Shown: positions 1 to 64,000 of the stretch, piece after piece
Position numbering within the stretch: position 1 is the stretch's first letter
Layout: each line of letters opens with the position of its first letter
Source of the DNA: Streptosporangium sandarakinum
GTDB taxonomy: Bacteria; Actinomycetota; Actinomycetes; Streptosporangiales; Streptosporangiaceae
Length of the DNA: 64,000 nucleotides
Assembly (NCBI RefSeq): GCF_013409935.1
Contig: NZ_JACCCO010000002.1
Span: 1-64,000 of the forward strand
Reading direction: 5' to 3'
Program-made: the position numbers and the translations under genes
The notes under the pieces: generated by a model
What the model was told of the DNA's origin: nothing
The model's database searches: none
Seen by the model: the letters and a program-made list of their open reading frames with translations, nothing else

Positions 1-672
1 CGCCGCCGGCATGCCGTCCCCGTCGTCATCCGGCGCCGCCGCGGCGGGTTCGATCTCCGGTGCGGCACCGGCGCCACCGGAGACCTGACGCAGCCGGGTG
101 AGGGTGTGGTCGAGCTGCGTCGCCAGGTGGGGGATGGTCGCCGGCGGCAGGTACGCCTCCGCGCCGGCGTCCAGCATGCGCCGTACCGGGCCGTGGTAGT
201 TGACCCCGAGCTCGTCGTCGTCGATCTCGGTGATGACGAGCCGGGCTTCCGGGAACATCGACCGGAGGCTCCCGATCAGCTGGGGGCTGATCGGCGGTGT
301 CAGCAGTACGTCGGCCGTCCTGGGGGCGGCGTGCATGTCGAGCACGACGTAGTCCGGGCCGAGTTTGTCGGACAGCGACACCCGGGCCGACGCCGGCAGC
401 TTCATCGCCGTGGCGACGACCGTCACGCCGTCGTAGTCGATCGGAGGTCGTTCATCCGGAGGTCGTTCGCCGGTCTCCTCCGCGGTGGCGGAATCGACGA
501 CGGCGCCGTGGAGCACGGGAAGGGTGCTGGAGATCACCGCGATCCGCTCGCCGCCCTTTGTGACGGCCAGCTCCTCCCCGGGTTCGAGGGCGTCGACGAG
601 CGCCAGGACGTCCTCGGGAAGGCGGGTGACGTCGATCGACCGGGCGGTCCGCGCGGCGCGCTTGCCCGCCAT
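1..672 (-). CDS. Uncharacterised protein, Phd/YefM-like N-terminus (3' end missing)
   Basis: The minus-strand frame gives a natural protein from an ATG at 672 (MAGKRAARTARSIDV) and runs off the left edge, so the C-terminus is missing. Residues of about 13-50 (LPEDVLALVDALEPGEELAV, then GGERIAVI) resemble Phd/YefM-type antitoxins. The remainder (DYVVLDMHAAP, then LLTPPISPQLIGSL) is a soluble alpha/beta-looking domain that I do not recognise. An in-frame TTG at 723 is an alternative start, and neither start has a clear RBS. About 200 nt separate it from the metalloprotease gene, so membership in that operon is uncertain. The opposite-strand reading frame here is Arg/Gly-rich and looks like a shadow. 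Confidence 0.55.
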   Translation of the reverse strand, partial: MAGKRAARTARSIDVTRLPEDVLALVDALEPGEELAVTKGGERIAVISSTLPVLHGAVVDSATAEETGERPPDERPPIDYDGVTVVATAMKLPASARVSLSDKLGPDYVVLDMHAAPRTADVLLTPPISPQLIGSLRSMFPEARLVITEIDDDELGVNYHGPVRRMLDAGAEAYLPPATIPHLATQLDHTLTRLRQVSGGAGAAPEIEPAAAAPDDDGDGMPAA

Positions 673-881
673 CAGGGCCGGAACGCGCTCGGGGCGGCGG
701 ATGGAGGCGGTGCCATGGAACAAGATTCTTCCACATCGGCCCGCTGTTCCCCCGGAAGACGGCGACCGTGGACCTGAGACGAGCGATCGGCCTCCCGGCT
801 CCACGTCACCGGCGCCGGCCGACGGTGAGGACGTCCGGCCGGTGGCGGGTGAGCCGTCCGTCCGGGCGCGCGGCGAGGAGG

Positions 882-2075
882 CTACCGCCGGACGTACTCC
901 CGGATGGCCAGGGTGGCGGCCAGGAGGTACGGGCCGAGCAGCAGGGCCGCGCACAGCAGCGCGTACCAGAACCGCGGGCTGAGCGGTCCGAGCAGCAGCC
1001 CCTCGGCCGCCCAGGCCAGCACGGTCACCGCGACGGGGGCCACGAAGAAGACGAACCAGGCCAGCACCACGGCGAACCCGGCCAGCCACACCCACCGGAA
1101 CCACCGCCCGGCCCGCACGTCGGCGGGAGCGGCCGAGTCCAGCTCCGCGGCCTGCGCCGGGGTGAGCCCGCCGAACGCGCGCCGCAGCAGCAGCGTCTTG
1201 ACCCGCCACAGGTCGCGGCAGCCGAGCGCGTTGACCAGCACCCCGTACAGGTCGGTGCGCAGGAAGACCATGCACTGCCACAGCAGGCCCGCCAGCTTCA
1301 CGAACACCCAGGTCGAGAGCGTCGCGTCCACCACGGGGTCCGGCGACCACGCTCCCTGCCGGATCAGCAGACGGGCGCCCAGCAGCAGGCTGAGCAGGAC
1401 CACGTCCACCGCCATCCCGCCGAGCAGCGGCCCGTAGCGGCGACGGCGCGGCACCGTCCAGATCTGGGAGAGATCGGTCTCCAGGACGAGCAGCATCATC
1501 CGCCGGTCCACCCCGAACCGGGACTCGACACCGATCGCCCGGGCGGCGAGCCAGTGCCCGCACTCGTGCAGAAACGTCGAGACCAGGACGAACGGCATGA
1601 GCAGCAGCGCGCTCAGCCCGATGTCGTCGAGCAGGAACGCGTCCCGGGCCGGGTCCGGGAAAAGGGACGGCGAGACGACGAAGACGGCCAGGCAGAGCAG
1701 TGCGAGGACGGCGTAGCAGGCCCAGGCCACCGGCCCGAAGAAGGGGCGGGCCACGCGCCGGCTCACCCCCGCCATCCAGCGCCGCATCTGGATGGGCGCG
1801 GTGCGCACGGCCCGGCGTTCCATATCGGGCCGGTCGTCGACGAATCCCAGTTCGGCGAGGGTCGCCACGAACGACGGCATGTCCACGGGCTCACCGGCGA
1901 ACGCCTCGGCCTCGGCCGCGGCCTCCTCCTCGGTCGCGCCGCGCAGCAGCGCCGAGATCACCACTCCGCCCACGGCGGGCATGGACACGAAGGTGCCGGT
2001 GGCGGGATCGCCGACCAGGACCTCGTCGCCCTCCTCGACCACGCTGAGCGGACGCAGCTGGACCGTGCCGCTCAT
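882..2075 (-). CDS. PqqD-domain M50 site-2-type membrane metalloprotease (RiPP maturation/export)
   Basis: This 397-residue membrane protein probably cleaves or exports the modified peptide encoded upstream (inference). Residues of about 1-90 form a PqqD-like winged helix, the leader-peptide recognition fold of many RiPP enzymes. Hydrophobic helices follow, with the zinc motif HECGH at about 170-174 inside FLHECGHWLAARAIGV. The second metal-ligand motif RTDLYGVL lies near 273-280. This arrangement is typical of 'putative peptide zinc metalloprotease' M50 proteins such as YydH. I chose ATG 2075 because it lies 4 nt after the stop of the E1-like gene and starts directly on the PqqD domain; the longer frame from 2120 begins inside the upstream gene. 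It is the last gene of a three-gene minus-strand operon. The family is clear but the role is inferred from context. Confidence 0.85.
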   Translation of the reverse strand: MSGTVQLRPLSVVEEGDEVLVGDPATGTFVSMPAVGGVVISALLRGATEEEAAAEAEAFAGEPVDMPSFVATLAELGFVDDRPDMERRAVRTAPIQMRRWMAGVSRRVARPFFGPVAWACYAVLALLCLAVFVVSPSLFPDPARDAFLLDDIGLSALLLMPFVLVSTFLHECGHWLAARAIGVESRFGVDRRMMLLVLETDLSQIWTVPRRRRYGPLLGGMAVDVVLLSLLLGARLLIRQGAWSPDPVVDATLSTWVFVKLAGLLWQCMVFLRTDLYGVLVNALGCRDLWRVKTLLLRRAFGGLTPAQAAELDSAAPADVRAGRWFRWVWLAGFAVVLAWFVFFVAPVAVTVLAWAAEGLLLGPLSPRFWYALLCAALLLGPYLLAATLAIREYVRR

Positions 2076-2079
2076 CGGC

Positions 2080-3168
2080 TCACCGCCGGGCCAGCGCGCA
2101 CGCCGGGCAGTCGGGGTCACGGGGGAACGGTTGCCACACCGGGACGAGCCCGTTGAGCAGGTCGATGACGACCCGGGACCCGGCCGCGCGCGGCTGCTCG
2201 ACGCCGGTCAGGTAGCGCATGGCCTCGTAGGCGACCAGCGACCCGACCTGCATCGCCATCGGCCCGGTGAGGCCGTTGGCGAGCCGCAGCCCGCGGGTGA
2301 GCCGCTGGGCGACCGCCGCGGTCGTGCGCTCCCGCGGATCGGGGAGGTCGGACTCGTCGCAGCGCAGGCAGGCGCTCACGCCCGGGTCGACGGAGAAGTA
2401 GATGAGCTGGGTGCGGGTCATCCCGCCGGCGACCCAGGGGACGCCCGCGCGCAGCGCCGCCTCGTTGACCCACAGGTTCGCGTCCGGATCGCCGTCGAGG
2501 CCGCCGGCGATCAGGTGGACGTCCTCGGTGAGGTCCTTGAGGTCGTCCGGGCCGGAGATCCACCGGTCCACGGCGCGGACCTCGATGCCCGGGTCGTACT
2601 CGCGCACCCATTCGGCGGCGCGGTCCACCTTCGACCGGCCGACGTCGGCGTGCCGGTAGAGGAACTGGCGGGCGAAGTTGCGCGGAGCGATGTCGTCGCG
2701 GTCCACCAGTGTCAGCGCGCCGACGCCGAGCCCGGCCAGGCACTGCACGAGGGACGAGCCGCCGCCGCCCGCGCCGAGCACGAGGACGTGGGAGTCTCGC
2801 AGCCGCCGGACGAACTCCGCCCGCGACCTGCCGAGCCGGGCGAAGACCCCGAAGAACGTCAGGTTGGAGAAGTGCCGCTCGTCGGCGTCCGGGTCGCCCA
2901 GCAGGCGTTCGGCGGCGTCCTCGACCAGGCCGAGGGAGTCGAGCCCGGCGAGACCGTCGCGGACGTCGTCTTCCGTGACGGGTACGCCTCGCGCGCTCAG
3001 CGCCGCGCTCAGTTCCTCCGCCGTGGCCGGCCCGCGGGCCAGCTCGTCGAGGAGCGCCGCGATCCGGCCGTCCGGATCGGCCAGCGTGTACGCCTCGCGC
3101 GGGTCGTGGACCACCACCAGCTCGTCACCGAGAGACTCCCAGGCGCACTCTTTCAACATCACCTGCAT
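2080..3168 (-). CDS. E1/ThiF-like adenylyltransferase with N-terminal RRE (RiPP-modifying)
   Basis: The 362-residue protein probably binds the tiny upstream peptide and activates one of its carboxylates as an acyl-adenylate, as MccB and PaaA do in the microcin C and pantocin pathways. Residues of about 1-90 look like a PqqD-type winged-helix leader-binding domain. The ThiF/MoeB/UBA E1 fold follows: nucleotide loop GAGGGG near 132-137, VDRDDI near 155-160, the Arg of NFARQ, the Lys of GRSK near 177-180, and an Asp in AGGLDGD. Two CxxC pairs (C267/C270 and C354/C357) should form the structural zinc site. It has no YcaO partner and no radical-SAM partner. It lies 82 nt after the precursor, behind a hairpin, and 4 nt before the protease gene. 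The peptide product is unknown. Confidence 0.85.
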   Translation of the reverse strand: MQVMLKECAWESLGDELVVVHDPREAYTLADPDGRIAALLDELARGPATAEELSAALSARGVPVTEDDVRDGLAGLDSLGLVEDAAERLLGDPDADERHFSNLTFFGVFARLGRSRAEFVRRLRDSHVLVLGAGGGGSSLVQCLAGLGVGALTLVDRDDIAPRNFARQFLYRHADVGRSKVDRAAEWVREYDPGIEVRAVDRWISGPDDLKDLTEDVHLIAGGLDGDPDANLWVNEAALRAGVPWVAGGMTRTQLIYFSVDPGVSACLRCDESDLPDPRERTTAAVAQRLTRGLRLANGLTGPMAMQVGSLVAYEAMRYLTGVEQPRAAGSRVVIDLLNGLVPVWQPFPRDPDCPACALARR

Positions 3169-3200
3169 CGCTCATCCGCATCGCTCGTCGGGAGGGAGAG

Positions 3201-3232
3201 GGCCGGGAGGCGGCCAGAGCCGCCTCCCGGCC
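3201..3232 (-). terminator. Strong hairpin between precursor and E1 gene (partial terminator or processing site)
   Basis: A perfect 14-bp stem (GGCCGGGAGGCGGC with its complement) closes a 4-nt loop. It lies 17 nt after the precursor stop and 32 nt before the E1 start, and no U-tract follows. Hairpins at this spot in peptide operons commonly let the precursor be made in excess over its enzymes. The structure is seen; the function is inferred. Confidence 0.7.
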
Positions 3233-3249
3233 TACTGAGAGGCGGTGCC

Positions 3250-3306
3250 TCAGGTCATGAACTGGGTCGCCTTGACGGCCTCCACCTTGCGAACCTCGAT
3301 CTTCAC
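3250..3306 (-). CDS. Candidate RiPP precursor peptide, 18 residues
   Basis: A GTG at 3306 encodes MKIEVRKVEAVKATQFMT, then TGA. An exact AAGGAGG lies 8 nt upstream, the best ribosome site in this part of the window, and it strongly favours this short start over the in-frame TTG at 3342 (30 residues, poorly spaced SD) or GTG at 3315. The peptide has a charged, amphipathic first half (KIEVRKVEAVK) and a polar tail (ATQFMT). It has no Cys, and Thr is its only hydroxyl residue, so lanthionine or azole chemistry is unlikely. Glu side chains or the C-terminal carboxylate are the natural targets for the downstream E1-like enzyme. It is too short for ordinary gene callers. The RBS, the following hairpin and two leader-binding-domain neighbours support it. 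I know no named family for it. Confidence 0.75.
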   Translation of the reverse strand: MKIEVRKVEAVKATQFMT

Positions 3307-3314
3307 CTTGTCCA

Positions 3315-3321
3315 CCTCCTT
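3315..3321 (-). promoter_or_regulatory. Consensus Shine-Dalgarno deciding the precursor start
   Basis: AAGGAGG, fully complementary to the 16S rRNA tail, sits 8 nt before GTG 3306. It lies inside the coding frame of any longer start, which argues for the 18-residue peptide. Confidence 0.8.
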
Positions 3322-3419
3322 CTTTCCGATGTCCTTGATCAAGGTCCTCCCTTCGCCCACAGAAACCGCATATGGTCGCCATAGAAGGGACAGAACCGCT
3401 GATCGTTCGGGGAGACGAA

Positions 3420-6281
3420 GTGGACTTCGCGGTCCTCGGACCGGTCCGGGCCGCCGACGCCGGGCAGCCGATCCGGCTGGCTTCCAAGGCTCGTACGGTG
3501 CTCGGCGTCTTCCTGCTCCATCCGAACACCGTCCTGTCCAGGGACCGGCTGATCACCTCGGTGTGGGACGACCCGCCCCGGTCCGCCCTGCCGAACCTCC
3601 AGACGTACCTGACCGCGCTGCGCCGCGCCGCGATCGAGGTCGAGACCGTGCCGTACGGCTACCGCCTGTGTCTGGGCCCCGACCGGCTCGATCTGCTCGC
3701 CTTCGACGAGGCCGTACGGCAGGCCCGGCTGGAGGCGGCGCGCGGCGACGCCGCCACGGCGAACCGGCTGTTCACGGAGGCGCTGGCGCTGTGGCGCGGC
3801 CGGCCGGCAGAGGACGTACCGCTGGCCGCGGCGATGCAGGCGCGCGTCGCCGAGCTGGAGGAGCGCCGGGAGAACGCCCGGCTCGGCTGGATCGACGTGC
3901 GCCTGCGGCTCGGCCTGCACGACGAGCTCGTCGGTGAGCTGACGCCGCTGGTGGAGGCCGCGCCGCTCAACGAACGCCTGTGGCACCGGCTCATGCTGGC
4001 GCTGCACCGGGCGGGCCGCCGCGCCGAGGCGCTGGAGGCGTACCGGCGGGCCCGCTCGACGCTCGTCGCCGAGCTGGGCGTGGAACCCTCCCAGGAACTA
4101 CGCGGCCTGCAGGCGGCGATCCTCGACGACGCCCCCGTCCCGCCCCCCGCGCTGGAGACGGTCCGGGAACCCGTCTGGACGGGGATCTGCCTGCTCCCGG
4201 CCGACATCGCCGACTTCTCCGGCCGCGAGGGCGAGACCCGCGACCTGGTCGCCGCGCTGGACGGCACCGGGACGGCACCGGTGATCGTGACGTTGTCGGG
4301 GCCGCCCGGGGTCGGGAAGAGCACGCTGGCGGTCCATGTCGCGCATCTGGTGCGGAAGCGGTATCCCGACGGGCAGCTGTTCGTCCGGCTGTGCGACGCC
4401 TCGGCGTCGCCCCGCGACCCGTCCGACGCGCTAGCGGAGCTGCTGCGGACGCTCGGCGTGGACTCCGCCGGCATGCCCTCCTCCGTCGGGGAGCGGGCGG
4501 CGATGTACCGGGCCAAGGTCGCCGACCGGGCGGTTCTCCTGCTGCTGGACGACGCGGCCGGCGAGGCCCAGGTGGAACCGCTGATCCCCGGGACCCCCGG
4601 ATCGGCGGTCCTCGTCACCTCCCGTGGGCCGCTGCCCGCGCTGCCCGGCGCGATCGCGTACCCGCTGGACGTGCCGCCGCCCGCCGACGCCCGCGATCTG
4701 CTCGCCGGCGTGGCCGGGGCAAGCCGGGTGGCGAGCGACCCCGAATCGGCGGAGGCGATCATAGGCGCCTGCGGGCGGTTGCCCCTCGCGCTGCGCATCG
4801 CCGGAGCGCGGCTGGTGACCCGGCCGGCCTGGCCGCTGGCCGAGCTGGCGCGGCGGCTCGCCGACGCCTCGGCGCTGAACGAACTGCGTGCGGGCCACCT
4901 GGACGTCCGCGCCACGTTCGAGGCGAGCTACGCGGCGCTGTCGGCGCCCGCACGGCACGCGTTCCGGCTGCTCGGGTCGGTGGCCGCCGACGGCGTGGCC
5001 GCCTGGACGGTGGCCGCGCTGGCGGGCACGAGCACGCACGAGGTGGACGGCCCCCTGGAGGAGCTGGCCGCCGCCGGGCTGGTCACCGCCGGTGACGCCG
5101 ACGCCGCGGCCGAACCCCGCTACCGCATGCACGACCTGCTGCGCGGCTTCGCCGCCGAGCTGTTCGCCGCCGAGGAGAACGGGCGGAGCCGGGCGGCGGC
5201 GCTGCGCCGGGTCGCCGCCACGGCCCGGGACCACGCCGCCGCCGCCGCTCGCGAACTGCCCCTCGCCTTCGCCCCGCCGCCGCCCGGCGTCCCGGACCGG
5301 ACGCCGCCCTGCCCGGAGGGCGGTGCCTGGCTGGCGGCGGAGCGCGCCGTGCTCGTCGCCGTGGCCGAGACCGCCGCCCGCGCCGGGCTGGTACGCGAGG
5401 CGGCCGAACTCGCCTACGCGCTGGCGCCGTTCCTGATCGTGCGCGGTTTCCACGACGACGCCGTCCGCGTGCTGGGGACGGCCTCCGGCGCCGCCGCGGC
5501 GGCGGGGGACGTCACCGCCGAGACGCACCTGCGGCTGGTGCGCGCCGATGTCGAGGTGGACCGCATACGCGCTCGCGGGGTCGCCGACGAGTTCCGCCAT
5601 CTGCTCGGCCGCTGCTCACGGGACGGGGATCGGCACGCCGCCGCGTACGCGTTGCTCGGGGTCGCCGCCACCCTGGAGACGGACCTGGGGTCCGCGCTCG
5701 CCACCGCCACCCTGGCCGCCGGGCGGTTCGACGCGCTGGGCGACCCGCACGGCCTGCTGAGCGCGTGGACCGAGATCGCCGCGGTCCAGTTCTACCTGGG
5801 CCGCTACGATGACGCCGCGGCGACCTGCCGCCGGGCCCTCGCCCACGCCGAGGGGCACAGCGCCGTCCACCGGGCCCGCTTCCTGCGCACGCTCGGCGTC
5901 GCCCGCTACGAGACGGGCCACGTCGAGGAGGCGATCGGCCACTACCGGGCCTGCCTGGACCTCTGCCGGGACCTGCGGTGGGCCACCGGGGAACGGCTGG
6001 CGCTGCGCCGGCTGGCCCAGGCCGAGGCCGCGCTGGGCCGCCATGACACCGCCATCGGCATTCTCGCCCAGTGCGCGGAGATGTACGTCAACGCCGGAGA
6101 CACCCAGGGAGAGGCGCTGATCGCCTACACGCTGGGCGAGATCAGCCGGTGGCGGGGCGACGAGCGGGCCGCGCTGGCCCACTTCACCACCTGCCTCCAC
6201 CGGCTCGACCCGCTCAACGAACCCGTCTGGTCCGCCCGCACCCGCGACCAGATCGCCCGCTCCCGGGCCGCCCTCGGCTGA
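3420..6281 (+). CDS. SARP-type regulator with NTPase and TPR domains (AfsR-like)
   Basis: This 953-residue activator has the AfsR layout. It begins with an OmpR-type winged helix (VDFAVLGPVRA to about residue 85), then a BTAD domain ending near VAELGVEPSQELRGLQ, an NB-ARC/STAND NTPase with Walker A GPPGVGKST near residue 293 and LLLLDDA as Walker B, and TPR-like helical repeats at the C-terminus. I start it at GTG 3420 because GGGGAG lies just upstream and the fold begins there; ATG 3372 has no RBS. It diverges from the 18-residue precursor gene with 113 nt between. SARPs bind 11-bp-period heptamer repeats. I find such repeats upstream of several biosynthetic genes from 22 kb onward, but not clearly in this intergenic region, so its regulon may be the large cluster, the peptide operon or both. 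Confidence 0.9.
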   Translation: MDFAVLGPVRAADAGQPIRLASKARTVLGVFLLHPNTVLSRDRLITSVWDDPPRSALPNLQTYLTALRRAAIEVETVPYGYRLCLGPDRLDLLAFDEAVRQARLEAARGDAATANRLFTEALALWRGRPAEDVPLAAAMQARVAELEERRENARLGWIDVRLRLGLHDELVGELTPLVEAAPLNERLWHRLMLALHRAGRRAEALEAYRRARSTLVAELGVEPSQELRGLQAAILDDAPVPPPALETVREPVWTGICLLPADIADFSGREGETRDLVAALDGTGTAPVIVTLSGPPGVGKSTLAVHVAHLVRKRYPDGQLFVRLCDASASPRDPSDALAELLRTLGVDSAGMPSSVGERAAMYRAKVADRAVLLLLDDAAGEAQVEPLIPGTPGSAVLVTSRGPLPALPGAIAYPLDVPPPADARDLLAGVAGASRVASDPESAEAIIGACGRLPLALRIAGARLVTRPAWPLAELARRLADASALNELRAGHLDVRATFEASYAALSAPARHAFRLLGSVAADGVAAWTVAALAGTSTHEVDGPLEELAAAGLVTAGDADAAAEPRYRMHDLLRGFAAELFAAEENGRSRAAALRRVAATARDHAAAAARELPLAFAPPPPGVPDRTPPCPEGGAWLAAERAVLVAVAETAARAGLVREAAELAYALAPFLIVRGFHDDAVRVLGTASGAAAAAGDVTAETHLRLVRADVEVDRIRARGVADEFRHLLGRCSRDGDRHAAAYALLGVAATLETDLGSALATATLAAGRFDALGDPHGLLSAWTEIAAVQFYLGRYDDAAATCRRALAHAEGHSAVHRARFLRTLGVARYETGHVEEAIGHYRACLDLCRDLRWATGERLALRRLAQAEAALGRHDTAIGILAQCAEMYVNAGDTQGEALIAYTLGEISRWRGDERAALAHFTTCLHRLDPLNEPVWSARTRDQIARSRAALG

Positions 6282-6358
6282 CCGGTCACGCGGTGCCCGT
6301 GGTCGCGCCACGGCCCGGGTGTGTGACGTCTCCTCTTCCGGCGTGCCCGGCGATGCGA

Positions 6359-7822
6359 TCAGCAACTCTTGTCGCGGGTGGGCAGGTTTCCGGTGGTCAG
6401 GAAGGAGGTGACGGTCTGGTCGCCGCAGGTATTGCCGTTGGCGAGGTAGACACCGTGACCGCCGGAGTCGACGGCCACCATGCGAGCCCGCTGCCCGAAC
6501 GCCCGGCGCATCTTCAGCGCTCCGCCGTAGGGCGTGGAGGGGTCACGCAGGTTCTGGATGAGCAGGACGTTGGCGGGCCCACGCGAGGTGATGCGCACGG
6601 GGGGTTCGGCGGGCTTGAAGGGCCAGAACTGGCACGGCCCCGCGTTGACGGGCATGCCCGCGGTCAGCGGGTGGGCGGACCGGCTGCTCGCCACCTGGCG
6701 CTCGTACCCGCTGGTCGAGTCCTGCCACTCGACGTCGTTGCACATGGTGGCGCCGGCGGTGGCGGCGGTGTTCTGCATGGCCGCGGCCGGGGGTGTGTTC
6801 GACGGAGGCAGTTCGCCGGTGGTCAGGGCGGCGTGCATGAGGGTGGCGAGCATGGGGAAGTTCGCGTCGGAGTACAGGGCGTTGAGCATGGTCTCGCGCA
6901 GGAGGTTGCCGTTCAGTTCTTCCGGATTGGCGCCCGGCCAGGGCAGGGGCTCGCGGTCCAGCTCGGCGGCGAGGTCGAGGAAGGTCCGGCGGACCTGCGC
7001 CGGGTCGGTGCCGAGGCCGTACTCGCCGTCGCGGGTCGCGGCCCAGGTGGCGAAGTCGGGGAAGCGGTCTTCCACGCCGACGGTGTAGTTGGCCAGCCAC
7101 CGGCGCGCCACGCGGCGCGGATCGGGATCGTCGTTGCTGTCCAGGATGACCCGGTCGGTGCGCTGCGGGAACATGGTGGCGTAGACGGCGCCCGCGTAGG
7201 TGCCGTAGGAGACGCCCCAGTAGGAGATCTTCTTCTCGCCCAGCGCCTGGCGGATGCCGTCGATGTCGCGGGCCTCGTTGCGGGTGCTGATGTGCCGGAT
7301 GAGCGGTCCGCCGTTGTGGGCGCAGGCCTCGGCGATCCTGCGTGACCAGGCGAGGTTGTCCGCGATGCCGCCGTCGGCGTCGGGATACGGCTTGAGCTTG
7401 GTGACCGACAGGTCGCCGGTTGCGAGGTCGCACGAGACAGGCGAGCTCTGGCCCACGCCGCGCGGGTCGAACCCGATGATGTCGTAGCGGTCGAGCACGT
7501 CCTGCGGCAGTTTCTTGACCTGGACGCTGGGGCGGTTCAGGCCGGGGCTGCCCGGCCCGCCGGGGATGAGCAGCAGCACGCCACGGCGCAACGCGGGCTT
7601 GGCGGTCTTGATCCGCGACACGGCCAGCGAGATCGTCGGCCCGCCGGGCTTCCGGTAGTCCATGGGGACCCGCAGGGTGGCGCATTCCTGGCGCGGATCC
7701 ACGCCGGAGCCCGCGGGGCAGGAGGCCCATGAGGTGGCCGCCGCCTGGGCGGGGGTCATGAGGGCTGTGGCAAGGATGGCGGTGGACGCTCCGACGGCTG
7801 ACAGTCTCGCGAGGCTTCGCAT
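6359..7822 (-). CDS. Secreted tripeptidyl-aminopeptidase-like alpha/beta hydrolase (TAP/SlpD family)
   Basis: The 487-residue protein starts with a signal peptide (MRSLARLSAVGASTAIL, cleavage near AQAAA). It continues with the alpha/beta-hydrolase features of Streptomyces tripeptidyl aminopeptidases: oxyanion stretch LLIPGGPGSPG, DIIGFDPRGVGQS, nucleophile elbow GVSYG near residue 205, and the C-terminal TAP-like segment with a His in GGHGVYLANG. It should act outside the cell on N-terminal oligopeptides. It converges on the SARP gene, with about 77 nt between the two stops, and is monocistronic. The family has many paralogues with varied substrates, including some that hydrolyse antibiotics, so the substrate is open. 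Confidence 0.88.
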   Translation of the reverse strand: MRSLARLSAVGASTAILATALMTPAQAAATSWASCPAGSGVDPRQECATLRVPMDYRKPGGPTISLAVSRIKTAKPALRRGVLLLIPGGPGSPGLNRPSVQVKKLPQDVLDRYDIIGFDPRGVGQSSPVSCDLATGDLSVTKLKPYPDADGGIADNLAWSRRIAEACAHNGGPLIRHISTRNEARDIDGIRQALGEKKISYWGVSYGTYAGAVYATMFPQRTDRVILDSNDDPDPRRVARRWLANYTVGVEDRFPDFATWAATRDGEYGLGTDPAQVRRTFLDLAAELDREPLPWPGANPEELNGNLLRETMLNALYSDANFPMLATLMHAALTTGELPPSNTPPAAAMQNTAATAGATMCNDVEWQDSTSGYERQVASSRSAHPLTAGMPVNAGPCQFWPFKPAEPPVRITSRGPANVLLIQNLRDPSTPYGGALKMRRAFGQRARMVAVDSGGHGVYLANGNTCGDQTVTSFLTTGNLPTRDKSC

Positions 7823-8260
7823 CAGGATTTCCCTTTAGTGATCGTTCGGCTTGTGTCAACGACACTGCCGCACCGCTGATCTCCAACCCAGAGACCTGGT
7901 CATCGAAGACCCATGACGTCATCACGAACGGGACAGAACCCCCAGTCGGCGGCATAGCAGTACCAGAGCCTGTACGAAGTCCGGATCTTCAGGCCCGCCG
8001 GAGGCTTCGAATCCGCAAGACGGTTCCGGCGGGCAGGTCAGACAGCCGCCGGGTGTCCTGCCGAACCGGAGGGCCGGCCCACGCCGCTCCTTCATGGGGT
8101 CCCGGTGGTCCTGGCCGAAAAACCACCCGCGGACCGGCGGTGCGGCGTGTCTCGTTGAGCGGACCTCGATTGAGACGGTCAAGATCGCAGTCGCACTTCG
8201 TGGTGGCTGGCGACATCCGTCACCGCAGGTAGCCGTGTCGGCGATCGGCGGGTGTTTGTG
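7823..8260. other. Intergenic stretch without a supported gene
   Basis: This holds the upstream region of the secreted hydrolase, including a small GTGTC-AAC-GACAC inverted repeat at 7853-7865. Two short minus-strand frames (to 8182 and 8216) overlap each other and lack family features. I see no RNA gene. Confidence 0.4.
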
Positions 8261-9211
8261 TTACTGGTTGTCCTTGAGGAGTTGTCGTGTGCGGGTGAGG
8301 AATGCCTGGCGGACCTCTTCCGGGTGCAGTATCCGGAGTGGTCGGCCGAGGCTGAGCAGGTAGCGGGCCAGGCCGTCGGCGTCTGGCCCGCCGATGTCGA
8401 TGATCGTGGCGTCATCGCCGTCCGGGTGGTGGACGCCGACCGTTGGTGGCACCAGCCTGCGGGCCTCATCGGCCGGTACGGCCAGGCGGATGGTCACCCG
8501 CACCGGGTAGGGCTTCAGCGCGATGCCCGTGCTGACCATCTGTGCTGGATCTGGTGGGTCGGGCAGGGCAGTGGCCTGCCCGGTGGCTGTGGCATCGATG
8601 ATGCGATCGGTACGGAAGGTGCGCCAGTCCTGCCGCGTCAGGTCGTAGGCGAGGAGATACCAGCGGCGGCCGGTGTAGATGAGCCGGTAGGGGTCCACCC
8701 GGCGGGTGGACGTCGTTCCGCCCCTGTCGCGGTAGGTCAACTGGGTGCGTTCGCCTCGCCGGCACGCGGTGGCCAGGTCGAGCAGCAACGCGGGGGAGAT
8801 CTGGCTGTCGTCGGGTCGTGCGGTGTGAGTGAACGCGGCGTCCAACTCGCCGAGCCGGTCGGCGATCCTGGCCGGCAGCACCTGGCGTAGTTTCAGCAGC
8901 GCCGACAGGGCTGCCTGGTCGCTGCCGGAGACTCCGCTGAAGGCGGCGGTGCGCAGCCCGACAGCGACCGCGAGGGCCTCCTCCTCGTCAAGGATCAGTG
9001 GCGGAATGCTGGTTCCGGGCCCGAGGTGGTAGCCGCCCCATGGGCCCATCTCCGATTCGATGCCGTAGCCGAGTTCACGTAGCCGGGCGATGTCCCGGCG
9101 AACCGTCCGTTCGGTGATCTCCAGCTGGGCGGCCAGATCAGCGCACGTCCAGGACCGCCGCGTTGACAGCAAAGACAGCAGCCGCAGCAGCCGCGCCGAG
9201 GTGTTGATCAC
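8261..9211 (-). CDS. YafY-type WYL-domain transcriptional regulator
   Basis: The 316-residue protein has an N-terminal DeoR/HTH_11 winged helix (RLLRLLSLLSTRRSWTCADL, with the recognition helix near TERTVRRDIARLRELGY). A linker and a WYL domain follow (RVDPYRLIYTGRRWYLLAYD), then a C-terminal WCX-like segment. WYL domains sense small ligands or nucleic acids. It diverges from a decayed gene starting at 9275, which was probably its original target, so the regulator may now be orphaned. The start gives the usual family N-terminus. Confidence 0.88.
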   Translation of the reverse strand: MINTSARLLRLLSLLSTRRSWTCADLAAQLEITERTVRRDIARLRELGYGIESEMGPWGGYHLGPGTSIPPLILDEEEALAVAVGLRTAAFSGVSGSDQAALSALLKLRQVLPARIADRLGELDAAFTHTARPDDSQISPALLLDLATACRRGERTQLTYRDRGGTTSTRRVDPYRLIYTGRRWYLLAYDLTRQDWRTFRTDRIIDATATGQATALPDPPDPAQMVSTGIALKPYPVRVTIRLAVPADEARRLVPPTVGVHHPDGDDATIIDIGGPDADGLARYLLSLGRPLRILHPEEVRQAFLTRTRQLLKDNQ

Positions 9212-9274
9212 GGCTGACAGTCTGCTCGATAACCAGGACCGTTTCTGACCGGGTCATACCGTAACGTCGCCGGC

Positions 9275-9340
9275 ATGACCGAGAACTCCTCGGCCGAGAA
9301 GTCCATTACGACGACGATGACCTCCGCCAAGGTGCGTTAG
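9275..9340 (+). pseudogene. Stub of the gene divergent from the WYL regulator
   Basis: An ATG at 9275 opens a 21-codon frame (MTENSSAEKSITTTMTSAKV) that stops at TAG 9338. It looks like the N-terminus of a lost enzyme gene joined to foreign sequence, because a decayed alkylhydroperoxidase-like gene follows at once. A genuine small ORF is possible but less likely. Confidence 0.3.
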
Positions 9341-9386
9341 ATGGCGGGCCCGGATGGGCGCACGTGACCGACGAGGGGCAGGCCCC

Positions 9387-9735
9387 ATGGAAGCACGCAT
9401 GAAGAGCGTGGCGAATCCCGACGTGATCACAGGGATCCAGCATCTCCACAAGGCGATTCACGCCGGTGGCGTCGACCCGCTCGTGCTCGAGCTGGTCCAT
9501 CTGCGGGCCAGCCAGATCAACGGCTGCAGCCCGTGTGTTGTTCGCCGGCGTCCAGTCGGCGAAGAAGCATGGAGAGACCGAGGAGCGGCTGCACAACGCG
9601 GTCACCTGGCGCGAGACCCCGTTCTTCACCGAGGCGGAGCGGGCGGCGCTCGCGCCGACCGATCCAGCGCCACTTCCGGCAGGCCCCCGTCCTGGGCTCC
9701 CACCTTCGGGTGACCGCCGACGACCATACCTTTGA
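9387..9735 (+). pseudogene. Frameshifted carboxymuconolactone decarboxylase/AhpD-like gene
   Basis: The first frame from ATG 9387 reads MEARMKSVANPDVITGIQHL and continues to ELVHLRASQINGCSPCV, the AhpD-type N-terminal half with its Cys-containing motif. The match then moves to another frame (SAKKHGETEERLHNAVTWRE, then FFTEAERAALAPT), the expected continuation. One frameshift near 9535 separates the halves, and the last 40 or so residues of the family are replaced by unrelated Pro/Arg-rich sequence. Of the usual CxxC only the second half remains clean. It is almost certainly inactive, and was probably once controlled by the adjacent WYL regulator. Confidence 0.75.
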
Positions 9736-9751
9736 TGATCATCAGGGGCAC

Positions 9752-10357
9752 ATGACGATGAGCGACGAACTACTGGAACTGACCGTTACCGATGCCCGAG
9801 CCTGGCGGGAGTGGCTCAGCGGACACCACGACGGCTCGGCAGGGGTGTGGCTGGTCCTCGCCAAGCAGAACACGACCCACCCCACCAGCCTGACCTATGA
9901 CCAGGCGCTCGACGAAGCCCTGTGCCACGGCTGGATCGATGGTCGGCTACGACGGCGGGATGAGACCACCTTCTGCCGGCGCTTCACCCCTCGCGGAAGG
10001 CAGAGTCCCTGGTCAGCGCGGAATGTTTCCATCGTCACCCGTCTGATCAGCGAGGGCCGGATGCATCCGGCCGGAATGGCCGAGGTCGAACGCGCCAAGA
10101 CCGACGGCCGCTGGGACACGGCCTACGCGGGACAAGCCGGTATCGAGGTACCAGCCGACCTGGCCGCCGCATTGGCCGCGAAACCCCAGGCGCAAGCGAT
10201 GTTCGACATCCTCACCTCCCAAAACCGCTACGCCGTTCTCTATCGGATCGCGAACGCCAAACGCGCCGAGACCCGAGCCCGCCGTATCACCCAGTTCGTT
10301 GACATGCTCGCCCGCGGCGAGGCGATCCACCCACAAAAGCGCACCCTCGGCAGTTGA
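9752..10357 (+). CDS. YdeI/OmpD-associated family protein
   Basis: The 201-residue protein matches the YdeI family: EWLSGHHDGSAGVWLVLAK at the start, then DEALCHGWIDGRLRRRDETT, the FTPRGRQSPWSARNV core and a C-terminal helical segment with RAETRARRITQFVDML. The family is linked to bacteriocin protection and stress but its biochemical role is unresolved. The start is ATG 9752, preceded by AGGGG, giving the family-typical length; the longer frame upstream runs through the pseudogene. It appears to be monocistronic. Confidence 0.82.
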   Translation: MTMSDELLELTVTDARAWREWLSGHHDGSAGVWLVLAKQNTTHPTSLTYDQALDEALCHGWIDGRLRRRDETTFCRRFTPRGRQSPWSARNVSIVTRLISEGRMHPAGMAEVERAKTDGRWDTAYAGQAGIEVPADLAAALAAKPQAQAMFDILTSQNRYAVLYRIANAKRAETRARRITQFVDMLARGEAIHPQKRTLGS

Positions 10358-10569
10358 AGGCCGACCCACTCCTCTCCCCGCCTCGCTCCTCCAAGCCCAC
10401 GCACATGGCGGCTCGGTGTTCGGCCAGACCCGGACCCCCCGAGAACCCGTCATGGGCGCAGGCTCGGCTCGACAACGGCCGGGCGCAAGGGGTGCCGGCC
10501 GCCTCCGTCCGACCGGCGAGGTGCGGCGTGGTGATGGTGCCCTGCTGGGCGTCGCCGGCACGTTCGGGG

Positions 10570-10740
10570 TGAACCACCGCAGGTCGGCAACGCCGACAAA
10601 TCCAGCAGATGCGCGTCCATGCCGCGCATCCACTCCAGCTTCTCGATGGTCGCCTTCACCGGCCTGGCCGTCGCCTCCACCGCCGGAGTCGTCGGCCAGG
10701 CCGGCGCGTTCGATCAGCGCCCGGATCGAGGCCCCCGAAC
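10570..10740 (-). mobile_element. Tn3-family transposase fragment
   Basis: A short minus-strand stretch reads PVKATIEKLEWMRGMDAHL-LDLSALP, which resembles a segment of actinobacterial Tn3-family TnpA. In a second frame just upstream is SIRALIERAGLADDS. Both ends are broken and no terminal repeats are visible. The rest of the roughly 400-nt stretch 10358-10760 holds no supported gene. Confidence 0.45.
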
Positions 10741-10760
10741 CGGGGCTGAACGGTGCCGCA

Positions 10761-11021
10761 TCAACCGATGAGATTCTCTATACCGATCCCCGCGGCCGCG
10801 AGGACGGCGGAAAGGGACGTGATGGCGAGCACGACGAGAACGCACCCGCCCGAGGGAGGTTTCGGCGAGTTCATTTTGGCGGCGGTCTCGTGGTAGAGCT
10901 TCACGGCGGGGTCGTTTTCGTCGTCGTAGTCCCCGTTGTGGTAATTGACCATTTTCGCGGCACACAATGCGCAGAGTCTTCCCTCTGACACCTCATTGCC
11001 GCAGGCGTTGCACTTCGCCAT
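10761..11021 (-). CDS. Small zinc-ribbon membrane protein
   Basis: The 86-residue protein begins MAKCNACGNEVSEGRLCALC, with two CxxC pairs that make a zinc ribbon. A polar acidic linker (NGDYDDENDPAV) follows, then one C-terminal hydrophobic helix (GGCVLVVLAITSLSAVLAAA). The topology suggests a membrane-anchored cytoplasmic zinc ribbon. It has no operon partner in the correct orientation and I assign no function. Confidence 0.6.
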   Translation of the reverse strand: MAKCNACGNEVSEGRLCALCAAKMVNYHNGDYDDENDPAVKLYHETAAKMNSPKPPSGGCVLVVLAITSLSAVLAAAGIGIENLIG

Positions 11022-11140
11022 GCTCTCACCCTCCGCGTGGTTCGGATATCGGAGCGTATCGATCCAGGCGGAGCCTCACACCTGATATGCCTGCCGGATG
11101 TGTTCCCTGGCCGTCAGTTCACCGATACCACCGGGACCTC

Positions 11141-11353
11141 TCAGCGCTGGCGCCGCAGAGTCCAGAACAACCAGTTGCCGTTGGCCGCGCACGTGGCCAC
11201 GTCCCAACCCTGACCGCCGAGTTCGGAAAGCACCGCGACCACCTCGTCGTAGCTGCCGGAGAACTTACGCTCGCCGCTCCCGGGCATGTTCACCCGGATG
11301 GCCTCCAGATCCCATAACCACTCGACAACGCCGAACTCGTACCGGAACATCAT
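11141..11353 (-). CDS. Small DUF4177-like protein
   Basis: The 70-residue protein starts with tandem Met codons (MMFRYEFGVVEWLWDLEAIR) and contains SYDEVVAVLSELGGQGWDVAT followed by a short beta-strand-like tail. This beta-alpha-beta pattern with GxxGWD resembles DUF4177 and related small proteins. Its start overlaps the end of a truncated secreted-protein frame by 4 nt, suggesting a former operon. Function unknown. Confidence 0.6.
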   Translation of the reverse strand: MMFRYEFGVVEWLWDLEAIRVNMPGSGERKFSGSYDEVVAVLSELGGQGWDVATCAANGNWLFWTLRRQR

Positions 11354-11609
11354 CGCCCCACATCTGTCGGTCGCCGCAGGCAGCAGGAAAATAACACGGC
11401 CTCGTGACCTTCGGACGGAATGCCGTCGGGAAAAGGGGTCGAGAAGAATCGCCACAGGATATGGAGGCAGCCCGTCCACCGGTCGATGGTGAGTCGGCCC
11501 ACCGCATGGGCCCTATCCGCTTCGGTGGGCCTTTCCGGTGGCGGGGGTGAGGCGGCGGACGCCGTCACCGCGGTCAGGACGAGCGGCGCGCCGGCGGCGA
11601 TGGTGATCC
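11350..11609 (-). pseudogene. Secreted-protein gene truncated at its 5' end by an IS remnant
   Basis: The minus-strand frame reads ITIAAGAPLVLTAVTASAAS, a typical signal-peptide hydrophobic core and cleavage site. It continues through a Pro-rich linker and TIDRWTGCLHILWRFFSTPF to a TGA at 11350. The start codon is missing because the frame meets the IS5-type end at 11611. I read it as a host gene interrupted by the element. The mature part is not recognisable. Confidence 0.5.
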
Positions 11610-11610
11610 C

Positions 11611-11735
11611 TGAGGCGTGTCTGACAATTCAGCGTGGCGGAGCCAGAGCAGCAGGGAAGCGATGGTGACACCCGCGAGGTAGCGGCCGGCGATCTGGTCG
11701 GACCGCTCGGGGATGACCGCGCCGATGAGGGTGTT
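11611..11735 (-). mobile_element. IS5-family transposase remnant, copy 1 (internal deletion)
   Basis: The minus strand encodes RNTLIGAVIPERSDQIA, a mid-protein piece of IS5-type transposases, fused directly to the C-terminal piece GRYLAGVTIASLLLWLRHAE. About 50 residues between them are deleted. The last 80 nt (11611-11691) are almost identical to 14108-14188 in copy 2. The element cannot encode an active transposase. Confidence 0.7.
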
Positions 11736-11896
11736 TCGGACATCCAGTCGTTTGCAACAACTCATGAAACATGATCGCCGCAGGTGGACCGCCGGACGGT
11801 GGGGTGCTTCATGAGCGACCGCCTGTGAAACATCGAGAAGTACGTCGACGCGTGGTGCCCTGCCGGTAGCAGGCCCGGCCGTTGCATCGAGGCCTC

Positions 11897-12406
11897 TCAC
11901 CGTAGGCGGCGGGCGTTGACCTCTTGGTCGAGCCGCCAGGTGTGTCCGCCGTCGGTCGATCGTTCGTTCCGCCAGTGGAACGTGTCGGCGGTGATGTCGG
12001 CGAAGGCCCAGCGGACCAGGTCGCTGCCTGCGGCGCGTTCCATGACGATCTCATCGTCGATCTGTCGGGCGTACATGTGCACCAAGTCGCCGCGGGCGGT
12101 GCCGTGGAAGGTGAACCGCCACAGTCGCAGGCGCGGGTCCCAGATTCGTACGCACAGGCCGCACTCCTGGTCGGGCGCACGCCCCGTGTCGGGGAGTTCC
12201 TGGCGCCCGGGCCATTGCCAGACGTCCAAGACTGCTCTGCCCTCCAGGGCGTAGCCGAACTCCCATTCACCGCTGACGCTGCGGGCCGGTGAGCCGTCGG
12301 TGGGGTAGTAGGTGATCTGGGTCACCCAGTGTCCGGCCAGGCGTCCGAACTGCTCCATCTCGGTCGCATACAGGTCGCTGGGGCCGTCGGCGAGCAGCGT
12401 CTTCAT
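11897..12406 (-). CDS. DUF1579-like beta-barrel protein
   Basis: The 169-residue protein has the pattern of DUF1579/lipocalin-like proteins: an N-terminal GRLAGHWVTQITYYPTDG strand, a WEFGYALEGRAVLDVWQW core, and a C-terminal FADITADTFHWRNERSTDGG segment. It has no signal peptide. Its start overlaps the stop of the arginase-family gene by 4 nt, so the two are co-translated. The biochemical role of the family is unknown. Confidence 0.7.
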   Translation of the reverse strand: MKTLLADGPSDLYATEMEQFGRLAGHWVTQITYYPTDGSPARSVSGEWEFGYALEGRAVLDVWQWPGRQELPDTGRAPDQECGLCVRIWDPRLRLWRFTFHGTARGDLVHMYARQIDDEIVMERAAGSDLVRWAFADITADTFHWRNERSTDGGHTWRLDQEVNARRLR

Positions 12407-13314
12407 GCGTGCGCCTCCACGGTCGCAAGCGGGGTCAGAGCGGAGGCGAGGCAGTCGACGATGGGGGCGGCGTACACGCCGTCCGGGTCGCGTTCCGGAT
12501 CGTAGATGGCGACGTCGAGCCCCACCACCCGGCCGGTGCCGACCAGGGTCGAGACGAGCTCGGCGAGCTGGGAGAAGTCCAGGCCGGGACGGCCCGGAGA
12601 GTCCACTGCGGGCAGGACGCGTTCGTCGAGCACATCGAGGTCGAGATGGAGCCAGGCGCGGTCCAGCCCGCGCCGCTCCAGGTGGGTGATGATCCGCCCG
12701 CCCAGATCGGCGATGCCGATCCGCTGGATCTGCTGAGCGGTGAACCGGGTGACCGGGGGCATCCCCGCGTCCTCCCGGTCACCGATCTGGATCACGTCCT
12801 CGTCGGCGACCAGCGGTCGGCCCACCACCGGCCAGTGCGTGAGCAGCAGCTCACCACGGCCGGTTGCCAGGGCCAGATCCATCCCGGCTGCCGAGCCGAG
12901 GGACGAACCGGCGTCGTAGTTGCCAGGATGCCGGAAGTCGCTGTGGCCGTCGAGATGAACCAGGCCGCAGCGTCCGTCGCGCCGGGCCCCTAACAGGCAC
13001 CCCAGCAGGATGCTGCAGTCGCCGCCCAGCACGACCGCGAACCGGGACGCGGCGAGCGCGGCCTGGACCGCCTCGCCAAGCCGCAGCGCGTGCTCGCGGA
13101 TGGTCACTCCGTTGCGGACGCGGGTCGCCGGCTGCGCGTCGAACTCGTACGGCGGACGGGCGAGTTCCACCACCCGGGCCGGCCGCAGCCGCGCCTCCAG
13201 CCCCGCCGACAACAGCGCTCGCGGGGCCCGCCACGTGCCGGGCTCGCGGCCCGGCGCGGGCGGTCGCAGGCCGAGATTCCAGGGGGCCGCGATCACCTCA
13301 ACGGCAGCAGCCAT
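12403..13314 (-). CDS. Arginase/agmatinase-family ureohydrolase
   Basis: The 303-residue protein carries the binuclear-manganese motifs of ureohydrolases: GGDCS near residue 119 (GGDHS in the family), HLDGHSDF, and HLDLDVLDERVLPAVDSP near 225-240. The likely reaction is hydrolysis of a guanidino or amidino compound to urea and an amine. The His to Cys change in the first motif and the unusual N-terminus mean arginine need not be the substrate; formimidoylglutamate or guanidino acids are alternatives. It is first in a two-gene operon and diverges from a CGNR-type regulator that probably controls it. The island is bracketed by the two IS5-type remnants. Confidence 0.85.
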   Translation of the reverse strand: MAAAVEVIAAPWNLGLRPPAPGREPGTWRAPRALLSAGLEARLRPARVVELARPPYEFDAQPATRVRNGVTIREHALRLGEAVQAALAASRFAVVLGGDCSILLGCLLGARRDGRCGLVHLDGHSDFRHPGNYDAGSSLGSAAGMDLALATGRGELLLTHWPVVGRPLVADEDVIQIGDREDAGMPPVTRFTAQQIQRIGIADLGGRIITHLERRGLDRAWLHLDLDVLDERVLPAVDSPGRPGLDFSQLAELVSTLVGTGRVVGLDVAIYDPERDPDGVYAAPIVDCLASALTPLATVEAHA

Positions 13315-13327
13315 GGCCCTCTCCTTT

Positions 13328-13372
13328 CAACCGGAAGACATTCCAACCGGATAACATCATTACACTGGTTGG
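13328..13372. promoter_or_regulatory. Repeat-rich operator between arginase and CGNR genes
   Basis: Two direct copies of CAACCGGA begin at 13328 and 13344, 16 nt apart. An inverted CTGGTTGG ends at 13372, so CCAACC/GGTTGG form opposed half-sites across the 95-nt divergent region. This is a plausible binding site for the CGNR regulator; the link is inferred. Confidence 0.45.
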
Positions 13373-13409
13373 ATGGAACGAGGCAAGCCGAGGAAGGCGG
13401 TCATGGGCA

Positions 13410-14108
13410 GTGGGAAGCATCCAGGCGCACACCTTCAGGCCCCGCGACCTGGTCGGTGGGCACATCATCATCGACCTGGTGAACACGGTCACAGCGCGTG
13501 ACACCGAGCCGATCGACTGGCTCGATGGCTATCCGCGCCTGCTGGAATGGGCCGCCCTCACCAGTCAGTTCGACCCCGTCGCCCTCACGGTCTTGCAGCG
13601 GCTGGCCGACACCGAGCCCGACAACGCCGCGCTGGCCCTGGACCGCACCCGCGAGCTGCGCGAGGCTCTGCACGATCTCATCACGACACTGATCCGCAAA
13701 GACGCTCCAGCCTCTCCGCAGGCGGTCGACCAGGTTGAGAAGCACTGGAAGCACGCGGTCGCCAGTGCTCGCCTCACCGTCCGCGGGAACACGCCACAAC
13801 CCCAGGTCAACGTCGAGACCTCGGGGCTTGAGTACCTCAACCACGAGCTGGCCCTGCAAGCGTTCGACCTGCTCCGGTCACTGCCGCTCGAACGCACCCA
13901 CGTCTGCCCTGGCCTGCGGTGCGGCTGGCTGTTCATCGACCGCTCCCGAGGCGGCCGCCGCCGCTGGTGCGACATGGCCACCTGCGGGAACGCCGCCAAA
14001 GGCCGAACCCACTACCAACGGAAACGGCAAACCGCCAGCAACCGGGCCACCATCACCCGCCCAACGACCAGTAGCTCCACACATCCCGTTGCCGAGCCCT
14101 CCGCCTGA
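13410..14108 (+). CDS. CGNR zinc-finger (ABATE-domain) transcriptional regulator
   Basis: The 232-residue protein starts at GTG 13410 (MGSIQAHTFRPRDLVGGHII). It has the ABATE stress-sensor domain over residues 10-150 and a C-terminal CGNR zinc finger: CPGLRCGWLFIDRSRGGRRRWC, then CGNAAKGR. In the ABATE segment, DLVNTVTARDTEPIDWL is typical. The consensus CGNRAK appears as CGNAAK. Such proteins often control adjacent metabolic genes, here the divergent arginase operon. The Ser/Thr-rich C-terminal tail ends where the IS5-type remnant begins, so the last few residues may derive from the insertion. Confidence 0.8.
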   Translation: MGSIQAHTFRPRDLVGGHIIIDLVNTVTARDTEPIDWLDGYPRLLEWAALTSQFDPVALTVLQRLADTEPDNAALALDRTRELREALHDLITTLIRKDAPASPQAVDQVEKHWKHAVASARLTVRGNTPQPQVNVETSGLEYLNHELALQAFDLLRSLPLERTHVCPGLRCGWLFIDRSRGGRRRWCDMATCGNAAKGRTHYQRKRQTASNRATITRPTTSSSTHPVAEPSA

Positions 14109-14405
14109 GGCGTGTCTGACGATTCAGCGTGGCGGAGCCAGAGCAGCAGGGAAGCGATGGTGACACCCGCGAGGTAGCGGCCGGCGAGCTTGTCGTAGCG
14201 GGTGGCGACGGCTCGCCATTGCTTGAGCTGGGCAAAACACCGCTCCACGACGTTGCCGCCGGTCAGGTGCAGGGTGAGCGGCAGGCCACGGCTTTCGGTG
14301 ATCAGATGGAGCTTGGTGGTCGGCCCGCCCCGGGACCGGCCGAGGGCCTGCCGTCCTTGGGAGGCTCTCGCGTCGATCGTCCCTCCGTCGTCCCCCTTTT
14401 CCGAG
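14108..14405 (-). mobile_element. IS5-family transposase remnant, copy 2 (internal deletion)
   Basis: The minus strand encodes GTIDARASQGRQALGRSRGG and TTKLHLITESRGLPLTLHLT, then jumps at GGN to VVERCFAQLKQWRAVATRYD and the C-terminal KLAGRYLAGVTIASLLLWLR. About 60-70 residues between the DDE-domain halves are missing. Its terminal 80 nt repeat those of copy 1 at 11611-11691 in the same orientation. No intact inverted-repeat pair is visible. Confidence 0.75.
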
Positions 14406-14442
14406 CGCCGGCGGCATGCTGGTGAGCCCGGGCGATCACGCC

Positions 14443-15030
14443 TTAGGCCCGGAGGCCGCGGAGGTTCCTCCTCACCGTGCGTGCGCAGAGGGCCCTGAAG
14501 TCGTCCTCTTCCAGGCCGACGCGTCCGCCGAGATACAGCTGGACGAGTCCCTGGACGGGCGAGGTCAGGGCCAGGGCGGTCTCCAGCGGGTCGTCGGGGT
14601 GCAGCAGACCCAGGCGCATGCCTTCCTCGGTCAGCTCGACGACGCGGGTGAACGCCGGTGACCCGTTCCGCCGGAAGTCGTCGGGGAAGCGCCTGGCCCG
14701 GTCGCGCCGATCGGTCATCAGGAACGTGTACAGATGCGGGCGGCCGAGGGCGAAGTCCAGGAAGTCGTCCAGCAGGCACATCAAGCGGGTCTCCCAGTCG
14801 CCGTCCGGGACCTTCGTTCCCCAGTCTTCGCCCAGTTCGTCGAAGGTGCGGTCCGCCACGGCGGCGAGGAGGGCCTCGCGTCCGGGGTAGTGCTTGTAGA
14901 TCGCCATGGCGGTGACGCCGACCATCTCCGCCACCCTCCGCATGGTCACCGCGTCGGCCCCCTCACCGACGAGGATCGCCCGCGCGGCCTCGGCGACCCG
15001 CTCCTTTGTCGCGTTCACGGTGTACAACAT
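14443..15030 (-). CDS. TetR-family transcriptional regulator
   Basis: The 195-residue protein has the TetR N-terminal helix-turn-helix (ATKERVAEAARAILVGEGAD, then VTMRRVAEMVGVTAMAIYKH) and a helical ligand domain. It has no obvious target: the ZIP transporter gene is downstream on the same strand and the IS5-type remnant abuts its 3' end. It may repress its own promoter or a lost neighbour. The stop lies about 40 nt from the decayed element, but the protein length is normal. Confidence 0.85.
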   Translation of the reverse strand: MLYTVNATKERVAEAARAILVGEGADAVTMRRVAEMVGVTAMAIYKHYPGREALLAAVADRTFDELGEDWGTKVPDGDWETRLMCLLDDFLDFALGRPHLYTFLMTDRRDRARRFPDDFRRNGSPAFTRVVELTEEGMRLGLLHPDDPLETALALTSPVQGLVQLYLGGRVGLEEDDFRALCARTVRRNLRGLRA

Positions 15031-15089
15031 AAACCATCGGGGTGTACGACTGACGGAGCGGCGGCCGGGACCGGCGGGGGATCGCGTCT

Positions 15090-16289
15090 TCAGGCGAGGG
15101 CGGTCAGCAGGGCGCGCCGTTGCCGTTCAGTGAGGTCGGCGACCCACTGCCTGCCGTCGAGTCCGGTGCTCAGCAGCAGGGCGTGGACGGTGACGGGGGT
15201 GGCGCCGGGCAGGGCGAGCAGGATCCGGCGGATCGGGGTGCGGCGGGTGATCTCGTCGTCGCGCTGGAAGACCTCGGCCAGGCTGAGCTGCCCGGCGGTC
15301 AGCGCCCTGCGCAGCTGCGCCCTGCTGAGGGTGGCGGCCGGCGCCGGGCGGTGCGGCGGCGGAGCCTGTGTGGGCACGGGCGGGGTGGCGGCCGGCCCGG
15401 TGCGGGGGAGTCCGGCGGAGGGCGTGGCCGCCGGGGCGGGATGGGACGCCTTCACGGGGTCGTCGTCGCCGCCCAGGATGTTCGCGGTGATCAGCAGGAC
15501 GCCCGCGCAGACCGCCGCGACGGCCGCGGCGGTGATCTGCCGCCGGGACAGCCGGCCGCTTCTCCGCTTACTGGCGGCGAGCTTCATCCCGACGATCGCG
15601 GTACGGCACAGCACACCCATGACCATGCTGAGCAGGATCGGCACCAGGGCGGCGGGCAGGGGGCTGATGGTGGCGATCACGACCCCCACGGCCGGGCTGA
15701 TACAGGAGACGATCAGCCAGGGGGTCAGGCGCTGCTTGGCGATGTCCAGCAGAGCGGCCAGGGCGAGACCTTCGCTGGCCGAGTGCACGACGAGCGCGAT
15801 GATGACGACGATGGAGGCGGTCAGCGCCAGGGCGGCGCCCTCGATGGCGCGGTGCAGCGTCAGCGCGGCGGCGGTGCCCATGCCGCCGAACACCGCGGCG
15901 TCCATGCCCTGTTTGACGCGGCGGTGCAGCCCGGGGCCGTGCAGGGCGGTGCGGGCGGCCGCGTCCTCGGGGCAGGCGCAGCCGTGGCGGGTGAAGTAGG
16001 TGATGACCAGGAAGCCGAACGCGGCGGCCAGGGCCAGGCCCCACAGCGGGACTCCGGTCTCGGCCGCTTCGCTCCAGGCGTCGGGCAGCAGGTCGACCAG
16101 CGCGGTGACCAGCATCATCGCCGACGCGATGGCCAGCCACAGCGTCATGCGCTCGGAGTCGCGCCGGGCGAGGTAGGCGCCGACGAGGGTGGAGACGCAG
16201 ACCAGGAGCACCGCGCCCCAGGCCGCCTGGTGGGGAGGTTGTGCCTGCGGGACCGGCCCCATTGCCCAGGCCAAGGCCGATGGTGGCAT
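15090..16289 (-). CDS. ZIP-family metal transporter fused to a C-terminal mIHF-like domain
   Basis: The 399-residue protein has a ZIP-type membrane domain over about residues 1-270. The metal-site helices contain HRAIEGAALAL and HSASEGLALAALLDI, the HxxxE motifs of ZIP importers. A Pro/Ala-rich linker (about 275-320) leads to a final 75-residue segment with LSRAQLRRALTAGQLSLAEV, then IRRILLALPGATPVTVHALL and LTERQRRALL. That matches the pattern of the actinobacterial nucleoid protein mIHF (LPGVGK, then LGxxQRxAL). The start is ATG 16289, 8 nt after AGGAGGT. The transporter call is firm; the mIHF-like tail is my reading of motif order. It sits beside other metal-related genes. Confidence 0.8.
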   Translation of the reverse strand: MPPSALAWAMGPVPQAQPPHQAAWGAVLLVCVSTLVGAYLARRDSERMTLWLAIASAMMLVTALVDLLPDAWSEAAETGVPLWGLALAAAFGFLVITYFTRHGCACPEDAAARTALHGPGLHRRVKQGMDAAVFGGMGTAAALTLHRAIEGAALALTASIVVIIALVVHSASEGLALAALLDIAKQRLTPWLIVSCISPAVGVVIATISPLPAALVPILLSMVMGVLCRTAIVGMKLAASKRRSGRLSRRQITAAAVAAVCAGVLLITANILGGDDDPVKASHPAPAATPSAGLPRTGPAATPPVPTQAPPPHRPAPAATLSRAQLRRALTAGQLSLAEVFQRDDEITRRTPIRRILLALPGATPVTVHALLLSTGLDGRQWVADLTERQRRALLTALA

Positions 16290-16440
16290 TGGTGAGCACC
16301 TCCTGATGATCTGAAGGGGTGGGTGAACACGGTGGAAAGCGCACGGGAGGCAGGGGGTACGGCGCGGCGCGGCCGTCGCCGGTGAGATCCGGATCGGCGC
16401 CGCCCGCCCTCCGGAAAGAGGGCGGGACGGCCGGTGGTCG

Positions 16441-17106
16441 TCAGCCGGTGGGCCGTTCGGGGGCGGCGTGCCGGGCGGACGGCGGGGCCTGTGCGGGGCC
16501 GGTGAGGTCCCGCAGTTCGTCGAGCAGGGCGTGCAGCCTGCTGATCTGACCGTCGAGCGCGTCCTTGAGGTCACCGCCGGATGCGGTGACGACGGCGCGC
16601 AGGCTCTGGATCCGCTCGTTCAGGACCTCGGGGGAGACGGCGGGGTCCCGGGGATGCCGTGTCGAGGCGTCGCACCAGGCGGCGCGTTCCAGTTGCCCGG
16701 CCGTACGGCGGGCCTGTTCCAGGATCGCCTGGGCCTCCTGATGGGCCAGGGCGAGGGCGCGGTCGGCCGCCTGCCGGACGATGTCGGAGACGTGGGCGCC
16801 CTCACCGCCGGCCGCCCGCTCGCCGTTCCCGTTCACCGCGGCGCGGGCCCGTAGCTCCGCGTTGTCGCGCAGCACCCGGATCAGGGTGGTCTCGACCTGT
16901 CCGAGGAACTGGTCGACCTCGGTCAGGTCGTAGCCCTCACGCAGCCGGACGACGGTGAACACCTGGTTGCGTACCGCGGCGGGGGTCAGCAGTCCCGCGG
17001 CCGCGGGCGGGTCGGGGAGCGCCGGCGCGGCCGGCGGGCCGTCCTGTCCGGCGTGCTCGGCAGATCCGTGTCCGTGTCCGTGTTCTTCGCCCATGGACGT
17101 CTTCAC
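16441..17106 (-). CDS. DivIVA-domain protein with His-rich N-terminus
   Basis: The 221-residue protein begins GEEHGHGHGSAEHAGQDG, a potential metal-binding stretch. After a Pro/Ala linker comes a DivIVA-like N-terminal module (VRNQVFTVVRLREGYDLTEV, then DQFLGQVETTLIRVLRDNAE). The rest is predicted coiled coil (ADRALALAHQEAQAILEQAR and beyond). DivIVA proteins mark curved membrane and hyphal tips. The His-rich start, next to a ZIP transporter, suggests a metal-linked variant (inference). ATG 17094 (MGEEHG) is an alternative start. It lies about 150 nt upstream of the ZIP gene on the same strand. Confidence 0.78.
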   Translation of the reverse strand: MKTSMGEEHGHGHGSAEHAGQDGPPAAPALPDPPAAAGLLTPAAVRNQVFTVVRLREGYDLTEVDQFLGQVETTLIRVLRDNAELRARAAVNGNGERAAGGEGAHVSDIVRQAADRALALAHQEAQAILEQARRTAGQLERAAWCDASTRHPRDPAVSPEVLNERIQSLRAVVTASGGDLKDALDGQISRLHALLDELRDLTGPAQAPPSARHAAPERPTG

Positions 17107-17277
17107 CGTTCTTTCGCCGTTTCGAGGTTCCGAGGTTCCGAGATGAGCTGGAAAAGGGACAGAAGGGGTCGGGCGTGTGTTCCACCGGTCGCGGGTTCGC
17201 GTGTTTCCGCCGGGGGCCCGCCATCGGGCTCTCCTCGCCGAGGACGGTGAGAACCCGATGGCGGGCGGTACCGGTGA

Positions 17278-17460
17278 TCAGTCGTGGCCGCAGGGGCAGT
17301 CGTCGTCCCCGTGGCCGTCGTCCCCGTGGCCGTCACCGCCGTGGTGGTGGGGGTGCCGGTCACCCCACTGCGGATGGGCGACGCGCTGATCGGCCGGAAT
17401 GTCACAGCCGGTGCCGGCGCACTGCGGGTCCCGGGCCGGGGTGCCAGGTTCGTCTGTCAT
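17278..17460 (-). CDS. His/Asp/Cys-rich small metal-binding protein
   Basis: The 60-residue protein starts at ATG 17460, with GGAGG 7 nt upstream. It reads MTDEPGTPARDPQCAGTGCD and ends in a His/Gly/Asp-rich tail (HPHHHGGDGHGDDGHGDD) closed by CPCGH. Two Cys pairs and about ten His suggest a zinc, nickel or copper buffer or chaperone. Its position between metal-transport genes supports this. I do not know a named family. Confidence 0.7.
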   Translation of the reverse strand: MTDEPGTPARDPQCAGTGCDIPADQRVAHPQWGDRHPHHHGGDGHGDDGHGDDDCPCGHD

Positions 17461-17612
17461 GGAAACGCCTCCGGTGTGTTCTGTTCGCTGAGATCGCACC
17501 TGGGTCGATGGGGTCGCCGCGGAAGACCACGGCGCGGAACGCGATACCGGGCGCGACGCCGCCTTCGCGGCGAGGAGCGCGGCCCGGCGGCCGGCCGGCG
17601 CCGCCGGGCGGG

Positions 17613-18026
17613 TCACCTCCGGCTCACCCGGCGCAGGTAGTAGCCGAAGGACCAACCGGACGTGCCGGTGGGGGTCTTGACGGCGATCCAGCCGTGGCGG
17701 GCGGTGCAGGAGCCGTAGACGCGGCCGTCGGCCACCCGTAGCCGTCCGATGGGCCGGCGGTTCAGCCCCGGTCCGGAGCGGACGCGCAAGAAGCTGCCGC
17801 GCCGTACATGGACGACCCGGTAGCCGCAGGTGCGCGCCGAGGAGGTGGTGGCGCCGGCGGCGGGAGGGTTGACACCGGTGGGCCGGGGGGCGGCGGTGGT
17901 GGGGGTGCCGATGCCGGTGGGCCCGGGGCTGCCGGAGTCGGCCTGCGCGGATGGAACGCCGATCGCGAGCAGGCCGGCCGCGGCGCATGCGGCCAGCGCG
18001 GGGAGGATCCGCTGGGTGTTTCGCAT
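17613..18026 (-). CDS. Secreted SH3-like (SH3b) protein
   Basis: The 137-residue protein has a signal peptide (MRNTQRILPALAACAAAGLL, cleavage near AQADS), a Pro/Thr/Gly-rich linker, and a bacterial SH3-like domain of about 65 residues (RRGSFLRVRSGPGLNRRPIG, ending GTSGWSFGYYLRRV). SH3b domains usually bind cell-wall peptides. ATG 18026, with AAGGAAAAG upstream, fits better than the earlier frame start at 18050. Whether it belongs to the metal block is unclear. Confidence 0.72.
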   Translation of the reverse strand: MRNTQRILPALAACAAAGLLAIGVPSAQADSGSPGPTGIGTPTTAAPRPTGVNPPAAGATTSSARTCGYRVVHVRRGSFLRVRSGPGLNRRPIGRLRVADGRVYGSCTARHGWIAVKTPTGTSGWSFGYYLRRVSRR

Positions 18027-18262
18027 GGGACTTTTCCTTCCGGTGAGCATCGCCGTAACCGGTTGAGCGCCGGGGGCCGGACGGGTCTAATGGGGATCGA
18101 CCTGCGATGTTCACTCTTCGTGGTTACCCGACTACTGAAGCATCACACATATGAGCAACCATGCAAGTGAGGTTTCGCTCTCCTTCAGGGTCGAAGGTCT
18201 GCGTAGTCGGACAATCACCGAGTGCATTGACGGACGACAGGAGAGTCCTCACAATTGCACAG

Positions 18263-18664
18263 GTGAACAGTCATTCAGTTGTTCCTCTGCGGCCGGACCG
18301 CGACTGCTCGGTCACGGTGGTCGACGCCGAACGGGTGGCCGGCGTCCGCGAGGCGCTGCCGGCGGACGGGTCCATCGAGGAGCTGGCCCAGATCTTCGGA
18401 CTGCTGGCCGACCCCCGGCGGCTGCGGCTGATCGCCGCCCTGCTCGAAGGCGGCGAGATGTGCGTGTGCGACCTGACCGCGATCACCGGCCACAGCATGT
18501 CGGCCGCCTCGCACGCGCTGCGGCTGCTGCGCGCCAAGCGGGTGGTGAAGGTGCGCCGCAGCGGCCGGATGGCCTACTACCGGCTCGCCGACTCCCACGT
18601 GCGGATGCTGCTCGACGTGGCCCTCGCCCACATCAGGCACGAACAAGGAGAACGCGATGACTGA
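18263..18664 (+). CDS. ArsR/SmtB-family metal sensor
   Basis: The 133-residue repressor has the ArsR winged helix (IFGLLADPRRLRLIAALLEG, then LTAITGHSMSAASHALRLLR). It carries two candidate metal sites: CVCDL on the alpha-3 helix, and Asp/His ligands on the last helix (DSHVRMLLDVALAHIRHE), like the alpha-5 site of SmtB and NmtR. The likely ligand is zinc, cobalt or nickel. I start it at GTG 18263, which gives the family length; earlier starts add nonconserved residues. It overlaps the CDF exporter gene by 8 nt and should repress the pair until metal rises. Confidence 0.88.
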   Translation: MNSHSVVPLRPDRDCSVTVVDAERVAGVREALPADGSIEELAQIFGLLADPRRLRLIAALLEGGEMCVCDLTAITGHSMSAASHALRLLRAKRVVKVRRSGRMAYYRLADSHVRMLLDVALAHIRHEQGERDD

Positions 18665-19745
18665 CCTGCACACCTCCGGCCTGCACGGCGCCGGCGAGCC
18701 CGGCCCTTCCGCCCCCCGCGGACACGGCCACGGACACGGGCACGGGCACGCAGTCAGCGCACAGGCCGACCGCCGCTACCTGACGGGTGCGCTCGCCCTG
18801 ATCGTCGTCTTCATGGCGGCCGAGGTGGTCGTCGGCGTCATCGCCCGCTCCCTCGCGCTGATCTCCGACGCCGGGCACATGCTGACCGACGCCTTCGCCA
18901 TCGTCTTCGCCCTGGCGGCGATGCGGATCGCCGCCCGCCCGCCGCGGGGCGGATTCACCTACGGCCTCAAACGCGCCGAGATCGTCTCCGCCCAGCTCAA
19001 CGGCATCACCCTGCTGCTGCTGGCCGCCTACTTCGTCTACGAGGGCGTCCACCGGCTCATCGCCCCTCCGCAGGTCGCCGGCGGCTACATGCTGGCCACC
19101 GGGCTGGCCGGCATCGCCGTCAACCTCGCCGCGACCTGGCTGCTGCGCAGGGCCGACCGGTCCAGCCTCAACGTCGAAGGCGCCTTCCAGCACATCCTCA
19201 ACGACCTGTACGCCTTCATCGCCACCACCGCGGCCGGGGCGGTCATCATGGCGACGGGCTGGGCGCGGGCCGACGCCGTCGCCGCCCTGGTGGTGGCCGC
19301 CCTGATGCTCAAGGCCGGCTGGGGCCTGGTGCGCGACGCGGGCCGCGTCTTCATGGAGGCCGCCCCCGTGGGCGTCAGCCCCGCCGAGATCGGCCGCAGG
19401 GCCGCCGCCCTGCCCCACGTCGTCGAGGTCCACGACCTGCACGTGTGGGAGGTCACCTCCGGCTACCCGGCGATGTCGGCGCACATCCTGGTCGCCCCGG
19501 GAGCCGACTGCCACGCCGTACGGCAGGCCGTCGAGCACCTCCTGCACGACGGCTACGGCATCAGGCACACCACCCTGCAGGTCGATCACGCCCCGGCCGA
19601 GCCGCCCGCCGACGACTCCGGCGCGTTCCACTGCGCGGACCCGCACGGCCCCGCCCACCGATCCGAGGACCCGCCGCCTCCCGGCGGGTCGCCGGCGAGA
19701 CGGGCATCCGCCGGTGCGGTGCTCGGTCGCGTCGCCGACCGATGA
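18657..19745 (+). CDS. Cation diffusion facilitator (CzcD/ZnT-type metal exporter)
   Basis: The 362-residue protein starts with a His-rich tail (GHGHGHGHGHAVSAQADRRY). The CDF six-helix domain follows with both metal-site motifs: DAGHMLTDAF in TM2 and HILNDLYAF in TM5. The cytoplasmic alpha/beta domain contains HDLHVWEVTSGYPAMSAH. It exports Zn2+, Co2+ or Ni2+ in exchange for protons. It is co-translated with the upstream ArsR sensor, and the pair is the export counterpart of the nearby ZIP importer. Confidence 0.93.
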   Translation: MTDLHTSGLHGAGEPGPSAPRGHGHGHGHGHAVSAQADRRYLTGALALIVVFMAAEVVVGVIARSLALISDAGHMLTDAFAIVFALAAMRIAARPPRGGFTYGLKRAEIVSAQLNGITLLLLAAYFVYEGVHRLIAPPQVAGGYMLATGLAGIAVNLAATWLLRRADRSSLNVEGAFQHILNDLYAFIATTAAGAVIMATGWARADAVAALVVAALMLKAGWGLVRDAGRVFMEAAPVGVSPAEIGRRAAALPHVVEVHDLHVWEVTSGYPAMSAHILVAPGADCHAVRQAVEHLLHDGYGIRHTTLQVDHAPAEPPADDSGAFHCADPHGPAHRSEDPPPPGGSPARRASAGAVLGRVADR

Positions 19746-19759
19746 CAGTGTTCCCGCAC

Positions 19760-19797
19760 ACGTCATAGGCGTCAGGATATCCTGACGCCTATGACGT
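19760..19797. promoter_or_regulatory. 38-bp perfect palindrome spanning a start codon
   Basis: The left arm ACGTCATAGGCGTCAGGAT is followed directly by its exact complement, without a loop. The right arm contains ATG 19791 of the next gene. It could be an operator for a dimeric or tetrameric regulator, or an RNA hairpin that hides the start. Such a perfect 38-bp match is very unlikely by chance. Confidence 0.8.
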
Positions 19798-20267
19798 TCA
19801 AGTGCCCCGATATTCCCAGCCACGAGGGCTTCGCCGCTCCGGTGCTCCCCAACGGGGATCCGGCCTCGTCCGGCGGCGCCTTCACCAAGACCTTCGTCGG
19901 CTACCAGGCCGGATGTTCATGCGGATGGACCGACCAGCGCCGGTTCCCGCCCACGGCGGAGGGGGCCAAGGAGACGGAGTATCGATGGTGGAGCAGGCAC
20001 GCCGCTCCGCTGATCGCCGCCGCGCCACCCGGCGAGCTGGTGACGAAGTCGAATCTCCTGTGCGAGCGGATCGTCAAGCTCGCCGCCGAACGTCCTCTCG
20101 CCGCCCTCACGCTGCTGTCTCAGATGGAGAGCTGGCAGCGCACCCTGCTCGACCAGGTCGTCGCCGGCGCCCGGGAGGCCGGCGCCTCCTGGACGCAGGT
20201 GGGGGAGGCGATGGGGATCTCCAAGCAGAGTGCTCACGAACGGTTCAGGGGGCACGTGAGCACGTGA
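19791..20267 (+). CDS. Uncharacterised protein with C-terminal HTH-like helix pair
   Basis: The 158-residue protein begins MTFKCPDIPSHEGFAAPVLP. Its middle has a Cys-containing strand (CSCGWTDQRRFPPTAEGAKE), and its last 30 residues (GASWTQVGEAMGISKQSAHE) have the pattern of a helix-turn-helix used by sigma-like and antitoxin-like proteins. The 38-bp palindrome over its start codon is consistent with autoregulation through that HTH (inference). It is the only start giving this protein and has no SD sequence, so the message may be leaderless. I do not recognise a named family. Confidence 0.65.
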   Translation: MTFKCPDIPSHEGFAAPVLPNGDPASSGGAFTKTFVGYQAGCSCGWTDQRRFPPTAEGAKETEYRWWSRHAAPLIAAAPPGELVTKSNLLCERIVKLAAERPLAALTLLSQMESWQRTLLDQVVAGAREAGASWTQVGEAMGISKQSAHERFRGHVST

Positions 20268-20553
20268 TGCGACCCGCCGGGCGCCTTCCCGGCGCCGACC
20301 GGTGAGGCCGGCGGGGCCGGGGAATCGTCTACCGGTGGCCGGGGTCGTACGGCATCTACCGGGGCTCCCACATCAACCCGGCCCCAGACGATCCTCATCT
20401 TGAGTGGCGATCGACAGCGGGTCCTTGACCGGGCAGAGGCCGTGCCGGCCGAGCGGCACCGACCACGCCGCATCGGGGCATCGCGCGGGAACGGGCCTGG
20501 TGTGCGCCCACGTCACGGTGCGCTCTTTTGCGCCCGCTCTTCCCCGAGAGGTT

Positions 20554-21003
20554 TCAGGCATCGGTCAGGTCACGCTGCCGCCAGGCCACGATCGCCGAGG
20601 GCAGCAGGACCAACGTGATGATCGCACCGGCGATCAGCGGCTCCCAGGTCACCGTCACCAGTCGGCGGTCGGCCATGGCCGCCGCGAATAGCAGCCCGAG
20701 CATCACCCCGTTGGCCGAATAGGCGATGCGCAACGCCTCCCGCACCTCGCCGCGCTCGCGCTCGTCCAGATCGCCGTCGGCGATCTCCGCGGTCCGATGG
20801 GTCGCCCGGCGCAGTGCCACGAACACGATGGCCGCGACCGCCACCGCCGCCAGACCCGCGATCATCGAGATCGCGGAGTCCTGATCGGTGAGCGCGGTCA
20901 CCGCCAGCAACACCATCGGGGCGGCGGCGAGCACCGCCAGCACCCGGCGGACCGTACTGCGCGCGAGCCGTAACGGCCCGGCTCCTGCGGACGTGTTCAT
21001 CAC
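20554..21003 (-). CDS. Four-helix membrane protein, partner of XRE regulator
   Basis: The 149-residue protein has four predicted transmembrane helices: VLAVLAAAPMVLLAVTAL, ISMIAGLAAVAVAAIVFVAL, GVMLGLLFAAAMA and LIAGAIITLVLLPSAIVAW. A charged cytoplasmic loop (RRATHRTAEIADGDLDERER) lies between the second and third. It overlaps the XRE gene by 4 nt. XRE-membrane-protein pairs of this kind are widespread, but their role is unresolved. Confidence 0.7.
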   Translation of the reverse strand: MMNTSAGAGPLRLARSTVRRVLAVLAAAPMVLLAVTALTDQDSAISMIAGLAAVAVAAIVFVALRRATHRTAEIADGDLDERERGEVREALRIAYSANGVMLGLLFAAAMADRRLVTVTWEPLIAGAIITLVLLPSAIVAWRQRDLTDA

Positions 21004-21257
21004 TGACCTCCGTAGAGCTGCTGCGACATCGGCTGGAACGGGTGTCGGGAGAAGACGGCCTCGACCGGCAACTGGAAGAACTCACAGATCTTCAAGGCCA
21101 GGTCGAGGGACGGCCCGTAGTCACCGCGTTCCAGGAACCCGATGGTCTGCGGGTTCACCCCCACCGCCTCGGCGACCTCGGCTCGTGACACGCCGCGCTC
21201 GGCGCGGAGCACCGCGATCCGGTTATGGAGGTCCGTTCGCTTCTCCTTGCCACCCAC
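21000..21257 (-). CDS. XRE-family HTH regulator
   Basis: The 85-residue protein has a Cro/CI helix-turn-helix over most of its length (LHNRIAVLRAERGVSRAEVA, then VGVNPQTIGFLERGDYGPSL). GTG 21257 gives a start just before the fold (MGGKEKRTDLHN). The upstream in-frame extension to 21350 reads through the palindromic operator and is unlikely. It is co-translated with the membrane protein and should bind the 26-bp palindrome directly upstream. Confidence 0.82.
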   Translation of the reverse strand: MGGKEKRTDLHNRIAVLRAERGVSRAEVAEAVGVNPQTIGFLERGDYGPSLDLALKICEFFQLPVEAVFSRHPFQPMSQQLYGGQ

Positions 21258-21261
21258 ATAA

Positions 21262-21287
21262 AAAGCATTGCGTATACGCAATGCTTT
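21262..21287. promoter_or_regulatory. 26-bp perfect palindromic operator before the XRE gene
   Basis: AAAGCATTGCGTA is followed directly by its complement TACGCAATGCTTT, 5 bp before the GTG of the XRE gene. The position over the promoter or 5' leader suggests autorepression. Confidence 0.75.
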
Positions 21288-21484
21288 GTAAAGAGAAGGC
21301 AAGAGAAGAGCGTTGATGACCACCCCGGACCGCGGGTTCATCGAGGTCATCGCCGCGGAGTGAAAGAGCGTCTCCGTTCGAGCGAGGTCCGGCCCATGGC
21401 GGCCTCACGGAGCGCGCCGCGCTCCAGGAGGGCGGAGAACGCCGAGCCTGACCGGTCACCAGGCGGTACCGAACCGATACGGCG

Positions 21485-21600
21485 TCACACCAGGCCGCCA
21501 TCGGCCGTGAGGTTCTGGCCGGTCAGCCACGCCGCGTCCGGGCTGAGCAGCAGCGCGACGACGCTGGGCCCCTGCCGCACGGTCGCGACGGTGCACGCCC
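21485..21600 (-). pseudogene. C-terminal remnant of an SDR oxidoreductase
   Basis: The minus frame reads VALLLSPDAAWLTGQNLTAD then GGLV and stop, the canonical end of short-chain dehydrogenases (SDxAxxITGQ, then DGG). Everything upstream, including the Rossmann GxxxGxG and the catalytic Tyr-Lys, is missing. It lies at the junction with the sugar genes. Confidence 0.65.
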
Positions 21601-21632
21601 CGGCCTCGGCCGCCAGCGAGCGGGTGCCTCCG

Positions 21633-21790
21633 ATGGCCAGGGTCGAACATCTCGACGACGAGCGGTGCCTCCTGCACATCGGCGCCGCCACTCCGCTGAC
21701 GCCGGCCGTCTATCTCGCCGCGCTCGGCCTGCCGTTCACCGTGGACGGGCCGGCCGCGTTGCCGGAGGCGGCACCGGGTGCGACGGGTGC
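21633..21790 (+). pseudogene. C-terminal remnant of a WYL-type regulator
   Basis: The plus frame reads ARVEHLDDERCLLHIGAATP and LAALGLPFTVDGPAALPEAA, the usual C-terminal (WCX) end of YafY-like regulators, which often sit divergent to SDR genes. The N-terminal HTH and WYL parts are absent. It fits a decayed SDR-regulator pair beside the cluster border. Confidence 0.5.
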
Positions 21791-21806
21791 GGAGGGCCGC
21801 CGCGGA

Positions 21807-22442
21807 TCACCACCCGGCGGCGGGTGCCCGGTGGTGGTCCAGGCAGTCCTGATAGGAAGGCAGCAGGCCGCGCTCCAGTGCCTCCCGCAGGGTCGGCGCC
21901 GCCGCGTCGCCTGGCGACAGGATCGGCGGCTCCGGCGTCCGGAACGGCAGCCCGATCTCCGGATCGAGAGGGTTCACCGTGATCACGTCCCGCGGGCGGT
22001 AGGTCTCCGAGCACTGGTACTGCACGCAGGTGTCGTCCTCCAGCGCCAGGAACGCGTGGCCCAGCCCCTCGGAGAGGTAGACGCAGGCCCGGCTGCGGTG
22101 GTCGAGCACGGTCACCTCGTACCGGCCGAAGGTGGGGGAGCCGGCCCGCAGGTCGACCACCGCGTCGAGCACCGCGCCGCGCACGCACGTCACGAGCTTC
22201 GCCAGCCCCGGCGGGACCACCGCGCCGTGGATGCCGCGCAGCACCCCGCGGTGCGACACCGAGAAGTTGGTCTGCACGACCTTCGGCGGGTGGCCCAGCG
22301 CCTCGGCCAGGACGTCCTCCCGGTACGCCTCGTAGAACGTGCCGCGCTCGTCGTCGAACCTCTCGGCCGTGACCAGGAACGCCCCCGGTACGGCCATCTG
22401 CCGGACATGCATGCTGCGGGTGTGAACGTCGCGAACAGCCAT
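21807..22442 (-). CDS. dTDP-4-keto-6-deoxyhexose 3,5-epimerase (RmlC family)
   Basis: The 211-residue cupin has the RmlC signature FSVSHRGVLRGIHGAVVPPG with the catalytic His. VRGAVLDAVVDLRAGSPTFG and YLSEGLGHAFLALEDDTCVQ follow, the latter in the substrate-pocket region. It epimerises C5, and C3 if the substrate allows, of a 4-keto sugar nucleotide, giving the L-series. Its ATG lies 6 nt from a -10 preceded by SARP-type repeats and has no SD, so the message is probably leaderless. It diverges from the 2,3-dehydratase. It may act after C2 deoxygenation, as in L-oleandrose or L-digitoxose type routes. Confidence 0.9.
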   Translation of the reverse strand: MAVRDVHTRSMHVRQMAVPGAFLVTAERFDDERGTFYEAYREDVLAEALGHPPKVVQTNFSVSHRGVLRGIHGAVVPPGLAKLVTCVRGAVLDAVVDLRAGSPTFGRYEVTVLDHRSRACVYLSEGLGHAFLALEDDTCVQYQCSETYRPRDVITVNPLDPEIGLPFRTPEPPILSPGDAAAPTLREALERGLLPSYQDCLDHHRAPAAGW

Positions 22443-22448
22443 GGCGGC

Positions 22449-22491
22449 AGGCTAGGAGGGCGTGCTCGAAGCCGGTTCGAATACCGGTCGG
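22449..22491 (-). promoter_or_regulatory. SARP-type promoter of the epimerase gene (leaderless)
   Basis: Read on the minus strand, the heptamers CCGACCG, TCGAACC and TCGAGCA recur every 11 bp. They are followed by exactly 8 bp and the -10 TAGCCT, which lies 6 nt before ATG 22442. This is the textbook geometry for SARP activators. There is no SD. Confidence 0.7.
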
Positions 22492-22673
22492 AGCCGGGCT
22501 GAGCCGGGCTGAGCCGGGCGGCGGCGGCCCGGCCGGGTCCGCGGCGGTCTCCGGACGGCATCCGCCGGCCCCGGACGACACCGGCCCCCGCACCGCGGCT
22601 CAGATGGATCCGCGAGCGGTTCTCGACCGGGTGCGCCGACGCTCGGGGCGTCGCCCTGTTCGCCACCGTCAGG

Positions 22674-24143
22674 ATGGGAACGTCCATGAGCAACGCCACC
22701 TTGACCCGGCACCCCGCCCAGCCCGCCGCGGTCGGCGGCCCCGACCTCGCCCGCCGGTTCGCCCGGTCGGCGCGCGTGACCGACAGCTGGGTCACCTCCA
22801 ACGACCACCTCGACACGTGGCTGGCCGAGCAGCACCGGGCCAACCGCTTCTCGGTGACCCCGATCCCGTTCTCCGGGCTGCGCGGCTGGCGTTTCCGGCC
22901 CGGCACCGGCAACCTGACGCACGACAGCGGCCGGTTCTTCAGCATCGAGGGCCTGCACGTGCGCACCGACTTCGAAGGCGGCGGCGACTGGTCCCAGCCG
23001 ATCATCAACCAGCCGGAGATCGGCATCCTCGGTCTCCTGGTCAAGGAGTTCGACGGCGTCCCGCACTTCCTCATGCAGGCCAAGATGGAGCCGGGCAACG
23101 TCAACACCATCCAGCTGTCGCCCACGGTGCAGGCCACCCGCAGCAACTACACCGGCGTGCACGGCGGCCGGCCTATCGACTACCTGGAGTTCTTCACCGA
23201 CCGCTCCCGTGCCGCCGTGCTCGTCGACGTGCTGCAGTCCGAGCAGGGGTCGTGGTTCCTGCGCAAGCGCAACCGCAACATGGTGGTGGAGACGACCGGT
23301 GAGGTGCCCGAGCACCCCGACTTCCGCTGGCTGACGCTGGGGCAGATCCACCGGCTGCTCCAGCGGGACAATGTGATCAACATGGACGCGCGGACGGTCC
23401 TGTCGTGCATTCCGCGGCTTCCGGACGGCGACGGCGACGAGATCGGGGACGACCCTGACCGCTATCGGGCGGCGCTGCGCGCGTCGCTGTCGCCGTCGGT
23501 GTGGGCGCTGCACACCGACGCCCACATCCTGCACTGGCTCACCGACCTCAAGTCCCGCCACGAGATGGTCCAGCGGCAGGACGGACTCGACACCGTCAAG
23601 GGCTGGCACCGGGACGACCACCAGATCGCCCACGAGAGCGGCCGGTACTTCAGGGTGATCGCCACCGAGGTGCACGCCGGCAACCGGGAGGTGCCCGCCT
23701 GGACCCAGCCGCTGGTCCAGCCGGTCGAGCGGGGCGTCAGCGCGTTCCTCACCCGGCCGATCGGCGGCGTGACGCACCTGCTGGTCCACGCCCGGGCCGA
23801 GGCCGGGTCGCGCGACGTGGTGGAGCTGGCCCCCACCGTCCAGCTCCAGCCGGGCAACTACGCCGGGCTGCCGCCCGAGCGCGTCCCCCGCTACCGCGAG
23901 GAGGCGCTGCGGCCCGACCCAGCCCGGCTGCGCTACGACACCGTGCAGTCGGAGGAGGGCGGCCGGTTCTACCACGCCGAGAACCGCAGCATGATCATCG
24001 ACGTCGGGGAGGGCTTCCCGCTGGAGACGCCGCCGGAGTTCTGCTGGATGACCCCACGGCAGATGAGCGCGCTGCTGCGGCACAGCTACTACGTCAGCAT
24101 CCAGGCGCGCAGCCTCTTCGCCGGTCTGCTGTCGCTGGCGTGA
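22674..24143 (+). CDS. NDP-hexose 2,3-dehydratase
   Basis: The 489-residue enzyme removes the C2 hydroxyl of a dTDP-4-keto-6-deoxyhexose, the first committed step to 2,6-dideoxysugars (family of EvaA and TylCVI). The family's two-fold internal repeat is visible: GWRFRPGTGNLTHDSGRFFS in the first half matches GWHRDDHQIAHESGRYFRVI in the second, and IQLSPTVQATRSNYT matches ELAPTVQLQPGNYA. ATG 22686 (MSNATL), with a better-placed purine-rich site, is an alternative start. It leads a plus-strand sugar operon; the next gene begins 5 nt after its stop. Confidence 0.93.
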   Translation: MGTSMSNATLTRHPAQPAAVGGPDLARRFARSARVTDSWVTSNDHLDTWLAEQHRANRFSVTPIPFSGLRGWRFRPGTGNLTHDSGRFFSIEGLHVRTDFEGGGDWSQPIINQPEIGILGLLVKEFDGVPHFLMQAKMEPGNVNTIQLSPTVQATRSNYTGVHGGRPIDYLEFFTDRSRAAVLVDVLQSEQGSWFLRKRNRNMVVETTGEVPEHPDFRWLTLGQIHRLLQRDNVINMDARTVLSCIPRLPDGDGDEIGDDPDRYRAALRASLSPSVWALHTDAHILHWLTDLKSRHEMVQRQDGLDTVKGWHRDDHQIAHESGRYFRVIATEVHAGNREVPAWTQPLVQPVERGVSAFLTRPIGGVTHLLVHARAEAGSRDVVELAPTVQLQPGNYAGLPPERVPRYREEALRPDPARLRYDTVQSEEGGRFYHAENRSMIIDVGEGFPLETPPEFCWMTPRQMSALLRHSYYVSIQARSLFAGLLSLA

Positions 24144-24148
24144 GAGCC

Positions 24149-25312
24149 ATGGACGGCATGAGCGCCACGGGCGGCGTGAACGCCGTGACCGACGTGAACG
24201 CCGCGGGGAGCCTGAGCACCGCGGGCGGCATGAGCGATGTGAACGCCGCAGAGGGCCTGAGCACCGCGGGCGGCATGAGCGCCATGAGCGATGTGAACGC
24301 CGTGGAGGGCCTGAGCGCCGCGGGCGGCGTGAACGTGGCGTCCCGGCCCGTGCGGATGGCGGTGCTGGGCGCCGCCGACATCGCCCGGCGCCGCATGCTG
24401 CCCGCCATGACCCGGGCCGCCGGGGTGGAACCGGTCGTGGTGGCCGGCCGCCGCCCGGCCGAGACCGGACGGCTCGCCGCCGAGTTCGGTGTGGAGGCCG
24501 CCGGCGACTACGAGACCGCGCTGCTCCGCGACGATGTCGAGGCCGTCTACCTGCCGCTGCCCAACGCCCTGCACGCCCCCTGGGCCGAGCGGGCGCTGCG
24601 GGCCGGCCGGCACGTGCTGGTGGAGAAGCCGCTCACCACCTGCGCCGCCGACACCGCCCGCCTGCAGCGGCTGGCCGACGAGCGGGGCCTGGTGCTGATG
24701 GAGGCGATGATGTTCGTCCACCACGCCCAGCACGAGGAGGTGCGCCGGCTGCTGGACGGCGGCGCCCTCGGCACTCCGCTGGCGTTCACCGCCGCTTTCA
24801 CCGTGCCGCCCCGCGACCCCGGTGACATCCGCTACCGGGCCGATCTCGGCGGCGGCGCGCTGCTGGACACCGGCGTCTACCCGCTGCGCGCCGCCCAGCA
24901 CCTGCTCGGCGGCGACCTGGAGGTGCTGGGGGCGGTGCTGCGCTGCGGCGACGAGGTCGACGTGGGCGGCGCCGCCCTGCTGGTCTCCCCGCGCGGAGTG
25001 ACCGCGCAGGTGGAGTTCGGCTTCGACCGGCCCTACCGCTGCTCCTACGAGATCCGCGGCAGCCGGGGCGGGCTGCTGCTGGACCGCGCCTTCACCCCGC
25101 CCGCGGACCTGACGCCGGTGGCCCGCCGTACCGGACTCGACGGCCGGACCGATGACCTGCCGCTGCGGGCCGACGACCAGTTCGCCGCGCTGCTGCGGAG
25201 CTTCGCCCGGGCGGTGCGCACCGGGGAGCGCCACGGCGACGCCGCCGCGTCGCTGGCCCAGGCGCGGCTGGTCGACCGCATCCGCGAGACGGCCCGGCGG
25301 GTCCCCGCCTGA
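24149..25312 (+). CDS. NDP-hexose 3-ketoreductase (Gfo/Idh/MocA family), repeat-bearing N-terminus
   Basis: The conserved part starts with VRMAVLGAADIARRRMLPAM, a Rossmann NAD(P)H site, and has EKPLTTCAADTARLQRLADE with the catalytic Lys of EKP. It should reduce C3 of the unstable 3,4-diketo product of the preceding 2,3-dehydratase. The annotated frame begins at ATG 24149 with about 67 low-complexity residues made of a 15-residue tandem repeat, absent from family members I know. GTG 24350 would give the normal 320-residue enzyme. Neither start has a strong SD, and translational coupling to the upstream stop favours 24149. The true N-terminus is undecided. Confidence 0.88.
   Translation: MDGMSATGGVNAVTDVNAAGSLSTAGGMSDVNAAEGLSTAGGMSAMSDVNAVEGLSAAGGVNVASRPVRMAVLGAADIARRRMLPAMTRAAGVEPVVVAGRRPAETGRLAAEFGVEAAGDYETALLRDDVEAVYLPLPNALHAPWAERALRAGRHVLVEKPLTTCAADTARLQRLADERGLVLMEAMMFVHHAQHEEVRRLLDGGALGTPLAFTAAFTVPPRDPGDIRYRADLGGGALLDTGVYPLRAAQHLLGGDLEVLGAVLRCGDEVDVGGAALLVSPRGVTAQVEFGFDRPYRCSYEIRGSRGGLLLDRAFTPPADLTPVARRTGLDGRTDDLPLRADDQFAALLRSFARAVRTGERHGDAAASLAQARLVDRIRETARRVPA
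24191..24334 (+). repeat. Three in-frame 45-bp tandem repeats
   Basis: Copies at 24191-24235, 24236-24280 and 24290-24334 encode DVNAAGSLSTAGGMS, DVNAAEGLSTAGGMS and DVNAVEGLSAAGGVN. A 9-bp insert (encoding AMS) lies before the third copy, and partial copies lie upstream from 24158. All keep the reading frame. Confidence 0.9.
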
Positions 25313-25392
25313 CCGGCACCGGACCGGCACTCGACCACATCCGACCGCACACGTCCGGCACCCGACCGACATCCGACCGCAAAGGAGGCACG

Positions 25393-26331
25393 GTGCGCGC
25401 TCACCACGACCCGGAGAAACGAGTGGTCGTCCTGGGGGGAACCGGCTTCGTGGGCCGGCACGTCCACGCCGCCTTCACCGCCGCCGGCTGGGAGGCGCTC
25501 ACCGTCGGCCGCACCGCCGCGGCCGACGTCGCGCTCGACCTCACCGCCGCCCCGCCGCGCGCCCTGGCCGCGGCCCTCGACCGGCACCGCGCCACCGCGG
25601 TGGTCAACGCGGCCGGCGACTACTGGGGCCTGAGCGAGGAGCGGATGCGCCACTCCTTCGTCACCGTGACCGAGCGGGTGCTGGCCGCGGCGGACCTCGC
25701 CGTACGGCGGCCGCGGCTGGTGCAGCTCGGCACCGTCCTGGAGTACGGCCCACTGCCCGAGGGCACGCCGCTGACCGAGGACGCCCCGATCGACCCGGTC
25801 GGCGGCTACGGTCGCACCAAGTACGCCGCCACCCGCGCGGTCCTCGACGCGGACGCCGACGCGGTGGTGCTGCGGGTGACCAACTCCGTCGGCCCCGGGG
25901 CCCACCCCTCCAGCCTGCTGGGCAAGGTGGGCCACGCGCTGCTGGACGCCGTACGGCGGGGCCGGCCCGCGACGCTGGAGCTGGCGCCGCTGCGGGCGGT
26001 GCGCGACTACCTGGACGTGCGCGACCTGGCCGAGGCCGTCGTGGCCGCGGCCGGCGCCGACGCGAGCGGCCGGGTCGTCAACATCGGGACCGGCCGGGCC
26101 GTGCCGATCAGGCGGCTGGTGGGCGACCTGATCGAGGTCAGCGGGGTCCGCGCCGAGATCGTCGAGCGTGAGCCCGCCTCGACGACGCAGGTCTCGCCCG
26201 GGGCGATCGCCGAATGGCTCCAGGTCGATCCGGCGACGGCGCGGCGGGTGCTGGGCTGGACGGCCCGGCGGACGCTGCGGGACGCGCTCGACGACTTCTG
26301 GAAGGACCTGCTCGACGGCACACGGCGCTGA
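25393..26331 (+). CDS. NDP-hexose 4-ketoreductase (NAD-dependent epimerase/dehydratase family)
   Basis: The 312-residue SDR-type protein starts at GTG 25393, 3 nt after GGAGGCACG. It has the NAD(P) loop VVVLGGTGFVGRHV, the Ser-Tyr-Lys triad around LGTVLEYG and GGYGRTKYAATRAV, and a C-terminal sugar-nucleotide domain (RDYLDVRDLAEAVV, then NIGTGRAVPIRRLV). It likely reduces C4 and completes the dTDP-2,6-dideoxy-L-hexose. No aminotransferase or C-methyltransferase is present, so the sugar is probably a plain dideoxyhexose. It is last in the three-gene sugar operon, followed by a hairpin terminator. Confidence 0.88.
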   Translation: MRAHHDPEKRVVVLGGTGFVGRHVHAAFTAAGWEALTVGRTAAADVALDLTAAPPRALAAALDRHRATAVVNAAGDYWGLSEERMRHSFVTVTERVLAAADLAVRRPRLVQLGTVLEYGPLPEGTPLTEDAPIDPVGGYGRTKYAATRAVLDADADAVVLRVTNSVGPGAHPSSLLGKVGHALLDAVRRGRPATLELAPLRAVRDYLDVRDLAEAVVAAAGADASGRVVNIGTGRAVPIRRLVGDLIEVSGVRAEIVEREPASTTQVSPGAIAEWLQVDPATARRVLGWTARRTLRDALDDFWKDLLDGTRR

Positions 26332-26349
26332 GCGGGAAGAAGAACGGAA

Positions 26350-26381
26350 GGGCCCCGGGGCGTCTCGTCGCCCCGGGGCCC
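26350..26381 (+). terminator. Rho-independent-type hairpin after the sugar operon
   Basis: A perfect 13-bp stem (GGGCCCCGGGGCG with its complement) has a 6-nt loop (TCTCGT) and is followed by TTT, 19 nt after the 4-ketoreductase stop. Confidence 0.8.
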
Positions 26382-26470
26382 TTTCGCCCCGAGGTTCTTC
26401 TCGGCCCGGGGTTCTTTTCGGCTCGGAGTCCTTGTCGGTCCGGGGTTCTTTTCGGCTCGGGGCGACGATG
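26382..26470. repeat. Short degenerate repeats in the convergent intergenic region
   Basis: The string CGGGGTTCTTTTCGGCTCGG occurs twice, 34 nt apart, with diverged copies (GAGGTTCTTCTCGGCCCGG) to the left. No gene is read through it. Confidence 0.6.
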
Positions 26471-26522
26471 GCGGGCGCCGGGACGCACCTCCTGGAGGGC
26501 CGGAGGAACGGCCGGGAAAGAG

Positions 26523-26569
26523 ATCGGGCCCGTCGCGGGTGCGCGCGGCACGCCCGCGACGGGCCCGAT
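26523..26569 (-). terminator. Long hairpin terminator of the halogenase operon
   Basis: A perfect 17-bp stem (ATCGGGCCCGTCGCGGG with its complement) encloses a 13-nt loop, 39 nt past the halogenase stop. It probably insulates two convergent operons. Confidence 0.8.
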
Positions 26570-26607
26570 CCGGGTCCGGTTGCGGCGGTGGTCTCGGCCG
26601 GGGCAGG

Positions 26608-27927
26608 TCAGGCGGGGGCGGGCACCGGCTCGTCGGGGACGGTGTCCGGGACGACGTCGGACGGACCGGCCTCGGAGCCGGAGCCGGCGGTGCCGGAGGG
26701 GCCGGCCGGGGCCGGGTCGCCGGACAGGTCGAAGATGGGGCGCAGCCGGTTGAGGCCGGAGATCAGCGTCACGAAGTCCTCGCGCGGGAAGAACAGCTTC
26801 TTCGGATCCACCAGCGCCTGGGCGTACTCGTAGTAGGCCTTCCGGTCCAGCCCGGCGTCGTAGAAGAAGCGGACGAAGGAGATGATGTTCCCCAGGAACT
26901 CCCGATAGGAGTTCTCGTACCGCTCGCGGACGGCCTCCTCCCTGGCCGGGTCGGCGAGGATGTGCGGCACGGCGTCGGCGGCGGCCCGCGCGGCCATCAT
27001 GGCCAGGGTCACGCCGGTGGAGAACAGCGGGTCGACGAACCCCGCCGCGTCGCCGACGAGCATCCAGCCCGGACCGGTGAACCGCTCGCAGGTGTAGGAC
27101 CAGTCGCGGGCGTTGCGGAAGGCGCTGACCTGCCTGCCCTCGGCCAGCAGATGCTTGACGTGGACCGACTCGGCGATCTTGGCGGCGAACAGCGCGGGCA
27201 GGTCCAGCCCGCTCGCCTTGGCCTCGTCCACGGGGGTGACGAAGCCGACGCTGTGGGTGCCGTCGTTGAGCGGGATGTACCAGAACCAGCCGCCGGGGAC
27301 GTGCTCGATGAAGATGTTGCCGGCCTCGTCGCCGGTGAGGCTCTCGCCGTTCTGGTAGTAGGTCCACACCGCGACGTTGCGCAGGTCGTCGTGCCACTGG
27401 ACCTCGGACACGTGGCGGCCCAGGGCACGTCCCTGGCCGGAGGCGTCCAGCACGAAGGAGGCGCGGACCTCCTGCTCGCCGCCGCCGCGCACGGCGTAGC
27501 GGACGCCGGTGACGCGGCCGTCCTCGATGACGGGCTCCTTGACGACGGCCTCCTCGACCACCTCGGCGCCCAGCTCCCTGGCCCGGGTCAGCAGCAGCGC
27601 GTCGAAGTCGGCGCGGCGGACGTTGTAGGCGTGGGGGTACTCGGGCTGGCCGTGGTCGAACGAGAAGTTCCACCGCCCGTCCTTGCCCCAGACGAGGCTG
27701 CCGCCGTACTTCCTGACGAAGCCGAGCGCCTCGACGCGGTCGCGGACGCCGAGCTCCTCCAGCACCTCGATGCATCCGGTGATCAGGGACTCGCCGATGT
27801 GGTAGCGGGGGAACTTCTCGCGTTCCAGCAGCAGGACGTTGACGCCCTTCTTCGCGAGCAGGCCGGCGGCGGAGCTGCCGGCCGGGCCTCCGCCGATCAC
27901 GATGACGTCGAACTGTCGGCTAGACAT
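26608..27927 (-). CDS. FADH2-dependent halogenase
   Basis: The 439-residue protein has the FAD loop VIVIGGGPAGSSAAG at residues 8-22 and the halogenase motif WFWYIP near residue 212, which blocks monooxygenation so that HOCl can form. GDAAGFVDPLFSTGVTLAM, the second FAD motif, follows. The sequence belongs to the phenol/pyrrole or carrier-bound substrate branch rather than the tryptophan branch (inference from the short length and LFFPREDF near the C-terminus). The C-terminal 40 residues are Pro/Ala/Glu-rich and look disordered. ATG 27927 starts directly on the fold; the upstream frame to 27957 is not needed. It needs a flavin reductase, which I do not see here. Confidence 0.88.
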   Translation of the reverse strand: MSSRQFDVIVIGGGPAGSSAAGLLAKKGVNVLLLEREKFPRYHIGESLITGCIEVLEELGVRDRVEALGFVRKYGGSLVWGKDGRWNFSFDHGQPEYPHAYNVRRADFDALLLTRARELGAEVVEEAVVKEPVIEDGRVTGVRYAVRGGGEQEVRASFVLDASGQGRALGRHVSEVQWHDDLRNVAVWTYYQNGESLTGDEAGNIFIEHVPGGWFWYIPLNDGTHSVGFVTPVDEAKASGLDLPALFAAKIAESVHVKHLLAEGRQVSAFRNARDWSYTCERFTGPGWMLVGDAAGFVDPLFSTGVTLAMMAARAAADAVPHILADPAREEAVRERYENSYREFLGNIISFVRFFYDAGLDRKAYYEYAQALVDPKKLFFPREDFVTLISGLNRLRPIFDLSGDPAPAGPSGTAGSGSEAGPSDVVPDTVPDEPVPAPA

Positions 27928-27999
27928 GGGACTTCCCCTCGTTGCGGCTGAGAGCATTCACGGGCGCGATCGCGGACTCGATGACGGGTGCGGGAGCGG

Positions 28000-28284
28000 T
28001 CATGGACGCGTGTCTTCCGGAAGGATCCCCGCGGCCGCTGAAGGACCGCTCGGGGATCGGTACAGCGGGACGTCGCCGCCGTCGGCGGCCGCGAGGCGGA
28101 CCGGGCTGGGGGCGGGGCGTCCGCGGGCGGGACCGGCGGATACGGCGGGTACGGCGGGTACGGCGGGAGTGACGGTGGCGGCGGGGACCTCGTCAAGGCC
28201 GCCGGGGTCGTCGAGGGGCCAGGTGGGCGCGCCCCAGAACGTGTAGAGCCAGCTGGTCAGGATCTCGCGGGTGAGGGGGCCCAC
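28000..28284 (-). CDS. Small Trp-rich protein of unknown function
   Basis: A GTG at 28284 follows GGAGGG by 6 nt and opens a 94-residue frame. It reads MGPLTREILTSWLYTFWGAP and TWPLDDPGGLDEVP, then a Pro/Ala/Val repeat-like tail ending at TGA 28000. The N-terminal 35 residues are dense in aromatic residues and look conserved; the tail looks disordered. It lies between the carrier-bearing megaenzyme and the halogenase on the same strand, so it is probably co-expressed with them. A chaperone-like or docking role would fit, by analogy with small helpers of carrier enzymes (inference). I know no family for it. Confidence 0.5.
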   Translation of the reverse strand: MGPLTREILTSWLYTFWGAPTWPLDDPGGLDEVPAATVTPAVPAVPAVSAGPARGRPAPSPVRLAAADGGDVPLYRSPSGPSAAAGILPEDTRP

Positions 28285-28309
28285 GGGTTTCCCTCCGATC
28301 TGTACGGCG

Positions 28310-28470
28310 CGGAGCCGGGACGGGCGGTTCGGTTCAGTTCGATACGGTTCGTTTTGGCACGGGGCCGGTGTACGGTGCGGAGCCGGGGCAGGCGGTCCGG
28401 TTCGACAGGGCACGGGACCGGTGTACGGCGGGGCCGGGACGGGCGGTTCGGTACGGCACGGAGCCGGCGC
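28310..28470. repeat. Degenerate repeats between the small gene and the megaenzyme
   Basis: Units such as GGGACGGGCGGTTCGGT and GGGACCGGTGTACGG recur at roughly 50-70-nt spacing, with variants GGGGCCGGTGTACGG and GGTTCGACAGGGCACGG. No supported gene crosses it. Confidence 0.55.
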
Positions 28471-28476
28471 GGGCTG

Positions 28477-31400
28477 TCAGCGGGTGAGGGAGCAGGCCAG
28501 GTCGAGCAGCGTGGGCTGCTCGAACAGGGCGGCGTTGGGCACGTCCACCCCCAGCGCCGCCTCCAGCCGGGCGCGCAGCTGCAACAGCTGGATGGAGCTG
28601 ACGCCCAGCTCGTAGAGCCGGTCGCCGGGCTGCACCGGCTGGCCCGTGAAGTCGGTCATCGTCTGCCGCAGGGTCTCCCAGGCGGCGCTCTCGGCCGGGG
28701 TGAGGGATCCGTCCCCGTCCGCCGGGGACGCGTTCTCCTCGCGGATCACCTCGGCCGTGACGCCGAACGGGTCGGTGTAGACCAGCGGTTCCCCCGGAAG
28801 ACCGGGGGAGTGGCACGACAGGCGCTCCAGCGGGCCGGTGCCGCTCATCCGGGTGCGGATCTCCGCGGCGCGGGGGTTGAGCCCGGCGTAGAGGACGCCG
28901 GGCGGCCGGCGCAGCAGGACCCGGGTGAGCAGGTGACCCTGGTCGGCCGGCAGGGACAGCACGCCGCGCTGGACGGCGGCCGCCTCGTAGGGGTTGTCCT
29001 CGTTGACGCCGAGCCCCCGCCACAGGCCCCAGGCCAGGCTGTGCGCGGTGACGCCGGCGCGGGCGACGAGGTGCTCGGTGAACGCGTCGGCGAAGGCGTT
29101 GCCCGCGCCGTACGCGGCGCAGCCGGCCGAGGCGAGGTGGCCCAGCAGCGAGGAGAAGGTGACCAGACGGGCACCGGGGCGGCGCCGTACCAGGTCGGCG
29201 AGGTTCAGCAGGCCGGCGACCTTGGGCTGCCGGGCGGGGTCCCAGTCGGCGGGGTCCTCCTCGGCGATCGGCCGGAAGCGGTAGTCGCCGGCCAGGTGCA
29301 GCACGCCGTCCAGCGGCCCTCCCCAGGCGGCCTCGGCCTCGGCGGCGGCCCGTTCCAGGGCCTCGGCGTCGCGGACGTCCACGCTGCGGTAGCGCACGTC
29401 GCGGCCGGGGACGGCCAGGCCGGAGAGGACGGTCCGCAGCGCGGCGTCCCGTTCCGGGTCACGCCGCCCGACGAGGAGGAAGCGGGCGCCGTAGCGGTCG
29501 GCGAGGGAGGCGACCAGCGGGGCGCCGACGCCGCCCGCGCCGCCGGTGACCAGGTAGCGGCCGCCGCGGCGCAACGCGTCCCGTCCCCCGGCGGCCCGGC
29601 CCGTCCCGGCGGCTCCGGCGCCTTCACCGGTGCCGGTGCCGGCACCGGTCAGCGGCTCCAGCTGCACGGTGTACGGCCGGCCGCGCCGCCAGGCCACCTC
29701 GCCCTGCCCGGCGGCGTGGTCGGACAGGGCCGCCAGCAGGTCGCGGGCGTCCTCGGCGGGTGAGGCGCCGGCCAGGTCGACGTGGCAGGCGCGGCTCGCG
29801 GGGTTCTCCCGCCCGGCGACCGCGCCGAGGAGCGCGGCCTGGGCGGCGGGGTAGCACAGGTCCTCCTCGCCGGTGACCGGCCGCAGTCCGCGGCTGACGG
29901 TGACCAGCCGCGGGTCGCCCGGCCTGCCGGATAGGAAGGTCCGGCAGGCCGTCAGCAGGTCGCGGCCGCAGCGGCGCAGCGCCTCCTCGACCCGTTCGCG
30001 GGGACCGGCCGGGTCGGGCGCGGGCAGGTAGCTCCACAGGTACAGCAGGGTCGCGGGTGGCGTCCGGCGCAGCCGCAGGGCGTCGCGCAGGGCGTACCAG
30101 TCGACGGCGGAGGCGGGGTCGATGGTGTAGCCGCCGTCGTCCAGGGTGCTGAAGTGCGGGCCGGGGCGGACGACGACGACCGGGCCGGGCGGCTCCAGCG
30201 CGGCGGCCAGCCCGAGGTCGTCGGCGAACACCACGGTGACGCCGTCCGCGACCGGCGCGGCGACCGGGCGGGGCTCGGCGGCGCGCCAGACGGGCCGCGA
30301 CAGGCAGTCCGGCACGGTGGCCGCGGTGCCGCGGGCCGCGGCGATCGCGCGGACCAGTTCGTCGAAGTCGCCGGACTCCATGCGCCGCACCAGGGCGGCG
30401 CGCTGGATCTTCCCGCTGGTGGTGCGGGGGAACTCCGCCTCGGTGATGGGCAGCGCGTGGGCGGCGGTCAGCCGGATCCGCTCGGCGACGGCCCGGTGGA
30501 CCCGTTCGACGGTCTCCACGACGGCGGCCGGCGGCCGGCCGCCGGGGCCCGCGGCCTCCTCGCCGGGGGCGGGGCGGGGGACGAAGAAGACGGCCAGCAC
30601 CTCGCTGCCGGTGGCCGGGTCGGGCACGCCGCAGGCGGCCACCAGCCCGGAGGCCACCCCGTCCAGGCCGCCGACGAGGTCCTCGATCTCGTGGCAGTAG
30701 TACTTCTCGCCGTTGATGACGATGAGCTCCTTGGCGCGTCCGCTGATGACGACCTCGCCGTCGAGCATGAAGGCCAGGTCGCCGGTGTCGAACCAGCCGT
30801 CGGCGGTGAACGCCTCGGCGTTGGCGGCCGGGTTGTCCAGATAGCCGGGGGTGACGCGGGCGGATCTGACCTGGAAGCGGCCGATCATCCCCTCGGGCAG
30901 CACGCGGCCCTCGTCGTCGGCCACGCGCAGGTCCGCCCCGGGGGCGGCCGGGCCCATGCTCATGAACTCCAGGCAGTCGGCCGCGGCGTCGCCGGGGCCG
31001 GCCAGGCGCAGCGTGCCGTTGAGCGAGGACTTGGCGACGCGCAGCACACTGGCCGGTTCGGCGAAGAACTTGCAGGTGGCGCCGGTGGCGGTCTCGGCCA
31101 TGCCCCACATGTGGACGACGGCGCGCTCGTCGATGCCGAGCGGCGCGACCTGGACGAGGAAGTCGCGCATCACCGCGGGCAGGCACTGCTCTCCGGCGTT
31201 GAGCATGGTGCGCACCGACGACAGGTCCCACCTGCCGGTCGGGTCGCCGCCGTCCCTGCGCAGGTCGCGCAGGGCGTCGGCGGCCAGCCGGTAGGCGAAG
31301 TTGGCCGACCAGGTGTGGTGCACGCCGTACCGGCTCAGCACGTCCAGCCAGCGCAGCGGCTGCTCGGCGATGTGGCCGGTGGGGGCGTGGACGCCGTCGC

Positions 31401-32652
31401 AGCCCAGGACGACGTCGCGCAGCAGGTACATCACCAGCGGCGCGACGTGGTCGAACGGCAGCCAGTTGAAGCTGGTCTCGCCGGGCCGTACCAGGTCCAC
31501 CTGGCGGGCCGACAGGGCGTTCTCCACGATGGCGCGGTGCGTCACCGGGATGACCTTGGAGGCGCCGGTGCTGCCGGACGACAGGGCCATGATCGCCACG
31601 TCGGACGGCCGGGCGGGGTGGACGTCGTCGCTCTCGGGGGAGATCTCCAGCTCGGCGACCGACAGCCAGTTCAGCCCGGGTTCGCCGTAGAGGGCGGCCA
31701 GGCCGGCCACGCCGTCGGCGGAGGCGTCGTCGGTGATGATCGGCGGGCGGCCGAGGGCGCGCCAGGCGTGCATCAGCTTGTCGAGCACCGGGTGGCGGTC
31801 GTCGAAGGAGGGCGGCGCGGTGACGGTCACGCAGGTGACGCCGCCCAGCACGCACGCCCACACGGCCGGGAAGTAGTCGGTGAGGCCCGGCACCAGCAGG
31901 ATGGCCGGGGAGCCGGGCCGCATGCCGCGCTCGCGCATGCCGCCGAGGATCCTCCTGCCGCGCCGCAGCAGCTCGGGGTAGCCGACGAAGGTGTCGCCGT
32001 CGCGGGTGACGGCCCGCACGCCCAGGTGGGGGAAGCGCTCGGCGGCCGAGACGATGGCCTGGGTGACGGTCTCGGGGTCGCCTGCGAGCCGCTCCAGCGG
32101 CGGCCCCTCGGCCAGGGAGGGCCGGGCCGCGCCGTCCGCGCCGTCCGGAGTGTCCGGAGTGTCCGGAGTGTCCGGTGCCGCGCCGGTGGCGCGGGCAGGG
32201 GCGTCGTCGTCGGCCAGGACGACCCGCGGCGCCTCCTCGCCGACCGGTACCGGTTCGGCGCGCACGCCCCACCGCGCGGCGAAGGCGTCCAGCGCCTCGG
32301 CGGCCGGCACCGGGATCCGGGTCAGCGCCGCGAGGTCCGGCTCGCCGTCGCCGGTACGCGGGACGCGCCGGACCGGTACGGTCGCCACGGCACCGGCCGC
32401 GTGCCCGGCCAGGGCCTCGGCGATCCTTTCGCGCAGCTCCCCGAGGTCGGCGTCGTGCGCGGCGACCGGGTAGGCCACCGTGAGCGCCGGGGCGGTCCCG
32501 GCGCCCGTGGGTCCGGAGCCGCCTCCGTCGAGAGGACGGCCGGGACCGTCTTCGGCGGGCCGGTCCGGCGGGGTCCGTCGCAGGACGACACCGTCGAGCA
32601 CGCCGTCGAGACCGAGCAGCAGCGGTTCGAGGTCATTGAGGCGAGAGTTCAC
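28477..32652 (-). CDS. Acyl-ligase / ketoreductase / acyl-carrier megaenzyme (AL-KR-ACP)
   Basis: This 1391-residue protein has an acyl-AMP ligase (about residues 200-780): phosphate loop ALSSGSTGASKV near 355, FNWLPFDHVAPLVMYLLRDV, and the C-terminal catalytic Lys in TTSGKIQRAAL. A PKS-type ketoreductase follows (about 810-1210) with NADPH loop YLVTGGAGGVGAPL and Ser/Tyr in FSSLLGHLASAGCAAYGAGN. A carrier domain closes it, with LGVSSIQLLQLRARLEAAL near 1345. The ligase resembles the AL loading domains of PksJ-type synthases. No KS or AT is present. It could load an acid, reduce a keto group and hold the hydroxyacyl for transfer. The first 190 residues are Pro/Ala/Asp-rich. GTG 32652 has AAGGAG upstream and overlaps the NAT-like gene, so the two are coupled. 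Confidence 0.88.
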   Translation of the reverse strand: MNSRLNDLEPLLLGLDGVLDGVVLRRTPPDRPAEDGPGRPLDGGGSGPTGAGTAPALTVAYPVAAHDADLGELRERIAEALAGHAAGAVATVPVRRVPRTGDGEPDLAALTRIPVPAAEALDAFAARWGVRAEPVPVGEEAPRVVLADDDAPARATGAAPDTPDTPDTPDGADGAARPSLAEGPPLERLAGDPETVTQAIVSAAERFPHLGVRAVTRDGDTFVGYPELLRRGRRILGGMRERGMRPGSPAILLVPGLTDYFPAVWACVLGGVTCVTVTAPPSFDDRHPVLDKLMHAWRALGRPPIITDDASADGVAGLAALYGEPGLNWLSVAELEISPESDDVHPARPSDVAIMALSSGSTGASKVIPVTHRAIVENALSARQVDLVRPGETSFNWLPFDHVAPLVMYLLRDVVLGCDGVHAPTGHIAEQPLRWLDVLSRYGVHHTWSANFAYRLAADALRDLRRDGGDPTGRWDLSSVRTMLNAGEQCLPAVMRDFLVQVAPLGIDERAVVHMWGMAETATGATCKFFAEPASVLRVAKSSLNGTLRLAGPGDAAADCLEFMSMGPAAPGADLRVADDEGRVLPEGMIGRFQVRSARVTPGYLDNPAANAEAFTADGWFDTGDLAFMLDGEVVISGRAKELIVINGEKYYCHEIEDLVGGLDGVASGLVAACGVPDPATGSEVLAVFFVPRPAPGEEAAGPGGRPPAAVVETVERVHRAVAERIRLTAAHALPITEAEFPRTTSGKIQRAALVRRMESGDFDELVRAIAAARGTAATVPDCLSRPVWRAAEPRPVAAPVADGVTVVFADDLGLAAALEPPGPVVVVRPGPHFSTLDDGGYTIDPASAVDWYALRDALRLRRTPPATLLYLWSYLPAPDPAGPRERVEEALRRCGRDLLTACRTFLSGRPGDPRLVTVSRGLRPVTGEEDLCYPAAQAALLGAVAGRENPASRACHVDLAGASPAEDARDLLAALSDHAAGQGEVAWRRGRPYTVQLEPLTGAGTGTGEGAGAAGTGRAAGGRDALRRGGRYLVTGGAGGVGAPLVASLADRYGARFLLVGRRDPERDAALRTVLSGLAVPGRDVRYRSVDVRDAEALERAAAEAEAAWGGPLDGVLHLAGDYRFRPIAEEDPADWDPARQPKVAGLLNLADLVRRRPGARLVTFSSLLGHLASAGCAAYGAGNAFADAFTEHLVARAGVTAHSLAWGLWRGLGVNEDNPYEAAAVQRGVLSLPADQGHLLTRVLLRRPPGVLYAGLNPRAAEIRTRMSGTGPLERLSCHSPGLPGEPLVYTDPFGVTAEVIREENASPADGDGSLTPAESAAWETLRQTMTDFTGQPVQPGDRLYELGVSSIQLLQLRARLEAALGVDVPNAALFEQPTLLDLACSLTR

Positions 32653-33550
32653 GGTTTCTGTCTCCTTGCGGTCGATGCCGTCGGTTCCCGGCCGGGAACA
32701 TGTCCTTCCTGAAGTCCCGGGTGGTCCAGATGTGGTGGAACCTCTCCCAGATGCCGTGGCGCTCCTCGTCGGTCAGGTGCGGCAGGGTCAGCCCGAAGAT
32801 CTGCGACAGCGCGGCGAGGTAGTCCTCGGCGGTGGTGAGCGTGCGGGTGGTACGGCCCGCGGGTCCCACGGCGCTGAGCTGGCAGCCGATCAGCTCGTCG
32901 AACCCGGTGGCGTGGTGCCGCTTGACCCAGCCGTAGACGAAGAAGATCGACATCTCCTGGTCGGCGAGCCGGTCGAAGGTGGCGGCGAACTGCTCGGTGG
33001 TGGCCTCCTCCAGGGTGAAGTCGACGCCGCTGCACGACTCCAGCCGGTCGTAGTCGACGCGCCAGCCGCCGGGGGTGGCCTCGGAGGGGCGGACCCGGTA
33101 GGTGAAGGGGCCCTGGGTGTAGGTGCCGGGAGCCAGCGGCAGCGGCCGGTGGAAGCCCTCGCCGGAGCCGACGTCCAGGATCCACCGGCCGCCGGGGTTG
33201 CCGGGCGCGGGCAGGCCGGAGACGGTCAGCACGTTGTGGGTCCCGTTGGCGCCGACCGGGTTGGGGTTGTAGCCGCTCTGCACGCCGGCGGCGTGCATGC
33301 CGACCCGGTAGCCCAGCTCGCGCAGCAGCAGGTGGAAGGCCCCGTTGAGGTGGTAGCAGACCCCGCCGCGGCCCTGGCCGACGATGCGGGTCAGCGACCG
33401 CCGCGGGTCGATGCCCGGCGGCCGGTCCAGCGTCTCGAACGGCACCCGTTCGACGTGCGCGGCGTGCAGCGCGGCCAGCGCTTCGGCCGACGGCGGGGCC
33501 GCGGGGAGGCCGAGCCGGGCGAGGTATGCGGAGATGTCGATGCCACTCAC
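32633..33550 (-). CDS. Arylamine N-acetyltransferase (NAT)-family acyltransferase/amide synthase
   Basis: The 305-residue protein has the NAT catalytic triad: Cys in GRGGVCYHLNGAFHLLL near residue 63, His in NGTHNVLTVSG near 104, and Asp in WILDVGSGEGFHRPL near 122. In biosynthetic clusters this family includes RifF-type amide synthases that take acyl groups from carrier proteins. Here its stop overlaps the start of the AL-KR-ACP gene, which makes that enzyme's carrier the natural donor (inference). It starts with GTG 33550, without SD, 7 nt downstream of a SARP-type -10. An ordinary xenobiotic-acetylating NAT is possible but less consistent with this context. Confidence 0.85.
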   Translation of the reverse strand: MSGIDISAYLARLGLPAAPPSAEALAALHAAHVERVPFETLDRPPGIDPRRSLTRIVGQGRGGVCYHLNGAFHLLLRELGYRVGMHAAGVQSGYNPNPVGANGTHNVLTVSGLPAPGNPGGRWILDVGSGEGFHRPLPLAPGTYTQGPFTYRVRPSEATPGGWRVDYDRLESCSGVDFTLEEATTEQFAATFDRLADQEMSIFFVYGWVKRHHATGFDELIGCQLSAVGPAGRTTRTLTTAEDYLAALSQIFGLTLPHLTDEERHGIWERFHHIWTTRDFRKDMFPAGNRRHRPQGDRNRELSPQ

Positions 33551-33557
33551 GCCTGCG

Positions 33558-33600
33558 AGGCTAGGAAGGGCCGCTAGAGGCCGGCGCGAGCCGCGGTGGA
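33558..33600 (-). promoter_or_regulatory. SARP-type promoter of the NAT/AL-KR-ACP operon (leaderless)
   Basis: On the minus strand TCCACCG, TCGCGCC and TCTAGCG recur every 11 bp. They are followed by 8 bp and TAGCCT, 7 nt before GTG 33550. The geometry is the same as upstream of the epimerase gene. Confidence 0.65.
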
Positions 33601-33670
33601 GCCCGGCTCGATCCCCGTGCCGGGCCTCGGTCCCGGCCCCACGCCCGGGGCCGGGGCGCCGGGCCTGGGG

Positions 33671-34981
33671 TCAGGCGCCGGACCGGACACCGGCGCGGGC
33701 CAGTTCCTCCAGCTCGGGCACCAGCTGCGCCGGGGTGGGCAGGGCGAGCATGTCCTCGCGCAGCCGGCGGGCCGTGTCGCGGTAGGAGGGGTCGTCCAGC
33801 ACGGCGGTGATCTGCCCGCGCAGGGCCTCGACGGTGGCCTCGGCGCCGGGCAGGCAGCGGCCCACCCCGCCGCGCTCGACCTGGCGGCCGTGGAAGATCT
33901 CGTCCGGCATGTGCGGCACGACGAGCTGCGGCACGCCGTTGATGAGCGCGGTCATCGTGCCGCCCGCGCCGCCCTGCTGGACGAGCAGGTCGCAGTCGCG
34001 CAGCAGCGTGTCCAGCGGCATCCGGCCGATCCGCAGGACGTTGTCCGGCAGCGGGTCGAACGCCGCCCGCTGCCCGTCGGTCACCGCGACCACGACCTCC
34101 GCCTTCAGACCGGCCAGGGCCTCGACGGCCCGGGGGGCGATCATCATCCGGTCGAAGCCGAGCCGTTCCTGCGAGGTGCCCCAGGTGACGCAGACCCGCG
34201 GCAGGCCGGTGGGCGGCTCCAGGCCGGCCGGCAGCACCGAGGCGCCGTTGTAGGGAACGAAGCGGAAGCGCCTGCGCGGCAGGTCCAGGTCGTACTGCAG
34301 CTCCGGCGGGCAGGGGTCGAGGGTCAGGTCGCCGTTGACGTCGAGCCGCTCCAGGCCGAAGCGGTCCAGCAGGTCGCCGACCACGTCGGCCTCGAACCGG
34401 GCCATCGGCCCGGTGAAGTCGACGCTCCACAGCACCCGCACCGCCGGGACGCCGCACAGCTTGCCGACGAGCGGGCCGACGAACGCCACCGGCTCGAACA
34501 GCACCAGGTCGGGGCGCCAGTGGCGGGCGAACGCGGCGACGTCGTCGGCCTGGGCCAGCGCGGAGCGGGTGGCGACGCGGAATCCGTGCAGGCGGCGGCG
34601 GGTGTGGTCGGCGCTTCCGCCGGCGTCTCCACCGGCGCTTTCGCCGGCGGAGGGCCGCGCCGCCGCGGAGCCGTCCGTCCCGCCCGCGCCCGCCGGGCCG
34701 CCTGCCGTACCCGCGGTGTTCGCCGTACCGGTGGCCGCGGTGTCGGCGGGCGGGACCGGCCGCCAGGACCGGGCGGCGAGCTGCTCGCGCAGCACGGCGT
34801 AGGAGTCGAAAGCGGGGTCGCCGGCCGGCAGGGCGGGCAGCCCCGCCTGGACGATGGCCGGGACGAGGCCGGGGTTGCTGACCACGACCACCTCGTGGCC
34901 GGCGGCGCGCAGCGCCCAGCACAGCGGAACCAGCGGATTGAAGTGCCCGGGCATGTCCCAGGTCGCGGCGAGAACTCGCAC
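33671..34981 (-). CDS. GT-B glycosyltransferase of natural-product type (DesVII/EryCIII-like)
   Basis: The 436-residue protein begins MRVLAATWDMPGHFNPLVPL and has the family middle DPCPPELQ with FVPYNGASVLPAGL. The C-terminal nucleotide-sugar motif is LLRDCDLLVQQGGAGGTMTA. It should transfer a dTDP-deoxysugar to the scaffold. Residues of about 78-130 are an Ala/Gly/Thr-rich insertion that ordinary members lack. GTG 34981 follows GGAGG by 5 nt. Members of this family often need a P450-like activator; none lacking the heme Cys is seen here. It diverges from the luciferase-like gene. Confidence 0.9.
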   Translation of the reverse strand: MRVLAATWDMPGHFNPLVPLCWALRAAGHEVVVVSNPGLVPAIVQAGLPALPAGDPAFDSYAVLREQLAARSWRPVPPADTAATGTANTAGTAGGPAGAGGTDGSAAARPSAGESAGGDAGGSADHTRRRLHGFRVATRSALAQADDVAAFARHWRPDLVLFEPVAFVGPLVGKLCGVPAVRVLWSVDFTGPMARFEADVVGDLLDRFGLERLDVNGDLTLDPCPPELQYDLDLPRRRFRFVPYNGASVLPAGLEPPTGLPRVCVTWGTSQERLGFDRMMIAPRAVEALAGLKAEVVVAVTDGQRAAFDPLPDNVLRIGRMPLDTLLRDCDLLVQQGGAGGTMTALINGVPQLVVPHMPDEIFHGRQVERGGVGRCLPGAEATVEALRGQITAVLDDPSYRDTARRLREDMLALPTPAQLVPELEELARAGVRSGA

Positions 34982-35290
34982 GCCTGCCTCCGTATCGGTG
35001 TGACGGCGGATCGGTGACCGGTCGCCGCGGCCCGTCCCGGGGTGGCGACCGGGCCATCGTGGGCGGCCGGACTCGCGGCGTCCTCAAGCGCCGCTCGATC
35101 GCTCGGGCGATCCTCGAGCGGCATGGCGCACAGTGGCGCGAGCAACGCGCGGACGCCGCCGTCGTCCCGGCGACGGTGTCCGCGCGGACAGGTCGGGACG
35201 GGCCCGGCGGGCCGGGTCCGGGCCGGCGGGAACGCCCGGAGAGCGTCCGCGGAACGTCCGCAGGACATCCGCGAGAAGAGGGAGCGGTTC
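34982..35290. promoter_or_regulatory. Divergent intergenic region with an imperfect inverted repeat
   Basis: The only clear structure is CCGCTCGA with TCGAGCGG at 35091-35121, with further TCGATCG-like heptamers between. It may be another regulator site, but spacing to a -10 is not convincing for either gene. Confidence 0.35.
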
Positions 35291-36310
35291 ATGGAACTGG
35301 GGATTTTCCTCAACTACGACGGCGCGGTGCCGGTGGCCCGGGAGGCCGAACGGCTCGGCTTCGCCTACGCGCTGGCGCCGGAGGGGTTCCGGTCCGACGC
35401 GGTCAGCGTGCTGGGCGCGGTCGCCGCGTCCACCGAGCGGATCCGCCTCGCGCCGGGGGTGATGCAGATCCCGGCCCGCACCCCGGTGATGACGGCGCTG
35501 GCCGCGGCGACGCTGGACGGGCTGTCCGGCGGCCGGTTCTGCCTGGGCCTCGGGGTGTCCAACCCGGACGTCTCGCGCGGCTGGTACGGCGTCGACTTCG
35601 ACGCGCCGCTGGCCCGTGCCCGCGAGTACGTCGAGGTGGTACGGCTGGCGCTGACCGGCGGCCCGGTGCGCTACAGCGGCGAGCACTTCCGGCTCCCGCC
35701 GCCGGGCACCCGGGAGGCCGCGCACCTGCGGGCCGCCCCGGTCCGCGCCGACATCCCGGTCTACCTCGCCGGGGTGGGACGGCGCAGCCTGGAACTGGCC
35801 GGGGAGATCGCCGACGGCTGGATCGGGGTGTTCTGCCCGCCGGAGCGGCTGGCGGAGTCGCTGGGGCACGTGCGCGCCGGGCGGGCGCGGGCCGGCAAGG
35901 GACTTGGGGGTTTCGAGGTGATGCCGTCGATCCCGATCGGCGTGGGCGACGACCCGGAGAGGGCGGCCGAGCCGCTGCGGCCGTACTTCGCCAACTTCAT
36001 CGGCATGGGCAGCAGGGAGCGGAGCGTCTACTTCGCGCTGGCGGTCTCGATGGGGTTCGGCGCGGCGGCCGAGGAGATCCACGACCGCTGCCACGCCGGG
36101 GACCGGGCCGGGGCGGCGCGGGCGGTGCCGTTCGAGCTGATCGACCGGACCTCGCTGGTCGGCGACGCCAAACGGATCTCGGCGCGGATGGCCGAGTACG
36201 CGGCGGCCGGGGTGACCACGCTCGGGCTGACCTCACTGGCCACCTCCCTGGACGGCCACCTGGAGACCCTGCGGGTGGCCGAGGAGGCGCTGCGGCTGCA
36301 GCGGGGGTGA
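35291..36310 (+). CDS. LLM-class (luciferase-like) F420- or flavin-dependent oxidoreductase
   Basis: The 339-residue TIM-barrel protein has MELGIFLNYDGAVPVAREAE at the start, then APGVMQIPARTPVMTALAAA and GLGVSNPDVSRGWYG, typical of F420-dependent luciferase-like enzymes. It would reduce or oxidise an intermediate with F420 or FMN. The ATG at 35291 has GGGAG upstream; longer in-frame starts lack homology. It sits at the right edge of the left cluster half, divergent from the glycosyltransferase. A PPOX-type protein near 52 kb may also use F420. The substrate is unknown. Confidence 0.85.
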   Translation: MELGIFLNYDGAVPVAREAERLGFAYALAPEGFRSDAVSVLGAVAASTERIRLAPGVMQIPARTPVMTALAAATLDGLSGGRFCLGLGVSNPDVSRGWYGVDFDAPLARAREYVEVVRLALTGGPVRYSGEHFRLPPPGTREAAHLRAAPVRADIPVYLAGVGRRSLELAGEIADGWIGVFCPPERLAESLGHVRAGRARAGKGLGGFEVMPSIPIGVGDDPERAAEPLRPYFANFIGMGSRERSVYFALAVSMGFGAAAEEIHDRCHAGDRAGAARAVPFELIDRTSLVGDAKRISARMAEYAAAGVTTLGLTSLATSLDGHLETLRVAEEALRLQRG

Positions 36311-36341
36311 CCCGGCGGACGACGCCCCGGGGAGACGCCGA

Positions 36342-37142
36342 TCAGCGGACGCCGTGCGCGAGCGAGGCGTGCGGGATGACCATGGGCGTGGCCGTACGCG
36401 GGTCGGGCACGATGTCGCAGGCCAGGCCGAACGCCTCGGCGACCAGGTCGGGCGTCAGCACCTGCGACGGCGGACCCTGGGTGACCACCCGGCCGTCCTT
36501 CATCACGATCAGGTGCGAGGCGAAGCGGGCGGCCTGGTTGAGGTCGTGCAGCACGGCCACGATCGTCTTGCCCTCGCGGTGCAGCTCGCGGCAGAGCTCC
36601 AGCAGGTCGTACTGGTGGGCGATGTCGAGGAAGGTCGTGGGCTCGTCCAGCAGCAGCAGGTCGGTCTGCTGGGCGAGCACCATCGCGATCCAGGCGCGCT
36701 GGCGCTGGCCGCCGGACAGCTCACCCGCCTGCGCCTCGGCCAGGTCGTGCAGGCCGGTTCGCTCCAGGGCGAAGCCGATCGCGGCGTCGTCGTCCGGCGA
36801 CCACTGGCGCAGCAGTGTGTGGTGTGGGAAGCGGCCGCGCCGTACCAGGCCGCGCACGGTGATGCCGTCCGGCGCGACCGGGTTCTGCGGCAGCAGGGCG
36901 ACGTGCCGGGCGGCCTGCCTGCCCCGGTAGGACCAGATGTCGCGGCCGTGCAGCAGCACCTGCCCCCGTTCCGGCTTCATGATCCGGGCCAGCGTCTTGA
37001 TCAGTGTGGACTTGCCGCACCCGTTCGGCCCGATGATCATGGTCAGCTCGCCCTGCGGGATGTCCAGGCTGACGTCGCGCACGACCGGGTCGCCACCGTA
37101 GGAAACAGTCACGTCCCGTGCTCCCAGGCCGGTCGTGCTCAT
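36342..37142 (-). CDS. Iron-siderophore ABC transporter ATP-binding protein (FecE/FepC-like)
   Basis: The 266-residue ATPase has Walker A IIGPNGCGKSTLIKTL, the ABC signature LSGGQRQRAWIAM, Walker B LLLLDEP and the H-loop VLHDLNQAARFA. It powers uptake of a ferric siderophore. ATG 37142 overlaps the stop of the permease gene by 4 nt (ATGA). It is last in a four-gene operon ordered binding protein, permease, permease, ATPase. Confidence 0.95.
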   Translation of the reverse strand: MSTTGLGARDVTVSYGGDPVVRDVSLDIPQGELTMIIGPNGCGKSTLIKTLARIMKPERGQVLLHGRDIWSYRGRQAARHVALLPQNPVAPDGITVRGLVRRGRFPHHTLLRQWSPDDDAAIGFALERTGLHDLAEAQAGELSGGQRQRAWIAMVLAQQTDLLLLDEPTTFLDIAHQYDLLELCRELHREGKTIVAVLHDLNQAARFASHLIVMKDGRVVTQGPPSQVLTPDLVAEAFGLACDIVPDPRTATPMVIPHASLAHGVR

Positions 37143-38176
37143 AGCGTGCCCTTCTTCCATTCGCGGATCAGCAGGTAGCCGAGGTAGAGGCCGCCGAGGC
37201 CCAGCGTGTAGATGCCGACGGGCAGGCTGACGGGCAGCGGGAGCTGCTGCGCGGCCAGATCGGCCAGCACCAGCAGCAGCGCCCCCGTCAGCGCCGAGAG
37301 CATCAGGTGCGGGCCGGTGCCGCGGGTCAGCCGGCGGGCGATCTGCGGCGCGGTCAGGGCGATGAACGAGATCGGCCCGGCGACCGCGACGGCTCCCGCC
37401 GACAGGAGGATCGACAGCGCCACGGCCGCCGTCCTGGTGCGGCCGGGCTCGGCGCCGAGCATGGCGGCCGTCTCGTCGCCCATCTCGGCCAGACCCAGGC
37501 GGCCGGCGATCGCCGCCGCGAACGGGGCCGTCACCAGCAGGACGATCCAGATGGTGGCGGCGTGCTCCCAGGAGCGGGCCGACAGGCTGCCGTTGACGTA
37601 CGCGGTCAGCACGGTGGCCTTGTCGCGCTCGACGGCGTACACGACGTACTGGATGAAGGCCACCGCCATCGCTGAGACGCCGATGCCCGCCACGATGAGA
37701 CGGCCGGGGTTGCGGAACCCGGTGCCCGTGGAGAGGTAGACCAGCGCGATGGCCAGCACCGCGCCCGCCAGCGCGCCGAACGGGACCGGCACCGCGCCGG
37801 GCAGCAGCAGCGCGACGGCCGCCGCGCCCGCGCCCGCCCCGGCGGCCAGGCCGATCACGTCGGGGCTCCCCAGCGGGTTGCGGGTGACGGTCTGGAACAG
37901 CGCTCCCGACAGGCCGAGCGCCGCGCCGGTGCCGACGCCGACGACCAGGCGGGGGCCGCGCAGGCGTTCCAGCACGAACGCGGCCTTGCCGCCCGCGCCG
38001 CCTGTCAGGGCGCCGGGGAGGTCGGCGAGCGGGATGCCGAGGCGGCCGAGCGAGAGCGTGGCCGCGCAGGCGGCGAGCATGAGCGTGAGGAGGGCGAGAC
38101 CGGTGACGGCGGAGACGCGCGAGAGGGGCACGGCCATCGTCCGCCCCAGCACGAGGAACCCCTTGGGCCTGCTCAC
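37139..38176 (-). CDS. Iron-siderophore ABC permease, second subunit (FecCD family)
   Basis: The 345-residue membrane protein has nine to ten helices and the FecCD landmarks GALFQTVTRNPLGSPDVIGL and AGPISFIALTAPQIARRLTR. It pairs with the upstream permease. GTG 38176 overlaps the previous stop by 4 nt. Confidence 0.94.
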   Translation of the reverse strand: MSRPKGFLVLGRTMAVPLSRVSAVTGLALLTLMLAACAATLSLGRLGIPLADLPGALTGGAGGKAAFVLERLRGPRLVVGVGTGAALGLSGALFQTVTRNPLGSPDVIGLAAGAGAGAAAVALLLPGAVPVPFGALAGAVLAIALVYLSTGTGFRNPGRLIVAGIGVSAMAVAFIQYVVYAVERDKATVLTAYVNGSLSARSWEHAATIWIVLLVTAPFAAAIAGRLGLAEMGDETAAMLGAEPGRTRTAAVALSILLSAGAVAVAGPISFIALTAPQIARRLTRGTGPHLMLSALTGALLLVLADLAAQQLPLPVSLPVGIYTLGLGGLYLGYLLIREWKKGTL

Positions 38177-39213
38177 GTCCCGCTCCTCATTCTCCGCACG
38201 GCGACCAGCAGCGCGGGCGCGCCGATGAACGCCGTCACGATCCCGACCATCAGCTCCTGCGGGCGCAGCACCACCCGGCCCGCCACGTCGGCCAGCAGCA
38301 GCAACGCCGGACCCAGGATGGCCGAGAAGACGACCTGGGCCCGGACCTCCGCGCCCACGACGGCCTTGACGATGTGCGGCACGGCCAGGCCGATGAAGGC
38401 GATGGGCCCGACGGCCGCGGTCGCGGCCGCGCTGAGCAGCGTGGCCGCGACCAGCCCGAGCGCCCGCGTGAGGCCGGGACTCGCGCCGAGCGCGGAGGCG
38501 GTCTCGTCGCCGAGCGCGAGCGTGTTGAGCGCGGGCGCCAGCAGCAGCGCCATGAGCAGGCCGAGCCCTGCCGCCGGCAGCACCGACAGCAGCACGTCGA
38601 AGTCCCGTCCGCCGAGCGCGCCGACCACCCAGTAGCGGTAGCTGTCGAAGACCTTCGGCATGCCGAGGGTCACGGCCTGCACGTACGCGGTCAGCACCGC
38701 GGTCACGACCGCGCCCGCCAGCACGAGCCTGGCCAGCCCGGCGCCGGAGCCGGCCGAGCCGATGACGTGCACGAGGACGCCGGCCAGCAGCGCGCCGGGC
38801 AGCGCCCACCACACGGTGTTCCACTGGCCGGACACGCCCAGGAAGGCCGTGGCGCTGACGACTCCGGCCGAGGCGCCGGCGGTGATGCCGAGCAGGCCGG
38901 GGTCGGCCAGCGGGTTGCGGGTGACGCCCTGCATGATGGTGCCCGCGACGGCCAGGCCCAGCCCGGCCAGCAGGCCGAGCGCGGTACGCGGATAGCGGCT
39001 CTGCACCACCGCGGTGGTGCTCTCGTCGGCGGTGCCGCGCAGCACGTCCACCGCGTCGCCCACGGAGGTCGGCAGGCTGCCGAAGGTGATGCTGGCCAGC
39101 ATCGCCAGTGCCAGCACGGCCAGCGCGACGATCAGGAACCACACGAGCCGGGAGGCTCGGGCGCGGGGGGCGCCCGCGTCTCCCGGCACGGTGCGTACGA
39201 CGGTGACGGTCAC
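38173..39213 (-). CDS. Iron-siderophore ABC permease, first subunit (FecCD family)
   Basis: The 346-residue membrane protein carries GTIMQGVTRNPLADPGLLGI and VGPIAFIGLAVPHIVKAVVG, the conserved FecCD loops that contact the ATPase. I start it at GTG 39213, 2 nt after the stop of the binding protein; the frame upstream runs inside that gene. Confidence 0.94.
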   Translation of the reverse strand: MTVTVVRTVPGDAGAPRARASRLVWFLIVALAVLALAMLASITFGSLPTSVGDAVDVLRGTADESTTAVVQSRYPRTALGLLAGLGLAVAGTIMQGVTRNPLADPGLLGITAGASAGVVSATAFLGVSGQWNTVWWALPGALLAGVLVHVIGSAGSGAGLARLVLAGAVVTAVLTAYVQAVTLGMPKVFDSYRYWVVGALGGRDFDVLLSVLPAAGLGLLMALLLAPALNTLALGDETASALGASPGLTRALGLVAATLLSAAATAAVGPIAFIGLAVPHIVKAVVGAEVRAQVVFSAILGPALLLLADVAGRVVLRPQELMVGIVTAFIGAPALLVAVRRMRSGT

Positions 39214-39215
39214 GG

Positions 39216-40274
39216 TCAGCGGTCGAGCTTCGCGACCGCCTCGTCGATGAGCGGCAGATAGCGCTCGATCACCCACGGCACGGTCAGCGGGTTGATGATC
39301 GAGGACGCGGTGACGAACGGCTGATCGTCGCTCGCCACCACCGAGCCGCGCTTGATCGCGGGGATGCTCGCGTACAGCTTCTGGGCCTCGACCTCCTTGC
39401 GGGTCTTCGCGTCACTGTAGAACGTGAAGATCAGGTCGCTCTTGGCCAGTTTCTGCCCGTTCTCCAGGCCGATCACGGCGGAGTCGGTGCCCTCGGTCTC
39501 CTTGAACGTGTCGACGACCGGGTCCACGGTCAGGCCGAGCGAGGAGACCATCTTGACCCGCTGCTCCTCGGGCTTGAACACGCCGAGGGTGCCGGGGCCG
39601 GTGGTGTAGATGTAGGAGAAGGTCACGTCCTTGTACTGCGGCCGGGTCGCGGCGGCGTCGGCGAGCCGCTTCTTGACCTCGGCGATCAGCGTCGCGGCCT
39701 GCTCGGGCTTGCCCAGCGCCTTGGAGATGATCTCGATCTGCTGGTCCCAGTTCGTGCTCCACGCCAGGTCCGGATAGGCGACGGTGGGCGCGATGTCGGA
39801 GAGGATCTTGAACTGGTCGGCGGTGATGCCCGACCACGGGGCCAGGATCACGTCGGGTTCGAGCTCGACGATGGCCTCGATGTCGATGTCCTCGCCGCCG
39901 GTGAACTGCTTGGGCAGCGTGCCGCCGGCCTTGGTGACCGCCTCGTGGATCCACGGCAGGTAGCCGGTCTTGTCGCTGCCCCACGCGTAGCTCTCGATTC
40001 CGACGGGCGTGTGGCCGAGTGCGATCGCGGTCTCCGCGGAGCCCTGGCCCAGGGTGACGATCCGCTCCGGCTGCTTGGTGATCGTCGCCTTGCCGAGGGC
40101 GCTGTCGATCGTCACCGGGAACGCCCCGGCCGCGCCGCCGCTCGCCGCGGAGGCGTCCGCCGACGTCGCGGGCCCGGCGGGCTTGGGGTCGGACGTTCCG
40201 CAGCCGGTGATGACCAGCAGGGCGGTGGCGACGACGGCCGAGAAGGCGCGGCGGCGGGTGAACCTGAACGGCAT
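39216..40274 (-). CDS. Iron-siderophore substrate-binding lipoprotein
   Basis: The 352-residue protein has a lipoprotein signal (MPFRFTRRRAFSAVVATALL, lipobox VITGC). A FepB/FecB-type periplasmic-binding fold follows (ERIVTLGQGSAETAIALGHT, then DIEAIVELEPDVILAPWSGI). It captures a ferric siderophore at the membrane. ATG 40274 has AAGGAA upstream and gives the signal peptide; the earlier frame start is spurious. It is first in the operon, about 100 nt downstream of an iron box. Confidence 0.94.
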   Translation of the reverse strand: MPFRFTRRRAFSAVVATALLVITGCGTSDPKPAGPATSADASAASGGAAGAFPVTIDSALGKATITKQPERIVTLGQGSAETAIALGHTPVGIESYAWGSDKTGYLPWIHEAVTKAGGTLPKQFTGGEDIDIEAIVELEPDVILAPWSGITADQFKILSDIAPTVAYPDLAWSTNWDQQIEIISKALGKPEQAATLIAEVKKRLADAAATRPQYKDVTFSYIYTTGPGTLGVFKPEEQRVKMVSSLGLTVDPVVDTFKETEGTDSAVIGLENGQKLAKSDLIFTFYSDAKTRKEVEAQKLYASIPAIKRGSVVASDDQPFVTASSIINPLTVPWVIERYLPLIDEAVAKLDR

Positions 40275-40374
40275 GGATGTTCCTTGTACGTCGTCACACT
40301 TGGGAGACCGCGCAGGCGTACCACCACCGTCAGGTTGCGGTGCCGCACAGGCCATAACCTGAACCTTGAACCAC

Positions 40375-40393
40375 TTAGGCAAGCCTAACCTAC
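40375..40393 (-). promoter_or_regulatory. DmdR/IdeR-type iron box
   Basis: TTAGGCAAGCCTAACCTAC closely matches the actinobacterial iron-box consensus, an inverted TTAGG/CCTAA pair. It sits upstream of the siderophore-uptake operon and predicts repression under iron sufficiency. The 270 nt between it and the Lrp gene hold nothing else I can support. Confidence 0.85.
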
Positions 40394-40663
40394 AATACTT
40401 TCGGATCAAGTCCCTTCCGAGTGGGACAAGTCACCCTCCGGCCATGACCGGACGTGGTCACGCCGGCCTCGGCATCGCCCGGCTGCCGCCGCGGGCCGGC
40501 GATCGTCTCGGTGCCGGGTCCGACGTGGCGCATGGCCCCGCTCAGGTCAGGGCGAGGAGGCAGAAGGCGACGGCCGCGGCGCACAGCCGACGAGCCGGCC
40601 GCGGTGGACGCGTTCGGCGAGCACGCCGCGGGCGAGCAGGAGCACGACCGGCCCTCTCCCGGC

Positions 40664-41179
40664 CTATGACCGCCCGTCCTGTGATCGAGGAGGCTGTGGC
40701 GCGGGAAGCGGGAGGGTCAGGCCGGTTTTGACGGTGTCGAACACGAGCAGCGTCTCGTAACGCCTGATGTTGTCGTCCGCCTTGAACAGGCGGTTGCCGA
40801 GGCGGCTGCATTCGCGCATGCTCCGCGCGGCCAGGACGACCACATAGTCCCACGGTCCCGCGACCTGGTAGCACTGCTGGACCTGCGGGGTGGAGCGCAT
40901 CCGTTCGGCGAAGGCGCGGTGGTGCTCGAACGATTCCCGGTCGAGGGTCACCAGGACCGTGGCCAGGACGGTGGGGCCGAAGCGGTGTGGGTCGAGGACG
41001 GCGACCTGCCTGGTGATGAGGCCGTCCCTGCGGTAGCGGGCGATCCGCCGCTGGACGGCGCTCGGTGAGAGCCCGACCCATTCGCCGAGGTCGTGCAGGG
41101 TGCGTCCGGCGTCGCGCTGGAGGAGGTCCAGGAGCTGCACGTCGATCTCGTCCAGGCGGGGCGGCGGCGGTTCAGGCAC
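40664..41179 (-). CDS. Lrp/AsnC-family transcriptional regulator
   Basis: The 171-residue protein has an N-terminal HTH (LLDLLQRDAGRTLHDLGEWV, then GLSPSAVQRRIARYRRDGLI) and a C-terminal RAM ligand domain (TVLVTLDRESFEHHRAFAER, then GPWDYVVVLAARSM). It diverges from a threonine-dehydratase-like gene and probably controls it in response to an amino acid. A 9-bp inverted repeat covers its GTG start, which implies autoregulation. Confidence 0.92.
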   Translation of the reverse strand: MPEPPPPRLDEIDVQLLDLLQRDAGRTLHDLGEWVGLSPSAVQRRIARYRRDGLITRQVAVLDPHRFGPTVLATVLVTLDRESFEHHRAFAERMRSTPQVQQCYQVAGPWDYVVVLAARSMRECSRLGNRLFKADDNIRRYETLLVFDTVKTGLTLPLPAPQPPRSQDGRS

Positions 41180-41197
41180 GCAAGATTATTGCGTGCC
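41175..41197. promoter_or_regulatory. Lrp-type operator over the regulator start
   Basis: GGCACGCAA, 5 nt GATTA, then TTGCGTGCC form a perfect 9-bp inverted repeat. It includes the GTG of the Lrp gene and lies in the divergent promoter. AT-rich centres are usual in Lrp/AsnC sites. Confidence 0.65.
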
Positions 41198-41280
41198 GGC
41201 GCGAAAACCCTCAATCGCCTCGATCGGATGCTCGATTAGCGTCGGCCGGGTCCGGAAAGCCCCCAGGAAAGGCGACGCGC

Positions 41281-42285
41281 ATGGATCTGGACGTGGTGCG
41301 GATCGAGAAGGCCATGCAGGTGATCGATCCGGTGTTCCTCAACACTCCGCAGTACATCGATGAGCAGCTGTGCCGGGCGCTGGGCGGCCGCACGGTGACG
41401 GTGAAGCTGGAGACGGCCAACCCGGTGCGCAGCTTCAAGGGCCGGGGCGCCGATCTGATGCTGAGCACGCTCGCCCCCGGCACGCCGGTGGTGTGCGCCA
41501 GCTCGGGCAACTTCGGGCAGGCCGTCGCCTACGCGGGACGGGCCCGCGGGATGCCGGTCGAGGTGTTCGTGCCCGAGACGGTCAACCCCGCCAAGCGGGA
41601 GCGGATGGAGACCTTCGGCGCCCGGGTCATCATGGCCGGGACGGACGGCGCGTCGGCGCGGAAGGCCGCGGCCGCCCACGCCGAGCGCCATCCTGACCGC
41701 GTCCACCTGCAGGACGGTCTCCAGGCTGCGATCGCCGAGGGCGCCGGGACGATCGGGGTCGAGCTGACCCGCGGCGCGCCAGGCGGCGCGGGCGGTCCGG
41801 GCTTCGACGTCGTCGTGCTCCCGGTCGGCGACGGCGCGCTGATCAACGGCGTGGCGCGCTGGATGAAGGAGCACGCACCCGGCACCCGGATCGTGGGAGT
41901 CAACGCCGAAGGCGCCCCCTCGATGCTGGAAAGCCTGCGCGTCGGCCGCGCGGTCTCCATCGAACACGCTCGCACCTTCGCCGACGGCATCGCGGTGCGC
42001 ACCCCGCTGGAGGCCTCGGTGCGACGGGCCCGCGCGCTGGTGGACGAGATCGTCCTGGTGACGGACGAGGCCATCGCCGCCGCCATGGAACTGGCGGCTC
42101 GCACGCTCGGGATCGTCCTGGAACCGGCGGGGGCGGCGGGCCTGGCGGCGATCGCCGAGGGCGCGGTCCCCGGCGATCGGCCGGCGACGGTGCTGACCGG
42201 CGCCAACCCACGTCCCGAACAGGCCGGCGAACTCGCGGCCCGGCTCGCACGGCCCGCCCCGGACACGCGAACCTCAGCCCGATGA
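41281..42285 (+). CDS. Threonine/serine dehydratase-like PLP enzyme (fold II)
   Basis: The 334-residue protein has the PLP Lys in NPVRSFKGRGADLML, the substrate loop ASSGNFGQAVAYAGRA, and the phosphate-binding Gly-rich stretch PVGDGALINGV. It lacks the ACT regulatory domain of biosynthetic IlvA, so it resembles catabolic threonine dehydratases or hydroxyamino-acid racemase/ammonia-lyases. Control by the divergent Lrp regulator fits amino-acid catabolism. The exact substrate is uncertain. Confidence 0.85.
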   Translation: MDLDVVRIEKAMQVIDPVFLNTPQYIDEQLCRALGGRTVTVKLETANPVRSFKGRGADLMLSTLAPGTPVVCASSGNFGQAVAYAGRARGMPVEVFVPETVNPAKRERMETFGARVIMAGTDGASARKAAAAHAERHPDRVHLQDGLQAAIAEGAGTIGVELTRGAPGGAGGPGFDVVVLPVGDGALINGVARWMKEHAPGTRIVGVNAEGAPSMLESLRVGRAVSIEHARTFADGIAVRTPLEASVRRARALVDEIVLVTDEAIAAAMELAARTLGIVLEPAGAAGLAAIAEGAVPGDRPATVLTGANPRPEQAGELAARLARPAPDTRTSAR

Positions 42286-42456
42286 CCGCCCGAGGCAACC
42301 GCGCCGAGGCCGCCCCGTCGGTCGGACACGGGACGGTGACCGGTTCGAAAAGGACATGTGCGGCCATCCCGGGCTCCCGCGCTGATGACCCGGTGGCTCG
42401 CGTGACCGATGAGCGCGTCGTCGCGTGCGCCGGGAAGACTCGCGGCAGGGCGCGCC

Positions 42457-43092
42457 TCAGTGGGTCGCCTGCCGTGCGGCCTGGTCCCGGATCCCGCTCA
42501 GCACGGCATCGAGCAATCGGTCGAACTCCGCTGCGGACCCGAAGTCGGCTTGGAGAGGCGCGAGGGCGGCCATCGTCGGGTATGCGGTGGCGTCGATCGC
42601 GGGCCCGCCGGGGCCGCCGCTGAGGACCGCCAGCAGATAGCCGTTGAGAAAGCCGAACAGCGCCATCGGCGCGTCCGCGGCCACCCGGTCGGGCAGGCCG
42701 GCCTGGCGCATTGCGGCGACCAGATGTTCCAGGGCCGCCAGGGCCACCGGCGAGTTCTGCGGGCGGGTGGCCAGCAGCGGGAACACCCGAGGGTGCCGGT
42801 AGGCCACCTGCCGGTAGTTGTGCGCCGTCTGGCGGGCGACCTGCTCCCAATCGTGGGGCGCCTCCTCCGCGCCGGCCTCCATCTCGGCGATCACGGCCTC
42901 GGAGATCGCGTCCAGCAGCGCCGCCTTGCCCTTGAGGTGGTGGTAGATCGACATCGGGTCGACTCCGAGCTCGTCGGCGAGCCGCCGTACCCCGAAGCGG
43001 TCCAGGCCGTCGCGGTCGACCAGTGCGACGGCGGCGGCCGCGATGCGTGCGCGGTCGAGCCCCGCCGAGGTGCCCCGTGTGCGTCTGGTCAC
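42457..43092 (-). CDS. TetR-family regulator (TetR_C class)
   Basis: The 211-residue protein has the HTH RIAAAAVALVDRDGLDRFGV, then RRLADELGVDPMSIYHHLKG, the form seen in tetracycline-repressor-like members. A helical ligand domain follows. Its start faces a two-gene plus-strand operon, with two CTACRCCGTAG palindromes between, so it is very likely the repressor of both. Confidence 0.9.
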   Translation of the reverse strand: MTRRTRGTSAGLDRARIAAAAVALVDRDGLDRFGVRRLADELGVDPMSIYHHLKGKAALLDAISEAVIAEMEAGAEEAPHDWEQVARQTAHNYRQVAYRHPRVFPLLATRPQNSPVALAALEHLVAAMRQAGLPDRVAADAPMALFGFLNGYLLAVLSGGPGGPAIDATAYPTMAALAPLQADFGSAAEFDRLLDAVLSGIRDQAARQATH

Positions 43093-43116
43093 GTCTGCTC
43101 CTCCTCCTTGCCAAAC

Positions 43117-43159
43117 CTACACCGTAGAATCTACTGTGTCAGTGAAATCTACGCCGTAG
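43117..43159. promoter_or_regulatory. Two TetR operator palindromes
   Basis: CTACACCGTAG (43117-43127) and CTACGCCGTAG (43149-43159) are both palindromic at CTAC/GTAG. Their centres are 32 bp apart, about three helical turns. They lie between the divergent starts of the TetR gene and the small-protein operon. Confidence 0.75.
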
Positions 43160-43178
43160 GTTTAAGAAGGGAGAAGCC

Positions 43179-43376
43179 GTGACCCGCACCGTCAACCGCC
43201 CCCTGTCCGAGGGGAAGCCCCCGAGCGAGGTCATCGCCGCGGATCGGCCTCCTGAGCCGGACCGGCCGACGATGACGGAGGAGGAACTGGTCGCCCACCG
43301 CGAGGCGGAGAACCGCTGGCGGGCGTCCAGCGCGGCGCGGACGGCCGCGTGCGACGAAAGGAAGGCACTCCGATGA
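43179..43376 (+). CDS. Small hydrophilic protein, TetR-controlled
   Basis: The 65-residue protein starts at GTG 43179 behind GGGAG and reads MTRTVNRPLSEGKPPSEVIA, then a charged helix (MTEEELVAHREAENRWRASS). It has no membrane segment. It overlaps the next gene by 4 nt and probably serves as its small partner. I know no family. Confidence 0.6.
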   Translation: MTRTVNRPLSEGKPPSEVIAADRPPEPDRPTMTEEELVAHREAENRWRASSAARTAACDERKALR

Positions 43377-43822
43377 CGAAGACACCTCAACGGCGATCGG
43401 CCATCGCGGCGATGTACACGGGCCTGGGGCTCACCGTCATCGCGACGATCATCCCCTACCTCGACCGTGCCACCACCCACCTGCTGGCCGACCACATCCG
43501 GGCCGGCTATCCCACCTACATCCAGACGCGTGTCGACTCCGCCGTCACCACCTACCTGGTCCTGTCGTCGGTCATCGGAGCGCTCGGCGTCATCGCCTGG
43601 CTCTGGACGACATCGGCGGTCAAGGCGGGCAAGCGGTGGGCCCGCCCCGCCGCGACCGTGATGTTCGTGCTCGGCACGAGCGCCGGCCTGACCGGGCTGC
43701 TCACCAGGGACACCTCCGGCGAGACCGGCCTGCCACCGGAGCTGGGCTGGGCCGGCATGGCTCCCTGCCTGGCAGGTCTTCTGGCGGTCGCGTTGTTGTG
43801 GAGACGACCGCGACCGGTGTGA
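43373..43822 (+). CDS. Four-helix membrane protein, TetR-controlled
   Basis: The 149-residue protein has four predicted helices: AAMYTGLGLTVIATIIPYL, YLVLSSVIGALGVIAWLW, AATVMFVLGTSAGLTGLL and MAPCLAGLLAVALLWR. ATG 43373 overlaps the stop of the preceding small gene. It resembles the small membrane proteins that often accompany TetR repressors; function unknown. Confidence 0.72.
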   Translation: MTKTPQRRSAIAAMYTGLGLTVIATIIPYLDRATTHLLADHIRAGYPTYIQTRVDSAVTTYLVLSSVIGALGVIAWLWTTSAVKAGKRWARPAATVMFVLGTSAGLTGLLTRDTSGETGLPPELGWAGMAPCLAGLLAVALLWRRPRPV

Positions 43823-44036
43823 CACCGGCTCCGGCGGACTCCGCAGGCGATCGGCGCGGGCGGCAGCGCTCCCGGCACCGGCCCGAGCGACGGCCCCGCC
43901 ACCGGCGCCCGGGGAGCCCGATACGGCGATCACGGCATCGGCATGGTCGGCCGATGAGCCCCGTGGCGAACGGCGTCTCCGACACGGACCCGACCGGCAC
44001 GGATCACGACCACCACGCACCATGGAGGAAGGCACG

Positions 44037-44211
44037 GTGAAGCGCATCGGCATCATCGGGGCAGGCGAGACTCGCCGGCCTGACGGTGGCCGACGACAAG
44101 ATCGTGATCAACGTGATGTCCGGCGTCGGCGGCGACGACCTGCGCAGGACACTGGCCACCGACGCCCCGATCGTCCGGGCCATCCCCCTGTCCCCGATAC
44201 ATGCGGGATGA
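44037..44211 (+). pseudogene. Deleted pyrroline-5-carboxylate-reductase-like gene
   Basis: It starts VKRIGIIGAG, an NAD(P) loop. Then, in a shifted frame, it continues LAGLTVADDKIVINVMSGVG and TLATDAPIVRAIPLSPIHAG to a TGA at 44209-44211. About 60 residues in the middle and the whole C-terminal half of a ProC-like protein are missing. It is non-functional. The remaining roughly 290 nt of the 43823-44288 gap show nothing I can support. Confidence 0.65.
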
Positions 44212-44288
44212 CCGCGCGAACCGGTCTCCGCCGTGATCTCGACCCGAGACAGACGTGTTCGCATTCGTTTTCGGCCGCTCAGGCGAAA

Positions 44289-46270
<1,982 letters not shown>

Positions 46271-47194
46271 ATGCGAGCCATCACCGTTCGAGAGCGCACC
46301 GCCGGTCTGGCCGGGCTTTCCCTGACGGAAGAGCCGTACCCGCACGCCGCCGAGAACGACGTCATCGTCCGGGTGCATGCCGCGGGGTTCACCCCCGGAG
46401 AGCTCGACTGGCCGGGAACGTGGTCCGATCGCGCCGGCCGCGACCGGACGCCCAGCGTGCCCGGACACGAGGTGTCGGGTGTCGTCGCCGAACTGGGATA
46501 CGGAACGACCGGCCTGACCGTCGGCCAGCGGGTGTTCGGGCTGACCGACTGGACCCGCAACGGCTCGCTGGCCGAGTACGTGGCGGTGGAGGCCCGCAAC
46601 CTCGCGCCGCTGCCGGCCGATGTCGGCCACACCGTGGCCGCCGCTCTGCCGATCTCAGGACTGACCGCGTGGCAGGGACTGTTCGACCACGGCCGCCTGG
46701 CCGCCGGCCAGACCGTCCTGATCCACGGCGTCGCGGGCGGTGTCGGTTCCATCGCGGCGCAGTTCGCACGCGAGGCGGGAGCCCGGGTGATCGGTACCGG
46801 CAGGGCCGGCGACAGGGACACGGCACTCGGCCTCGGCGTGGACGCCTTCCTGGACCTGCAGGCCGATCCCCTTGAAGACGCCGGTCAGGTCGACGTGGTG
46901 CTCGACGTGATCGGCGGTGACATCCTGGACCGCTCGGCCGCGCTGGTGCGCACCGGCGGCACGCTCGTCACCATCGCCTCGCCACCCACGGTCCGGCCCC
47001 GGGACGGGCAGGCGATGTTCTTCGTCGTCGAGTCCGATCGTGTCCGGCTCGCGGACCTGGCACGACGGGTCCGGGACGGACGGCTCCGCCCGATCGTCGG
47101 GGCCGTACGGACGCTCGCCGAGGCGCCCTCCGCGTTCGCACCCGCCCGGCGCACCCCCGGCAGGACGATCATCCGGGTCACGGAAGACGAATAG
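46271..47194 (+). CDS. Zinc-free quinone-oxidoreductase-like MDR protein
   Basis: The 307-residue protein belongs to the NADP-dependent medium-chain reductases: N-terminal GroES-like fold (VRVHAAGFTPGELDWPG, then PGHEVSGVVAEL) and Rossmann loop IHGVAGGVGSIAAQFAREAG. The catalytic-zinc ligands are absent, as in quinone reductases. It likely reduces quinones or enones with NADPH. The two small palindromes upstream suggest redox or electrophile-responsive control (inference). Confidence 0.85.
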   Translation: MRAITVRERTAGLAGLSLTEEPYPHAAENDVIVRVHAAGFTPGELDWPGTWSDRAGRDRTPSVPGHEVSGVVAELGYGTTGLTVGQRVFGLTDWTRNGSLAEYVAVEARNLAPLPADVGHTVAAALPISGLTAWQGLFDHGRLAAGQTVLIHGVAGGVGSIAAQFAREAGARVIGTGRAGDRDTALGLGVDAFLDLQADPLEDAGQVDVVLDVIGGDILDRSAALVRTGGTLVTIASPPTVRPRDGQAMFFVVESDRVRLADLARRVRDGRLRPIVGAVRTLAEAPSAFAPARRTPGRTIIRVTEDE

Positions 47195-47424
47195 CCGGCA
47201 GGCCCGGCTCAGGTGCCGGCGGCGTCATATCGGCTCGGCCGCGTTTGAGCAGACCATCACCAAGCCTTGGACCCGCCCGTGGTTAGCCTCCGGGATGCCT
47301 GGACAGCGTAATCATCACTCCTCCTGACCGGGAACCCGGGCACAGCGGCCGCGTGGGGACGGAATCCGGGACGTCTCGCGACCACCCGGCGCGTCTGAAA
47401 GGTCTGAGCAGGATGGGAGAGGTC

Positions 47425-47889
47425 ATGATCCGAGCACGGTTCGCCGGTGGCCTTCTGGCCGCCGGCATGGTGGCCGCGTCCGTGGCGTGCGCGCCCACGG
47501 CAGAGCGTGCGACCGGCCAGGCGCCGGTGGCCGCCATGGTTTCGCAGCCACCGTCCGAGACGCTGTCGCCTCTTCTGGAACAGGCGCTTCCCGATGTCAA
47601 GGGCAAGACGTTCACCGCGGCGATCGTGAACTTCCCGCCCGCCGCACGCGCGGCGCCGCATCGCCACGGCAGGGCTTTCGTCTACGCCTACGTACTCGAA
47701 GGCATCGTGCGCAGCCGGCTCGGTGGCGAACCCGTGCGCACGTATCGCCCAGGCCAGAACTGGGTCGAGCAGCCGGGCGCCCACCATCTGCTCACGGAGA
47801 ACACCAGCCGGACGCGACCGGCGAAGCTGCTGGTCGTCTTCATCTCCGACACGGGGGACAAGCTCAAGGTCGACGATCCGCCAAGGTAG
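47425..47889 (+). CDS. Exported cupin-domain lipoprotein
   Basis: The 154-residue protein has a lipoprotein-like signal (MIRARFAGGLLAAGMVAASV, then ACAPTAER) and a single cupin barrel with metal ligands in PHRHGRAFVYAYVLEG and a second motif near GAHHLLTENTS. It should sit outside the membrane and bind a metal. Start ATG 47425 follows GGGAGAGG. Enzymatic function unknown; a dioxygenase or binding role is possible. Confidence 0.75.
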   Translation: MIRARFAGGLLAAGMVAASVACAPTAERATGQAPVAAMVSQPPSETLSPLLEQALPDVKGKTFTAAIVNFPPAARAAPHRHGRAFVYAYVLEGIVRSRLGGEPVRTYRPGQNWVEQPGAHHLLTENTSRTRPAKLLVVFISDTGDKLKVDDPPR

Positions 47890-48010
47890 GACCATCGGCC
47901 GGGCGCGGCGGCGCGGGTCCGGTCAGCGTGGCCCCCGCATCGGGTACCGCCCCTGGCATGCGACCGAGGTCGGACATCGGGACCTGACGAGCAGATGAGA
48001 AGCTGGCCCC

Positions 48011-48601
48011 GTGTTTCCGGAGACTCCCGCCGCCGCGGCGGCGCTGTCGGTGGTCACCCGTTTCTGCCCACCCGCGCTGTTCAACCACTGCGTCCGCTCC
48101 TACCTGTGGGGAGCGATGTACGGCACAGCGCACGGGATCGCCTTCGACGACGAGCTCTACCACGTTTCGGCGCTGCTCCACGACATCGGGCTGACGGAGG
48201 CCTTCGACAGCCACAGGCTGCCGTTCGAGGAGGCGGGAGGGCAGCTGGCCTGGGTCTTCGGCGTGGCGGCCGGCTGGCCGGCGGAACGGGCCGCCAGGTC
48301 CACCGAGATCATCGTCCTGCACATGCGCGACGACGTGTCCCCGGCCGCCGACCCCGAGTCCCACCTGTTGCAGGTCGCCACAAGCTGGGAGGTGGCGGGA
48401 CGGCGGCCGGAGGAGTTCCCGCCCGACGCCAGGGCGGAGGTGCTCGCCCGCTATCCCCGGCTGGGATTCGGCGCGGAGTTCCTGGCGTGCTTCGAGGACC
48501 AGGCGAGGCGCAAGCCGGACAGCGCCGCCGCCGCGTCGGTCAGGAGCGACGTCGCGGGGCGGATCGCCGCCAACCCTCTCGAAGGCCGCCCGCCCGCCTG
48601 A
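48011..48601 (+). CDS. HD-domain protein
   Basis: The 196-residue protein reads FNHCVRSYLWGAMYGTAHGI, then VSALLHDIGLTEAFDSHRLP, the His-Asp metal pattern of HD-domain phosphohydrolases. It resembles the cyanamide-hydratase/HD family in length and in the early NHCVRSYLW motif. It may hydrate nitriles or cleave phosphoesters. No operon partner is evident. Confidence 0.75.
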   Translation: MFPETPAAAAALSVVTRFCPPALFNHCVRSYLWGAMYGTAHGIAFDDELYHVSALLHDIGLTEAFDSHRLPFEEAGGQLAWVFGVAAGWPAERAARSTEIIVLHMRDDVSPAADPESHLLQVATSWEVAGRRPEEFPPDARAEVLARYPRLGFGAEFLACFEDQARRKPDSAAAASVRSDVAGRIAANPLEGRPPA

Positions 48602-48804
48602 CTTCCAAGGCCGCGAACCCCGCCGTCGGCCCTGCTCGGGATGCCGTTGGCCAACGTGCCGCAGGCCGCCGAACCTCGAAGATCCCCAGCCTGACCTTCT
48701 GTGACGCCGAACGGCAGCCCGGCCGGGTCCGCGAGGAGCTGCTCAAGCAGTGCCGGGCCGAACGGGGCCGGCCGGTGTCTCGTACAGGGCCGGGAAGCGA
48801 GCGG

Positions 48805-49362
48805 TCATCGTGCCTCCCGTCCGTACCGGGTCAGGACGGCGGCGCCGGCCGGTGCGGCCGACAGGCATTCCAGGTAGGCGGGTGGTCCACCGGCGGGGAA
48901 AAGCCGATCGCCGGTGCCGAGGATGGTGGGGAAGGTCAGCAGCCGGTATTCGTCGATCAGGTCCCCGGCCATCAGGGCATGGACGACGCTCAGGCTTCCG
49001 GTGATGATCACATCCCGCTGTTCGCGCTTGACGGCGTCGATGAGGTCACCGTCGATGACCTGGGAGTTGGACCAGGCTGCGGTGTCGATCAGCGTGCGGG
49101 AGGCGACCAGTTTCGGCACGGCGTTCATCCGCGCGGAGAACGGGTCGTCGCGTCCCGGCCAGAGCCGCGAGAACAGCTGCCAGGTGCGGCGTCCCAGCAG
49201 CATGACGCCGTCATCGAGGACGCCGCCGAGCCGGAACTTGTCCCCGGCGACCGTTTCGGGCCCGTGCCGGAACGCCCAGCCCCCGGCCGGCGTGCCGGCG
49301 GAGCCGTCCGGGTCGGACACGATTCCGTCCAGGGTGATGAACTCGATGACGATGACGCTCAC
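48805..49362 (-). CDS. Dihydrofolate-reductase-like (RibD C-terminal) protein
   Basis: The 185-residue protein has SVIVIEFITLDGIVSDPDGS, LLGRRTWQLFSRLWPGRDDP, and IITGSLSVVHALMAGDLIDE, the RibD_C/DHFR-like fold common in actinobacteria. It binds NADPH; its substrate is unknown. GTG 49362 follows AAAGGGA. It is 57 nt downstream of the sigma-factor gene on the same strand. Confidence 0.82.
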   Translation of the reverse strand: MSVIVIEFITLDGIVSDPDGSAGTPAGGWAFRHGPETVAGDKFRLGGVLDDGVMLLGRRTWQLFSRLWPGRDDPFSARMNAVPKLVASRTLIDTAAWSNSQVIDGDLIDAVKREQRDVIITGSLSVVHALMAGDLIDEYRLLTFPTILGTGDRLFPAGGPPAYLECLSAAPAGAAVLTRYGREAR

Positions 49363-49419
49363 GATGGGTGTCCCTTTCGTTGGATGCTCACCCGTACGTA
49401 CCGGCGGCATCGGCCGGAC

Positions 49420-50367
49420 TCATCGCAACCCGTCGAACGTGTCGAAGACGATCTCCTGGGACAGGCCGAACGCCTCGAACACGGCGGGATCGGCGAACAC
49501 GACATTGCGCGCGATCCGGCCGCCGGTGACCGTGAGGACCTGGAGCGTGTGCAGGCGATGCCCGCCACCGGGCTCGGGGGCGTACGCGGCCAGCGCGGGC
49601 TGGCCGTTGGCGGTGAGGCGCCTGAGGGCCCAGCCGGTCCCGCGCATGCCGAACACGCGACGCATGAACAGGCCGTAGTCGTGGCTGCCCCGGTACCACA
49701 GCGGCACGGGCGGCATCTCCAGGACGGCGTCGTCGGTGAGGAGCCGCACGAGTGCGGGAACATCGGCCGTCTCGAACCCCCGCATGTAATGTTCGATCAC
49801 CTCGCGTACCTTCGGGTCGTCCGGCTCGCTGACCTCGCTGACGTCCGTGGCCTCGCCCGCCTCGGCGAGGGCGGCGCGGGCCCGCTGCAGGGCGCTGTTG
49901 ACGGCCGGGACCGTGGTGCCGAGCTGGACGGCCACCTCGGCGGCGCTGAACTCCAGTACCTCGCGCAGCATGAGCACGGCCCGCTGCCGCGGCGGCAGCG
50001 TCTGCATCGCCGCCACCAGCGCGAGCCGCATGTCGGCCCGCACCTCCACCTCGAACCGGGCGTCGGGAAACGGCTGAAGCCAGGGAATGTCGAAGGCCGG
50101 TGCGAGCGGCGCCTCGGGATCATCGCTGGGCGCGCCCAGCCCGGACGGCAACGGCCGCCGCGCGCGGCCCTCCAACGCGGTCAGGCAGACGTTGGTCGCG
50201 ATCCGATACAGCCAGGTCCGCAGCGACGCGCGGGTGGCGTCGTACCGGTCTCGGGCCTTCCACGCCCGCAGCATCGTCTCCTGCACATGGTCCTCAGCCT
50301 CGTGGAACGAACCCACCATCCGATAGCAGTACGCCACCAACTCAGCCCGATGCGGCTCAAAATCCAC
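49420..50367 (-). CDS. ECF RNA polymerase sigma factor with SnoaL-like C-terminus (SigG-type)
   Basis: The 315-residue protein has sigma region 2 (ELVAYCYRMVGSFHEAEDHV, QETMLRAWKARD) and region 4 (TLPPRQRAVLMLREVLEFSA, AEVAVQLGTTVPAVNSALQR). A SnoaL/NTF2-like domain of about 110 residues follows (VIEHYMRGFETADVPALVRL). The C-terminal domain is thought to modulate activity without an anti-sigma factor. It is likely co-transcribed with the DHFR-like gene, a frequent neighbour for this class. Start GTG 50367; an upstream in-frame GTG is possible. Confidence 0.87.
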   Translation of the reverse strand: MDFEPHRAELVAYCYRMVGSFHEAEDHVQETMLRAWKARDRYDATRASLRTWLYRIATNVCLTALEGRARRPLPSGLGAPSDDPEAPLAPAFDIPWLQPFPDARFEVEVRADMRLALVAAMQTLPPRQRAVLMLREVLEFSAAEVAVQLGTTVPAVNSALQRARAALAEAGEATDVSEVSEPDDPKVREVIEHYMRGFETADVPALVRLLTDDAVLEMPPVPLWYRGSHDYGLFMRRVFGMRGTGWALRRLTANGQPALAAYAPEPGGGHRLHTLQVLTVTGGRIARNVVFADPAVFEAFGLSQEIVFDTFDGLR

Positions 50368-50646
50368 CGCCCCATCATGGCGCACGCGACATCCCGCACG
50401 TCTGAGGGTGTTGAGGGGGAGGCCGGAATACGGCGGAAGGACACCGCTGGAGGAGCCGGTCCGGGCGCGGTGCGAGCCACCGGGATACACGGTGGGGCGT
50501 GCCCCTGCGTCCCGGTGCCGGACGGCTGAACCTCTGAGAGGCCCGACCAGCTGCGGTTGAGGGTGGCCGGGCGGCAGGGAATGACGCTCACGGCGAGCCG
50601 CGCGGGGACAGACGGTGTGCCGCCCGGCCCCGCGCGGATCTGGCGA

Positions 50647-51393
50647 TCAGCGCTTCATCAGGGCGAAGACTCCCCAGCCGAGATACTCACGCGTGTAGCG
50701 CGCGTAGCGTGCGGGCTCGGTGCTGAGCTCGGCCCGTACCTCGGGCGCCAGTTCGTCGTCCGGGTTCCGGTCGAGCCAGCGGCGGAGGTTGAGCCACTGT
50801 GCCGCGCAGTACCGGTCCCAGCTGTCCTGGTCGGCCAGCATCATTTCCACGACGTCGTACCCGAGGTCCCCGAACTGCTCGATCAGCTCGGGCAGCGGCA
50901 GGAAGTCGGCCGGGCCGGTGGCGTGACAGGCCTCCGCGGTCTCCTGGTCCGGCGGAGTCCGACGCCAGTAGGGCTCGCCGATCAGCATCAGACCTCCGGG
51001 GCGGAGGCTGCGGCCGAGCAGCTCGGCCGTTCCGGCGACGCCGTTCCCGATCCAGGTGGCGCCGACGCAGGCGGCGAGATCGACCGGCTCGTCCGCGACA
51101 TGACCGGAGGCGTCGCCGTGGACGAACTCAACCCGGTCGGCGACGCCGAGCTCGATGGCACGTGCCTGGGCCTGCTCGGTGAAGACCGTGCTGATGTCCA
51201 CGCCCGTACCCGTGAAGCCCAGGTCACGTGCCCAGGTGCACAGCATCTCGCCCGAGCCGCTGGCCAGGTCGAGCACTCGTGTCCCGGGGGCCAGGTGAAG
51301 TGCCTGGCCCAGGACGGCGAGCTTGCCGGCGGTCAGCGGGTTGTGGATGCGGTGGCTGCTCTCGCGGATGGTGAAGATGCGGGGAAGATCCAT
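50647..51393 (-). CDS. SAM-dependent methyltransferase (class I)
   Basis: The 248-residue protein has SAM motif I VLDLASGSGEML and motif II-like VEFVHGDASGHV, then LRPGGLMLIGEPYWRR. The C-terminal region is rich in Trp, Arg and acidic residues. It fits small-molecule methyltransferases of the UbiE type. It is preceded by a 475-nt untranslated leader containing a 22-residue ORF and a hairpin, which suggests translation-linked control. Substrate unknown. ATG 51393 follows AAAGGAA. Confidence 0.85.
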   Translation of the reverse strand: MDLPRIFTIRESSHRIHNPLTAGKLAVLGQALHLAPGTRVLDLASGSGEMLCTWARDLGFTGTGVDISTVFTEQAQARAIELGVADRVEFVHGDASGHVADEPVDLAACVGATWIGNGVAGTAELLGRSLRPGGLMLIGEPYWRRTPPDQETAEACHATGPADFLPLPELIEQFGDLGYDVVEMMLADQDSWDRYCAAQWLNLRRWLDRNPDDELAPEVRAELSTEPARYARYTREYLGWGVFALMKR

Positions 51394-51800
51394 GACCGAA
51401 TTCCTTTCCGTCATGCCTTGCGGTGGGAAGAGCGGTTGATGGCGCGTCGCAGGCGCGCGATGTCCTTCTTGGGACGTTCCTGCTCGGCGCAGCCGCGCGT
51501 CGGTGCGGGAGGCGGCATAGGCGTTCTCGCCCAGCAGGCGGTTGCCGAGGGTGGGCTTGCCCGCGCTCGGCCCGCACGACCCGGCCGGGAACCAGCCCGT
51601 CGGCGCGGAAGGGGGCGAAGGATGGTCGCGTTCCTCGTCCCAGCCGTGGTCGGCCGGATTCAGGACGCGCGCGGGCGAGAAGAAGGCAGGTCGCTGAGAA
51701 GCAGGTTGATGAGACAACGCGGAGACCCTTGGGAAGGGGCCTCTCCGGACGGCACGTGCGACCAAGAACTCCCGCTAGGGAAGAGGAAGGCAGGTGCGGG
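51394..51800 (-). other. Long 5' leader of the methyltransferase with attenuator-like hairpin
   Basis: The stretch contains a two-part hairpin at 51721-51746 (GGAGA/TCTCC outside, CCCTT/AAGGG inside). Read on the minus strand, GENAYAASRTDARLRR is followed in another frame by KKDIARLRRAINRSSHRKA, which may be the end of a lost gene. No intact gene is supported. Confidence 0.45.
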
Positions 51801-51869
51801 TCAGGACGAGGCCCGGGAAGTGAGGATGATCCGGGCGCTGCGCACGGCAGCGGTCTCCACGACAGTCAT
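51801..51869 (-). CDS. 22-residue leader peptide
   Basis: An ATG at 51869 stands 6 nt after AAGGAGG and opens a frame reading MTVVETAAVRSARIILTS then RASS and TGA 51801. An extended -10-like TGGTACTCT lies about 70 nt upstream. Short Arg/Ile-rich leader ORFs with a perfect SD, followed by a hairpin, are typical of ribosome-mediated attenuation. The downstream gene is the methyltransferase at 51393. I cannot tell what stalls the ribosome. Confidence 0.55.
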   Translation of the reverse strand: MTVVETAAVRSARIILTSRASS

Positions 51870-52031
51870 CAACTCACCTCCTTCGATCTCCGCAGCGGAC
51901 CCGGTCGTCGCTGCGCCGCCCAGAGTACCAGTCTCTGCCGTCGCCGGGCCGCCCTTCACCGGCCACTGATGCCGACGACAGCGCGCGCCGTGACGGTCGA
52001 TTCCGGCGCGGCGCGCACCTGGCCGACGCCG

Positions 52032-52520
52032 TCAGCCGAGCCAGTCGCCACCGGACATGACGATCCTGCCGGGGATCTCCGGCAGGCCGCGCCAGGCGGA
52101 GATCCGCTCGGGGCGCAGGCACAGCGCGATCACGCCGGGGACCCGGTCGGGGTTGAGCGGCAGCCGGTCGAACAGCGCGCGGACCCGGCCGGGCAGCTCG
52201 GCGGGCTCGCGCAGGCTCACCGGCCCGTCGACGAGCACCACGTCGCGGGCGGTGCCCAGGGCCGCGCGGGCGCGGGCGGTCCGCCGCAGGTTGGCCACCG
52301 TACGGCTGCCGCGCTTGGTCATCATGAGCAGGTCGGTACCGTCCCAGGCGAAGGCCAACGGGATCATGTGCGGACCGTCGGGCCCGGCGGTGGCCAGCCA
52401 CAGATGCCGCTCGCCGGTGAACATCTCCTCGATGTCGGCCCGTCGCCGGGCGGCCGGGCGGGGCGGCGGCCCGGCGGGCGGGCCGGTTCGGGAAACGGCG
52501 GGCGCGGGGACCGGGGACAT
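52032..52520 (-). CDS. PPOX-class F420/FMN-binding oxidoreductase-like protein
   Basis: The 162-residue split-barrel protein reads FTGERHLWLATAGPDGPHMI, then LMMTKRGSRTVANLRRTARA and RDVVLVDGPVSL, the pyridoxamine-oxidase-like fold common for F420-dependent enzymes of actinobacteria. The first 28 residues are Pro/Ala-rich. It lies 49 nt after the second glycosyltransferase in the same orientation, so it may catalyse a reduction in the pathway. Confidence 0.8.
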   Translation of the reverse strand: MSPVPAPAVSRTGPPAGPPPRPAARRRADIEEMFTGERHLWLATAGPDGPHMIPLAFAWDGTDLLMMTKRGSRTVANLRRTARARAALGTARDVVLVDGPVSLREPAELPGRVRALFDRLPLNPDRVPGVIALCLRPERISAWRGLPEIPGRIVMSGGDWLG

Positions 52521-52569
52521 GGCGGCTCCTTGGGAGTTGCGGGCAGGTGAGGACGGGCGACGCCGTGCC

Positions 52570-53778
52570 TCAGGCGGGCTGGGAGGAACGTTCGGCCAGG
52601 CGGCTCAGCACCGGCACCAGGTCGGCGGTGCGGGGCTGGGCGTTCATCTCCGCGCGCAGCCGGGCGACCGCCCGCCGCCGTTCGGCGGAGCCCAGCAGGT
52701 CCGCGACCGCCGCGCGCAGCGCCCCGGCGTCGGCCTCCTCGGGGGCCAGGACCGTCCCCGCCCCGGTGGCAGCCAGCCGGGCGGCGCCGAAGACCTGGTC
52801 GGGAAGCTGCGGCAGGACGAGCTGCGGCACCCCGTGGTGGACGCCGGTCAACGTGCTGCCGAACCCGCCCTGGTGGATCAGCGCCGAGCAGGTGGGCAGC
52901 AGCTGGTGCAGCGCGACACCGGTGACGGCGCGGACGCCGTCCGGCACCGGGCCGAGCCGCTCCAGGTCGTCCCGGCCGACCGCCACCACGATCTCGGCGT
53001 CCGCGCCGGCCAGCGCGGCCACCACCCTCGGCGGCAGGAAGCTCTTCGCGCCGCCGACGCTGGTGGTGGTCGCCCCCCAGGTCAGCGCGATCCGCGGCCG
53101 GTCCGGCGGCTCCCACAGCCACCGCGGCAGCACCGCCCGGCCGTTGTAGGGGACGTAGCCGACCGTGGCGCGCTCGACCTCGGCGGGGATCTGCATGCTG
53201 GGCGGGCACGGGTCGACGGTCAGGTCGCCCAGCACCGCGCAGCCGTCCAGGCCGAGCCGCGCGGCCGTGGGGGCCAGCACCTCCGGCACGATGTCGCGGG
53301 CCTGGTAGGTCATGTCCACGCCGTGGATGTGGCGGACGGCGGGGACGCCCAGCAGCGCGGCGACCAGGGGACCCGCGTAGCTGGTGGGCTCGAACACCAC
53401 CAGGTCGGGACGCCAGTGCCGGGCGAAGCGCAGCGTGTCGTCCACCATGAGGTCGGCGCGGGCGGCGAACGCGCCGAACACCCGCGCGACCTTCTCCCTC
53501 TGGCCGGACCGCCAGTGCCCGGCGGCCTCCGCGCCCGGCGGCGGCGCGGCCGGGACGCGGTCGTGGCTCAGGCCGCGCATGTGCCGGGCGCGAAGCTCGG
53601 CGTGGTCGACGTCCGGGCCGGCGGCGACGAACGCGGCGCCGGAGCCGGTGACGACGCCGGCCATGGAGTCCTGGCTGGCGACGCACACCTCGTGGCCCGC
53701 GGCGCGCAGCGCCTGCACCAGCGGGACCAGCGGAAGGTAGTGCGAGGACCAGGCCCAGCAGGTCACCAGCACGCGCAT
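52570..53778 (-). CDS. GT-B glycosyltransferase of natural-product type (second copy)
   Basis: The 402-residue protein begins MRVLVTCWAWSSHYLPLVPL and shares DPCPPSMQ, VGYVPYNGRAVLPRWL and the C-terminal LIHQGGFGSTLTGVHHGVPQ with the glycosyltransferase at 33.7 kb. Two enzymes for one sugar set suggest two attachment points or a disaccharide. It lies 13 nt after the P450 stop. Confidence 0.92.
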   Translation of the reverse strand: MRVLVTCWAWSSHYLPLVPLVQALRAAGHEVCVASQDSMAGVVTGSGAAFVAAGPDVDHAELRARHMRGLSHDRVPAAPPPGAEAAGHWRSGQREKVARVFGAFAARADLMVDDTLRFARHWRPDLVVFEPTSYAGPLVAALLGVPAVRHIHGVDMTYQARDIVPEVLAPTAARLGLDGCAVLGDLTVDPCPPSMQIPAEVERATVGYVPYNGRAVLPRWLWEPPDRPRIALTWGATTTSVGGAKSFLPPRVVAALAGADAEIVVAVGRDDLERLGPVPDGVRAVTGVALHQLLPTCSALIHQGGFGSTLTGVHHGVPQLVLPQLPDQVFGAARLAATGAGTVLAPEEADAGALRAAVADLLGSAERRRAVARLRAEMNAQPRTADLVPVLSRLAERSSQPA

Positions 53779-53791
53779 GGCCGTACCCTCC

Positions 53792-55042
53792 TCACCAGGT
53801 GACCGGGATCTCGGTGAACGCCTCCAGCAGCGACCCCTCGTGGCGGCGCAGCCGCTCGGGCGGTACGGCCAGCCGCAGCCCGGGGAAGCGGCGCAGCAGG
53901 GCCTCGGTGGCGATCTGCAGTTCGGCGCGGGCCAGCGCGGCGCCGACGCAGAAGTGCGGGCCGACGCTGAAGGTCAGGTGCCGGCCCGCGTCGCGGGTGA
54001 TGTCGAAGACCTCCGGCCGGTCGAAGACCGTCTCGTCCTGGTTGGCGGAGTCGGCGGCCGGGATCACGCTGGCCCCCTTCGGGATGGTGTAGCCGTCCAT
54101 CTCGATGTCGTCGACGGCGTAGCGCAGCATCGACACCGACGAGCCGGCCAGCTTCCAGCGCAGGGTCTCCTCGACCGCGTCCGGGATGCGGCCGTAGTCC
54201 TCGCGCAGCAGCGCGAGCTGGCCGGGGTGGGCCAGCAGCAGCGCGACGCCGCCGCCGAGCTGGGTGGCGGTGGTCTCGTAGCCGACCAGAAGCAGCAGCC
54301 GGCACCACCACTGCAGCTCGTACTCGGCCAGCCGGCCGTCCTCCCGGTCGCGGACCCTGATCATGTCGCTGACCAGGTCGTCGCCGGGGGAGCGGCGTTT
54401 GGCGGCGATCAGCTCGGCGATGTAGCGGTTCATGTCGGCCATCGCGGCCCTGATCCGCTCGGGCGGGAACCGGCTGACCGACAGGAAGTGGTCGGTCCAG
54501 GAGCGGAACAGCGCGGTGTCGCCCTCGGGCACGCCGAGCAGGCGGCAGATCACCCGGATCGGCAGCGGGAAGGCCAGGGCCTCGTTCAGGTCGGCCGGGC
54601 CGCCGCGCTTCTCCATGGCGGTCAGCAGCTCGTCGACGACCTCGTGGATGTGGGGCCGCAGCGACTCCACCCGGGTGGGGGTGAAGGCGCGCATCACCAG
54701 GCGGCGCACCCGGGTGTGCTCCGGCGGGTCGGGGTCGATCTTCGGGTCCTGGAACATCCGGTTGTTCCTGGCGATCCGCGCGGCGCCGGGCCGGTTCAGG
54801 TTGCGGCTGAGCCGCTCGTCGGTGAGCAGCCGGCGCACGTCGGCGTGCCGGGTCACCAGCAGCGCGTGGTCGCCGCTGGGCAGCGTGACCGGCACGACGG
54901 GGCGCTCGCGCAGGCCGGTCAGCTCGCGCGGCACCTCCAGGGCGGACGGGCGGGGGAACGGGTAGCGGCGGGGCTCGCCGGGTCCACTGGAGAACGGGCA
55001 GGAACGCGGGGTCTCGCTCGCGGGGAGCGTCTCACCAGGCAA
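53792..55042 (-). CDS. Cytochrome P450 (first of pair)
   Basis: The 416-residue protein has the heme-binding FSVGPHFCVGAALARAE, I-helix VGYETTATQLGG and K-helix EETLRWKLAG with ExxR. It is therefore a complete catalyst and not a P450-like glycosyltransferase activator. It likely hydroxylates the scaffold. It needs ferredoxin partners that are absent here. Its start overlaps the end of the second P450 gene by 11 nt. Confidence 0.93.
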   Translation of the reverse strand: MPGETLPASETPRSCPFSSGPGEPRRYPFPRPSALEVPRELTGLRERPVVPVTLPSGDHALLVTRHADVRRLLTDERLSRNLNRPGAARIARNNRMFQDPKIDPDPPEHTRVRRLVMRAFTPTRVESLRPHIHEVVDELLTAMEKRGGPADLNEALAFPLPIRVICRLLGVPEGDTALFRSWTDHFLSVSRFPPERIRAAMADMNRYIAELIAAKRRSPGDDLVSDMIRVRDREDGRLAEYELQWWCRLLLLVGYETTATQLGGGVALLLAHPGQLALLREDYGRIPDAVEETLRWKLAGSSVSMLRYAVDDIEMDGYTIPKGASVIPAADSANQDETVFDRPEVFDITRDAGRHLTFSVGPHFCVGAALARAELQIATEALLRRFPGLRLAVPPERLRRHEGSLLEAFTEIPVTW

Positions 55043-56171
55043 CGGGCACCTCCGTGAAGCCCTGGAAGAACACGTCGTGCTGCCGGTTCAGCTCCGCGGC
55101 CGGTACGGCGAGCCGCAGCCCGGGGAAGCGGCGCAGCAGCCCGGCCAGGCCGATCTGCAGCACCGCCCGCGCCAGCGGCGCGCCGACGCAGTAGTGCTGG
55201 CCGGTGCTGAAGGTCAGCTGGGTACGGTCCCGCCGGGTGACGTCGAACCGCGCCGGGCAGCCGAAGGCGGCCGGGTCGTGGTTGGCCGACTCCAGCGCGG
55301 GGATGATGCTCGTCCCCTTGGGGATGACGGTCCCGGCCACCTCGATGTCCTCGGTGACGTAGCGCAGCATCGACAGCGAGGAGCCGACGACCTGGCAGCG
55401 CAGCAGCTCCTCCACCGCGGCCGGGACGCGGCCGGGGTCCTCGCGCACCAGCGCGAGCTGGCCGGGGTGGGCGAGCAGCAGCACCACGCAGCCCGACAGC
55501 TGGCTGGCCGTGGTCTCGTACCCGGCCAGCAGCAGCAGCGTAGACCACCAGTGCAGCTCCTCCTCGCTGAGCCGGCCGTCGTCCTCGTCGCTGACCTTGA
55601 TCAGCGCGCTGATCAGCTCGTCGTCGGGGTTCTCGCGCTTGCGGGCGATCAGGTCGCGCATGTACCCCCACGGCGGGGAGCTGGTGTCGCCGAAGTTCGC
55701 GCGCTCCTCCTCGGGGACGCCGAGCAGCTCGCAGATGATCCGGATCGTCAGCGGGTAGGAGAAGGCGCGGTTGAGGTCCACCGGGCCGCCGGCGCGCTCC
55801 AGCTCGTCCAGCAGCTCCTCGACGATCTCGGTGATGCGCGGGCGCAGCCGTTCGACGCGGTGGGCGGTGAACGCCTTGCCGATCAGGCGGCGCATCCGGG
55901 TGTGGCCGGGCGGGTCCATGTCGACCTGCCGCTGGAAGACCTTGACCTTCTTGGCGGTCATCCGGGCCACGTCGGGCCGGTTGCGGTTCTTGCTCACCCG
56001 GGGGTCGGCGAGCACCTGGCGGATGTCGTCGTAGCGGGTGATCAGCAGCGCGGTGTCGCCGCTGGGCAGCGTGACCGGCACGATCGGCTCGGCGTGCAGG
56101 TCCGCCAGCTCCTTGGGCTGGTCGACGGGGGACGGCCAGCCGAAGGGGTAGGAGTGCGACGGCGTCGTCAT
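55032..56171 (-). CDS. Cytochrome P450 (second of pair)
   Basis: The 379-residue protein has FSTGQHYCVGAPLARAV at the heme, LAGYETTASQLSG in the I-helix and EELLRCQ (ExxR). It closely resembles the neighbouring P450, so the pair may derive from a duplication. It starts at ATG 56171 (MTTPSHSYPFGWPSPV); the longer frame upstream is unlikely. It probably catalyses a different oxidation on the same scaffold. Confidence 0.93.
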   Translation of the reverse strand: MTTPSHSYPFGWPSPVDQPKELADLHAEPIVPVTLPSGDTALLITRYDDIRQVLADPRVSKNRNRPDVARMTAKKVKVFQRQVDMDPPGHTRMRRLIGKAFTAHRVERLRPRITEIVEELLDELERAGGPVDLNRAFSYPLTIRIICELLGVPEEERANFGDTSSPPWGYMRDLIARKRENPDDELISALIKVSDEDDGRLSEEELHWWSTLLLLAGYETTASQLSGCVVLLLAHPGQLALVREDPGRVPAAVEELLRCQVVGSSLSMLRYVTEDIEVAGTVIPKGTSIIPALESANHDPAAFGCPARFDVTRRDRTQLTFSTGQHYCVGAPLARAVLQIGLAGLLRRFPGLRLAVPAAELNRQHDVFFQGFTEVPVAW

Positions 56172-56283
56172 GGGGCCTTCCTCGGGGACGGCGATGGTCG
56201 GGCGGCGGGCGTCCGCGGGGCGGCTGGGCGCGGTCACGGGCGCCCGGAGAGCAGAGGCCGGGAGCGGGGGAGCGGCGGGCCGG

Positions 56284-57345
56284 TCAGACCGGACGCGCCT
56301 CGATGATCCAGTGCGGCGGCATGGTCTTGGTGGTGCCGACCAGCTCGAAGCCGGACGCCGAAAGGAGGCCGCTCCAGTCGCGCAGGTTGCGCTCCTTGCT
56401 GCCGAGGCTGACCGCCATCGCGATGTCCATGGCCTTGCTGAAGTGCCAGTCGTTGCCGTCGGGGACGACGGCCTCGACGATGAACACCCGCCCGTCCTTC
56501 TTGTCGCCCAGCGCGGCGCGGATGTTGCGCAGGATGGCGACGCTGTCGTCGTCGTTCCAGTCGTGCAGGATCGCCTTGAGCAGGTAGGCGTCCGGGCCGG
56601 GGGTGACCGACTCGAAGAAGTCGCCGACCACGCACTCGGTGCGGTCGGCCACGCCGTACTGCTCCAGCACCTCCGCGGCGCCGGTGATCGCCGATGCCTG
56701 GTCGAACAGCAGGCCCCTGGCGTCGGGGTTCTTGCTGAGGATCGCCGCCAGCAGCCGGCCCTGGCCGCCGCCGACGTCGGCGATGTGACCGAACCGGCTG
56801 AAGTCGTAGGAGTCGGCGACCTGGGCGGCCATGTTGCTGGTGCCGGTCATGGCCCTGTGGAACACCTCGGCGTACTCCGGGTGCTCCTCCATGTACTCGA
56901 ACCAGCCCTTGCCGCCGCGCACCTTCGGCCCGGTGGACTCGCCGGTGCGCAGCGTCTCCACCGCGTACCCGAAGCAGTTCCAGATGCTCTCCTCGCCGTA
57001 CAGCCAGGCCAGGTAGCGCAGCGAGCCGGGCACGTCGCTGCGCAGGTACTCGCCGGTCCCGGTCAGCTCGAAACGGCCGTCGGGCAGCTCGGCGAAGATG
57101 CCGACCGAGGCGGCGGCGCGCAGGAACCGGTACAGCATGCCCGGGTCGGTCCCGGTCGCCCGGGCGAGGTGCTCGACCGTCCGCGGCCCGTCGGCCATGT
57201 GGTCGGCCACGCCGACCTGGGCCAGGACGCAGACCGTCGAAGAGATCATCTTTCCGGCCAGCACCGTCAGCAGGTGGTGCTGCGGGCCGCCCGACCCGAA
57301 GGTGGGTCCGGCCGGCTGCTGGTCGACCACGAGGCTCGACGTCAT
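56284..57345 (-). CDS. O-methyltransferase, dimerising aromatic type (AcmE/TcmN-like)
   Basis: The 353-residue protein has an N-terminal winged-helix dimerisation domain (LAQVGVADHMADGPRTVEHL) and a class I SAM domain (IADVGGGQGRLLAAIL). It continues with KAILHDWNDDDSVAILRNI, carrying the catalytic His-Asp context, and FIVEAVVPDGNDW. It methylates a phenolic hydroxyl in typical clusters. ATG 57345 follows GGAGG by 4 nt. It leads a minus-strand operon with two P450s, a glycosyltransferase and the PPOX gene. Confidence 0.9.
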   Translation of the reverse strand: MTSSLVVDQQPAGPTFGSGGPQHHLLTVLAGKMISSTVCVLAQVGVADHMADGPRTVEHLARATGTDPGMLYRFLRAAASVGIFAELPDGRFELTGTGEYLRSDVPGSLRYLAWLYGEESIWNCFGYAVETLRTGESTGPKVRGGKGWFEYMEEHPEYAEVFHRAMTGTSNMAAQVADSYDFSRFGHIADVGGGQGRLLAAILSKNPDARGLLFDQASAITGAAEVLEQYGVADRTECVVGDFFESVTPGPDAYLLKAILHDWNDDDSVAILRNIRAALGDKKDGRVFIVEAVVPDGNDWHFSKAMDIAMAVSLGSKERNLRDWSGLLSASGFELVGTTKTMPPHWIIEARPV

Positions 57346-57407
57346 GGGTCCTCCGATTCTCAGGCCGCGGCCGACGGGCGCGTCGGCGGGGGCGGGTCAC
57401 AGCGCCG

Positions 57408-57450
57408 ACGTTCCCGCCGCCCGCTAGAGCCGCGCTCCAGCGCGCGTCGA
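57408..57450 (-). promoter_or_regulatory. SARP-type repeats upstream of the O-methyltransferase operon
   Basis: On the minus strand TCGACGC, TGGAGCG and TCTAGCG recur every 11 bp. A weak -10 (GAACGT) is 8 bp further. TCTAGCG is identical to the last heptamer of the NAT promoter. Unlike the other SARP-type promoters, this one keeps a leader with an SD. Confidence 0.5.
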
Positions 57451-57478
57451 AGGCCGGGCCGGGCCGCGCCAGCCCGCG

Positions 57479-57510
57479 TCGAGCGCCGCTTCAGCCCGGG
57501 GCCGGATCGT
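57479..57510 (+). promoter_or_regulatory. SARP-type promoter of the DUF1772 operon (leaderless)
   Basis: TCGAGCG and TTCAGCC are 11 bp apart, followed by 8 bp and GATCGT, 7 nt before ATG 57518. The geometry equals that of the epimerase and NAT promoters, although the -10 is poorer. Confidence 0.55.
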
Positions 57511-57517
57511 GCCTGCC

Positions 57518-57973
57518 ATGACCGTTGTCCTGAGTGTGTTCGTCGTCGTCGGCGGCGGCCTGCTGGCGGGTGTGCTGTTCGCGGTGGCCCTCAGCGTGGT
57601 CCCGGCGTTCCTGGCGATGGCCCCGGCGGAGTACGTCCGCGTCCACCAGCTGGTGGGCCGTCACTTCGACAAGGTGATGCCGCCGCTGGTGCTCGCCTGC
57701 ACCGCCGCCGACCTGGTGCTGTTCGCCGCCGCGCCGGCCTCGCCGTACCGGCCGCTGTTCGCGGCGGCGGCGGCGCTGCAGCTGGGGGTCTCGGCGGTCT
57801 CGCAGTTCGGCAACGTGCCGATCAACCGGGCGGTCAAGCGGCTGTCGCCGACGGCGATGCCCGCCGGCTGGCGGGACCCGCGGCCGCGCTGGCGCGCCTG
57901 GCACCTGACGCGCACCGCCATGGCCGTCCTGGCCGGCCTCGCCAACGTCTGTGCCGTCGTCCTGGCCGGCTAG
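57518..57973 (+). CDS. DUF1772 membrane protein (anthrone-oxygenase-like family)
   Basis: The 151-residue protein has four predicted helices (VVLSVFVVVGGGLLAGVLFA, VLACTAADLVLFAAAPA, FAAAAALQLGVSAV, MAVLAGLANVCAVVLAG) and the DUF1772 pattern FGNVPINRAVKRLSP, then WRDPRPRWRAWHLTRT. Some DUF1772 members act as cofactor-free anthrone oxygenases in aromatic polyketide pathways, which would suit a quinone product. The Asn and His/Trp residues of the family are present. It is first of a four-gene plus-strand operon. Confidence 0.8.
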   Translation: MTVVLSVFVVVGGGLLAGVLFAVALSVVPAFLAMAPAEYVRVHQLVGRHFDKVMPPLVLACTAADLVLFAAAPASPYRPLFAAAAALQLGVSAVSQFGNVPINRAVKRLSPTAMPAGWRDPRPRWRAWHLTRTAMAVLAGLANVCAVVLAG

Positions 57974-58003
57974 TGCCCGGGCCCAACCGAAAAGGAGCTC
58001 CTC

Positions 58004-59038
58004 ATGAGTCAGTCCTCCGGCGCCGTCCTGGGGCCCTCGGCGATCGACGTCAAGCGGCTCAGCAACGCGTTCTGCCATGCCAAACTGCTGCTGACCGCCG
58101 GCGAGCTCGGGGTGTTCGCCGACCTGGAGGAGCACGGCCCCTCCACCCGCGACGAGCTCGGCGCCCGCGTCGGGCTGCACCCGCGGGCCGCCCGCGACTT
58201 CCTGCACGGCCTGGTCCTGCTCGGCCTGCTGGAGCTGGACGGCGACCGCTACCGCAACAGCGCCACCGCCTCGGCCACGCTGGTGCCCGGCCGCCCCGAC
58301 TACATCGGCGGTTTCCTCTACCGCGCCAACCACATGCTCTATCCGGCCTGGGGCCGGCTGACCGAGGCCCTGACCACCGGCCGGCCGCAGACCGCCGGGG
58401 CCACCGACGACGGGGCGTTCCTGCGCATGCTGTCCGACCCCGCCCAGCGCGAGCAGTACCTGCGGATGATGGACTCGGCCAACAGCCTGGTCGCGCCGTA
58501 CCTGATCGAGCGGTTCGACTGGCCGGCCCACCGCCGGGTGCTGGACGTGGGCGGCTGCCGGGGCAACCTGGGCGCCCGGCTCATGCTGGCCCACCCGCAC
58601 CTGACGGCCGGGGTGTTCGACCTGCCGCCGCTGGCCGGCCCGCACGCCGAGCACGCCGAACGGCTCGGCGTGGCCGACCGGGCCTGGTTCCGCGCCGGTG
58701 ACTTCTTCGCCGACGAGCTGCCCTCCAGCGAGGTCGTCATCCTCGGCCACGTGCTGCACAACTGGTCGCCCGAGCAGCGCGCCTACCTGATCGACAAGGC
58801 CTACCGCGCGGTGACCCCCGGCGGCGCCCTGCTGATCTACGACGCGATGCTCCCGCAGGAGCCCGCCGACCTCGCCCGGATCCTGGTCAGCCTCAACATG
58901 CTGCTGGTCACCGAGGGCGGCTCGGAGTACACCGCCCAGGAGTGCCTGGGCTGGCTGGTCGCCGCCGGGTGCACCGACACCGAGGTCCGGCCGCTGGGCG
59001 GCACCGACACCCTCGTGATCGGCCGCAAACCGGTCTGA
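58004..59038 (+). CDS. O-methyltransferase, dimerising aromatic type (second copy)
   Basis: The 344-residue protein has LLLTAGELGVFADLEEHGPS in the dimerisation domain, SAM motif VLDVGGCRGNLGARLML, and VILGHVLHNWSPEQRAYLID with the catalytic His. It differs substantially from the methyltransferase at 56.3 kb, so it should act on another hydroxyl or intermediate. ATG 58004 follows AAAAGGAG by 7 nt. Confidence 0.9.
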   Translation: MSQSSGAVLGPSAIDVKRLSNAFCHAKLLLTAGELGVFADLEEHGPSTRDELGARVGLHPRAARDFLHGLVLLGLLELDGDRYRNSATASATLVPGRPDYIGGFLYRANHMLYPAWGRLTEALTTGRPQTAGATDDGAFLRMLSDPAQREQYLRMMDSANSLVAPYLIERFDWPAHRRVLDVGGCRGNLGARLMLAHPHLTAGVFDLPPLAGPHAEHAERLGVADRAWFRAGDFFADELPSSEVVILGHVLHNWSPEQRAYLIDKAYRAVTPGGALLIYDAMLPQEPADLARILVSLNMLLVTEGGSEYTAQECLGWLVAAGCTDTEVRPLGGTDTLVIGRKPV

Positions 59039-59157
59039 CGCCGGGCACGCGGCACCTCGTCGCCCCGCGCCCCACTCGACCGGCCGCCCGCCGCGCGTCC
59101 CCTTCCCCGCGACACCGCGCACCCCCCCTTCTCGCACCACCTGAAAGGCACCCCCCG

Positions 59158-59982
59158 ATGACCGCTGCCGACCTCATCACCCCGCCCGGCTCCCGGCTCG
59201 GCCGCCGCCGGTTCCTGACCGTCACCGGGACCGGCCTCGCGGGCGCGCTGCTGCTGCCGTCCGCCCCCGCCCGCGCCGCCACCACCGGCACCGAGGACCC
59301 GCGCACCCACTTCTTCGACGTGGAGGGCTCCTTCAACATCCGCGACATCGGCTGGTACTCCAACCGGCTGGGCCGTCGCGTCAAGCGCGGCGTGGTCTGG
59401 CGCGGCGCCGGGCTGGGCCGGGTGACCGACCTGGGCCTGACCCAGCTGGCCACCCTCGGCCTCACCTGGGACATCAACCTGCTCAGCAACCGCGAGCTGG
59501 CAGCCGGCCGGCCCGACCGGCTGCCCGAGGGCGTCCAGCTGTTCAGCGCCCCCGTCGGTGACGACTCCGCCAACCCCATGCCGCCGACGATCGACACCAC
59601 CAAGCCGGACGCCTACGTGCTGCAGGAGTTCCGCGAGTACGTCACCAGCCCGCAGTCCCAGGCGTCCTTCGGCGCGGCCATCCGCAAGATCGCCGGAAAC
59701 GGCGGCAGGCCGGTCTACATCCACTGCAACTCCGGCACCTACCGCACCGGCTGGACCGTCGCGCTGCTGATGAGCCTCCTGGGCGTCGACCGCGCGCAGA
59801 TCGACACCGAGTTCCTGCTCAGCAACCTGACCTTCGGTGTGAACTACGCCTGGCCGGAGTACCTGGATGCCGGCATCGACCAGGCCAGGACCACCTTCGG
59901 CTCGCTGGCCGGCTACCTGGCCCGCGGCCTGGGCGTCGACGCCGCCACCGTCTACAACCTGCGCAGGACCCTGCTGGCCTGA
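59158..59982 (+). CDS. Tat-exported protein-tyrosine-phosphatase-like enzyme
   Basis: The 274-residue protein has a twin-arginine signal (GRRRFLTVTGTGLAGALLLP, cleavage near ARAA) and a tyrosine-phosphatase-like domain. The N-terminal part reads FNIRDIGWYSNRLGRRVKRG and WRGAGLGRVTDLGL. The P-loop is HCNSGTYRTGW near residue 190, with the Cys and Arg of CX5R. It could act as an exported phosphatase. In a biosynthetic operon it may dephosphorylate an inactive, phosphorylated product after export, as in some self-protection schemes (inference). It lies 119 nt after the methyltransferase. Confidence 0.85.
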   Translation: MTAADLITPPGSRLGRRRFLTVTGTGLAGALLLPSAPARAATTGTEDPRTHFFDVEGSFNIRDIGWYSNRLGRRVKRGVVWRGAGLGRVTDLGLTQLATLGLTWDINLLSNRELAAGRPDRLPEGVQLFSAPVGDDSANPMPPTIDTTKPDAYVLQEFREYVTSPQSQASFGAAIRKIAGNGGRPVYIHCNSGTYRTGWTVALLMSLLGVDRAQIDTEFLLSNLTFGVNYAWPEYLDAGIDQARTTFGSLAGYLARGLGVDAATVYNLRRTLLA

Positions 59983-60172
59983 CCCGCCGGGTCCGCCCGC
60001 GCGGCGGACCGGGTACGGCGGGCCGCCCGTCCCATCCGGTCCGTCGCTCACCCCGCCCCGTCGCTCACTCCGTCCGGTCCGCCGCGCGGCCCGCCGTACC
60101 CGGTCCGACCCACCGACGCCGTCCGCCGCCCGCGGCGGACGGCTCCGCCCCCGCCAAAAGCAGGTGAACCCC

Positions 60173-61660
60173 GTGACCATCACCGCTGATCCCGGTACGG
60201 CGCTGCTCACGCCGCCCACCCCGGCCCCCGCCTCCGTCCCCGTCACCTCGGCCGTTCCCGTCACCTCGGCCGTCTCCGCCACCGACCGCCGTGATCCCCT
60301 CGTACGGCTCGGCGCCGTGGTCGACCCCGGCTCGCTGCGCGTCGTTCCGGCGGACGCCGGCTCGGGCGCGCTGTGGGGCCGCGGCACCGTCGAGGGCCGC
60401 CCGGTCGTCGTGTACGCCACCGACGCCCGGGTCATGGGCGGCGCCATGGGCGAGGACGGCTGCCGGCAGATCGTCGACGCCATCGACGCCGCGGTACGCG
60501 GCCAGGTCCCCGTGATCGGCGTCTGGCACTCCGGCGGCGCCCGCCTGGCCGAGGGCGTGGCGGCGCTGGACGCCGTCGGCCGGGTCTTCGCCGCGATGGT
60601 GCGCGCCTCGGGGAAGGTGCCGCAGATCTCGGTGGTCCTCGGCCCGGCCGCCGGCGGCGCCGCCTACGGCCCGGCGCTCACCGACATCGTCATCATGAGC
60701 GACGCCGGACGCGTCTTCGTCACCGGTCCCGACATCGTGCGCAGCGTCACCGGCGAGGACGTCGACATGGAGAGCCTCGGCGGCCCCGACGCCCACGGCC
60801 GTCGCTCCGGGGTCGCACACGTCACGGCGGGCGACGAGGAGGAGGCCGTCGCCGTCGCGCGCCGCCTGGCCGCCCTGCTGGGCGGCCAGGGGATCCCGGA
60901 GCCGGACGGCATCGGCCGCCAGCCGGAGCTGGCCGGCGTGCTGCCCGAGCGGGCCAACCGCGCCTACGACGTCAAGCCACTGGTGGGCAAGGTCCTCGAC
61001 GCCGGCTCGTTCGTGGAGCTGCACGCCAGGTGGGCGCCCAACGTCGTCGTCGGCCTGGGCCGGCTCGCGGGCCGTACCGTCGGCGTCGTCGCCAACAACC
61101 CGCTGCGGCTGGCGGGCTGCCTGGACTCCGCCTCCGCCGAGAAGGCCGCCCGGTTCGTGCGCATGTGCGATGCCTTCGGGGTGCCGCTGGTGGTGCTCGT
61201 CGACGTCCCCGGCTACCTGCCCGGCGTCAGCCAGGAGTGGAACGGCGTGGTCCGCCGCGGCGCCAAGCTGCTGCACGCCTTCGCCGAGGCCAGCGTGCCC
61301 CGCGTCACGCTGGTCGTCCGCAAGTCCTACGGCGGCGCCTACATCGCGATGAACTCCCGCGCCCTGGGTGCCACCGCCGTCTACGCCTGGCCGTCGGCGG
61401 AGGTGGCGGTGATGGGCGCCGAGGCCGCGGTCAACCTGCTGCACCGGCGGGCGCTGGCCGCGGCATCCGACGACGAGCGCGACGCGCTGCGCGCCCGCCT
61501 GGTGGCCGAGCACGTCGCGCTGGCCGGCGGTGTCGGCCGGGCCCGCGACATCGGCGTGGTCGACGAGATCATCGATCCGGCCGACACCCGCCGTCGCCTG
61601 GCCGAGGCGCTGGCCGCCGCACCCGCCGCCCGGGGCCGCCACGGCAACATCCCGCTCTGA
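60173..61660 (+). CDS. Acyl-CoA carboxylase carboxyltransferase (beta) subunit
   Basis: The 495-residue protein has both crotonase-like halves: GVWHSGGARLAEGVAALDAV and VLGPAAGGAAYGPALTDIVI in the first, VLVDVPGYLPGVSQEWNGVV and VVRKSYGGAYIAMNSRALGA in the second. It transfers CO2 from biotin to acetyl- or propionyl-CoA to supply extender units. No biotin carboxylase or carrier subunit lies nearby, so it must borrow one. The N-terminal 45 residues are Pro/Ala/Thr-rich. GTG 60173 follows GCAGG. It suggests a polyketide part made by genes outside this window. Confidence 0.92.
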   Translation: MTITADPGTALLTPPTPAPASVPVTSAVPVTSAVSATDRRDPLVRLGAVVDPGSLRVVPADAGSGALWGRGTVEGRPVVVYATDARVMGGAMGEDGCRQIVDAIDAAVRGQVPVIGVWHSGGARLAEGVAALDAVGRVFAAMVRASGKVPQISVVLGPAAGGAAYGPALTDIVIMSDAGRVFVTGPDIVRSVTGEDVDMESLGGPDAHGRRSGVAHVTAGDEEEAVAVARRLAALLGGQGIPEPDGIGRQPELAGVLPERANRAYDVKPLVGKVLDAGSFVELHARWAPNVVVGLGRLAGRTVGVVANNPLRLAGCLDSASAEKAARFVRMCDAFGVPLVVLVDVPGYLPGVSQEWNGVVRRGAKLLHAFAEASVPRVTLVVRKSYGGAYIAMNSRALGATAVYAWPSAEVAVMGAEAAVNLLHRRALAAASDDERDALRARLVAEHVALAGGVGRARDIGVVDEIIDPADTRRRLAEALAAAPAARGRHGNIPL

Positions 61661-61781
61661 ACCGTCCTTACCGGTGGTCCGCTCCTCCCGGTGGCCTGGT
61701 CCGGCGATCCGGCGGCGTCGTGCCGGGTGCCTCCCTGAGGACCGCCCGGCACGCGTCGCGCCGGGCGCGCGGCGCCCCGTT

Positions 61782-62555
61782 TCAGGCCGGGCCGACTCCC
61801 GGGAGGACCGCCCGCGCCGGACCGCCCATCGGGCCGTGCCCTGTCAGCCGCGCCGCGCCGGCGGCGTTCAGGCTCACCGCCCAGACCGTCAGGACGACGA
61901 GCCACTGCGCCCACATGAGCGCGCTCATCGGGCCGGAGAGCAGGTTGTGGGCGGAGGCGAAGGGGGCGAGCCACGCCTGGGCGGGACGCAGGGGGCCCAC
62001 CGCGCCCAGCAGGGCCCACAGACCCAGCGGCAACACGATCGTGCCCAGGCACGCGAGGACGGGCCGCCGTACCAGCACGCCCAGCGCGGTGCCGATCAGC
62101 TGGGCGACGACCTGCACCAGAACGGCGCCCGCCGCGACGGCCCCGGCGTACCGCCAGGCGTCCGGGGCGGCGCCGGACGGGGCGGCCACCAGCGCGACGG
62201 CGCAGACGAGGTTCCCGAAGACGCCGACCGCGGCAGCGAACAGCGCCGCCGCGAGCAGGGCCGGGGCGAACCGGGCCGTCCGGGGCTTCCGCCGCAGGTC
62301 ACCGGCCAGCAGGGCGCCGAGGAACGGCACCGTGACCGACATCAGGATCTGCACCGGCTCGGCGAGCACGGCGAACGTCAGATCGGCGGGCCGTACCACC
62401 GCGGTCACCGCCGCGGCGATCACCGGGCCCAGCAGCAGGGTGACCGCGATCAGCCGCCGCCGGGCCCGCGTCCCGGCCAGGCGCCGGAACGCGGCGGGAA
62501 CCGTCTCACCCGGACCGGTGGGCACCCCGCCGGCCTCCACCACGCTTTGTCCCAA
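61782..62555 (-). CDS. ABC-2-like membrane permease
   Basis: The 257-residue protein has six predicted helices (LIAVTLLLGPVIAAAVTAVV, ILMSVTVPFLGALLAGDL, ALLAAALFAAAVGVFGNL, and three more) arranged like ABC-2-type permeases. TTG 62555 follows GGAGG by 6 nt, which is better than the earlier frame start at 62645. No ATPase is adjacent. It converges on the carboxyltransferase operon and may or may not export the product. Confidence 0.65.
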   Translation of the reverse strand: MGQSVVEAGGVPTGPGETVPAAFRRLAGTRARRRLIAVTLLLGPVIAAAVTAVVRPADLTFAVLAEPVQILMSVTVPFLGALLAGDLRRKPRTARFAPALLAAALFAAAVGVFGNLVCAVALVAAPSGAAPDAWRYAGAVAAGAVLVQVVAQLIGTALGVLVRRPVLACLGTIVLPLGLWALLGAVGPLRPAQAWLAPFASAHNLLSGPMSALMWAQWLVVLTVWAVSLNAAGAARLTGHGPMGGPARAVLPGVGPA

Positions 62556-62847
62556 AACTCGCCTCCTCGCCCGCTCTTTTCGTTTGATGATCCCTTCTAC
62601 GGGCCGGGGTGTCACGGGCCGGGCGTTCACGGCCTGAAACCTCACGTACGGCGGCCGGCCGGAACTCCGGCGGCCACGCCCACCGCCGGGGTCAGGCGGC
62701 GTCCGAGGGGTCCCTTCGAGGGGTCCGGGTGCGGGTGCGGGTGCGGGGATCGGGGTGGGTGGGCCGGTGTGGCCGCCCTGACGGGGTCCGCCGCCGGACG
62801 CCGGGCCGGACCTCGCCCCCGGGAGACACCCGCCCGCATCACCACGA

Positions 62848-64000
62848 TCAGTCGTCGATGGCCTGGTAGAGCGTGGTCCAGAAGTCGTGGACGAGCCGCA
62901 TCGAGTCCGGGGTGGACGCCCCGACCTGGGTGAGCAGGATTCCGGTGAGCCGGTTGGCCGGGTCGGCGTAACTCGCGGTGCCGCTTCCGCCGTCCCAGCC
63001 GAACTGGCCGATGGGCGCGTAGTCGCCGCGGTAGGTGCGCACCGCCATCCCGAAGCCCCAGCCGCCGTGCTGGCCCTGGCCGTGCGAGATGTGGACGTTC
63101 TCGGTGGCCATGGCCTTGCGGGCGGCGTTCTGCTCGGGCGTGAGACGGTCGGTGGTCATCAGCTCGACGGCGGGCCGGGACAGGATCCGCTCGCCGCCGT
63201 GCATCCCGCCGTTCAGCAGCATCCGGAAGTAGGCGTGGTAGTCGTCGGCGGTGGAGACCAGCCCGCCGCCGCCGCCCGCGAACGCCGGAGGCCGGCTCCA
63301 CCGTCCCCCCTCGGCCTCGTCCCACACGAGGAACTCCCCGGTCTGCGGGTCGGGGGCGTAGAGGGTCGGCAACCGGTCGATCTGATCGGCGGGCACGTGG
63401 AAACCGGTGTCCTTCATGCCCAGCGGGTCGAAGATGCGCTCGCGCAGGAACGTCTCGAACGGCCGGCCCGTGACCCTGGCGACGAGCACGCCGAGGAGGT
63501 CGTTGCTGATGTGGTACTGCCAGCGCTCCCCGGGCTGGTGCATCAGCGGAAGCTCGCCCAGGCGGCGCATCCACTCGTCCGGCTCGGGCACCGGCACCGG
63601 CAGGTTGGGCGTGAGCCCCTGCTCGAAGACCGCGTTCATGATCGGCGTGCCCAGCGACGTCATGTCCATGCCGAGCCCGAAGGTGGAGGTCAGCAGGTCC
63701 CGGACGGTGATCGGCCGCCGCGCCGGAACGGTGTCGTCCAGCGGGCCGTCGAATCGCTTGAGCACCCGCCGGTCGGCGAGTTCCGGCAGCCACTCCTGCA
63801 CCGGATCGTCCAGCCGCAGCCTGCACTCGTCCAGCAGCACCATCGCCGCCGCGACCGAGACCGGCTTGGACGTCGAGGCCATCCGGAAGATCGTGTCCCG
63901 GCTCATCGGCGCGCCACCGTCGTGACGCATCGTCCCGATCGCTTCGACGTGCGTCTCCTCGCCCCGGCTGAACAGGGCGACGAGCCCGGGGATCCTCCCC
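62848..64000 (-). CDS. Beta-lactamase-family serine hydrolase (5' end beyond the window)
   Basis: The visible 383 residues include the SxxK motif in FRMASTSKPVSVAAAM, the Tyr motif YHISNDLLGVLVARVTG, and the C-terminal GQFGWDGGSGTASYADP in place of the KTG motif. This is the pattern of class C-like esterases and D-aminopeptidases. The N-terminus runs off the right edge (GLVALFSRGEETHVEAIGTM is in frame upstream of the ATG at 63930). Hydrolytic function is likely; the substrate is unknown. The 292 nt between it and the permease show no gene. Confidence 0.85.
   Translation of the reverse strand, partial: GRIPGLVALFSRGEETHVEAIGTMRHDGGAPMSRDTIFRMASTSKPVSVAAAMVLLDECRLRLDDPVQEWLPELADRRVLKRFDGPLDDTVPARRPITVRDLLTSTFGLGMDMTSLGTPIMNAVFEQGLTPNLPVPVPEPDEWMRRLGELPLMHQPGERWQYHISNDLLGVLVARVTGRPFETFLRERIFDPLGMKDTGFHVPADQIDRLPTLYAPDPQTGEFLVWDEAEGGRWSRPPAFAGGGGGLVSTADDYHAYFRMLLNGGMHGGERILSRPAVELMTTDRLTPEQNAARKAMATENVHISHGQGQHGGWGFGMAVRTYRGDYAPIGQFGWDGGSGTASYADPANRLTGILLTQVGASTPDSMRLVHDFWTTLYQAIDD

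Follow-up and report, generated by a model that had tools for sequence, protein, structure and literature searches.

Among the systems closest to the locus described here, microcin C7 likewise has a very short precursor, MccA, and microcin C clusters have a dedicated exporter; pearlin clusters have a tRNA-dependent peptide ligase (PEARL), and epipeptide clusters pair a radical SAM epimerase with an M50 protease. MccA-type precursors are reported to end in Asn (PMC12150305), and the pantocin A precursor, PaaP, to carry a follower behind its Glu-Glu-Asn core (PMC12250964). In the enterofaecin system, the precursor EnfA has 21 residues, a (V/I)RKA motif in its leader is reported to be important, and EnfB, with Arg, Lys, and Asp in its ATP site, adenylates the C-terminus (PMC12250964). 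GrcB and IndF are RRE-ThiF macrocyclases in which carboxylate adenylation leads to ring closure; the ind cluster is also minimal and contains a metalloprotease, of the M16 type. Membrane M50 proteases act on RiPP precursors in pearlin and epipeptide pathways (e.g., EpeP, TglG/TmoG), and EpeP is thought both to cleave and to export (PMC10885120).

We analyzed a window of Streptosporangium sandarakinum, i.e., the whole stretch of 64,000 nucleotides at positions 1 to 64,000 of contig NZ_JACCCO010000002.1. Its minus strand carries the compact unit described in an earlier note, and all three genes were found in place: the precursor gene (3250..3306), the E1 gene (2080..3168), and the M50 gene (882..2075). 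The precursor MKIEVRKVEAVKATQFMT comprises a leader, MKIEVRKVEAVKAT, and the tail QFMT. Its frame begins with GTG at 3306, runs for 18 codons, and stops at 3250–3252; as claimed previously, it follows a perfect Shine-Dalgarno sequence, AAGGAGG (3315..3321, minus strand), which ends eight bases ahead of the GTG. Loosely defined sequences of this kind precede 46 of the 47 precursor genes examined. The identical peptide adjoins E1 in four genus-mates, starting with ATG in three of them and with GTG in one. In-frame upstream GTG or TTG starts occur in the closest relatives (L013–L020; 21 and 29–31 residues, not all in each), and a 21- or 30-codon form is possible in the window; most likely, the true length is 18 codons, since ATG stands directly at M-K-I-E-V in L021, L022, L024, and others.

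The recurrence of the unit was assessed in 66 related E1 loci, taking the first matching ORF per locus; genes were called by a custom GC-based script that missed some E1 genes (L021, L026), and groups A–D are labels of this analysis. In 59/66 loci, a small ORF bearing the leader motif lies within 3.2 kb of E1, compared with none in 640 kb of farther flank and 4/198 mononucleotide-shuffled windows, the patterns behind these counts having been composed after the peptides were seen. This difference rules out a chance origin of the precursor ORF, as the identical peptides of the genus-mates also indicate. The earlier note had proposed to look beside homologous E1-M50 pairs, and 49 of 50 loci with M50 within 3.2 kb indeed have a short ORF there, its leader conserved and its tail variable. 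The motif search over the 66 loci found no precursor at one E1-M50 pair (L046), and M50 is absent from the gene calls at one locus (L035). In more distantly related E1-M50 pairs, the precursors are longer (26–37 residues) and carry a motif of this kind.

The unit is found in soil actinobacteria, namely in Streptosporangium, Nonomuraea, Microtetraspora, Sphaerimonospora, Actinomadura, and Streptomyces. Some units sit on large linear plasmids; four plasmid records annotate the protease as hypothetical and leave the precursor gene unlisted, their gene table being incomplete. The sole widely recurring companion of E1 and M50 is a SARP/AfsR-type regulator. Neighbor clustering found no further gene family in more than 8 of 67 stretches and no transporter family in more than 7; MFS and ABC-ATPase clusters reach 7/67 stretches each, at changing positions. 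A larger cluster around the unit in the window was rejected, as the gene at 1–672 is shared only with L013 among the 66 loci. A neighbor gene in group C is, according to Pfam, an APH-like kinase and not an aspartokinase.

In 19 distinct peptides of group A, which includes the window, a 14-residue leader is kept and a tail of 4–6 residues varies (e.g., QFMT, QNPAT, GFAV, VNGPH, VKDA); the pattern behind this set required I3, V8, E9, K12, A13, and T14, so that the invariance of its columns and the proportion of synonymous changes in it are in part a product of the pattern. With a looser pattern, peptides of the same type were found in all 31 group-A loci. Position 14 is Ile instead of Thr in one relative (L072). 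Over 42 peptides, with related ones counted as independent, the distance from the motif end to the C-terminus is 11.3 residues (sd 1.5, range 9–14), compared with an sd of 6.3 for the N-terminal part, which is inflated by L018, entered with a 42-aa upstream start. No tail residue is universal, and a tally of the tails found no conserved Cys or Trp. All group-B tails tallied end in Gly (17/17). The C-terminal residues of group A include V, T, G, A, Q, and H, hence no particular residue is demanded there; none of 16 tails ends in Asn, in line with the earlier observation that the precursor lacks the C-terminal Asn of MccA-type peptides.

The E1/ThiF-like adenylyltransferase (362 aa) matches the Pfam ThiF family with E=2e-48. 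Invariant in the alignment of its relatives are GxGGxG, R167, K180, D225, and four Cys, and the three charged residues align with the Arg, Lys, and Asp of MccB. The residues of adenylation (GxGGxG, Arg, Lys, Asp), with roles as given in PMC12250964, are thus intact; Arg, Lys, and Asp of this kind are reported there as essential in EnfB, which itself lies outside our alignment. Among the best 50 Foldseek matches of the precursor-linker-E1 model, MccB is at the top (363 columns, TM 0.83 by target) and PaaA is next, while the match of PaaA to a profile built from 21 E1s extends across RRE and E1; by sequence profile, the RRE also aligned with PaaA and not with MccB. The fold match and the profile together lend good support to the reading of this protein, made in the earlier note, as an E1 enzyme with an N-terminal leader-binding domain (RRE). 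AlphaFold gave residues 1–10 of an artificial read-through precursor-linker-E1 chain a mean pLDDT of 85, with a strand at 5–10, and residues 14–44 values below 50; such a fused chain favors intramolecular binding, and the partner of the strand was not seen. Presumably, the leader strand lies on the RRE of E1.

The third protein (397 aa) has HExxH at 170–174, in the form HECGH. Its Pfam M50 match is below the cut-off (16.9 of 27.2 bits, E=0.0042), and the name M50 relies on this match together with the conservation of HExxH in relatives and a model with long helices. In a fold search with this model, the best matches were lasso-peptide RREs solved with their leaders (TM 0.64 by target, E=0.018); nothing reached E 0.001, and there was no M50 protease among the 50 matches listed. 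The N-terminus of the model thus appears to resemble an RRE, at a weak E-value. The metalloprotease gene postulated earlier is therefore present, and the leader-binding domain at its start is suggested by the weaker fold match.

A hairpin of 14 bp is located between the precursor and E1 (3201..3232, minus strand), with z of −3.2 in the window against dinucleotide shuffles, which were applied to 18 chosen loci. Folding against mononucleotide shuffles covered 46 of 47 loci (the intergenic region of L043 is too short), and z of the hairpin region is negative in 46/46. Stems of at least 9 bp are formed in 43/46 loci, L026, L027, and L030 falling short, and by 39% of simple shuffles; hence stem length by itself is weak evidence. 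A pattern search found no intrinsic terminator 3′ of the precursor in the window. By inference, the hairpin would be attenuator-like.

With its RRE-E1 fusion and an adjacent short precursor gene with a conserved leader, the unit belongs with the ThiF-like (TLAT) RiPPs, i.e., those of MccB, PaaA, GrcB, EnfB, and IndF, yet it is neither microcin C nor pantocin. MccB and PaaA, named previously as precedents for E1-only chemistry, are both appropriate, and GrcB, EnfB, and IndF extend the list (PMC12250964, PMC12150305). Microcin C7 resembles the unit in an E1 with an N-terminal peptide clamp/RRE, in fold across the whole E1, and probably in having the C-terminus as target; the unit differs in its conserved 14-residue leader, in group-A tails without C-terminal Asn, and in having as partner of E1 an M50 whose N-terminus is RRE-like. 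It shares an RRE-E1 enzyme with pantocin A, but has no Glu-Glu-Asn core, only 4–6 residues after the leader, and an M50 partner. Given the length of EnfA, a precursor of 18 residues is short but not alone; enterofaecin has a WWIVI core and four transporters, whereas the unit has VRKV, M50, SARP, and tails sharing no aromatic core. In contrast to GrcB and IndF, it is actinobacterial, with M50 rather than M16, tails lacking a conserved Cys or Trp, and, in the neighbor clustering, no transporter tied to it. The earlier statement that no family with this protease pairing is known needs the addition that M50 proteases occur in pearlin and epipeptide pathways (PMC10885120); compared with EpeP and TglG/TmoG, the M50 here starts with an RRE-like fold and has E1 as partner, the domain comparison being one-sided.

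The existence of the unit is well supported, and it looks like a real way of making very small modified peptides that has not been described so far; its chemistry we infer. With moderate confidence, we favor a minimal ThiF-like RiPP route with RRE guidance, C-terminal adenylation, ring closure or conjugation, and cleavage by M50. The leader would pair as a β-strand with the RRE of E1, bringing the precursor C-terminus into the ATP site, where its carboxylate would be adenylated. The acyl-adenylate would most likely be taken within the peptide, by the Thr14 hydroxyl or the Lys12 amine, so that a ring of some 5–9 residues would form, or alternatively by an outside amine or nucleotide. The RRE of M50 would then take over the same leader for a cut near the KAT/tail junction, and M50 may also export the product. 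The hairpin would keep the enzymes at a lower level of expression than the precursor; the unit would be switched on by the SARP-type regulator. That E1 probably activates the C-terminal end is suggested by the near-fixed spacing from motif to C-terminus and by the Gly ends of group B. It counts against this target that PaaA, the profile match spanning the RRE, acts on an internal Glu. The variable C-termini of group A, the Ile of L072 at position 14, and the confinement of Lys12 to group A also weigh against the route. A pantocin-like activation of an internal Glu side chain (E9, or E12 in other groups), with the conserved stretch being partly core, would agree with PaaA being the solved relative aligned through both domains and with E9 in 31/31 group-A loci; we consider it quite unlikely, as the groups share no universal Glu (Asn takes the position of E9 in L073, and Lys occupies position 12 in group A and only there), only 4–6 residues follow KAT in group A in place of the follower region reported for pantocin A (PMC12250964), and the near-fixed spacing is left without explanation. 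Rather improbable as well is a scaffold peptide, to the C-terminus of which E1 couples an amino acid or small molecule, with M50 (M14 in some loci) acting as a carboxypeptidase that releases the adduct and regenerates the peptide. The M50 carboxypeptidases TglG/TmoG of pearlin pathways offer a precedent (PMC10885120, PMC9303977), an M14 zinc carboxypeptidase cluster gene lies near E1 in 8/66 loci (seven without M50; Pfam on the L059 member only), and DHDPS- and semialdehyde-dehydrogenase-family genes lie near the L059 precursor; however, no small-molecule enzyme is widespread among the group-A loci, and a fixed C-terminus would be expected, yet group-A tails vary.

The large SARP/AfsR-type regulator (3372..6281, plus strand), divergent from the unit, contains DNA-binding, BTAD, NB-ARC, and TPR domains. 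The three genes had been taken for the whole system; the E1-M50 pairing stands, but this fourth gene is adjacent in 26/31 group-A loci. A second complete unit in the same genome, with the precursor MEIKVKKVESVKATQNPAT, has its own SARP-type regulator beside it, and its leader has E2/K4 in place of K2/E4. E1 columns that discriminate this charge swap exist but are confounded by descent, and were rejected as its explanation. The regulator, the second unit, and the hairpin are all absent from the earlier note. The product might be a peptide signal for the adjacent TPR-bearing regulator, forming an actinobacterial pheromone loop; this concerns use, is compatible with the C-terminal route favored above, and seems unlikely. 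Consistent with it are the adjacency in group A despite changing gene order in Streptomyces, a regulator beside each of the two units, tails that vary between clades and are kept within them, and the correlation between regulator and E1 identities (r 0.74, 30 loci). On the other hand, an adjacent regulator of this type is missing in 5/31 group-A and 14/18 group-B loci, and at 60–75% E1 identity regulators share 42% on average (34–67%), little over the 37% between groups. Moreover, large SARPs are common cluster activators, and for AfsR a response to ATP and phosphorylation is reported, with no peptide ligand named in that part of the account (PMC10936776). The fuller version is very unlikely: a signal loop in which the tail of an 18–20-residue precursor is ring-closed by E1 (into an AIP-like ring, though by an enzyme of an entirely different kind), cleaved and exported by the RRE-guided M50, and read by the adjacent SARP, with two charge-swapped insulated copies (KIEVRK / EIKVKK) per cell.

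If the C-terminal route is right, the unit would rank with the smallest RiPP systems that have a leader, with two enzymes, each apparently gripping one 14-residue leader, and a free tail of 4–6 residues. It makes testable the choice of the C-terminus by E1 and the use of an RRE by an M50 protease, and a tolerance for differing tails would suit peptide engineering.

The earlier note's three-gene unit is borne out in the window, with all members present on the minus strand: an 18-codon precursor ORF with a GTG start (3306–3250), an E1/ThiF-like gene (3168–2080) and, after a gap of four bases, an M50-type protease gene (2075–882). A 14-bp hairpin lies between precursor and E1 (3201–3232). On the opposite strand, the gene for a large regulator (3372–6281, plus) starts 65 bases past the precursor start codon; the protein comprises DNA-binding, BTAD, NB-ARC, and TPR regions. 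Because base 1 of the contig is also the first base of the window, genes past that end are outside view; the last gene before it (1–672) recurs, among 66 loci, only in L013, the locus of a 98% relative.

The 18-residue precursor is real, and so is the whole unit. Among 16 genomes searched in the genus, the window's own included, four others encode the E1 at 91–98% identity, and all four carry the identical peptide at the equivalent place, with an ATG start in three and GTG in one. Scanning genome contigs, we collected 66 E1 loci; 59 of them have a short ORF bearing the leader motif no farther than 3.2 kb from E1, and 50 have an M50 gene within that distance. The proposed check, whether a short ORF is kept beside homologous E1–M50 pairs, gave a positive answer in 49 of these 50 loci (the sole miss is L046), while M50 was called in none of the six remaining loci lacking the motif ORF (L063, L066, L070, L075, L076, L078). 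The leader pattern has no matches in 640 kb of more distant flank and occurs in 4 of 198 mononucleotide-shuffled windows; since it was built from such peptides, these placement counts test place and are not an independent guess. One Streptomyces locus (L035) has a precursor, an E1, and two SARP-type regulators, with no M50 called.

The window belongs to group A (L013–L043), with precursors of 18–20 residues. Across all loci collected and the window, this group contains 19 distinct peptides from 31 distinct DNA versions; the pattern used for this tally required residues 1, 3, 8, 9, 12, 13, and 14, so invariance there is built in, and a looser pattern finds peptides of the same type in all 31 group-A loci. 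At leader position 10 the residue can be A, S, P, or D; K/R alternates with E, or K with R, at positions 2, 4, and 6; residues after KAT are free. Synonymous changes constitute 1012 of 2136 leader codon differences, compared to 24% of single-base neighbours; by codon positions 3, 1, and 2, differences are distributed as 1349:1040:298 in leaders and 299:454:402 in equal-length tails, the pairs in all these tallies being not independent. In three Streptomyces loci of the group M50 comes first and the precursor stands behind, an order also seen in four plasmid records.

Group B (E1 approximately 30–34% identical) has precursors of 26–37 residues with ...R(K)LEK(I/V)ETT and a tail; each of the 17 different tails counted ends with Gly. 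Group C, from Streptomyces and Actinacidiphila, has ...IRPLDKKETTGDSNSNGT and similar peptides on the strand opposite to E1, in most loci upstream of an M14-type gene. Further E1s of the family are accompanied by ...IRLLDKIETT... peptides, and a fourth branch of E1 loci (L141–L147, L159–L161) has longer peptides, ...TIR(R/L)LDK(I/S)ETT..., with tails often rich in Ser/Asn. The distance from the motif end to the C-terminus is 11.3 residues (sd 1.5) in 42 peptides, whereas the N-terminal part of the same peptides varies in length with an sd of 6.3 (the start of one, L018, being doubtful).

The window's own genome contains a second complete unit (L167, C1:2797000–2813000), with a divergent regulator, the precursor MEIKVKKVESVKATQNPAT, an E1 66% identical to that of the window, and M50; compared with the window peptide, the charges at positions 2 and 4 of the MEIKVKKVESVKATQNPAT leader are exchanged. 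The genome also has a third M50 homologue, a distant one (L168, C1:3150000–3166000), whose neighbours are a TPR protein of 710 aa and a SARP-type regulator in divergent orientation; no E1 was called within that stretch. At the family level, the M50 model matches 114 of 341 genomes (1e-20) and a broad E1 model 146 of 341 (1e-50), both also picking up genes outside such units; a class-level draw gave 20 matches in 394, 14 of them family members. E1s at 60–80% identity occur in 20 records of a plasmid collection, 19 from Streptomyces and one from Nonomuraea, the latter chromosome-sized (11.85 Mb). In the four plasmid records examined, E1 is annotated as a ThiF family adenylyltransferase, the protease as a hypothetical protein, and the precursor gene is not annotated.

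E1 has a ThiF domain; GxGGxG, R167, K180, D225, and four Cys are invariant, and its Arg, Lys, Asp, and Cys align with those of MccB. A profile of 21 E1s matches MccB at 1e-46 (E1 domain) and PaaA at 3e-43 (RRE and E1). The AlphaFold model was run on an artificial read-through chain with the precursor in front, in frame by chance (mean pLDDT 88.5, pTM 0.85); Foldseek with it ranks MccB first (TM 0.83 by target), followed by PaaA, MoeB, and ThiF. In this fused chain precursor residues 1–10 have a mean pLDDT of 85, with a strand at 5–10, and residues 14–44 fall below 50; the strand presumably lies on the RRE of E1.

HExxH of the protease is invariant across 37 aligned relatives, and the Pfam M50 match of the window protein is below cut-off. 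Its model (pLDDT 88.5, pTM 0.81) starts with three strands and three helices; the best solved matches among the 50 listed are leader-bound lasso-peptide RREs (TbiB1: about 86 columns, TM 0.64 by target, E=0.018, probability 1.0); McbB and TigE follow further down. None of the listed matches reaches E 0.001 or is an M50 protease. The order of strands and helices would place the RRE-like match at the N-terminus. Pfam did not detect PqqD in either window protein; in a relative (L012) it gives weak matches below cut-off for E1 (0.0025) and M50 (0.012).

Clustering of called genes from the 66 loci and the window (67 stretches) yields three widely recurring genes, E1 (57), M50 (51), and the regulator (35), followed by M14 (8) and five clusters in seven stretches each (by one typed member: MFS transporter, ABC ATPase, LacI-type regulator, PP2C phosphatase, short-chain dehydrogenase), whose position varies between loci. 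The regulator adjoins the unit in 26 of 31 group-A loci (not in L027, L033, L037, L040, L043) and, in group B, is no more than 1.2 kb away in 4 of 18 loci. Over 30 loci, the correlation between E1 identity and regulator identity is 0.74; mean regulator identity is 42% for E1 pairs at 60–75% identity versus 37% between groups, hence the tie is more positional than sequence-based. In group C (L059, L062, L064, L065, L067, L069, L073), the gene downstream of the precursor clusters with M14 zinc carboxypeptidase (Pfam on L059); past it, six of the seven loci (not L064) have DHDPS- and semialdehyde-dehydrogenase-family genes, and five of those an APH-like kinase, a set possibly involved in amino-acid building on a peptide.

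A long stem was found in the precursor–E1 interval of all 18 chosen loci (z from -1.7 to -4.6, dinucleotide shuffles). In a larger set z is negative in 46 of 46 foldable loci (-0.5 to -6.2, mononucleotide shuffles), and stems of at least 9 bp occur in 43 of them versus 39% of shuffles; in most folded relatives this site is taken by stems of unrelated sequence. A search of the window for terminator patterns found none. The hairpin may act as an attenuator or protect an mRNA end.

ThiF-like RiPP types include, according to the review PMC12250964, microcin C, pantocin A, GRC, and enterofaecin, whose 21-residue EnfA has the leader motif (V/I)RKA, close to VRKV of the window precursor; IndF, which forms an indolylamide ring, is another (PMC12150305). 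M50 proteases occur in pearlin and epipeptide pathways (PMC10885120) and are not mentioned in the accessible parts of the RRE surveys PMC7470986 and PMC12710340. Word searches of the open literature, as far as its text was accessible, found no description of the E1–M50–short-precursor combination, and leader letter strings gave no match there; NCBIfam has no model for ten precursors tried, and Pfam gave only chance-level matches for seven. We therefore regard the unit as an apparently new form within a known kind, the ThiF-like RiPPs.

For E1 chemistry, activation of the C-terminus is best supported, given the near-fixed motif-to-C-terminus spacing beside a variable N-terminal part, the MccB-like fold, and the lack of a universal side chain. 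The adjacent regulator makes signal reading possible, though not likely on present evidence. As 27,400 RRE-ThiF fusions have been counted (PMC12150305), the window's E1 may already be part of that paper's network without having been described.
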